Assembly (NCBI GenBank): GCA_913061025.1
Contig: CAJXUJ010000003.1
Coordinates: 1 to 33,017, forward strand
Reading direction: 5' to 3'
DNA length: 33,017 bases
From: an uncultured Actinomycetes bacterium
GTDB lineage: Bacteria; Actinomycetota; Actinomycetes; S36-B12
The first letter of the stretch is position 1. Each line of letters opens with the position of its first letter. Shown in pieces: positions 1-33,017 of the stretch. The notes under the pieces are model-generated. The model was not told where the DNA came from. It was given only the letters and a program-made list of their open reading frames with translations, and did no database searches. Position numbers and translations under genes: made by a program.

Positions 1-1476
1 GAAGCCGATTTCGTGCTGGCAGACAAGAACGCTGTGGCCGTTGCCGAGGCTTTCGTCGATCCGGAACTGATCGAGGTCACCGATCCCGAGGCGACGGGCG
101 CAGCCGCCGACCGAGTGAAGCCGGCCATCGAGGCTGCCAAGGCCGGCAAGTCTGCGGTTCGACTCCTGGCTGGCGATCCGGTTATGGGTTCGACACTTCT
201 CGGTGAAGTTGGTGCTGCGCGCCGAGCGAAGATCGATGTCGAGATCGTGCCGGCCGTCAGCGAGGTCACCGGTGTGCCGGCCTACGCGGGCTTTGGGCTT
301 ACCGGTGGGAAAGCGCGTGAGGTGCGCGTTATCGATGCCGAGGATCCGGGTGTTCGCTGGGACGAGCTGGTGGCGCCGCGGGTCACGGCGGTGTTCCCCT
401 CAGGCGCGAATCACCTCGTGCATATCGCGCGGGCACTACTGGACGCCGGCAAGCCGGACACCACTCCCGTTGCGATCACCCGGGATGGCACGACGGTTGA
501 TCAGCACACCCAGGTGACGACTCTTGCCGACGCTGCTGAGTCGTCGGTCACGCGCCGCACCGGGTTCGTCGTAGTCGGTGAGGTCGTCGAGCAGCGTGAT
601 CGACTCGACTGGTTCGAGCGCAAGGCACTGGTTGGTTGGCGAGTGCTCATTCCGCGCACGCAGGACAACACCGCCGGACTCGTGGCTCGGCTACGTCGGC
701 AGGGTGCGGTGCCGAGTGAGGTTCCGACCATCTCGGTCGAGCCACCCAGGACGCCGCAGCAGGTCGAGCGAGCAGTGCACGGACTCGTCTCTGGTCGCTA
801 CGAGTGGGTGGGCTTCACATCTGCGAACGCGGTTCGCGCAGTGCGGGAAAAGCTCCAGGAATACGGCCTCGATGCGCGCTCCTTCGCAGGCTTGAAGGTT
901 GCCGCGTGCGGTGCCGGCACGGTGGAGTCGCTCATCGAGTTTGGCGTTCGGCCGGACCTGGTTCCCGGTGAGGACCAGAGCACGAGTGGTCTGCTTGAGG
1001 TGTGGCCGCCCTACGACTCACTCCTCGATCCCATTAACAAGGTCTTCCTCCCTCGCGCGGACATCGCGACGGACACCCTCGTTGCGGGGCTGACCGAACT
1101 GGGGTGGGAAGTCGAAGACATCACGGCATTCCGAACAGTCCGCGCGGCCCCGCCGCCGGCGCCGGTTCGCGAGGCGATCAAGACCGGTGGCTTCGACGCC
1201 GTCATGTTCACCTCCAGCAGCACTGTGCGAAACCTCGTGGGAATCGCCGGCAAGCCGCACCAGTCCACGGTGGTCGCCTGCATCGGCCCGAATACCGCAA
1301 AGACAGCCGAAGAGCACGGTCTGCGTGTGGACGTCCTCGCCGAGGACAGCACCCCCGAAGGACTGGCCTCTGCTCTCGCCGATCACGGTCTCGCCCTGCG
1401 TGAGCAGGCCGAGGCTGCGGGAGAGGACGAGTGGCGTCCGAGCAAGAAGAAGGCCGCGGGGCGCCGCAAGTCCTGA
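1..1476 (+). CDS. hemD: Uroporphyrinogen-III synthase fused to SUMT-like domain (CobA/HemD fusion), 5' truncated
   Basis: The reading frame is open from base 1 (EADFVLADKN...), upstream of the GTG at 13 listed in the track. The window therefore starts inside the gene, and the missing part should hold the N-terminal SAM-binding GxGPGDP region. About the first 205 visible residues match the tetrapyrrole methylase fold (AVRLLAGDP at about 52-60, VEIVPAVSEVTGVPAYAG). About residues 215-465 form the HemD domain (WRVLIPRTQDN, WVGFTSANAVRAV, VMFTSSSTVRNL, ACIGPNTAKTAEEHGL). HemD closes hydroxymethylbilane to uroporphyrinogen III in the cytosol, the branch point to heme and siroheme/cobalamin. The C-terminus is a basic tail (SKKKAAGRRKS). 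The methylase half lacks the usual GRGGEE and PGVSS signatures, so its activity is doubtful. HemD function is confident; the methylase role is not. Confidence 0.92.
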   Translation, partial: EADFVLADKNAVAVAEAFVDPELIEVTDPEATGAAADRVKPAIEAAKAGKSAVRLLAGDPVMGSTLLGEVGAARRAKIDVEIVPAVSEVTGVPAYAGFGLTGGKAREVRVIDAEDPGVRWDELVAPRVTAVFPSGANHLVHIARALLDAGKPDTTPVAITRDGTTVDQHTQVTTLADAAESSVTRRTGFVVVGEVVEQRDRLDWFERKALVGWRVLIPRTQDNTAGLVARLRRQGAVPSEVPTISVEPPRTPQQVERAVHGLVSGRYEWVGFTSANAVRAVREKLQEYGLDARSFAGLKVAACGAGTVESLIEFGVRPDLVPGEDQSTSGLLEVWPPYDSLLDPINKVFLPRADIATDTLVAGLTELGWEVEDITAFRTVRAAPPPAPVREAIKTGGFDAVMFTSSSTVRNLVGIAGKPHQSTVVACIGPNTAKTAEEHGLRVDVLAEDSTPEGLASALADHGLALREQAEAAGEDEWRPSKKKAAGRRKS

Positions 1477-1505
1477 CCCCAGGACGCATGCGGGAACCGG
1501 TTGCT

Positions 1506-1511
1506 TAGGCT
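1506..1511 (+). promoter_or_regulatory. Predicted -10 box (TAGGCT) for leaderless histidine phosphatase transcript
   Basis: TAGGCT fits TANNNT and ends 6 bases before the GTG at 1518, the spacing expected when transcription starts at the start codon. No convincing -35 and no Shine-Dalgarno are seen. It would separate the phosphatase/cytochrome c operon from hemD. Confidence 0.5.
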
Positions 1512-1517
1512 CAGAGC

Positions 1518-2162
1518 GTGAGTGATCAAAGAAGCGTCGTCCATCTGCTTCGGCACGGGGAAGTGCACAATCCAGAAGGCGTTCTCTACGGACGGCTGCC
1601 CGGGTATCGGCTCTCCGAACGCGGCGAGCAGATGGCTGAGATGGCTGCCGAAGCCCTGTCTGGGCACGACATCGCTGCCGTCATCGCTTCACCGATGGAG
1701 CGTGCGCAGCAGACCGCCGAGCCCATTGCGCGGGTGCATGGGACGTCGATCATCACCGAGCCACTAGCGATCGAGGCGGACAACGTCTTCGAAGGTCAGC
1801 GTGTCAGCGTCGGTGACGGCGTGCTGAAGCAACCGCGTACCTGGCGTCATCTGTGGAATCCATTCCAGCCCAGTTGGGGCGAGCCCTACAACGACGTCGC
1901 CGCGCGTATGCGTGAAGCTATCGAGAACGCTCGTCGAAGTGCCGATGGCCGCGAGGCCGTCTTGGTCAGTCACCAACTACCCATCTGGATCGCTCGTTTG
2001 GACGCCGAGGGGCGCCGGCTCTGGCACGACCCTCGGTCACGGCAGTGCACCCTTGCGTCACTCACGTCGTTGACGTTCGAAGGCGATCAGTTGATGTCTA
2101 TCGCGTACACCGAGCCGGCTCGGGCACTCCTCCCCGGCGCCAGCCCCATCGCCGGCGCATGA
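1518..2162 (+). CDS. Histidine phosphatase (phosphoglycerate mutase-like) family protein
   Basis: 214 residues. The N-terminus carries the phosphohistidine motif LLRHGEV (R12-H13-G14), followed by YGRLPGYRLSERGEQMAE, IASPMERAQQTAEPIA and the second catalytic histidine in LVSHQLPIWIAR. This is the branch-1 histidine phosphatase fold, which transfers or removes phosphate through a phospho-histidine. The substrate cannot be read from sequence, and the family includes mutases and small-molecule phosphatases. Actinobacteria often keep such a gene directly before the cytochrome c maturation genes. The GTG start at 1518 is supported by a TAGGCT box 6 bases upstream, suggesting a leaderless mRNA. The tlpA-like gene follows after 3 bases, so it is probably the first gene of that operon. 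Confidence 0.9.
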   Translation: MSDQRSVVHLLRHGEVHNPEGVLYGRLPGYRLSERGEQMAEMAAEALSGHDIAAVIASPMERAQQTAEPIARVHGTSIITEPLAIEADNVFEGQRVSVGDGVLKQPRTWRHLWNPFQPSWGEPYNDVAARMREAIENARRSADGREAVLVSHQLPIWIARLDAEGRRLWHDPRSRQCTLASLTSLTFEGDQLMSIAYTEPARALLPGASPIAGA

Positions 2163-2165
2163 CGC

Positions 2166-2741
2166 ATGCGCAGACTCCTTCCCCTTCTCCTGGCGACCTT
2201 GCTCGTGAGCGCGTGCACAAGCGCCAGCGGAGCCGGTAGCGGGAGTTCCCCGGGCTCGGATTCCGGGTTCGTCGGCGGCGATGGGTCGATCGTGGTCGTC
2301 GAGCCCTCGCAGCGGGTCGCGGCCCCGAACATCGAGGCCACCACGCTGGACCAAGAACCCTTCGATCTCACCGACTACCGGGGTCAGGTGGTGGTGCTCA
2401 ACGTGTGGGCCTCGTGGTGCGCCCCCTGTCGAGCCGAGGCACCCGAACTCGAGGAGGTGTGGCAAGAACAGCGGGATCAGGGCGTGCAGTTCGTCGGGTT
2501 GAACACGCGCGACTCGGCCGTTGCTGCGCAGCGCTTTGTCGATTCCATGGGACTGACGTTTCCCAGCATCGAGGATCCCGATGGCCGCATTCAACTGTTG
2601 TTCTCCGATTCCCTTCCACCACAGGCGATTCCTTCCACGGTGGTAATCGACGAGCAGGGCCGTGTGGCAGGACGAATCCTCGGAAAGGCGAGCGCTGCAA
2701 CCCTGCGTGGGGTGATCGACGAGGTGAGCAGCGGTGGGTGA
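2166..2741 (+). CDS. TlpA/ResA-family lipoprotein thioredoxin for cytochrome c maturation
   Basis: 191 residues. The signal peptide MRRLLPLLLATLLVSAC ends in a lipobox (VSA-C17), so the mature protein should be lipid-anchored on the outer face of the membrane. After a Gly/Ser-rich linker (about 18-40) comes a thioredoxin-fold domain with VVLNVWASWCAPCRAEAPEL; the redox pair is C85/C88. Later come FVGLNTRD, a cis-proline loop IPSTVVID and a C-terminal GRVAGRILG strand. Family role: it keeps apocytochrome c CXXCH thiols reduced, taking electrons from CcdA (CcsX/ResA function). It starts 3 bases after the phosphatase stop and overlaps ccdA by 8 bases, so it is co-translated with its likely electron donor. 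Confidence 0.93.
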   Translation: MRRLLPLLLATLLVSACTSASGAGSGSSPGSDSGFVGGDGSIVVVEPSQRVAAPNIEATTLDQEPFDLTDYRGQVVVLNVWASWCAPCRAEAPELEEVWQEQRDQGVQFVGLNTRDSAVAAQRFVDSMGLTFPSIEDPDGRIQLLFSDSLPPQAIPSTVVIDEQGRVAGRILGKASAATLRGVIDEVSSGG

Positions 2742-3480
2742 TGTCGGCACCCTGGTCACCAGCGGCTCGTTGCTCATCGCGATTCCGATTGCTCTTGCCG
2801 CTGGACTCGTCGCCTTCCTCAGCCCCTGCGTTCTGCCGCTTGCACCCGGCTACGTCTCGTACGTCACCGGTCTAACCGGAGCGGAACTCGCCACCGGGAA
2901 CCGTCGCTCCCGGGTGCTCTTGGGCAGCGTCCTGTTCGTCCTGGGCTTCAGCGTGGTGTTCGTCTCCTACGGAGCCCTCTTCGGGGGATTGGGGTCGGCC
3001 CTTCTGCGGTACGAGGACATCATTACCCGAGTCATGGGCGTGCTCGTCATCGCGATGGGGCTGGCCTTCATGGGTGTGGTTCCGTGGTTCCAACGTGAAT
3101 ATCGAATGATGCGTGCTCCGACCTGGGGATTGGCCGGTGCGCCACTTTTGGGCTTGCTGTTCGGTCTCGGCTGGACTCCGTGCATCGGACCGACGCTGAC
3201 GGCTGTCCAATCTCTCGCCCTGGCCGAGGCCAGTGCCCTCCGCGGCGCGATCCTTTCGTTCGCCTACTGCATCGGACTCGGACTACCGTTCATCGCCTTC
3301 GGACTACTCATCGATCGTGCTGCGCGTGCGACGGCATTCATTCGCCGGCACTATGCATGGATTATGCGAATCGGTGGCGGAATGCTCGTAGTGGTCGGCG
3401 TGCTGCTGGTCACGGGCTTGTGGTTGGACTTCACCATTTGGCTGCGGGTTTCCATCCCAGGATTCGAGACGGCCCTATGA
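2734..3480 (+). CDS. ccdA: Cytochrome c biogenesis protein CcdA (DsbD-type thiol transporter)
   Basis: 248 residues with about six membrane segments. The paired cysteines that carry reducing equivalents across the membrane are in FLSPCVLPLAPGY (C32) and GWTPCIGPTLTA (C150), each at the start of a three-helix half as is usual for CcdA. Electrons come from cytosolic thioredoxin and go to the neighbouring TlpA-like lipoprotein. The GTG start at 2734 lies inside the end of the upstream gene (8-base overlap). The stop shares ATGA with the resB start. The length is typical of the family. Confidence 0.95.
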   Translation: MGDVGTLVTSGSLLIAIPIALAAGLVAFLSPCVLPLAPGYVSYVTGLTGAELATGNRRSRVLLGSVLFVLGFSVVFVSYGALFGGLGSALLRYEDIITRVMGVLVIAMGLAFMGVVPWFQREYRMMRAPTWGLAGAPLLGLLFGLGWTPCIGPTLTAVQSLALAEASALRGAILSFAYCIGLGLPFIAFGLLIDRAARATAFIRRHYAWIMRIGGGMLVVVGVLLVTGLWLDFTIWLRVSIPGFETAL

Positions 3481-5006
3481 GCACCGTTCGGACCGAGACC
3501 CCCGCCCCACCGATGGATTCGCAGGGCTTCGCGAGGTGGGCCTGGCGGCAGTTGACGAGCATGCGTGTCGCGCTGATCCTGCTCTTCGCTCTCGCGGTGG
3601 CGAGTATTCCCGGCTCGATCCTGCCCCAACGAGGCAACAACCCACTTCTCGTGGACGAGTGGTTGGCCGAACGCCCCACGCTGGGTCCCATCCTCGATTC
3701 GGCCGGGTTCTTCGATGTGTACGGAGCACCGTGGTTCGCGGCGGTCTACCTGCTGCTGTTCATCTCGCTCATCGGCTGCGTCCTCCCGCGAGTGGGCCAC
3801 CACTGGCGGGCGATGCGAGGTCAGCCTCCGGCTGCGCCCCGAAACCTGGACCGGATGCAGGCGTTCACGTCGCAGAACGTGCCGGATGCTCCAGCGGATG
3901 TCATCGCCCGGGTAGAGACGGAATTGCGACGCCGGCATTGGCGGGTGCGGAGCTCTGATGACTGGATTTCGGCGGAAAAGGGGTACCTCCGCGAGACGGG
4001 AAACCTGGTCTTCCACCTCGCATTGGTCTTGATCCTCGTAGCAGTGGCTGCCGGCGGTCTCTTCGGCTGGCGAGGGAACGTGATCGTGAAAGAGGGCAGC
4101 GGTTTCTCCAACACGCTCACGCAGTACGACGCCTGGGGCGGCGGACGTCTTGCTTCCGCCGATTCGATACCTCCCTTCTCCTTCACTCTCGATGACTTTG
4201 CCGTCGAATTCGAACGCGGAGAAGCTCAGCGTGGGGCGCCGCGCTTGTTTGAGGCCCGGGTAGCGCTGCAGTCGGAGCCGCAGGGTGCCGTCACCGAAGA
4301 GGTGATCCAGGTCAACTACCCCATTTCGATCGCGGGGGCAAAGGTGTTCCTTGTTGGTCATGGGTACGCGCCAACGTTCATCGTTCGGGATGCACAGGGC
4401 GAGGTGGTCTTTGACGACGAGGTCGTGTTCCTCCCGCAGGATGGAAATTTCACCTCGACCGGTGTGATCAAGGTTCCCGACTCGACACCGCAGTTGGGCT
4501 TCCAGGGGATCTTCCTGCCCACCTCCGCGCTTGACGACGTCCGCGGACCGCACTCGATCTTCCCCGATGCTGACGATCCGTCGGTCTTCCTCTCAGCATG
4601 GGAAGGGGATCTGGGTCTGGACTCGGGTATTCCGCAAAGCATCTACACGCTCAAGACCGATCAGATGGAACAGATCGGATTGCGTGCGCTCGTGCCAGGC
4701 CAGGTCTGGGAATTCCCGCAGGGGGAGATCGAGTTCACCGGTTGGCAGCGGTGGTCCTCGTTCCAGATCGCATTCGATCCCGGTAAGGAAGCCGCCTTGA
4801 TCGCCTCGGTCCTGGCCATGGCCGGGCTCATGGTGTCGCTGTTCGTGCGTCGTCGTCGCGTGTGGGTGCGAACGCGGCCGGACGATGGGGGAAGTACGCT
4901 CGTAAGCATCGCTGGATTGAGTAAAAGCGAGGCCGGTGACGTCTCGGACGATGTTCGTGAGCTCACTCGGATCGTGACGAAAGAGGAGGGCGAAGGCAGA
5001 CCATGA
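3477..5006 (+). CDS. resB: Cytochrome c biogenesis protein ResB (Ccs1)
   Basis: 509 residues from the ATG at 3477, which overlaps the ccdA stop as ATGA. The 608-residue ORF in the track only extends this frame through ccdA. The protein has an N-terminal membrane segment (ALILLFALAVASIPGSILPQ), a second (AAVYLLLFISLIGCVLPR), a third (LVFHLALVLILVAVAAGG), a large extracytoplasmic domain, and a last helix (AALIASVLAMAGLMVSLFVRRRR) before a charged cytoplasmic tail. ResB/Ccs1 pairs with CcsB/CcsA as the System II cytochrome c synthase that delivers heme to apocytochromes. The next gene, ccsB, overlaps by ATGA, which fits a two-subunit complex made in equal amounts. Confidence 0.95.
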   Translation: MSTVRTETPAPPMDSQGFARWAWRQLTSMRVALILLFALAVASIPGSILPQRGNNPLLVDEWLAERPTLGPILDSAGFFDVYGAPWFAAVYLLLFISLIGCVLPRVGHHWRAMRGQPPAAPRNLDRMQAFTSQNVPDAPADVIARVETELRRRHWRVRSSDDWISAEKGYLRETGNLVFHLALVLILVAVAAGGLFGWRGNVIVKEGSGFSNTLTQYDAWGGGRLASADSIPPFSFTLDDFAVEFERGEAQRGAPRLFEARVALQSEPQGAVTEEVIQVNYPISIAGAKVFLVGHGYAPTFIVRDAQGEVVFDDEVVFLPQDGNFTSTGVIKVPDSTPQLGFQGIFLPTSALDDVRGPHSIFPDADDPSVFLSAWEGDLGLDSGIPQSIYTLKTDQMEQIGLRALVPGQVWEFPQGEIEFTGWQRWSSFQIAFDPGKEAALIASVLAMAGLMVSLFVRRRRVWVRTRPDDGGSTLVSIAGLSKSEAGDVSDDVRELTRIVTKEEGEGRP

Positions 5007-5986
5007 CCACCGGTACTTCGATGGGTTTGGCAGAAGCGAGCAACGCTGCCATCTACGCGACGATGGTGACCCTCACGATCGCCATGGTCCTGTTCGCCGC
5101 CTCGTTCGCCAGTGGTCGTCGTCGGCAGACGTCGCAGGTCGTCGCCCAGCAGCGCGCGGTCAGTGCTGGTGGTGCTGACGGTTCAGATGGAGGAGTCGCA
5201 GTACTGGATCGACCCGAGTCCTCTGAATCGATCGATCCCGGTCGCCGACTGGCCAATGTCGCGATGTCCCTCACCTGGCTGGCAACGGGTCTCCTCACCG
5301 TCGCCCTCGTCCTTCGCGGAGTGTGGGCTGGTCGAGTGCCGTGGGGAAACATGTACGAGTTCTCCATCAGCTCTGCGTGGGGTGTTCTGGTTGTCTTCCT
5401 CGCGTTGTCGACCCGGCGCGATCTGCGTTGGCTGGGGCTCTTCGTTGTCGCACCTGCGCTGCTCACCCTCGGCCTCGCCGTCACCGTTCTCTACACCGAG
5501 GCTGCGCAACTCGTACCCGCGTTGAAGTCCTACTGGCTGGTGATCCACGTGTCCGCGGCCATCATCTGCGCGGGAGCGTTCACCGTGGCTGCGTCGTCGG
5601 CGGCACTGTCCATCGTTCAGTCCCGACGTGAAGCCAGTGGACGGCAATGGGTGGGTCCGCTAGCCAATGTTCCGGACGCCGAGCGGCTGCAAACCTTCAC
5701 CAGTCGCATCATCGCTTTCGCATTCCCGCTGTGGACCTTCGCCGTGATCGCCGGAGCCATCTGGGCGGAGAACGCCTGGGGTCGCTACTGGGGCTGGGAC
5801 CCCAAGGAGACGTGGGCGTTCATCACGTGGGTTGTGTACGCCGCCTACCTACATGCGCGCTCGACAGCCGGCTGGCGTGGGAACCGTGCTTCCTGGATCG
5901 CGATTCTCGGATTGGTGACGTTCCTTATCAACTATTTCGGCGTGAACATCTTCGTCAACAGTCTGCATTCCTACGCCGGCCTGTAG
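5003..5986 (+). CDS. ccsB: Cytochrome c biogenesis protein CcsB/CcsA (ResC), heme-handling subunit
   Basis: 327 residues, multi-spanning. The tryptophan-rich heme-binding WWD motif is plain: WAENAWGRYWGWDPKETWAF (about 255-273). Candidate heme-ligand histidines sit at H182 (LVIHVSAA), H284 (AYLHARS) and H322 (NSLHSYAG). A hydrophilic segment (about 39-82) follows the first helix and is longer than in minimal CcsA proteins. Together with ResB it exports and ligates heme to CXXCH motifs on the outside of the membrane. The start overlaps resB by ATGA. The stop lies within a GC-rich inverted repeat that may end the operon. In actinobacteria the name ccsB is used; the same family is ccsA or resC elsewhere. 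Confidence 0.96.
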   Translation: MTTGTSMGLAEASNAAIYATMVTLTIAMVLFAASFASGRRRQTSQVVAQQRAVSAGGADGSDGGVAVLDRPESSESIDPGRRLANVAMSLTWLATGLLTVALVLRGVWAGRVPWGNMYEFSISSAWGVLVVFLALSTRRDLRWLGLFVVAPALLTLGLAVTVLYTEAAQLVPALKSYWLVIHVSAAIICAGAFTVAASSAALSIVQSRREASGRQWVGPLANVPDAERLQTFTSRIIAFAFPLWTFAVIAGAIWAENAWGRYWGWDPKETWAFITWVVYAAYLHARSTAGWRGNRASWIAILGLVTFLINYFGVNIFVNSLHSYAGL

Positions 5987-5996
5987 GTCGGCCGGC
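5975..5996. terminator. Possible bidirectional terminator hairpin between ccsB and the convergent small gene
   Basis: A perfect 7-bp inverted repeat GCCGGCC / GGCCGGC with an 8-base loop spans the ccsB stop codon and reaches the stop of the convergent PLDc_N-like gene. There is no T-tract, so it is not a canonical intrinsic terminator. The placement between convergent stops only 9 bp apart makes a shared terminator plausible. Confidence 0.4.
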
Positions 5997-6301
5997 TAAC
6001 TCGCTTCTCCCCGGCGCTTGCGCATTTTCTTGCTCCAGACGTCGTCGTCCAGCTTGCGCAGGAACCGTGGATCGTCATCGGGTGCGACCGGGCCACGCTT
6101 GCGGAAGAAGCCGCCGTTTTCGGGCCACGGACGGCCGAGCAGCAGCCACAGGCCTCCGCCGAGGAGTGGCAGCACGAGAACCAGGACGAGCCACAACCAC
6201 TTGGGCAATGTGCGTGTCTGCGACTTGGGCGTGCGAGCCACATCGATGACGAAATAGATGTAGAGCGCCACCGCTAACAGGACGAGGACTACACGAAGCA
6301 T
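5996..6301 (-). CDS. Small membrane protein with PLDc_N-type (phospholipase D N-terminal) domain
   Basis: 101 residues. Two hydrophobic segments (about 3-20 and 36-56) are separated by YFVIDVARTPKSQTRTLPKWLW. The motif ...LPLLGGGLWLLLGRP matches the PLDc_N family (short two-helix proteins seen alone or before cardiolipin synthase domains). The C-terminal part is basic and charged (FLRKLDDDVWSKKMRKRRGE), presumably cytoplasmic. No phospholipase catalytic HKD motif is present, so no enzymatic function should be assigned. It converges on ccsB with 9 bp between the stops. ATG at 6301 is preceded by TACCAT (6316-6311 on the minus strand), leaving a leader of only a few bases. Confidence 0.8.
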   Translation of the reverse strand: MLRVVLVLLAVALYIYFVIDVARTPKSQTRTLPKWLWLVLVLVLPLLGGGLWLLLGRPWPENGGFFRKRGPVAPDDDPRFLRKLDDDVWSKKMRKRRGEAS

Positions 6302-6310
6302 GGTCCGGTA

Positions 6311-6316
6311 ATGGTA
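6311..6316 (-). promoter_or_regulatory. Possible -10 box (TACCAT) for the PLDc_N-like gene
   Basis: On the minus strand TACCAT ends 9 bases before the ATG at 6301. The spacing is slightly longer than for the other leaderless starts in the window, so a leader of 2-3 bases is possible. Weak support on its own. Confidence 0.3.
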
Positions 6317-6374
6317 ACCGTGGTCGGTGGTTCCGCTCGCCTCCCGTGACCGGATCCCGACGGGCCTTGCTCGG

Positions 6375-6380
6375 TACGGT
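6375..6380 (+). promoter_or_regulatory. Predicted -10 box (TACGGT) for DUF4229 gene
   Basis: TACGGT ends 6 bases before the in-frame GTG at 6387 and decides the start codon: the longer ORF from 6327 would begin upstream of this promoter. Confidence 0.5.
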
Positions 6381-6386
6381 GGGCAG

Positions 6387-6863
6387 GTGGAGTCATCGCC
6401 CCCGGGAACACCCCTTCCAACGCCACCGCGCCGCTCAGGGTTCGCCGCGATCCTCGTCTACACGGGTATGCGGGTCGGTCTCTTCCTTGCGGTGTGGTTG
6501 TTGCTGCAGTTGGTGACTCCGCTGCGCGGCCTGTGGGCCGCGTTGGTCGCGATCCTGGCGTCGGGTCTGATCAGCATCTTTGTCCTGAACCGACAACGCT
6601 CGGCGATGAGCGCCGTCGTCGGTCGCTTCTTCGGTGGAATCAACGCTCGTATCGACGCCGCTTCGCGGGCCGAGGATGACGACGAATTCGACGAGGGGGC
6701 GCTACAGAACTGGGATAACCAGGCCGAGCGACAGAGCGATGGCGTAGACCGAGACGAGTTGTCCCGTAGCGACGAGAGCGGGGATGAGTCCCGGTCCCCG
6801 GGTTCTGCTCATGACGATTCGCCAAGGCCGCCAGGCCCAGGGGAGGGCAACGAGTCCCAGTAG
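6387..6863 (+). CDS. DUF4229 domain-containing small membrane protein
   Basis: 158 residues from GTG at 6387. I prefer this to the track start at 6327 because a TACGGT -10 box lies 6 bases before it and the upstream 20 residues look unlike coding sequence. After a proline-rich N-terminus there are two membrane helices (LVYTGMRVGLFLAVWLLLQLV and GLWAALVAILASGLISIFVLN), then the DUF4229-like signature RQRSAMSAVVGRFF. The remaining C-terminal part, about 85 residues, is acidic and Ser/Pro/Gly-rich, probably disordered. The function of DUF4229 is unknown. The last 162 bases are antisense to the end of menA. The tail composition could be imposed by the menA codons on the other strand. The existence of the gene is likely; the exact tail is less sure. 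Confidence 0.75.
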   Translation: MESSPPGTPLPTPPRRSGFAAILVYTGMRVGLFLAVWLLLQLVTPLRGLWAALVAILASGLISIFVLNRQRSAMSAVVGRFFGGINARIDAASRAEDDDEFDEGALQNWDNQAERQSDGVDRDELSRSDESGDESRSPGSAHDDSPRPPGPGEGNESQ

Positions 6864-7613
6864 CACCCATGGTCCTGCGGTGAATGCCATCGCGACGATC
6901 ATGGCGAAGGCGACGGCCAGCAGCGCCGCGAAAAAGGCTCGGGTGCGCGAATCTCCGAGCCGAACGGCGAGCGTTCTCTTGCCGGACTCGGTATCGGACG
7001 GAATGTCCCGAAGATTGTTCGTCACCAGAATCGCGCAGATCAAAACGCCGATGCCGATGCTCGCGAGCACTGCGGTGACATTGATCGAACCCACCTGTAC
7101 GTACATGGTTCCCAGCACCGGGACGAGTCCAAAAAAGACAAAAACGAAGACCTCGCCCCAACCTGCGTACCCGTAGGGACGCGAGCCGCCCGTGTAGAAC
7201 CAGGCAGCTGCTATCGAAGCCGCGCCGACCAGGAGTAACCACCAGTAGCCGGAGAGTGCAACGAGGGTCAGGCCACTGAGAGCCGCGATGCCGAAGCACA
7301 CGAAGGCGGCGTTACGCACTTTCGACGGTTGGGCGATTCCCTGACCCACCAGTCGAATCGGGCCAACGCGCCGCTCATCGGTGCCGCGGATGCCATCGCT
7401 GTAGTCGTTCGCGTAATTGACGCCTATCTGCAACGCCAACGCGACGATAAGTGCGAGCGCAGCGCGCAGGGGGATCCATCCGGTGCCCGCCAGCGCCGTA
7501 CCGATGACGACGGGAGCAAGAGCAGCGGGAAGCGTTCGTGGTCGAGCGCCAGCCCACCACTGGGAAAGCGTCGGTGTGCCGGGGGAGCCGCCCAGCGGTC
7601 GCGAGGTCGTCAC
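6702..7613 (-). CDS. menA: 1,4-dihydroxy-2-naphthoate polyprenyltransferase MenA
   Basis: 303 residues, UbiA-superfamily membrane protein with about eight to nine helices. It begins with the MenA-like WWAGARPRTLPAALAPVVIGTALA. The first Asp-rich motif is NYANDYSDGIRGTD (prenyl diphosphate/Mg binding); the second is NNLRDIPSDTESGKRTLAVRLG. It attaches the polyprenyl chain to 1,4-dihydroxy-2-naphthoate in the membrane, giving demethylmenaquinone, the substrate of MenG. The GTG start at 7613 overlaps the menE stop (GTGA), so menE and menA are one minus-strand operon. Its 3' end overlaps DUF4229 on the opposite strand by 162 bp. The polyprenyl donor is probably made by the synthase at 31780. Confidence 0.96.
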   Translation of the reverse strand: MTTSRPLGGSPGTPTLSQWWAGARPRTLPAALAPVVIGTALAGTGWIPLRAALALIVALALQIGVNYANDYSDGIRGTDERRVGPIRLVGQGIAQPSKVRNAAFVCFGIAALSGLTLVALSGYWWLLLVGAASIAAAWFYTGGSRPYGYAGWGEVFVFVFFGLVPVLGTMYVQVGSINVTAVLASIGIGVLICAILVTNNLRDIPSDTESGKRTLAVRLGDSRTRAFFAALLAVAFAMIVAMAFTAGPWVLLGLVALPWAWRPWRIVMSRTRGPGLIPALVATGQLVSVYAIALSLGLVIPVL

Positions 7614-8824
7614 ACCAGATCCTCGTCGTCGGTTTCTGCTAGTTCGAGTCCGACGGCTGATGAGGTGGCTCGACGATCGACTTTCCCGCTGGCCGTCGTT
7701 GCGAACTCGGTCACCCGATGGATGGACGTGGGAACTGCGATGGAGCCGAGACCGGGAGTGATGCGCGCGCGGATGTCCTCAGAGTCGATTTCGTCGCCTA
7801 TGTAGATCATTGCAATCCGGACATCGTGGTTGGCGTCGAACGTTGGAACAACTATCACGCTGTCGACCCCGGGATGGTCGGTAAGCCGATCCTCGATCGC
7901 CAGCAGATCGACATTCACGCCCTGGATACTGACGATGTCGTCGAGACGCCCGATCACCTGCAGAGTGCCGTCCATCCAACGCCCGCGATCGTTCGTGCGC
8001 AGCCATCCATGTGCAAAGGCCTCGTTGGCGCCATCTCGGTAGCCCTGGGCGAGCATCGGGCCAGACAGGCTGACGCGTTGGTCGTGGTCGTTGACGTTGA
8101 CGTCAACCCCCGGGAGGGGGATTCCATTCAGTACGCAACCGCCGCTCGTCTCGGTCATGCCATACGTGGTGGTGACGGCGATTCCGGCGTCGTCACAGTC
8201 GCGCGCAGCCTGGGGTGCAAGGGCCGCCCCACCGACGAGGATCAATGAGCAGCGCGCGAGTGCTCTGCGGCCCGAGTCAGTGGCCAGCAGTCGCGGCAAT
8301 TGCGTTGGCACGAGTGAGACGGCGATCGGGCGATTGAATGACTCAGCTGTATCGACCGCTTCTGCGAAAGCGTGATCGGTGAAGCGCTCCGCACCGCCGA
8401 CGCTACTGACCGCTACCGGGCTCCGACCGGTCGCGTGAGCTCGGACGAGCACGTTGAGTCCGCCGATCGATGTCGGGGGTATAGCCAGGATCCAGGTTGG
8501 GTCACCACCGGCACGTGCGTTGACGTGGGACGTCATGGAGGTGAGCGCCGAAGCGGTCAGCATCACTCCACGCGGATTACCCGTCGAACCGGAGGTGCTC
8601 ATCACGACGGCGGTGTCCATGGGCACGGGTCGGTCGGGATCAACGGCGTCGCGAATAGCGGACACCACGGCGGTCGGCAGCGCCGATGATTCCTGTGGAA
8701 TGGGAGCGATCGCGGCGTCACCTGCGAGCGCGGCCGACAGTCGAGCCCAGATAGCGGTGACCGCTGCGGGTCCGCTCGGCACCTCGATCAGTTCGAGGGT
8801 CCGTTCTGTGGCGCTGTTCGACAT
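7610..8824 (-). CDS. menE: o-Succinylbenzoate-CoA ligase MenE
   Basis: 404 residues from ATG at 8824. The longer track start (8875) would lie upstream of the TACGCT -10 box, which sits 7 bases before 8824. ANL-superfamily adenylating enzyme: P-loop [16 protein letters not shown] (74-89), A5 motif [12 protein letters not shown]7 NDRGRW, hinge [14 protein letters not shown], and A10 catalytic lysine in [10 protein letters not shown] (K381). It activates o-succinylbenzoate with ATP to the CoA thioester, the substrate of MenB. It is shorter than the roughly 450-490 residues of many MenE proteins, as actinobacterial forms tend to be. It is transcribed divergently from menB with only 37 bp between start codons, and co-transcribed with menA (4-base overlap). 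Confidence 0.93.
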
Positions 8825-8831
8825 CGTGCCG

Positions 8832-8837
8832 AGCGTA
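8832..8837 (-). promoter_or_regulatory. Predicted -10 box (TACGCT) of menE-menA
   Basis: On the minus strand TACGCT ends 7 bases before the menE ATG at 8824, giving a leaderless transcript. It is 11 bp from the menB -10 on the other strand. Confidence 0.55.
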
Positions 8838-8848
8838 GGTGCTGCCGG

Positions 8849-8854
8849 TAGCGT
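8849..8854 (+). promoter_or_regulatory. Predicted -10 box (TAGCGT) of menBCD operon
   Basis: TAGCGT ends 7 bases before the menB ATG at 8862. It is paired back-to-back with the menE -10, so the two polymerase footprints must overlap. Confidence 0.55.
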
Positions 8855-8861
8855 TGTCGCT

Positions 8862-9794
8862 ATGGATACCCGCACGCGCTACCCACTGCCACCCGTTGCT
8901 CCTGACGATTCGCCGGTGTGGCAAGACCCGGCTCATAGTTCGATGCGCGCGGGGTGCGGATGGGAAACGGTGGGTGACTATCGGGACATCCGATACGAGA
9001 TTTCCACGGGTGACGACGCGGGGATTGCCAAGATCACGATCAACCGGCCGCACAAGCGGAACGCCTTCCGGCCGCAGACTCTCTTCGAACTCTCGCACGC
9101 AATGAACGTCGCCCGTGATGACGACCGCATCGGGGTCATCATCCTGACTGGGCAGGGCGATCTCGCCTTCTGCTCGGGAGGCGATCAGGTGATCAGGGGA
9201 GACGACGGTTACATCGGCGACGACGAGGTCGCGGATAAGGGAATCGGTCGGCTGAATGTGCTCGATTTGCAGATCCAGATTCGACGCACTCCCAAGCCGG
9301 TGATCGCGATGATTGCGGGCTACGCCATCGGCGGTGGCCACGTGCTCCATGTGGTCTGCGATCTGAGCATTGCCGCGGACAACGCGCGCTTTGGTCAGAC
9401 GGGTCCCAAAGTTGGTTCCTTCGATGGGGGATACGGCTCGGGTCTACTGGCCCGGACCATCGGGCAGAAGCGATCGCGTGAGGTTTGGTACACCTGCCGG
9501 CAGTACGGGGCCGAGCAGGCTTTTGACTGGGGTCTGGTGAACGCCGTTGTTCCGATCGAGGATCTCGAGATCGAGACGGTTCGCTGGGCTCGGGACATGC
9601 TGCAGTTGTCGCCGCTCGCACTGCGAATGCTGAAGGCTTCGCACAACGCGGCCGACGATGGCCTCGCGGGTGTGCAGCAGTTGGCAGGCGATGCGACGCT
9701 GCTGTTCTACATGACCGAAGAGGCGCAAGAAGGGCGAGACGCCTACAAAGAGAAGCGTGCCCCGGACTTCGAGCAGTTCCCGCGGCGTCCGTGA
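8862..9794 (+). CDS. menB: 1,4-dihydroxy-2-naphthoyl-CoA synthase MenB
   Basis: 310 residues from ATG at 8862; the 446-residue track ORF runs backwards through menE and is not used. Crotonase fold: [16 protein letters not shown], oxyanion-hole segment FCSGGDQ (about 103-108), [13 protein letters not shown], and the catalytic segment [17 protein letters not shown] (G181, D188). The C-terminal [18 protein letters not shown] is typical of MenB. It cyclises succinylbenzoyl-CoA to DHNA-CoA. Position 181 is glycine (TGP), the form described for bicarbonate-dependent MenB, whereas I recall an aspartate at this site in Mycobacterium. A leaderless start is supported by TAGCGT 7 bases upstream. The stop overlaps menC (GTGA). 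Confidence 0.97.
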
Positions 9795-10858
9795 CATCAG
9801 GCTGGCCTCCTGGGCCGGAGTCGGTCGAGGAGCTGCTCGGCGCTGCGGTTGCCTTCTCGCTCCCCTTGCGAGTTCCCTTCCGGGGTCTGACTGTTCGCGA
9901 GGGCATGCTGATCAAAGGGCCATCGGGTTGGGGTGAGTTCGCGCCGTTCGACGATTACGACGCGTCTCGAAGCGCTCGCTGGTTGGCGGCCGGTCTCGAG
10001 GCAGCCTGGGGTGAGTGGCCACCGGCGTTGCGTTCGTCGATCGAGGTCAACGCGATCATCCCCGGCGTCGATGCGACTCGAGCGGGTGCTCTTGCGCGGG
10101 AAGCGATCTGGGAGCAGGGGTGCACCACGATCAAAGTCAAGGTCGGGACATCCCTCGCCGATGACGAAGCTCGAGTGGTGGCAGTACGGGACGCGTTGGA
10201 CTCATCCAATGTCGATGGCCGGATCCGACTCGACGCGAACGGTCTGTGGAGTCTGGAGCAGGCACGCACCGCGCTCCGTCGCCTCGGTCGCTATGGAATC
10301 GAATACGTGGAGCAGCCGTGCGCCACGTTGGACGACATCGCTCGGCTCCGCGCGGAGGTGGATGTTCCTATCGCGGTCGATGAGGTGATTCGGCTGGCTT
10401 CGGATCCGCAGGGTGTTCGCTTGGACGGCAAAGCTGATGTGGCTATCTGCAAGCCGATGACGGTTGGCGGTGCACACGCAACCGTTCGTTTTGCGGAACG
10501 AGTGGGAGTCCCGGTAGTGATCAGCGGATCTTTGGATTCGAGCATTGGGCTGTCGGCGTGTATCGCCGCTGCGGCCGCGCTCCCCGACCTTCCATTCGCG
10601 AGTGGGCTCGGCACCGGTGCCCTGTTCGAACGCGATGTCACGGATCCGCCGATCCGTCCGACATCAGGGAAACTAACCGTCGAGCGAACGGCCCCCGACC
10701 TCGAAGCGTTGATGCATGCGACAGAAGGCGTGTCCGAGGAGCGAGCCCGCTGGTGGCGCGAACGCCTGGTCGAGGCGTATCAGGTGCTGACATTGAGCGA
10801 TTACGCTGACGTCCGCGGGCCTGACCCGTCCACGGACGCGAGGAAGATGGAAGGCTGA
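9791..10858 (+). CDS. menC: o-Succinylbenzoate synthase MenC
   Basis: 355 residues, enolase superfamily. Seen: TTIKVKVG (catalytic lysines K115/K117), metal ligands D148 in RLDANG, E174 in VEQP and D197 in AVDE, and the opposite-face lysine in ICKPMTVGG (K221), then [11 protein letters not shown]. It dehydrates SHCHC to o-succinylbenzoate. The GTG start overlaps the menB stop by four bases, so translation is coupled; menD begins 4 bases after its stop. The N-terminal capping domain is present (about 15-90). The C-terminal extension of about 50 residues past the barrel is hydrophilic and ends in [11 protein letters not shown]. Confidence 0.95.
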
Positions 10859-10862
10859 GCCC

Positions 10863-12617
10863 GTGGAAACCCAGATGCCTCCGTCGGTTGCCCAAGCCCT
10901 CGTGATGGTGGACGAACTCATGCGCTGCGGTGTCACGGATGTGGTGCTCGGCGTGGGGTCTCGGTCGGCACCATTGGCCCTTGCGTTGGCGGCCGCAGAA
11001 GAACGAGGCGAAATTCGACTCCACGTACGCGTCGACGAGCGCGTCGCGGGATTCCTTGCCCTGGGAATCGGCAAGGCGACGGGGGTGCCCGCTGCAGTCG
11101 TGACGACTTCGGGAACGGCCGTGGCAAATCTGCTGCCGGCCGTCGTTGAAGCTCACGAGTCGCGCATCCCACTCATCGTCCTCACCGCGGATCGGCCGGG
11201 CCGCCTTCGCGATGTGGGCGCTAACCAGGTGATCGCTCAGTCGGGCATCTTCGGCAGGTTCAGCAAACTCGACATTGACATGGAGCCGGCCCACGGCAAC
11301 GAGAATCGCTACTGGCGGTCCACAGTCGCCCGGAGCGTGGCGGTGGCGACGGATTCCATCGATCCGGGACCCGTTCACGTGAACGCTCCCTTCGAGGAAC
11401 CCCTCGTCGGTGACGCGGTGATGCAGCCACTCCCGCCCACGTTGGCAGGTCGCCCTGATGGTCGGCCGTGGACCGCGGATGCACGGCTCGTCGCCGGGAT
11501 GAGCATTCCGCTGGACGAGGCGCTCGCGCTGCTCGATGAGCAGGCGACCGTTCCCGCGCGGGGCCTGATCGTGGTTGGTGATCACAATGACGACGACACC
11601 GTGGATCTCGTAGACGAACTCGCCGATGCGCTCGGCTGGCCGGTCATCTCCGAACCATCGGGACGAGCGAGTGGCGCTCAGCAGGGATTGGCGCACGGTC
11701 CGCTGGTGTGTGACGACCCGAGTTTCGTCGATGCTCATGTCCCGGATCTGGTGATCACAGTGGGCCGGGTAGGTCTCTACCGCTCGCTAGCGGCGTTGAT
11801 AGCCGCATCGACCATGCACATCGCAGTCGACACGCGCTCGTCCTGGAGTGACCCCACTCGCAGTGCCGACCTAGTACTCGCGTCGGTCCCATTGCCTCCC
11901 TCGTCGGCGGGCGATGACCCCGAGTGGTGGTCGGATTGGGAACGGGCGGACCTCCTTGCGGCCGCTGCCGTGGAGACAGTGCTCGGTTCGGACAGTGGTG
12001 TGCTGACCGGAATGCAAGTAGCGCGCGTCGTGACGAGTGTGCTTCCGGAAGACGGTCAGTTGTTTCTCGGATCCTCTTCTGTGGTCCGACACGTCGGCAG
12101 TTTCGCCGGAGGCTCGCTCGCCACTATCGATGTTCTGGGGAACCGTGGAACGTCCGGCATCGATGGCTGTGTGTCGACCGCGTGGGGTGCAGCGGTGGGC
12201 TTTCAAGCACTCGGTGGAGGCTCGACCGTGGCGTTGGTTGGCGATGAGACCTTCTGGTACGACTCCAATGCCCTCGCCGTGTCACAGGAAGAACCGCGGC
12301 CCGATCTCGTCGTCGTCGTTGTGGACAACGACGGCGCCGGAATCTTCTCGACGCTCGAACAGGGTGCGGGCGCGTTCGAGTCGCACTTCGATCGGGTCTT
12401 CGGAGTGCCGTTGGGTCTTCGACTGTCGGAGCTCGCGTCGAGCTACGGCGTCTCGGTTTGCGAAGTCACCTCGGGCTCAGAGTTAGCCGAGGCAGTGAGC
12501 GAGCGGCTGTCGGACGGAGTTCACGTCGTGGTTGTCCGAACCTGCGATCGGACGATGGAGGCTGAAACACTCTCGAGCGTGCGGGATGCCGTTCGCCAGG
12601 CGATCGACAGCGGCTGA
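10863..12617 (+). CDS. menD: 2-Succinyl-5-enolpyruvyl-6-hydroxy-3-cyclohexene-1-carboxylate synthase MenD
   Basis: 584 residues, three-domain ThDP-dependent enzyme. N-terminal: GVTDVVLGVGSRSAPLALAL, catalytic glutamate E59 in VRVDERVAGFLALG, VVTTSGTAVANLLPAV, LIVLTADRPGRLRDVGANQ. C-terminal ThDP/Mg motif: VALVGDETFWYDSNALAV ending VVVVDNDGAGIFS. It adds the succinic semialdehyde unit from 2-oxoglutarate to isochorismate, the first committed step. GTG start at 10863, 4 bases after menC. No menH gene lies between menC and menD, unlike some gene orders. The substitution of GVGSRS for the common APGSRS is minor. The length is within the family range. Confidence 0.96.
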   Translation: METQMPPSVAQALVMVDELMRCGVTDVVLGVGSRSAPLALALAAAEERGEIRLHVRVDERVAGFLALGIGKATGVPAAVVTTSGTAVANLLPAVVEAHESRIPLIVLTADRPGRLRDVGANQVIAQSGIFGRFSKLDIDMEPAHGNENRYWRSTVARSVAVATDSIDPGPVHVNAPFEEPLVGDAVMQPLPPTLAGRPDGRPWTADARLVAGMSIPLDEALALLDEQATVPARGLIVVGDHNDDDTVDLVDELADALGWPVISEPSGRASGAQQGLAHGPLVCDDPSFVDAHVPDLVITVGRVGLYRSLAALIAASTMHIAVDTRSSWSDPTRSADLVLASVPLPPSSAGDDPEWWSDWERADLLAAAAVETVLGSDSGVLTGMQVARVVTSVLPEDGQLFLGSSSVVRHVGSFAGGSLATIDVLGNRGTSGIDGCVSTAWGAAVGFQALGGGSTVALVGDETFWYDSNALAVSQEEPRPDLVVVVVDNDGAGIFSTLEQGAGAFESHFDRVFGVPLGLRLSELASSYGVSVCEVTSGSELAEAVSERLSDGVHVVVVRTCDRTMEAETLSSVRDAVRQAIDSG

Positions 12618-12629
12618 CGAGTCAGTTTC

Positions 12630-14345
12630 ATGGACCCCGAGCGTCGCGAAAGGATCGTTCAAGCAGCGGCCGATCTGTTTGCCGCTTACGGAGTAATCAA
12701 CGTCGGACGACACGACATCGCGCGCCGAGCCGACGTCACGATGCGATCGGTGAACGCCGTCAGTGCCCACCGAACAGACCTGCTCCGGGAAGTGCTCGAG
12801 CGTCTCCCGACCAGCCCGGTTGCCGAAGCCATCCGGGCGCAGGCGGATAGCCCCTCCGATGAAGAATCTGGGGCGACGGCGATGTCGGCTCTTCTGTCTG
12901 CCGCTCACGAAGCGCTGGGTAACCCATCGGCAGCATGGGATCCGCTCGAATTGCAGGCTCTCGCGGCCGCGCCTTATGACGACGCTCTGCGCGCCCTTGT
13001 CGGATACCGCGTCGAGCGCCGCTGGGATGCGGTGCGCGAAGTCCTTCGACAACTCGAAATCTCCGGTGACCGGAAAGACGTAGATGCAGCGGTTTTGCAC
13101 GTGCTGGCTGTAGGGATCGGTGTTGCTGTGCTCGCACCGGTTCTGCCGGGGGCGCACGACACCCGGGCGTGGACTGCTTTAACAGCCCGCATCATGGAGA
13201 GCCTGTCTGCGCATGAGCCGCTTGCCGGACAGGGGTCGGGATTGGGGCCAGCGGGCCGCACCTGGCGGGCGCGACTACAGCTTCCGAGCGGCCCGGATTC
13301 GATTGCTCACCTCACTCGGGTGTTGTCCATGCTCGACGTATCACTCGTCACGATGACGGTGGCTCCGGTAGGGGCCGACGAGACTATGTCCCTGATTGAT
13401 CTGATCCTTCGGTCTTCCGATCAGATGTCGCGCGCGATGGTTGTCGATTCCCTTCGGACTGTGGGTGAAGACGTGGTAGTCGGTCGAGGTCAAGAAGGCG
13501 ATGTCGATGATGTTGCCGCCCGAGTTCTCGAACTCAGCACTCGATTACTCGGTCAACCGGAGTTCGCTCCGCAAGCTGCCGCCGAACTGCTGCTCGCGGA
13601 TTCCTGGCAAGTGGTCGACGCCTCGGTGGGCGAGGACTCCTCGCCTTTTGCGGCCCGTCTGCAGTGGACGGTTGATCGACACGTGATCGTCCGCCGAGCC
13701 AACGCCCCCTTCACCGCTGGTGAGTACGCGCGCGCGACCGCGCTGCTGGAGTTGATGGACGCGGTAACCGTGGCTCACGGCGCTGCGAGTTTCGGCTGGC
13801 TCGACACTCTTGCCGATGGCACGGAGTTGGTTACTCGGCTTGCGCGGCCCGAGGACACCGCCGAAGTCGAGAACCTGCATCGGCGCTGTTCCCCTGACAG
13901 CCTCTATCAGCGGTATTTCACGCCGAAGAACACGTGGCGTGAAGAGAACCTGCGCCGAATCTCCGGAGGTCACCGCGGGATCACCCTCGTCGTTACCCGG
14001 GGCGAGGCCGAGATCGTGGCTATTGGAAACGCTTTTCCGCTTACTCCGGACGAGGGGGACTCCGAACACTTCACCCGGGGCGAAGTTGCCTTACTGGTGG
14101 ACGACGAATGGCACGGACAGGGCATCGGTCGGCTGCTGCTCAGCCATCTCATCGAATCGGCCCCGCAATTGGGGTTCACGCACCTGGTGGCTTTCGTACT
14201 GGAAGACAACGTCGCAATGCAGTCGTTGCTCGACGCGGAGGTGTGGGAGACGCGTCCGGCCCCCGATCTCGGAGCGAATGCGCGCGCATACGCCGCTTCG
14301 GTTGAAGCGCTTAGCGAGACTCGAGAGCCGTCTTCATCGGAATGA
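12630..14345 (+). CDS. Multidomain regulator: TetR-like HTH + ACT/GAF-like sensor + GNAT acetyltransferase
   Basis: 571 residues, starting 12 bases after menD and probably in the same operon. Residues 1-60 resemble a TetR HTH (ERIVQAAADLFAAYGVINVGRHDIARRADVT), with a helical TetR-C-like region to about 200. The recognition helix is odd: MRSVNAVSAHRTDLL replaces the usual TLYxHFxxKxxLL. Residues about 211-285 look like an ACT domain (IAHLTRVLSMLDVSLVTMTV...). Residues about 290-385 may be a GAF-like half domain (VIVRRANAPFTAGEYARATALLELMDAV). Residues about 400-545 are a GNAT domain of the protein-acetyltransferase type (CSPDSLYQRYF; acetyl-CoA loop EWHGQGIGRLLL at 493-504). ACT-GNAT lysine acetyltransferases controlled by amino acids are known in actinobacteria, but I know of none with a TetR front. 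The 3' end overlaps menF by 35 bp. Domain calls are by eye; GNAT is the surest. Confidence 0.7.
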   Translation: MDPERRERIVQAAADLFAAYGVINVGRHDIARRADVTMRSVNAVSAHRTDLLREVLERLPTSPVAEAIRAQADSPSDEESGATAMSALLSAAHEALGNPSAAWDPLELQALAAAPYDDALRALVGYRVERRWDAVREVLRQLEISGDRKDVDAAVLHVLAVGIGVAVLAPVLPGAHDTRAWTALTARIMESLSAHEPLAGQGSGLGPAGRTWRARLQLPSGPDSIAHLTRVLSMLDVSLVTMTVAPVGADETMSLIDLILRSSDQMSRAMVVDSLRTVGEDVVVGRGQEGDVDDVAARVLELSTRLLGQPEFAPQAAAELLLADSWQVVDASVGEDSSPFAARLQWTVDRHVIVRRANAPFTAGEYARATALLELMDAVTVAHGAASFGWLDTLADGTELVTRLARPEDTAEVENLHRRCSPDSLYQRYFTPKNTWREENLRRISGGHRGITLVVTRGEAEIVAIGNAFPLTPDEGDSEHFTRGEVALLVDDEWHGQGIGRLLLSHLIESAPQLGFTHLVAFVLEDNVAMQSLLDAEVWETRPAPDLGANARAYAASVEALSETREPSSSE

Positions 14346-15576
14346 GCTTGGCGCGCGACTCGGCGAGTTCGCGTTCGGGATCGGAACCGGCCACGATGCC
14401 GCAGCCGGCGAAGGCGCGGACAGTTCCGGCCTCCCGATTCACGAGTCCGCAGCGCAGAGCAATGCCGAACTCGCCATCTCCTCGAGCGTCGAACCAGCCC
14501 ACCGGACCCGCGTAGCGATCGCGGGACATCCCTTCAAGTTCTCCAATGACAGTCAACGCCCGTTCGGTGGGAGTGCCGCACACCGCCGCGGTGGGGTGCA
14601 GTGAAGCGGCGAGCGAAAGGAGTGATGCGTCGTCGGCGAGACGGCCCGTGACGTCGGTCGCGAGGTGCTGAACGTTCGCGAGTTCGAGCACGCCGGGGCT
14701 TTCGGGGAGGTCCATGTCGGTGCAGTGCGTAGCGAGCGCCTTTGCGACGGAGCGAACGGCATACGCGTGCTCGGCAAGGTCCTTGTCGCTGGCGAGCAAT
14801 GCCTGCGCCAACCCTTGATCCTCTGCGCTATCGCCGCGGCGTCGCACGGTCCCGGCGAGTACCCGACTCGTGACCAAATCACCGGTTCTACGAACGAGCA
14901 GTTCCGGGGTGGCGCCGACGAGATCCGCAACGTTGAACGTCCAGCAGGTCGGATAGTCGCGAGCCAGCCGGTCGAGCAGCAGTCGAGAATCCACGTCACC
15001 TTCGACGTGAGCTATGACGTCTCGCGCGAGAACCACTTTGTCGATCTCACCCGCATTGATGCGTTCGACCGCCTGGCCGACGGCCTTCTCCCACTCCGGT
15101 CCGCTCATCGCGCCGTCGTTCCACGTAACCGAGATGGGGGAGTGTCGGGGTGTGTGCGCGGTGATCTCGTCGGCACGGATAGGTGCCTCGGCGCCCGGCG
15201 CGTGGATCGTGGTCAACCACGCTTGACCCGAACGCTGTCCGACGAGGACCGCGGGAACGATGATTTCCGAGGCGTCCTGAGGGTCGAAGGCGTACGACGC
15301 AAAGGCAATGGGGCCGGTGCCCGGCACGCTCACCGAGTCATCGATGGACATCGTTTCCAGGAGTTCTGCCCACCACCGCTGGGAGCGGGAGAAGCGTTCC
15401 ACTCCGCGAACCTGCAATCGCGCCGCGATGCCCCAACCGACGAGTCCTTCACCGCGCCGTACCCAACACAGGTTCTCGCCGTCGGGCAGTAGCGACAGCA
15501 GGTCGAGATCCGCATCCAGGGGACGGGTAGTCGCAATGAGCTGTGTAGGTGCTTCTGCGTGGGGATGCGGGGACAC
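14311..15576 (-). CDS. menF: Isochorismate synthase MenF (EntC/DhbC type)
   Basis: 421 residues, chorismate-utilising enzyme fold. Seen: [11 protein letters not shown], the isochorismate-synthase lysine region [106 protein letters not shown], and the C-terminal Mg/chorismate loop [19 protein letters not shown]. It converts chorismate to isochorismate for MenD. Siderophore-type isochorismate synthases are close relatives, but the men setting decides the call. GTG start at 15576 lies 6 bases after TACCCT on the minus strand. Divergent from menG (51 bp apart); convergent with the acetyltransferase gene, overlapping it by 35 bp. Confidence 0.93.
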
Positions 15577-15582
15577 CCAAGA

Positions 15583-15588
15583 AGGGTA
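15583..15588 (-). promoter_or_regulatory. Predicted -10 box (TACCCT) of menF
   Basis: On the minus strand TACCCT ends 6 bases before the menF GTG at 15576, the leaderless spacing seen elsewhere in the window. Confidence 0.5.
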
Positions 15589-15627
15589 GGGGCATCACCG
15601 GTGCTTGTCCTCTGGGAGCATTCGGCC

Positions 15628-16326
15628 ATGTCTCGTGCTGGGTTGGACAAGCAACCGAAGGACGTCGCCGCAATGTTCGACGACGTCGCAGAGCGTTACG
15701 ACCTCACCAACGATGTCCTGGCGCTGGGTCAAACTCGACGGTGGCGCAAGGCGGTTGTGTCAGCCGTTGGGGCGCTGCCGGGTGATCGCGTACTGGACCT
15801 TGCGGCTGGGACGGGAACCTCGAGTGAGCCGATTGCGCGTGCCGGGGCTTTCGTCGTTGCGTGTGATTTTTCCCTCGGGATGCTCGCGGTGGGCCGAACT
15901 CGTAATCCGCGGCTGTCGTTCGTGGCCGGCGACGCCCTGCGGCTCCCCTTCGCCGACAACTCATTCGATGCCGTCACGATCTCCTTCGGGCTGCGAAACG
16001 TCAACGACCGTCACGCGGGGCTCCGAGAGCTCCTCCGGGTGACCAAACCGGGAGGCCGGCTCGTGATCTGCGAGTTTTCGCACCCGACCTGGGCACCTTT
16101 CCGCGAGGTCTACTCGACGTACCTGATGGGTGCGCTTCCGGCCGTGGCGAGGCGGGCGTCGTCCAACCCAGACGCCTACGTCTATCTCGCCGAATCCATT
16201 CGAGCGTGGCCCGATCAGCCGGAACTAGCCCAGGACGTGTTGTCCGCGGGATGGGAAAAGGCAGGGTGGCGGAATCTGTCAGGCGGCATCGTCGCCCTAC
16301 ACAGGGCGACCAAACCGGACGCTTGA
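15628..16326 (+). CDS. menG: Demethylmenaquinone methyltransferase MenG (UbiE family)
   Basis: 232 residues from ATG at 15628. It is preceded by GGGAG at 15614-15618 with a 9-base spacer, and no -10 box fits a leaderless start here. Class I SAM methyltransferase: the UbiE opening [29 protein letters not shown], motif [15 protein letters not shown] (about 54-67), [54 protein letters not shown]. It methylates demethylmenaquinone to menaquinone, the last step of the pathway. It is divergent from menF and followed by the nuo leader, so menG could be monocistronic or read into nuo. The ORF start at 15559 would reach into menF and is rejected. Confidence 0.96.
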
Positions 16327-16344
16327 TTGCTCGCTCACCGGGGC

Positions 16345-16375
16345 CTTACATCGCTCATGATCCGGCCACTATGCT
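16345..16375 (+). promoter_or_regulatory. Candidate nuo operon promoter (-10 TATGCT)
   Basis: TATGCT at 16370-16375 is the best -10 in the menG-nuoA gap. A weak -35 CTTACA (16345-16350, 4/6 to TTGACA) lies 19 bases before it. Transcription would start near 16382, at the edge of the palindrome described next, leaving a leader of about 120 bases before nuoA. A second -10-like TATGGT is at 16379-16384. Confidence 0.4.
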
Positions 16376-16379
16376 TTCT

Positions 16380-16493
16380 ATGGTCGTGAAGGTTTTCACG
16401 AACGCGCAATGTGTGTTCGTGTGCCAATCGGCCGCTCAGCAGCCACGCTCGCATCCGTTCAACCGACGAATGCGACAACCAAGCGAGGGGTAG
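16380..16493 (+). CDS. Possible 37-residue upstream ORF in the nuo leader
   Basis: ATG at 16380 opens a 37-codon frame (MVVKVFTNAQCVFVCQ...) ending TAG at 16491-16493, only 8 bases before the nuoA GTG and abutting its GAGGGG. The start lies near the predicted transcription start, so it could be read as a leaderless leader peptide coupled to nuoA. GC at third positions is only moderately high (25 of 37), so chance is a real alternative. Confidence 0.18.
   Translation: MVVKVFTNAQCVFVCQSAAQQPRSHPFNRRMRQPSEG
16384..16401. promoter_or_regulatory. Rex-operator-like palindrome upstream of nuoA
   Basis: TCGTGAA-GGTT-TTCACGA is a perfect 7-bp inverted repeat with a 4-base spacer. The Rex operator described in Streptomyces (TGTGAAC..GTTCACA) has the same GTGAA/TTCAC half-sites and the same 4-base spacing; only the outermost T/A is C/G here. 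It sits about 9-26 bases after the TATGCT -10, a position where a bound repressor would block initiation. The nuo operon is a known Rex target in Streptomyces. No rex gene is in the window. Confidence 0.6.
16449..16475 (+). other. Hairpin in nuo 5' leader
   Basis: TCGCATCCG and CGAATGCGA can pair over 9 positions with one mismatch around a 9-base loop. It lies 26 bases before the nuoA start. No known riboswitch class is recognised; it may just be leader structure. Confidence 0.25.
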
Positions 16494-16501
16494 CCGGCGC
16501 C

Positions 16502-16861
16502 GTGAACGTCTACACGCCGATCTTTGTTCTGGGGGCTTTGGCCTTCGGGTTCGCCGCGTTCTCGGTGGTGATCGCGACCTTCACCGGTCCCAAGCGGTAC
16601 AACCGGGCGAAGTACGACGCCTACGAGTGCGGGATCGAACCCACCCCCCAGCCCATTGGCGGTGGCCGCTTCCCGGTGAAGTACTACCTCACGGCGATGA
16701 TGTTCATCATCTTCGACATCGAACTCGTCTTCCTTTATCCGTGGGCGGTGTCCTTCGACGCTCTCGGCGCCTTCGGACTCGTGGCGATGATGCTGTTCCT
16801 TTTGAATCTGGCCGTTCCCTACGTCTACGAGTGGCGTCGTGGTGGATTGGAGTGGGACTGA
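16502..16861 (+). CDS. nuoA: NADH-quinone oxidoreductase subunit A
   Basis: 119 residues from GTG at 16502, preceded by GAGGGG with an 11-base gap; the 31 extra residues of the track ORF are leader. Three membrane helices: an N-terminal one ([21 protein letters not shown]), then [23 protein letters not shown] and [21 protein letters not shown]. The conserved loop [11 protein letters not shown] and the [11 protein letters not shown] segment are diagnostic. NuoA is a small core membrane subunit lining the quinone site of complex I with NuoH and NuoJ. First gene of the 14-gene nuo operon; nuoB starts 1 base after its stop. Confidence 0.97.
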
Positions 16862-16862
16862 T

Positions 16863-17417
16863 ATGGGTCTTGAAGAGAAGCTTCCCTCAGGGATCTTGCT
16901 GACCAGCGTCGAAAAGGTCGCCGGGTACGCGCGCAAAGGCTCGCTGTGGCCCGCCACCTTCGGTCTTGCCTGCTGCGCGATCGAGATGATGGCGACCGGT
17001 GGCCCCCGCTATGACATCGCGCGGTTCGGCATGGAGGTCTTCCGGGCCTCACCTCGCCAGGCCGACCTCATGATCGTCGCCGGCCGCGTGAGCCAAAAGA
17101 TGGCGCCGGTCCTTCGACAGATCTACGACCAAATGCCCAACCCCAAATGGGTTCTCGCGATGGGTGTGTGCGCCTCGAGCGGCGGAATGTTCAACAACTA
17201 CGCCGTTGTTCAGGGGGTCGATCACGTCGTCCCCGTCGATATGTACCTGCCCGGCTGCCCACCCCGGCCCGAGATGCTCATCGATGCCATCTTGAAGATC
17301 CACGACCAAATTCAGGACATGAAGCTCGGCGCCAACGCCAAAGCGGAGATGTTCGAGAACGAGCAATTGGCACTCGCGGCGCCCAGCACCCTCGAGATGA
17401 AGGGTCTACTCAGGTGA
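16863..17417 (+). CDS. nuoB: NADH-quinone oxidoreductase subunit B (cluster N2)
   Basis: 184 residues from ATG at 16863. It holds the terminal [4Fe-4S] cluster N2, with tandem cysteines in [10 protein letters not shown] (C37, C38), C103 in [14 protein letters not shown] and C132 in [10 protein letters not shown]2 passes electrons to menaquinone at the NuoB/NuoD interface. The C-terminal 30 residues ([11 protein letters not shown]...) are a charged extension common in actinobacteria. Its stop overlaps the nuoC start as GTGA. Confidence 0.98.
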
Positions 17418-18118
17418 CGTCGGATAACACCCCGGTAGTTCCGGACGGCGTGAACGAACTCGACGTCATCGGCGTTCGCGAAGGTGCGTTCAACGTCTCG
17501 GGTTCGGGAGACACGAGTGGTTTTGGCGGTCTGGTCTCGCCGATCGTCATGCCCGGCCCCAGCGAGCGTCCCTACGGAGGCTGGTTCGACGAGGTCGCCG
17601 ATGAGATCGAACTCTCCCTGCAGGCACGAAATCTGCCTGTTTCATCGGTCATCGAAAAGGTGGTGATCGATCGCGGTGAAATCACGTTCTTCGTGCGCCG
17701 TGAGCACATCGTCGATTTCGCGAAGGTTCTCAGGGACGAGCCTGGCCTGCGTTTCGAGATGTGCATGGGGGTGAACGGCGTCCACTACCCCGAGGACGCC
17801 GGCCGTGAACTCCACGCGTGCTACCCCTTCCTGTCCATCACCCACAACCGCCGCATTCGCGTTGAGGTGACCGCGCCGGATGCCGACCCGCACATTCCGT
17901 CGATCGTCGGGGTCTATCCCTCGAACGATTGGCACGAGCGCGAAACCTGGGACTTCTTCGGCATCGTGTTTGACGGACACCCCGGTTTGACCCGTATCGA
18001 AATGCCCGACGACTGGGCCGGCCATCCCCAGCGCAAGGACTACCCGCTGGGTGGCATTCCGGTCGAGTACAAGGGCGCGACCATCCCTGCTCCCGACAAC
18101 CGGAGGGCGTACAACTGA
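17414..18118 (+). CDS. nuoC: NADH-quinone oxidoreductase subunit C
   Basis: 234 residues from GTG at 17414, overlapping the nuoB stop (GTGA). The 30-kDa subunit signature is clear: [47 protein letters not shown], then [17 protein letters not shown]. The N-terminal about 65 residues ([21 protein letters not shown]) form an extension typical of actinobacterial NuoC. It is a peripheral-arm scaffold next to NuoD. NuoC and NuoD are separate genes here, not fused as in E. coli. Stop and nuoD start share one base (TGATG). The upstream part of track ORF 17147 is a shadow over nuoB. Confidence 0.97.
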
Positions 18119-19473
18119 TGAGCGACGTCACCTACACCAGTGTCGAGACGCCCGGCGAGGACATCTACGCCGGCAGTTACGAGACCACCGAGGGCACCAT
18201 CTACAACCTCGCGGGCGGGGACTGGGACACCATCGCCGCTGCGCCCGAGGGTGAGAAGGAACGCATCGTCGTCAACATGGGTCCGCAGCATCCCTCGACC
18301 CACGGCGTGCTGCGAATGATCCTCGAACTCGATGGCGAAACCGTGACCGACGCTCGATGCGGTATCGGCTATCTACACACGGGCATCGAGAAGAACATGG
18401 AGTTTCGCACCTGGGTGCAGGGCGTCACATTCGTCACTCGCATGGACTACCTCACCCCCTTCTTCAACGAGGCCGCCTACGTTCTCGCCGTCGAAAAACT
18501 CCTGGGAATCACCGAGCAGATTCCTGAGCGTGCGAACGTCATCCGCGTGATGATGATGGAACTCAACCGGGTTTCCTCCCACCTTGTCGCGCTGGCGACC
18601 GGCGGTATGGAACTGGGTGCGCTGACCGCTATGACGTTTGGTTTCCGCGAGCGCGAACTCGTCCTCGATCTCTTCGAGATGGTGACCGGTCTACGCATGA
18701 ACAGCGCGTTCTTCCGCCCCGGTGGCGTCGCGCAGGACCTGCCGGCCGATGGCGAGAAAGCGATCCGTGACACCCTCCCGTTGCTGCGTAAGCGGATGAA
18801 GGACACCGCTGATCTACTGATCGATAACGCCATCTGGATGGGTCGCACCGTGGACGTCGGTTACCTGGATCTCCAGGGGTGCATGGCACTGGGTATCACC
18901 GGTCCCGTTCTTCGGTCCGCTGGACTGCCGCACGACCTACGCAAGTCCCAGCCCTACTGCGGGTACGAGACCTACGAGTTCGATGTTCCCACTCAAACCT
19001 CGTGCGACGCCTACGGCCGCTTCCTGATCCGCATCGCCGAGATGCACGAGTCGTTGAAGATCGTCGAGCAGTGCCTGGATCGACTTGCACCGGGACCGGT
19101 CATGGTCGAAGACAAGAAGATCGCGTGGCCCGCTCAACTGGCCATCGGGGCCGATGGCCAGGGCAACTCCACGGAGCACATCAAGCACATCATGTCCGAA
19201 TCGATGGAAGCCTTGATCCACCACTTCAAGTTGGTGACCGAGGGCTTCACCGTTCCTCCGGGGCAGGCCTACGCCGCTGTGGAATCTCCACGCGGTGAGC
19301 TTGGCGCGCACGTGGTCAGCGCGGGCGGAACCCGCCCCTACCGCGTGCACTTCCGAGACCCGTCCTTCAACAACCTGCAGGCAACTGCAGCCATGTCCGA
19401 GGGTGCCATGGTCGCCGACGTCATCGCAGCCGTCGCGAGCATCGACCCCGTCATGGGTGGCGTGGACCGATAG
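18118..19473 (+). CDS. nuoD: NADH-quinone oxidoreductase subunit D (49-kDa, quinone site)
   Basis: 451 residues. The quinone-site loop [21 protein letters not shown] (H58, H62) is present, then [16 protein letters not shown]-like [58 protein letters not shown], and the C-terminal [29 protein letters not shown]. It derives from the large hydrogenase subunit; menaquinone is reduced between it and NuoB. The N-terminal about 45 residues are an acidic, poorly conserved extension. Followed by a 23-base gap with GGGAAGAG before nuoE. Confidence 0.98.
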
Positions 19474-19496
19474 CGAAAACTGGGAAGAGACCACCA

Positions 19497-20135
19497 ATGC
19501 CGATCAGCGAGAACACACGCGAGCAGATGCGAGAGATCGCGGCGCGCTATCCGAGTGCGCGCAGCGCGCTGTTGCCGATGCTCCACCTGGCGCAGAGCGA
19601 AGAAGACGAGATCACTACCGACGGCATCAACGCGTGCGCCGAGGTTCTCGACATCACGCCCGCCGAGGTGACGGCCGTCGCCACCTTCTACACGATGTAC
19701 AAGAGGGAGAAGGTCGGCAAGCACCACATCGGTGTCTGCATCAACACGATGTGCGGACTGCTCGGCGGCGACGCCGTTTGGGACGCGGTGGTCGAGGCCA
19801 CGAATGGCTCCAATAACGCGACCACGCCCGACGGTGAGTTCTTCCTCGAGCGGATCGAGTGCCAGGCTGCCTGCACGCACGCCCCGGTCATGACCGTCGA
19901 CTGGGAGTTCATGGACGATGTGACCCCGAGCAGTGCGGTAGAAGTTCTCGACAAGCTGCGCCGCGGTGAGCAGGTTCAGTCCACCCGTGGTCCCGTGATT
20001 CGAGACTTCGAGGCAACCGAGCACACACTCGCTTTCCCCGACGATGGTCTGGCCGACGCGCCGAGTGTGGACGACAAAATGCTCGCCGGACTCCGTATCG
20101 CCAAGGAGCAGGGAATGCAGGGAGGTAACGCCTGA
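19497..20135 (+). CDS. nuoE: NADH-quinone oxidoreductase subunit E (24-kDa, cluster N1a)
   Basis: 212 residues, thioredoxin-like [2Fe-2S] subunit. Cluster ligands are C81 and C86 in GVCINTMCG and C122 and C126 in ECQAACTHAP. The N-terminal helical part (ARYPSARSALLPMLHLAQ...ACAEVLDITPAEVTAVATFYTMY) is typical. A C-terminal tail of about 45 residues follows VLDKLRRGE. A purine-rich GGGAAGAG about 9 bases upstream serves as ribosome binding site. It forms the NADH dehydrogenase module with NuoF and NuoG. The stop overlaps nuoF by one base (TGATG). Confidence 0.97.
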   Translation: MPISENTREQMREIAARYPSARSALLPMLHLAQSEEDEITTDGINACAEVLDITPAEVTAVATFYTMYKREKVGKHHIGVCINTMCGLLGGDAVWDAVVEATNGSNNATTPDGEFFLERIECQAACTHAPVMTVDWEFMDDVTPSSAVEVLDKLRRGEQVQSTRGPVIRDFEATEHTLAFPDDGLADAPSVDDKMLAGLRIAKEQGMQGGNA

Positions 20136-21445
20136 TGGCTACCCCGTTGACCCCCGTTATCACCGAGTACTGGGATCGTCCGGATCTCTACACGCTCGAC
20201 GGTTACCGCGCGGTCGGTGGCTACCAAGCGCTGGAGAAGGCGCTGCGCACCGACCCGGACGACATCATCGCCCAGGTCAAGGACGCAGGTCTCCGAGGCC
20301 GAGGAGGTGCGGGCTTCCCCACCGGAATGAAGTGGAGTTTCGTTCCGCAGGGCGATGGCAAGCCGCACTACCTGGTGGTCAACGCCGACGAGTCCGAGCC
20401 GGGTGCGTGCAAGGACATCCCGATCATGATGGCCAACCCACACGCGCTCGTCGAGGGCGTCATCATCACCTCCTTCGCCATCCGCGCGAACCACGCGTTC
20501 ATCTACATCCGTGGTGAGGTGCCCAACGCGATTCGCAAGGTCGAGTTCGCGGTCAAGCAGGCGAAGGAAGCGGGCCTGATCGGCACCAACATCATGGGCA
20601 GCGGCTTCGACCTCGAGGTCGTCGTTCACTCCGGTGCCGGTGCCTACATCTGCGGCGAGGAAACGGCGCTTCTTGATTCCCTCGAGGGATACCGCGGCCA
20701 GCCACGGCTGAAGCCACCGTTCCCGGCGGTCGCGGGTCTGTATGCATCGCCAACGGTCATCAACAACGTTGAAACCATCGCGAACATTCCGTACATCGTC
20801 GATCGCGGCGTCGACTGGTTCCGCCAGTTCGGCACCGAGAAGTCACCCGGCTTCAAGGTCTTTGCTGTCTCCGGCCACGTCAAGCGGCCGGGTATCTACG
20901 AGGCCCCGCTGGGAATCACCATGCGTGAACTCCTCGACTACGCGGGCGGTATGCGCGATGGCAGTGAAGTCAAGTTCTGGCTGCCCGGCGGCTCCTCGGT
21001 CCCGCTGCTGACGGCCGAGCACCTCGATCTGCCGCTGACCTATGAGGCGATGGCCGAGGCGGGAACCATGCTAGGCACCGGAACCCCGATGGTCTTCGAC
21101 CAAACGGTGAGCGTCGTGAAGGCCGTGACTCGGTGGCTCGAGTTCTACAAGCACGAGTCCTGCGGCAAGTGCACCCCGTGTCGCGAGGGCACCTACTGGA
21201 TTACTGGTGTCCTCGAGAAGTTCGAGCACGGTCATGGCCAGCAGTCGGAGATGGACACCCTCGTCGATCTCTGCGGGCAGATCTCCGGACGCTCGTTCTG
21301 TGCGCTCGGTGATGCGGCTGCTACGCCATACCCCTCGGCCCTGAAGTACTTCCGCGAGGAATTCGAGGCGGCGACCCACACGTCTGCGGATGATCAGTTC
21401 GATCCGATCGCTTCCTACGTCTTCGCAGGAGTGGGTGCCCGATGA
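20135..21445 (+). CDS. nuoF: NADH-quinone oxidoreductase subunit F (51-kDa, FMN and cluster N3)
   Basis: 436 residues. The glycine-rich FMN/NADH loop [18 protein letters not shown] (52-69) and [13 protein letters not shown] are present, then [28 protein letters not shown]. The [4Fe-4S] N3 ligands are C343, C346 and C349 in [12 protein letters not shown], plus C389 in RSFCALGD. It oxidises NADH through FMN and starts the electron path. It overlaps nuoE by one base and nuoG by four (ATGA). Length and motifs are canonical. Confidence 0.98.
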
Positions 21446-23826
21446 CCATCACCAACGATTCCGGAGCCGAGGTAGCGGTCCCCTCCGAGCTCGTCACCGT
21501 CATCATCGACGGCGTGGCGATCGGCGTGCCCAAGGGCACCCTGGTTATCCGCGCCGCGGAGATGCTCGGCATCGAGATCCCGCGCTTTTGCGATCACCCG
21601 CTGCTCGACCCGGTGGCTGCCTGCCGTGCCTGCCTGATCGAGGTCGAGGGCATGCCCAAGCCGCAGCCCGCTTGCGCGCAGGTGGTGAGCGACGGCATGC
21701 AGGTCCGCACGCAGTACTCATCGGATGTCGCCCGTCTTGCGCAAGAGGGCGTGATGGAGTTCCTGCTGCTGAACCACCCGCTCGATTGCCCGGTGTGCGA
21801 CAAGGGTGGCGAATGCCCGCTCCAAAACCAGGCTATGAGCGTGGGCCGACCCGAATCGCGCTTCACCGAAGAGAAGCGGACGTTCGAGAAGCCGATCAAT
21901 GTGAGCGCCCAGGTGCTGTTGGACCGCGAGCGTTGCGTTTCGTGCGCTCGGTGCACGCGGTTCGCCGATCAGATCGCTGGCGATCCGATGATCGAGTTGC
22001 TCGAGCGAGGCGCTCGTCAGCAGGTCGGCACCGCCGCCGATGAACCCTTCGACTCCTACTTCTCGGGCAACACCATCCAGATCTGCCCGGTCGGCGCTCT
22101 CACCAGCGCCACCTATCGATTCCGTGCTCGGCCCTTCGACCTGGTGTCCGTGCCGACCTCCTGTGAGCACTGCGCTTCCGGCTGTTCCCTCCGTACCGAC
22201 TACCGACGCAGCACCATCACCCGGCGGTTGGCTTGGGACGATCCAGACGTCAACGAGGAGTGGAACTGCGACAAGGGCCGTTTCGCCTTCGCCTATCAGC
22301 AGCAGGGTCGCCTCGAGTGGCCGATGGTGCGCGAGAACGGCGAACTCCGCACCGCTTCGTGGCCGGAGGCCCTCGCGGTTGCCGCTCGTGGCTTGCAGTC
22401 GGCTGGCGCCGACACCGCGGTTCTCGTCGGTGGCCGCAGCACCATGGAGGACGCCTACGCCTACTCCCGCTTCGCGCGTTCGATTCTCCGCTCGGACAAC
22501 ATCGACTTCCGTGCCCGCGCGAACTCCGCCGAGGAGCAATCCTTCCTCGCTGCGCACGTAGCCGGCACTCCGATCAAGGTCGAGTACGCAGATCTCGAGA
22601 AGGCCCCGACCGTTCTGCTGGTCGCCTTCGAGCCCGAGGATGAGTCGCCGATCGTCTTCCTGCGCCTGCGCAAAGCCGCTGCGTCCAAAACCCGCGTGTT
22701 CTCGGTTGCACCGGTTGCTACCCGCGGCTTGGAGAAGATGAACGGGACCGTCATCCCCGCGGTTCCAGGCGACGAGGCTCGCACCCTGGCTGATCTTCCG
22801 GCCGACGTGCGCGAGGCCCTCGCGCAGCCCGGTGCGGTGATCATGGTGGGCGAACGTGCCGCCTCCGCTCCCGGCGCCCTGTCCGCAGTTGCCGCACTCG
22901 CCAACAGCACCGGTGCGGCGCTTGCGTGGGTTCCCCGCCGCGCAGGTGAGCGCGGTGCTCTCGACGCCGGAGCCCTCGCCGGTCTGCTCCCCGGTGGGCG
23001 ACCCCTCGAGGACCCGCAGGCTCGCGAGCAGGTGGCCCAGGCGTGGGGTGTGGCTGAAGCCGATCTGCCGCGCACCGGACTCGCGGGCCCAGCGCTCTAC
23101 GAAGCACTGCACTCGGGTTCGGTCAAGGCGGCTCTGGTTGGTGGCGTCGAAGGCTCCGACTACCCCGACGACCTAGCCGAGGCCCTGTCGAACGTCGAAT
23201 TCGTGGTGTCCCTCGAGAATCATCACTCCGACATCACCGCTGTCGCGGACGTTGTCCTTCCCGTCGCCGTCGTGAGTGAAAAGTCCGGCACCTTCCTGGA
23301 CTGGGAGGGGCGCCCGCGTCCCTTCGGGCAGGTATTCCGCGACGCCATGATGAATTCCGATGCGTCTGTCCTCGCGATGATCGCCGACGAGTTCGATGCG
23401 GCCACGCCGCGGACGGTGGCCGATCTTCGCGGTGAACTGGGCCGTCTGGGTCCCTGGCAGGGCAGCAGGCAAGCGCTCGAATCGACACCTGCAAGCGACG
23501 CAGTGACCGGGATTCGGCTGGCAACCTGGCGACTCCTTCTCGATCTCGGTGTGATGCAGGAGGGGGATCCGCATCTCGCGGCCACGGCCCGTCCGACGGT
23601 CGCTCGCATGTCACCGGCCACCGCAACCCAGAGCGGTCTTGCTGAGGGCATGCACGTCAGCGTTAGCGGACCACGGGGATCGGTGACGGTCCCGGTCGAG
23701 ATCGATGAGTCGATGCTCGATTCGGTGGTCTGGCTCCCCATGAACTCCGAGGGCAGCCGCGTCTATCGAGACCTCGGAGTTGGCTATGGCGACACCGTTC
23801 AACTGAGCAAGGGAGTCCCGGCATGA
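21442..23826 (+). CDS. nuoG: NADH-quinone oxidoreductase subunit G (75-kDa, with N7 cysteine set)
   Basis: 794 residues. Cluster ligands by eye: [2Fe-2S] C50, C61, C64, C78; His-ligated [4Fe-4S] H112, C116, C119, C125 in [18 protein letters not shown]; [4Fe-4S] C165, C168, C171, C215; and a C-x2-C-x3-C-x27-C set (C241, C244, C248, C276) that matches the off-path N7 cluster known in E. coli and Thermus. The rest is a molybdopterin-oxidoreductase-like domain that has lost its cofactor role ([37 protein letters not shown]). The C-terminal domain ([25 protein letters not shown]) resembles the molydopterin-binding fold. ATGA overlaps on both sides with nuoF and nuoH. Confidence 0.97.
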
Positions 23827-25166
23827 CCGACGGTCAGTTCGGCATCTTCGGCGGGGACCCGTGGTGGTTGGTCCTGGGCAAGACCGTTGCCATCTTCGCG
23901 CTGCTCGTCTTGCTGACGCTGTTCACCATCTGGTGGGAGCGCCGGGTGGTGTCGCGGATGCAGAACCGCATCGGACCGAACCGTGTTGGTCCGCAAGGAC
24001 TCCTGCAGTCCCTCATGGATGGCTTCAAACTTGCCTTCAAGGAAGAGGTCATTCCGAAGGCTGCCCACGTTGGCGTCTACTGGATAGCCCCGGTGATTTC
24101 GGCAACAGCAGCGTTCATCGCCTTCGCCGTCATCCCGTTCGGACCGACCGTCTCGGTCTTCGGAGTTGAGACGCCGCTTCAGTTGACCGACTTCCCCGTT
24201 TCGGTGCTGTACGTACTTGCCATCGCGTCGATCGGTGTCTACGGTCTCGTGCTCGCGGGCTGGTCGTCCGGTTCCACCTACCCGCTGCTGGGAGGCCTCC
24301 GCTCGACCGCGCAGGTGATCTCCTACGAGATCGCGATGGGTCTGTCCTTCGTCGCCGTATTCATCTACGCCGGTTCCATGTCCACATCGCAGATCGTGCT
24401 TGCTCAGGAGCCGATCTGGTTCGCGGTGATCTTGTTGCCGAGCTTCCTGATCTACGTGACGTCCATGGTCGGCGAGACCAACCGCGCACCGTTTGACCTT
24501 CCCGAAGCTGAGGGTGAACTTGTCGGTGGTTTCCACACCGAGTACTCGTCATTGAAGTTCGCCATGTTCTTCCTCGCCGAGTACATCAACATGGTCACCG
24601 TCTCCGCGCTCGCGACCACCCTCTTCCTCGGTGGCTACCTCGCGCCGTGGCCGCTATCTCTGTGGGAAGGCGCCAACTCCGGCTGGTGGCCCGTCCTGTG
24701 GTGGCTGATCAAGGTGCAACTATTCATATTCCTGTTCATCTGGCTACGTGGAACGCTGCCACGTCTGCGCTACGACCAGTTCATGAAGTTCGGTTGGAAG
24801 GTACTCATCCCCGTTGCCCTGGTCTGGGTGGTGATCGTCTCCATCGCTCGACTGTTCCGCAACGACGTCAACCTCTCGAACACCGAACTGCTGTTGGTCG
24901 GTGCTGTGGTGATCGTCGTGTTGCTGGGTGGCTCGTGGCTGCTCCAGATCCGTGCCAACCGCAAGGAGGACCGTCGGGCGCAGGCCGAGGAAGACAACGC
25001 CCGGCGCGTCAACGAGGTTCTGACGGGAGCCGCCACCGGTCATCCCGTTCCGCCACTACCGGGTCAACGGTTCGAATACACACCCCGTCGGGCAACGGTG
25101 ACGTCTCCGGCGATCGCAAGTGACAGCGCGGATGATTCCGCGAAGGAGGAGGGCACAGATGCCTGA
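23823..25166 (+). CDS. nuoH: NADH-quinone oxidoreductase subunit H
   Basis: 447 residues, about eight membrane helices. Diagnostic segments: [58 protein letters not shown], and the quinone-chamber loop [37 protein letters not shown], then [22 protein letters not shown]. NuoH joins the peripheral arm to the membrane arm and forms most of the quinone channel. After the last helix there is a hydrophilic tail of about 70 residues ([21 protein letters not shown]...), absent from short bacterial NuoH. Overlaps nuoG by ATGA and nuoI by 8 bases. Confidence 0.97.
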
Positions 25167-25692
25167 GTTGCCCCAAGCCGTGCGCGGCTTCGGTGTCACC
25201 TTCGGGACGATGTTCAAGAAGGTTGTCACCGAGCAGTACCCGGAGGACAAGCAGCCGACCAAGCCCCGTTTCCACGGCCGGCACCAACTCAACCGTTGGG
25301 CCGATGGACTCGAGAAGTGTGTCGGTTGTGAGTTGTGCGCGTGGGCCTGCCCGGCCGATGCGATCTACGTTGAGGGTGCAGACAACACCGATGAAGAGCG
25401 CTACTCCCCAGGGGAGCGCTACGGCCGCGTCTACCAGATCAACTACCTCCGCTGCATCTTCTGCGGACTGTGCATCGAAGCGTGCCCGACCCGAGCGCTC
25501 ACCATGACCAACGAATACGAACTCGCGGACAGCAGCCGTGCGGACTTGATCTACGAGAAGGACCAACTCTTGGCACCGCTGCTGCCGGGAATGGTCCAAC
25601 CGCCGCACCCGATGGTCCCGGGCACCACCGAGCAGGACTACTACGCAAACAAGGTCACCGGCGCGGTGCCCGAACAGGAGCAGGCCTCATGA
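25159..25692 (+). CDS. nuoI: NADH-quinone oxidoreductase subunit I (clusters N6a/N6b)
   Basis: 177 residues from ATG at 25159. This start is favoured by a strong purine-rich site AAGGAGGAGGG ending 6 bases upstream; the track start (25120) adds 13 unlikely residues. Two ferredoxin motifs: C54-C57-C60-C64 ([14 protein letters not shown]) and C99-C102-C105-C109 ([14 protein letters not shown]), which hold the N6a and N6b [4Fe-4S] clusters. It relays electrons from NuoG to NuoB. Overlaps nuoH by 8 bases and nuoJ by ATGA. Confidence 0.97.
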
Positions 25693-26486
25693 CCGGAGGG
25701 GAAGTAGGAACCGGAGAGGCGATCGTCTTTTGGGTGAGCGGCACCCTTGCCGTCATCGGGGCACTTGGAATGGTCATCTCACGCAAGGCGGTGCACAGCG
25801 CTCTGTTCATCGCCTTGACGATGGTGAACCTAGCCATCCTGTACGTCGCGAACTCCGCTCCATTCCTCGGAATGGTGCAGATCATCGTCTACACCGGCGC
25901 GGTGATGATGCTGTTCCTGTTCGTCCTCATGGTGGTCGGCGTCGATTCGTCGGACTCGCTCATCGAGACGATCAAGGGCCAGCGGGTTGCTGGACTCTTG
26001 CTCGGCATCGGATTCTCGATCCTCCTTATCGCCGGCATCGGCAACGGCCTGATGGAGACATCCTCGGTCGGGTTGAATGCCGCGAACTCTGCTCAGGGCG
26101 GGAATGTCGAGGGCCTCGCGGCGTTGATGTTCGGCCCGTACCTCATCGCCTTCGAGGTCACCGCTGCGTTGCTCATCACCGCTGCGATGGGAGCGATGAT
26201 CCTCACGCACCGCGAGCGCTGGATGCCCAAGCGCACGCAGCGCGAGCTCTCCCAGGATCGCTTTGCCTCCGGCGAGCATCCCGGTCAGTTGCCACCCCCC
26301 GGTGTCTACGCGCGCCACAACGCGGTGGACACCCCCGCACTTCTGCCGGACGGCAGCACCAGCGACCTCAGCATCCCCGAGCCCCTGCGCGCTCGCGAGG
26401 ATGTGCGGGACGTGGATCACGCGGACATCGAAGAAGTTCGCCAATTGTCCGGGGGGTCGTCCTCGACCGAGGGTGAGGATCGATGA
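25689..26486 (+). CDS. nuoJ: NADH-quinone oxidoreductase subunit J
   Basis: 265 residues from ATG at 25689 (ATGA with nuoI). Five membrane helices: [33 protein letters not shown], the conserved [43 protein letters not shown] and [22 protein letters not shown]. The third, with its pi-bulge region [11 protein letters not shown], is the family signature. A hydrophilic C-terminal tail of about 95 residues ([14 protein letters not shown]...[13 protein letters not shown]) is a long extension, as in other actinobacteria. NuoJ links quinone chemistry to proton channels. The stop overlaps nuoK (ATGA). Confidence 0.96.
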
Positions 26487-26782
26487 ACCCGGCCAATTAC
26501 GTCTTGCTTTCGGCGCTGCTGTTCAGCATCGGCGCTATCGGTGTTCTCGTTCGTCGCAACGCGATCATCGTGTTCATGTCGGTCGAGCTAATGCTCAACG
26601 CGGCGAATCTTGCTTTCGTCGCATTCGCGCGGATGAACGGAAACCTCGACGGACAGGTTGTCGCCTTCTTCGTGATGGTCGTTGCGGCCGCGGAGGTCGT
26701 CGTCGGTCTCGCGATCATCGTGACCATTTTCCGAACCCGTAGATCCGCGTCGATCGACGAACCCAACTTGCTGAAGTACTGA
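26483..26782 (+). CDS. nuoK: NADH-quinone oxidoreductase subunit K
   Basis: 99 residues with three helices. The intramembrane glutamates needed for proton transfer are E35 ([17 protein letters not shown]) and E71 ([19 protein letters not shown]). The length is exactly typical. The stop is followed by a 16-base gap to the nuoL GTG, one of the few non-overlapping junctions in the operon. Confidence 0.97.
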
Positions 26783-26798
26783 CGAATAGGACGGATAC

Positions 26799-28691
26799 GT
26801 GACTGAGATCATCCCCGCCGAGGGGATCTTCGGACTGCTGTGGGTGCTTATCGCACTGCCCGCAGTGGGTGCGGTGATCCTGCTCTTCGGTGGACGTCGA
26901 ACCAATTCCTGGGGTCCGTACCTGGGCGTCCTCACCGTCGTCGGCTCCGCCGTGCTCGGCGTCCTGATGCTGCTCGCGATGATGGACCAGCCGGCCGAGC
27001 AACGCACCGTCGTGCAGAACGTCTACGACTGGGTCTTCGTCGGGAGTTTCCAGGCGTCCTTTGCTCTGCAACTCGACCAGCTCTCCATGGTCTTCGTCCT
27101 GCTGATCACCATCGTCGGCGCGCTGATTCACATCTACTCGCTCGGCTACATGTCGCACGATCCAGACCGGCGCAAGTTCTTCGGCTACCTCAACTTGTTC
27201 GTTGCAGCGATGCTGATCCTCGTTCTGGCCAATAACTACCTCCTGCTGTACGTCGGCTGGGAAGGTGTGGGTCTGGCTAGCTACCTGCTCATCGGTTTCT
27301 GGCAGCAAAAGCCCACGGCTGCAGCCGCTGCCAAGAAGGCCTTCATCATCAACCGCGTGGGCGACGTCGGTCTGTCCCTCGCGATCATGCTGATCTTCGT
27401 CACCTTCGGATCGATCACCTTCCAGGATGTGTTCGGGCAGGCCAGCGAGGCCAGCGAGGGCACCCTCACGGCGATCGGTCTGCTGCTACTTCTCGCGGCC
27501 GCCGGCAAGTCCGCGCAGTTCCCGCTCCAGGCCTGGCTGCTCGACGCGATGGAAGGCCCTACTCCCGTGTCGGCACTCATCCACGCTGCGACGATGGTCA
27601 CCGCGGGCGTTTACCTGATTGCCCGCAGCAACGCGATCTACGACGCCGCGGCATGGGCCGCAACGGCCGTGGTTGTGGTGGGCCTGATCACCATCTTCAT
27701 GGGCGCGATCATCGGTTCGGCGAAGGACGACATCAAGAAGTCCCTTGCTGGTTCCACGATGAGCCAGATCGGCTACATGGTCTTCGCGGCCGGTCTTGGT
27801 CCGATCGGCTACGTCTTCGCGATCTTCCACCTGCTCACCCACGGCGTTTTCAAGGCCGGTCTCTTCCTTGGTGCCGGATCCGTCATGCACGGCATGAACG
27901 ACAACGTGAACATGCGCAGGTACGGAGCGCTCAAGGGCGTCATGGTCATCACGTTCATCACCTTTATGGCCGGTTACCTCGCGATCATCGGGATTCCACC
28001 GTTCTCTGGGTTCTGGTCGAAGGACGAGATCATCCACGCTGCTTTCGAGCGCAACTGGGTAATCGGTGCGGCCGCGATCCTCGCCGCTGGTATCACCGGC
28101 TTCTACATGACCCGGATGATCGCCATGACGTTCTTCGGCAAGAAGCGTTGGGAGGACGACGCCCATCCGCACGAGTCCCCAGCCGTGATGACGATCCCGC
28201 TGATCATCCTGGCGATCGGGTCCACGTTCCTGGGTATGGCGTTGCTGTTCTGGGGCAACATCGAAGAGTGGCTCGAGCCGGTGGTCGGTTACGAGTCCGT
28301 CCCGACGCCGCTGCCGACGTCCTTCTACATCGCGGTCACGCTTGTCGTGGTCATCATCGGTGCGATCATCGGCTGGGTCATGTACGCCCGCAAGGACGTT
28401 CCCGTCGAGGCCCCGCGCGGCAATGCGCTGACCCGGGCCGCCCGCCAAGATCTGTACGGCGATGCTGTGAACGATGTCTTGGTGGTGGAGCCGACCTACC
28501 GGACCGCTCAGGCGCTGACCACCTTCGACACCAAGGCCGTCGACGGTTTCGTGAACTGGACGGCCACGTTCGTCGGAGATCTAGCTCGTCGCTTGCGGCG
28601 TAGTCAAAGCGGGTTCGCCCGTTCGTACGCGTTGTCCATGGTTGGGGGCGCCCTCATCGTCGCCCTCGCTCTGATCCTGGTGAGGCTGTAG
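26799..28691 (+). CDS. nuoL: NADH-quinone oxidoreductase subunit L (antiporter-like, distal)
   Basis: 630 residues from GTG at 26799. Antiporter-like proton channel: [29 protein letters not shown], the key glutamate E155 in [78 protein letters not shown], HAxFKAGLF-like [18 protein letters not shown], and [16 protein letters not shown]. The C-terminal region contains the long lateral helix segment ([36 protein letters not shown]) and a last membrane anchor. It is the distal proton pump of complex I. The stop and the nuoM GTG share one base (TAGTG). Confidence 0.97.
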
Positions 28692-30238
28692 TGAGTGCGT
28701 TTCCCTGGTTGACCACCCTCGGGGTGCTGCCACTTCTCGGCAGCATCGTGGTCGCCCTGCTACCCAAGTCGAAGCCGACGCTGGCCAAGCAAGTCGCGCT
28801 CGCCGTCTCCTTCATCGTCCTCGGTGGCACCGTCGCTATGGCGCTGCAGTTCGACGGATCCTCCACGGCGCCGTTCCAGTTCGTCGAGTCCTACCCGTGG
28901 ATCCCAGCCTTCGGTATCTCGTACTCAGTCGGCCTCGACGGCATCGGCCTGGTGCTCGTCGCCCTTGCTGCGACGCTCGTACCGATCGTGATCCTCGCCG
29001 GCTGGCGGGATATCGAGGGGGATCAAGAGTCCGAGGGTTCGGTCAAGGGTTACTTCGCCCTGATCCTTGCGCTCGAGGCGCTGATGATCGGGGTCTTCTC
29101 GGCCACCGACGTCTTCCTGTTCTACGTGTTCTTCGAAGTGATGCTGGTCCCGGTCTACTTCATGATCGGTCGTTACGGCGGTCCGCAGCGCTCCTACGCC
29201 GCGATCAAGTTCCTGCTCTACAGCCTCCTCGGTGGCCTGTTCATGCTGGCGTCGTTGATCGGCCTGTACGTCGTGTCCGCGCGCGAGCTCGGCACCGGCA
29301 CCTTCGACTTCCTGTCCCTCGTTGGACTGGACATGGATCCGAACACGCAGAAGATGCTGTTCCTCGGCTTCTTCTTCGCCTTCGCCATCAAGGCCCCGCT
29401 GTGGCCGTTCCACACCTGGTTGCCGGACGCCGCCGCGCAGTCCAAGCCCGGCACCTCGGTGTTGTTGATCGGTGTGTTGGACAAGGTCGGCACCTTCGGA
29501 ATGATCCGCTACTGCCTGCCGATCTTCCCGGCGGCGAGTGAGTTCTACGCACCCGTGGTCATCGGAATGGCGCTGATCGGCATCTTCTACGGCGCATATG
29601 TCGCGCTCACCGCTTCGGACATGAAGCGGCTGTTCGCCTATTCCTCGATGTCCCACTTCGGCTTCATCGCCCTCGGCATCTTCGTGTTCACCAGCGCCGG
29701 ACAGTCGGGCTCGGTCGTCTACATGGTTGCCCACGGACTCTCCACCGCTGCGCTGTTCCTAACCGCTGGATTCCTGATGTCTCGACGTCGGGAATCGGCA
29801 CTCATCTCCGACTACGGCGGCGTGAACAAGGTCGCCCCGGTCCTGGCCGGGTTCTTCCTCGTCGCGGCGCTCTCCTCGCTCGCCCTTCCGGGCCTGGTCT
29901 CGTTCGTCGGTGAGTTCCTGGTTCTGCTGGGAGCGTTCGAGCGCTTCCTGTGGGTCGGCGCCGTCGCCACACTCGGCATCGTCATCACTGCGGCCTACGT
30001 GCTCCGCCTCTACCAGAAGTCGATGACCGGACCGGTGAATCCGAGCGTCGAGGGCATCACGGACCTGAAGGGTCGGGAGATCACGGCCCTGGTTCCGATT
30101 GCCGCCCTGACCATCACCCTCGGCTTCTACCCGGCGCCGTTGCTGAACGTGATTAACCCGGCGGTCGACTGGACCATGAGCACCATTTCGGCGGTCGATC
30201 CGGACCCGGTCCTCTCGAGTGAAGGAGGTCAGCAGTGA
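28691..30238 (+). CDS. nuoM: NADH-quinone oxidoreductase subunit M (antiporter-like)
   Basis: 515 residues from GTG at 28691. Signature segments: YSVGLDGIGLVLVALAATLVPI, the channel glutamate region FYVFFEVMLVPVYFMIGRYGG, AIKAPLWPFHTWLPDAAAQSKPGTSVLLIGVLDKVGTFGMIRY, TASDMKRLFAYSSMSHFGFIALG, and LPGLVSFVGEFLVLLGAF. About fourteen membrane helices. A middle proton-pumping subunit. The end carries GAAGGAGGT, a strong ribosome binding site for nuoN, whose GTG overlaps the stop by four bases. Confidence 0.97.
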   Translation: MSAFPWLTTLGVLPLLGSIVVALLPKSKPTLAKQVALAVSFIVLGGTVAMALQFDGSSTAPFQFVESYPWIPAFGISYSVGLDGIGLVLVALAATLVPIVILAGWRDIEGDQESEGSVKGYFALILALEALMIGVFSATDVFLFYVFFEVMLVPVYFMIGRYGGPQRSYAAIKFLLYSLLGGLFMLASLIGLYVVSARELGTGTFDFLSLVGLDMDPNTQKMLFLGFFFAFAIKAPLWPFHTWLPDAAAQSKPGTSVLLIGVLDKVGTFGMIRYCLPIFPAASEFYAPVVIGMALIGIFYGAYVALTASDMKRLFAYSSMSHFGFIALGIFVFTSAGQSGSVVYMVAHGLSTAALFLTAGFLMSRRRESALISDYGGVNKVAPVLAGFFLVAALSSLALPGLVSFVGEFLVLLGAFERFLWVGAVATLGIVITAAYVLRLYQKSMTGPVNPSVEGITDLKGREITALVPIAALTITLGFYPAPLLNVINPAVDWTMSTISAVDPDPVLSSEGGQQ

Positions 30239-31767
30239 ACTACACGCCTCCTGCCCTCGACTATGCGGCGCTAGCGCCGATGATCGTCATCTTCGCGGCG
30301 GCGATTATCTCGGTTCTGGTTGAAGCCTTCACCCCGCGAGGAGTGCGGCGCTACCTGCAGCTGCTCATCGTCTTTGGTGCATTGATCGCGTCGGGCGTGC
30401 TCATCGTGCTCAATGCGGGCACCCGCACTGTCACCGCTGGTCAAGCCGTCGTGATCGACGGTCCCGCGCTTGTTCTGCAGGGTGCCATCGTGATCCTCGC
30501 GATCCTCGGCGCCGCTCTGATGGCCGAACGTTCGATCGATTCCGTCGGAGATGCCTTCGCCTCGCGGGTTTCCTCACTCCCCGGCTCGGAGGAAGAGAAG
30601 CAGTTCACGCAGCGTGGCTACCTCCAGACGGAGATTTGGCCACTGACGCTCTTCGCCGTCCTGGGCATGATGCTGTTCGTCTCGGCGAACGATCTGCTGC
30701 TGATGTTCGTGGCCCTGGAGGTCATGTCCCTGCCGCTGTATCTGATGACCGGCATGGCGCGTCGTCGTCGTCTGCTCAGTCAAGAAGCCGCACTGAAGTA
30801 CTTCCTCCTCGGCGCGTTCTCCTCGGCCTTCTTCCTCTACGGCGCGGCCCTGGTCTACGGCTACTCCGGATCGATCACATTCCCCGAGATCGCCCAGACG
30901 ATCACCAGCAAGCCCGGTGAATCCCTCGTCCTGATGATCGGCCTCGGGATGATCCTCATTGGCCTGCTGTTCAAGGTTGGTGCGGTGCCGTTCCACCAGT
31001 GGGTTCCCGACGTCTACCAGGGTGCACCCACGCCGGTCACCGGCTTCATGGCGGCAACGGTCAAGATCGCTGCTTTCGGAGCCCTGCTCCGACTGCTCTA
31101 CGTGGCATTCGGTGGCGTTCGATGGGACTGGGAGCCGATTATCTGGATCGTCGCGATCCTCACCATGCTCATCGGTTCGATCGTGGCCGTCGTCCAGACC
31201 GACATCAAGCGCATGCTCGCTTACTCCTCGGTCGCGCAGGCCGGTTTCATCCTCATAGGTGTTGCGGCTGCTTCCCCCGCCGGTATCGCGAGCACGATGT
31301 TCTATCTCATCGCCTACGGCTTCACCACGATCGGTGCATTCGCCATCATCGCAATGATCCGTGATGCCAACGGTGAAGCCACCAACCTCGCCTCCTGGGC
31401 CGGCATCGGTCGAAAGTCGCCGATCGTCGCCTCGGCGTTCGCGATCTTCATGCTCGGCCTTGCCGGCATTCCGCTGACGTCGGGCTTCGTGGGCAAGTTC
31501 GCGGTGTTCGCCGCAGCCATCGAGGCGGGCATGGTGTGGCTGGTCATCGTCGGCGTCGTCGCCAGCCTGATCGCCGCGTTCTTCTACGTGCGGGTGATCG
31601 TCGTGATGTTCTTCGCCCAGCCAACCGAGCAGACCGCCTCGGTGGCTATCCCATCGGCCTTCACCACGGTGGCTCTTGCCGCCGGGGTGGCGGTGACCGT
31701 GATCCTGGGTGTGGTTCCCCAGCCCGTCCTCGATCTGGTCACGAATGCCGATGTCTTCATCCGGTAG
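30235..31767 (+). CDS. nuoN: NADH-quinone oxidoreductase subunit N (antiporter-like)
   Basis: 510 residues from GTG at 30235, with GAAGGAGGT (30221-30229) 5 bases upstream. Signatures: EIWPLTLFAVLGMMLFVSANDLLLMFVALEVMSLPLYLMTGMARRRRLLSQEAALKYFLLGAF, KVGAVPFHQWVPDVYQGAPTPVTGFMAATVKIAAFGALLRLLY, TDIKRMLAYSSVAQAGFILIGV, GIPLTSGFVGKFAVF. A hydrophilic loop of about 35 residues (MAERSIDSVGDAFASRVSSLPGSEEEKQFTQR) precedes the EIWPL helix, a common actinobacterial feature. Last nuo gene; the promoter of the next gene begins at its stop codon. Confidence 0.97.
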   Translation: MNYTPPALDYAALAPMIVIFAAAIISVLVEAFTPRGVRRYLQLLIVFGALIASGVLIVLNAGTRTVTAGQAVVIDGPALVLQGAIVILAILGAALMAERSIDSVGDAFASRVSSLPGSEEEKQFTQRGYLQTEIWPLTLFAVLGMMLFVSANDLLLMFVALEVMSLPLYLMTGMARRRRLLSQEAALKYFLLGAFSSAFFLYGAALVYGYSGSITFPEIAQTITSKPGESLVLMIGLGMILIGLLFKVGAVPFHQWVPDVYQGAPTPVTGFMAATVKIAAFGALLRLLYVAFGGVRWDWEPIIWIVAILTMLIGSIVAVVQTDIKRMLAYSSVAQAGFILIGVAAASPAGIASTMFYLIAYGFTTIGAFAIIAMIRDANGEATNLASWAGIGRKSPIVASAFAIFMLGLAGIPLTSGFVGKFAVFAAAIEAGMVWLVIVGVVASLIAAFFYVRVIVVMFFAQPTEQTASVAIPSAFTTVALAAGVAVTVILGVVPQPVLDLVTNADVFIR

Positions 31768-31773
31768 TACCGT
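31768..31773 (+). promoter_or_regulatory. Predicted -10 box (TACCGT) for the polyprenyl diphosphate synthase
   Basis: TACCGT begins directly after the nuoN TAG and ends 6 bases before the ATG at 31780. This leaderless arrangement suggests the synthase can be transcribed apart from nuo. Confidence 0.5.
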
Positions 31774-31779
31774 CGAGCC

Positions 31780-32778
31780 ATGACCGAGAGCCCGCTAGGC
31801 GAACTGTCGGTCGACCCTGCCTTCGACGCATCGCTTGCGGCCTCCCTCGAGGAGGTCGAGATCGCCCTGCGAAGTGCGGTCGTGAGCGACTACCCCTTCG
31901 TCACGGAGACGTCCCGCCACCTGGTCGATGCGGGCGGCAAGCGCTTCCGGCCGCTCCTGACGGTTCTTGCGTCGCACTTTGGTCCCAACCCCGCGAACGA
32001 CGACGTCATCAGGTCGGCTGTCGTCGTTGAACTGACCCACCTCGCAACGCTCTACCACGACGACGTCATGGACGAGGCGCAGTTGCGGCGGGGGGCTCCC
32101 TCGGCGAATGCGCGGTGGGACAACTCGGTGGCGATCCTTACGGGAGATTTCCTCTTCGCTCGGGCGTCGGACATCCTGGCCGACCTTGGCCCGGAAGCGG
32201 TCCGCATTCAGGCCCAAACCTTTGAGCGTCTGTGCACCGGTCAGATCCGCGAGAGCGTCGGTCCGGACGACGGCATCGACCCGGTGAAGCATCACCTTCA
32301 GGTTCTCGCGGATAAGACCGGATCATTGATCGCCACGGCCGGTCGCTTCGGGACCATGATGGCCGGCGCCGATGAGGCGACCATCGACACCATGAGCCGC
32401 TTTGGCGAAGCCATTGGCGTGGCTTTCCAGCTGGCCGATGACATCGTGGACATCACCTCGGATGCGACCCAATCCGGCAAGCTCCCGGGCACCGACCTCA
32501 GGGAAGGTGTGCCAACGCTAACGACCCTCATCGCGCGGGGAAGCGGAGCCGAGGAGGACGCAGACCTCGTCGAATTCCTTGGCGGCCCTATCCCGGACGA
32601 TGCCGAACACGAACGAGCCTTGGCTCTGCTGCGGGCCCACCCGGCTCTGGAGTCGGCCCGCGAAGAGGCCCGTCGATGGGCAAGCGACGCACGCCGGACT
32701 CTGGAGCCGCTTCCGGAGGGGCCTGCCAAGCATGCGCTCGAAGCGCTGTGTGATTACGTCGTCAACCGCACGGGCTGA
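31780..32778 (+). CDS. Long-chain all-trans polyprenyl diphosphate synthase (menaquinone side chain)
   Basis: 332 residues, trans-isoprenyl synthase fold. First Asp-rich motif DDVMD (D94-D98) in LATLYHDDVMDEAQLRRG, second DDIVD (D220-D224) in FQLADDIVDI, plus GKRFRP (53-58). The residues before the first motif are small (A89, T90), which in this family goes with a long product. Together with the setting this points to a C35-C45 chain for menaquinone (HepT/GrcC-like). The exact chain length cannot be read. It condenses isopentenyl diphosphate units onto an allylic primer in the cytosol, and the product is used by MenA. It starts 12 bases after nuoN but has its own leaderless-type promoter. Confidence 0.92.
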   Translation: MTESPLGELSVDPAFDASLAASLEEVEIALRSAVVSDYPFVTETSRHLVDAGGKRFRPLLTVLASHFGPNPANDDVIRSAVVVELTHLATLYHDDVMDEAQLRRGAPSANARWDNSVAILTGDFLFARASDILADLGPEAVRIQAQTFERLCTGQIRESVGPDDGIDPVKHHLQVLADKTGSLIATAGRFGTMMAGADEATIDTMSRFGEAIGVAFQLADDIVDITSDATQSGKLPGTDLREGVPTLTTLIARGSGAEEDADLVEFLGGPIPDDAEHERALALLRAHPALESAREEARRWASDARRTLEPLPEGPAKHALEALCDYVVNRTG

Positions 32779-32787
32779 GGCAGCGAA

Positions 32788-33017
32788 CTAGGTCGGCTCG
32801 CTGACCTCGAGTTCCTCGAGCAGCTGGGCCTTTCGGTCACGCTGCCGCCCCCGAGCGTTCCGGTACGCGTCAGTCGAGAACACCACAAGGGCCGACCAAA
32901 CAAAGAGGAATCCAAGCCAGCGGCTTCCCGGCATTGCTTCACCGAAGAGGAAGACTCCGATAGAGAACTGGAGGATTGGTGTGATGTATTGAAGGACTCC
33001 GAGGGTGGAGAGCGGGA
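32788..33017 (-). CDS. rarD: EamA/RarD-family transporter, 3' end only
   Basis: The last 76 codons on the minus strand, running off the window edge; not listed correctly in the ORF track. The translation PLSTLGVLQYITPILQFSIGVFLFGEAMPGSRWLGFLFVWSALVVFSTDAYR matches the final two helices of RarD-type EamA transporters (LGxLQYIxPTLQFLLGV... RWxGFxLVWxAL). The C-terminal tail RNARGRQRDRKAQLLEELEVSEPT is charged and cytoplasmic. The gene's substrate is unknown; RarD is a putative permease historically linked to chloramphenicol sensitivity. It converges on the polyprenyl synthase with 9 bp between stops. The family call is good; the rarD name is likely. Confidence 0.82.
   Translation of the reverse strand, partial: PLSTLGVLQYITPILQFSIGVFLFGEAMPGSRWLGFLFVWSALVVFSTDAYRNARGRQRDRKAQLLEELEVSEPT
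32790..32807. terminator. Possible terminator hairpin after the polyprenyl synthase
   Basis: AGGTCGG-CTCG-CTGACCT can form a 7-bp stem (one G-U pair) with a tetraloop, 11 bases after the synthase stop and inside the 3' end of the convergent rarD gene. There is no T-tract, so support is weak. Confidence 0.28.

Follow-up and report, generated by a model that had tools for sequence, protein, structure and literature searches.

The cAMP-regulated Pat enzymes of mycobacteria (MtPat, Rv0998, and MsPat) carry a regulatory N-terminal cyclic-nucleotide-binding domain fused to a GNAT acetyltransferase domain, with neither a TetR nor an ACT part, and HTH heads are found on other GNATs, as in the MarR-GNAT proteins, which have a different HTH family and no ACT. 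Actinobacteria also code for amino-acid-regulated ACT-GNAT protein acetyltransferases (AAPatA) such as AmiPatA, SvePatA, and MaKat, which act on Acs and respond to Cys or Asn, and the Cys response of AmiPatA requires D16 and S17 of the ACT DxPGxL region (PMC6434083). A link between a GNAT and menaquinone (MK) synthesis is described for the reversible AcuA-MenE-SrtN system of Bacillus subtilis, in which the GNAT protein AcuA acetylates MenE at the catalytic lysine of a PX4GK motif and MK-dependent growth is lowered (PMC11619455). Escherichia coli MenE does not have the motif proline at position -6 and is not acetylated (PMC11619455).

Here we describe a gene in which a TetR head precedes an ACT fold, a middle domain, and a GNAT domain, and which lies among the menaquinone (men) genes of an uncultured actinobacterium. 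The window, the whole 33,017-nucleotide stretch of DNA that was analyzed, comes from a fragmented metagenome-assembled genome (MAG; 1.55 Mb, 256 contigs, 79% complete), and records of the same genus are labelled Candidatus Nanopelagicales or Actinomycetota MAGs. The gene (12630 to 14345, + strand) is a single intact reading frame of 571 codons with an ATG start and a TGA stop, as originally described, and the frame is conserved among relatives. Because full-length, intact relatives are present in many independent genome assemblies, we reject a frameshift or an assembly join, such as one to a separate GNAT gene, as the origin of the 571-aa chain. All domains, including the HTH, are under purifying selection (dN/dS of ∼0.02 to 0.27 wherever dS could be estimated, with several dS values near saturation), and a Foldseek search with the whole chain ranks Pat enzymes first. 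The original prediction proposed a four-part layout, of which the TetR, ACT, and GNAT parts are borne out by profile and structure evidence and a GAF-like part is not.

The TetR head occupies residues 1 to 193. Its HTH (12630 to 12809, + strand; residues 1 to 60, with the HTH helices at 27 to 34 and 38 to 44) is modeled with a pLDDT of >93 and scores E = 0.011 against TetR_N, under the gathering score, in a single-sequence Pfam search; of 34 relatives, 23 give a TetR_N match at E ≤ 0.01. A family profile matches residues 1 to 186 to the solved TetR proteins 3qbm (E = 3e-10) and 2nx4 (E = 2e-9), and the TetR-type C-terminal domain (12810 to 13208, + strand; residues 61 to 193) is all helical in the structure model, with helices running to residue 193, in agreement with the TetR-like HTH and C-terminal helices first read from the sequence. 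This domain, presumably used for dimerization and ligand binding, is retained where the HTH is lost. The HTH motif is unusual (RSVNAVSAHR, compared to the common GTLYxHFxSK type) and under selection (dN/dS, 0.06 to 0.23). Three of the 34 aligned rows (L099, L101, and L109) do not have the HTH and retain all other parts; these are clean deletions, and a hidden frameshift was rejected since no HTH remnant is present in any frame.

Searches for operators, phylogenetic footprints, and inverted repeats gave nothing above chance or specific to gene-bearing genomes; the inverted repeats that precede the gene in 17 relatives are neither in excess over shuffled sequences nor shared. The transcriptional control that had been proposed for the protein is thus weakened, as no operator was found in these searches and the HTH is deleted in three relatives that keep the enzyme part. 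We note that one relative outside the men locus (L104) has a C-terminal histone H1-like tail rich in lysine, alanine, and proline (about positions 11600 to 11824 of that locus) with KKAAPRKAAAKK repeats; the tail may be a second element that binds DNA.

The ACT fold (13257 to 13487, + strand; residues 210 to 286) has no match in a single-sequence Pfam search of the window protein. ACT models match this segment in 12 of 33 relatives (best, 6e-5), and Foldseek ranks ACT-containing structures first (3ibw, TM-score of 0.68 over the target), which establishes as an ACT fold what had been noted as an ACT-like stretch. The DxPGxL ligand motif between beta1 and alpha1 is degenerate and reads PSGPDSI in the window protein. 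The glycine of this motif is replaced in most men-linked members and retained in most non-men relatives, with DxPGxL itself retained in, for example, L105, L108, and L110. The amino acid sensing that was predicted for this part is therefore weakened, as the region is the one required for the AmiPatA Cys response (PMC6434083), and the window protein is accordingly not classed as a Cys- or Asn-type AAPatA. The ACT part is under selection (dN/dS, 0.04 to 0.27) and may bind a different ligand, or none.

The segment that follows (13512 to 13775, + strand; residues 295 to 382) is a conserved domain with no family assignment. It is the best-conserved segment of the protein (50% mean identity to the window) and is common to ACT-GNAT proteins that have no TetR head. 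A GAF domain at residues 290 to 385 is absent from the Pfam, PDB-profile, and Foldseek results, and with neither a GAF model nor a GAF structure matching, we reject a GAF identity for residues 295 to 385.

The enzyme part is a Pat-type GNAT domain (13815 to 14300, + strand; residues 396 to 557), which is evident from the window sequence alone (single-sequence Pfam, E = 2.5e-9). The family profile matches residues 387 to 548 to the GNAT of Streptomyces lividans Pat (1.8e-14), E. coli PatZ (4e-13), and MtPat (5e-11), and the top matches by both sequence and fold are protein acetyltransferases, namely the S. lividans Pat GNAT (4nxy and 4u5y; Foldseek TM of 0.84 to 0.87 over the target) and mycobacterial Pat (4ava and 4avb). 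Structure 4u5y is a complex of the S. lividans GNAT with the C-terminal domain of Acs. The best NCBIfam match is Pat (E = 1.9e-12, under the model cut-off), and the weaker GNAT matches include phosphinothricin/ArsN-type acetyltransferases, which Pat enzymes clearly outscore in sequence and fold. Residue E485 is invariant in all 34 rows and aligns with E235 of MtPat, which we take to be the catalytic glutamate. The acetyl-CoA loop noticed in the first reading of this DNA spans G496-Q-G-I-G500; the QxxGx(G/A) motif reads HGQGIG, with H495 in place of a leading Q that is present in many relatives, and both of its glycines (G498 and G500) are invariant across the alignment.

The long form of the protein was found in 15 genomes, including the window's own, in a search of 59 relatives, and a scan of GTDB r220 contigs gave 43 loci, nearly all of which are labelled actinobacterial or as uncultured MAGs. 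It is rare among 395 genomes sampled from the class and 397 from the phylum; the remaining sampled genomes with related proteins, mostly of one genus with large genomes (probably Streptomyces), code for the ACT-middle-GNAT part only. Residues 206 to 530 align end to end with these head-less proteins (E values down to 1e-49 by profile), and the kinship to actinobacterial ACT-GNAT acetyltransferases expected from the outset is seen as 31% identity over 333 aa (E = 5e-26). The aligned head-less proteins of class relatives are probably members of the published AAPatA set. A tree built on the ACT-to-GNAT region has a 100/100 branch with the TetR-headed proteins on one side, as a single clade apart from the head-less AAPatA-kind proteins. 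One tree unites the men-linked rows in a single clade (96/98), and with head-less proteins as the root L106 groups with the non-linked rows, so that men linkage is ancestral or has two origins. We note that three loci titled Bifidobacterium breve (L090, L093, and L094; CAMAWO010000139.1, CAMCSO010000047.1, and CAMDKQ010000014.1) carry the men locus and cluster within the Nanopelagicales-type clade, and the label is almost surely wrong.

In the window, menB, menC, and menD lie upstream of the gene on the same strand, with menD (10863 to 12617, + strand) separated from it by 12 bp. A menF-type isochorismate synthase gene (chorismate-binding; 14311 to 15576, - strand) is convergent, and the two 3' ends overlap by 35 bp (14311 to 14345). 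An AMP-forming acyl-CoA synthetase gene (7610 to 8824, - strand), which from its position and family knowledge we take to be menE (OSB-CoA synthetase), is divergent from menB. Only 37 bp (8825 to 8861) separate the menE start (8824, - strand) from the menB start (8862, + strand), and this interval contains mirrored TANNNT-like -10 boxes (TACGCT, - strand, 8837 to 8832; TAGCGT, + strand, 8849 to 8854), each ∼7 bp from its start codon and conserved in the genus. The layout resembles two leaderless promoters placed back to back, and the interval is equally conserved whether or not a genome carries the gene.

The expectation that the gene would be kept beside menD in relatives is well supported: menD and/or menF adjoins it in 34 of the 43 loci, seven loci with good flanks have neither as a neighbor, and the other two either lie at the edge of a contig or are too short. 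Three arrangements are seen, with the gene behind menD as in the window, behind menF and facing menD, or divergent from menF (L106 and L107). Relatives outside the men locus share no common neighborhood beyond a divergent open reading frame in two of them, acyl-CoA dehydrogenase-like by eye. Among the 22 family members with no full-length gene, the menD-menF gap is about 10 to 60 bp in many. Decayed remnants lie between menD and menF at four loci (L142, L143, L141, and L115, the last a decaying copy); such remnants include a fused N- and C-terminal one (G010), a frameshifted N-terminal one (G016), and faint traces (G031). These nearly abutting genes and remnants indicate that the gene was inherited in place and often lost, and since many close relatives lack it or carry it only in decayed form, it is dispensable for menaquinone synthesis. 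In one gene-less genome (G015; L140, 1289 to 3365) ∼2 kb lie between menF and menD, with no recognizable relative of the gene inside.

The locus invites comparison with the AcuA system, as the B. subtilis GNAT acetylates MenE and the window GNAT is encoded beside men genes. The PX4GK motif is present in MenE of most relatives outside the genus (LPxLPNGK), whereas the window's MenE reads FATTASGK, with A for P at position -6, and the same position is A, E, or T across the genus with or without the gene. Two MenE proteins (L093 and L094) have a C terminus reading LPNRK for LPNGK, beside the catalytic lysine. Both Acs copies of the host genome carry the motif (LPKTRSGK); co-occurrence of Acs with the gene is uninformative, as nearly all of the relatives have Acs. 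Because the window's MenE is without the motif proline, and E. coli MenE without it is not acetylated, Acs appears from these motifs to be the likelier substrate in the host, with MenE a candidate substrate in relatives. The system also differs from that of B. subtilis in that a sirtuin is not linked with the gene, being present in 4 of the 15 genomes with it compared to 10 of the 22 family members without it; a sirtuin-reversed acetylation cycle is therefore unsupported. No sirtuin was found in the host's incomplete genome.

The explanation we favor, with evenly balanced confidence, is a regulated protein lysine acetyltransferase, in which a Pat-type GNAT is set by an ACT fold of the AAPatA kind and the adjoining domain and a TetR protein is joined to the front of the chain. 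The ACT fold and its neighbor would set GNAT activity, and the TetR part would supply a dimer and a second small-molecule pocket, as well as a DNA-binding head where the HTH survives. With the gene next to menBCD or behind menF, the level of the protein would be coupled to menaquinone synthesis, and acetyl-CoA and metabolite status could then be relayed through acyl-CoA synthetase activity to respiration. The substrates are probably acyl-CoA synthetases, namely Acs and perhaps MenE in relatives. A dual DNA-binding and acetylating role is a hypothesis; in its full form, which we consider quite doubtful, one polypeptide would bind men-locus DNA and acetylate acyl-CoA synthetases (MenE and/or Acs) or nearby DNA-bound proteins under the control of two small-molecule pockets. 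If true, this would be a one-protein circuit placing menaquinone supply under joint transcriptional and posttranslational control.

Other roles are plausible on part of the evidence. The protein could act chiefly as a TetR-type transcription factor that controls the men locus and its own gene, with the ACT and GNAT parts acting as sensors of acetyl-CoA and metabolites and no working enzyme. Retention of the same neighbors through three orientations, as is often seen with local regulators, an HTH that most members keep intact and under constraint, and the H1-like tail of L104 are consistent with such a regulator; we nonetheless consider it unlikely, given that the HTH has been cleanly deleted in three relatives with the rest conserved, that no operator stands out above shuffled controls, that the menE/menB block is equally present where the gene is not, and that the catalytic glutamate is invariant. 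The ranking of Pat enzymes clearly above small-molecule GNATs bears on a further possibility, a small-molecule acetyltransferase acting on an amino acid, an amine, or a menaquinone-pathway intermediate, with the TetR head regulating the same pathway. GNAT folds are broad, phosphinothricin/ArsN-type enzymes are among the weaker matches, and the gene is linked to a single biosynthetic pathway, but we know of no acetylation step in menaquinone biosynthesis and regard this role as very unlikely.

It is also rather unlikely that the HTH and ACT parts are leftovers, an ACT-GNAT protein having captured a TetR gene once, with DNA and amino acid binding since degenerate and these parts serving only as a dimerization scaffold. 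Loss of the ACT motif in most men-linked members and its retention in most non-men relatives would be expected of such decay, as would the unusual HTH motif, the loss of the HTH in three rows, and the repeated loss of the whole gene. However, both domains evolve under selection, and TetR_N is still recognized in most of the relatives.

The regulated acetyltransferase that we favor is best viewed as a variant of the ACT-GNAT acetyltransferases; its parts and plan are known, and its architecture is new to the literature and libraries searched. It resembles AAPatA in having a Pat-type GNAT behind an ACT fold in the same chain, in its catalytic glutamate, and in its actinobacterial range, and it departs from them in the additional TetR head, its separate clade, its fixed place in the men locus, and, in the window protein, the lost DxPGxL motif. 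With mycobacterial Pat it shares a regulatory N-terminal domain on the same kind of GNAT, although the mycobacterial regulator is a cyclic-nucleotide-binding domain. To our knowledge, the TetR-ACT-GNAT architecture is not known for AcuA. A search of the literature for TetR-GNAT or TetR-ACT-GNAT proteins found nothing relevant, and no NCBIfam model scores the window protein above its cut-off, so the statement in the original prediction that no member with this domain order has been described is upheld.

Of these findings, the constant position in the men locus is the most interesting, with a Pat-type acetyltransferase bearing TetR and ACT folds kept in the menaquinone (vitamin K2) cluster across dozens of uncultured actinobacteria. 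The protein is a candidate for respiration-linked control by acetylation. The full, HTH-less, decayed, and absent versions of the gene provide a natural system in which to ask whether one protein runs both the acetylation and the transcription of one pathway.
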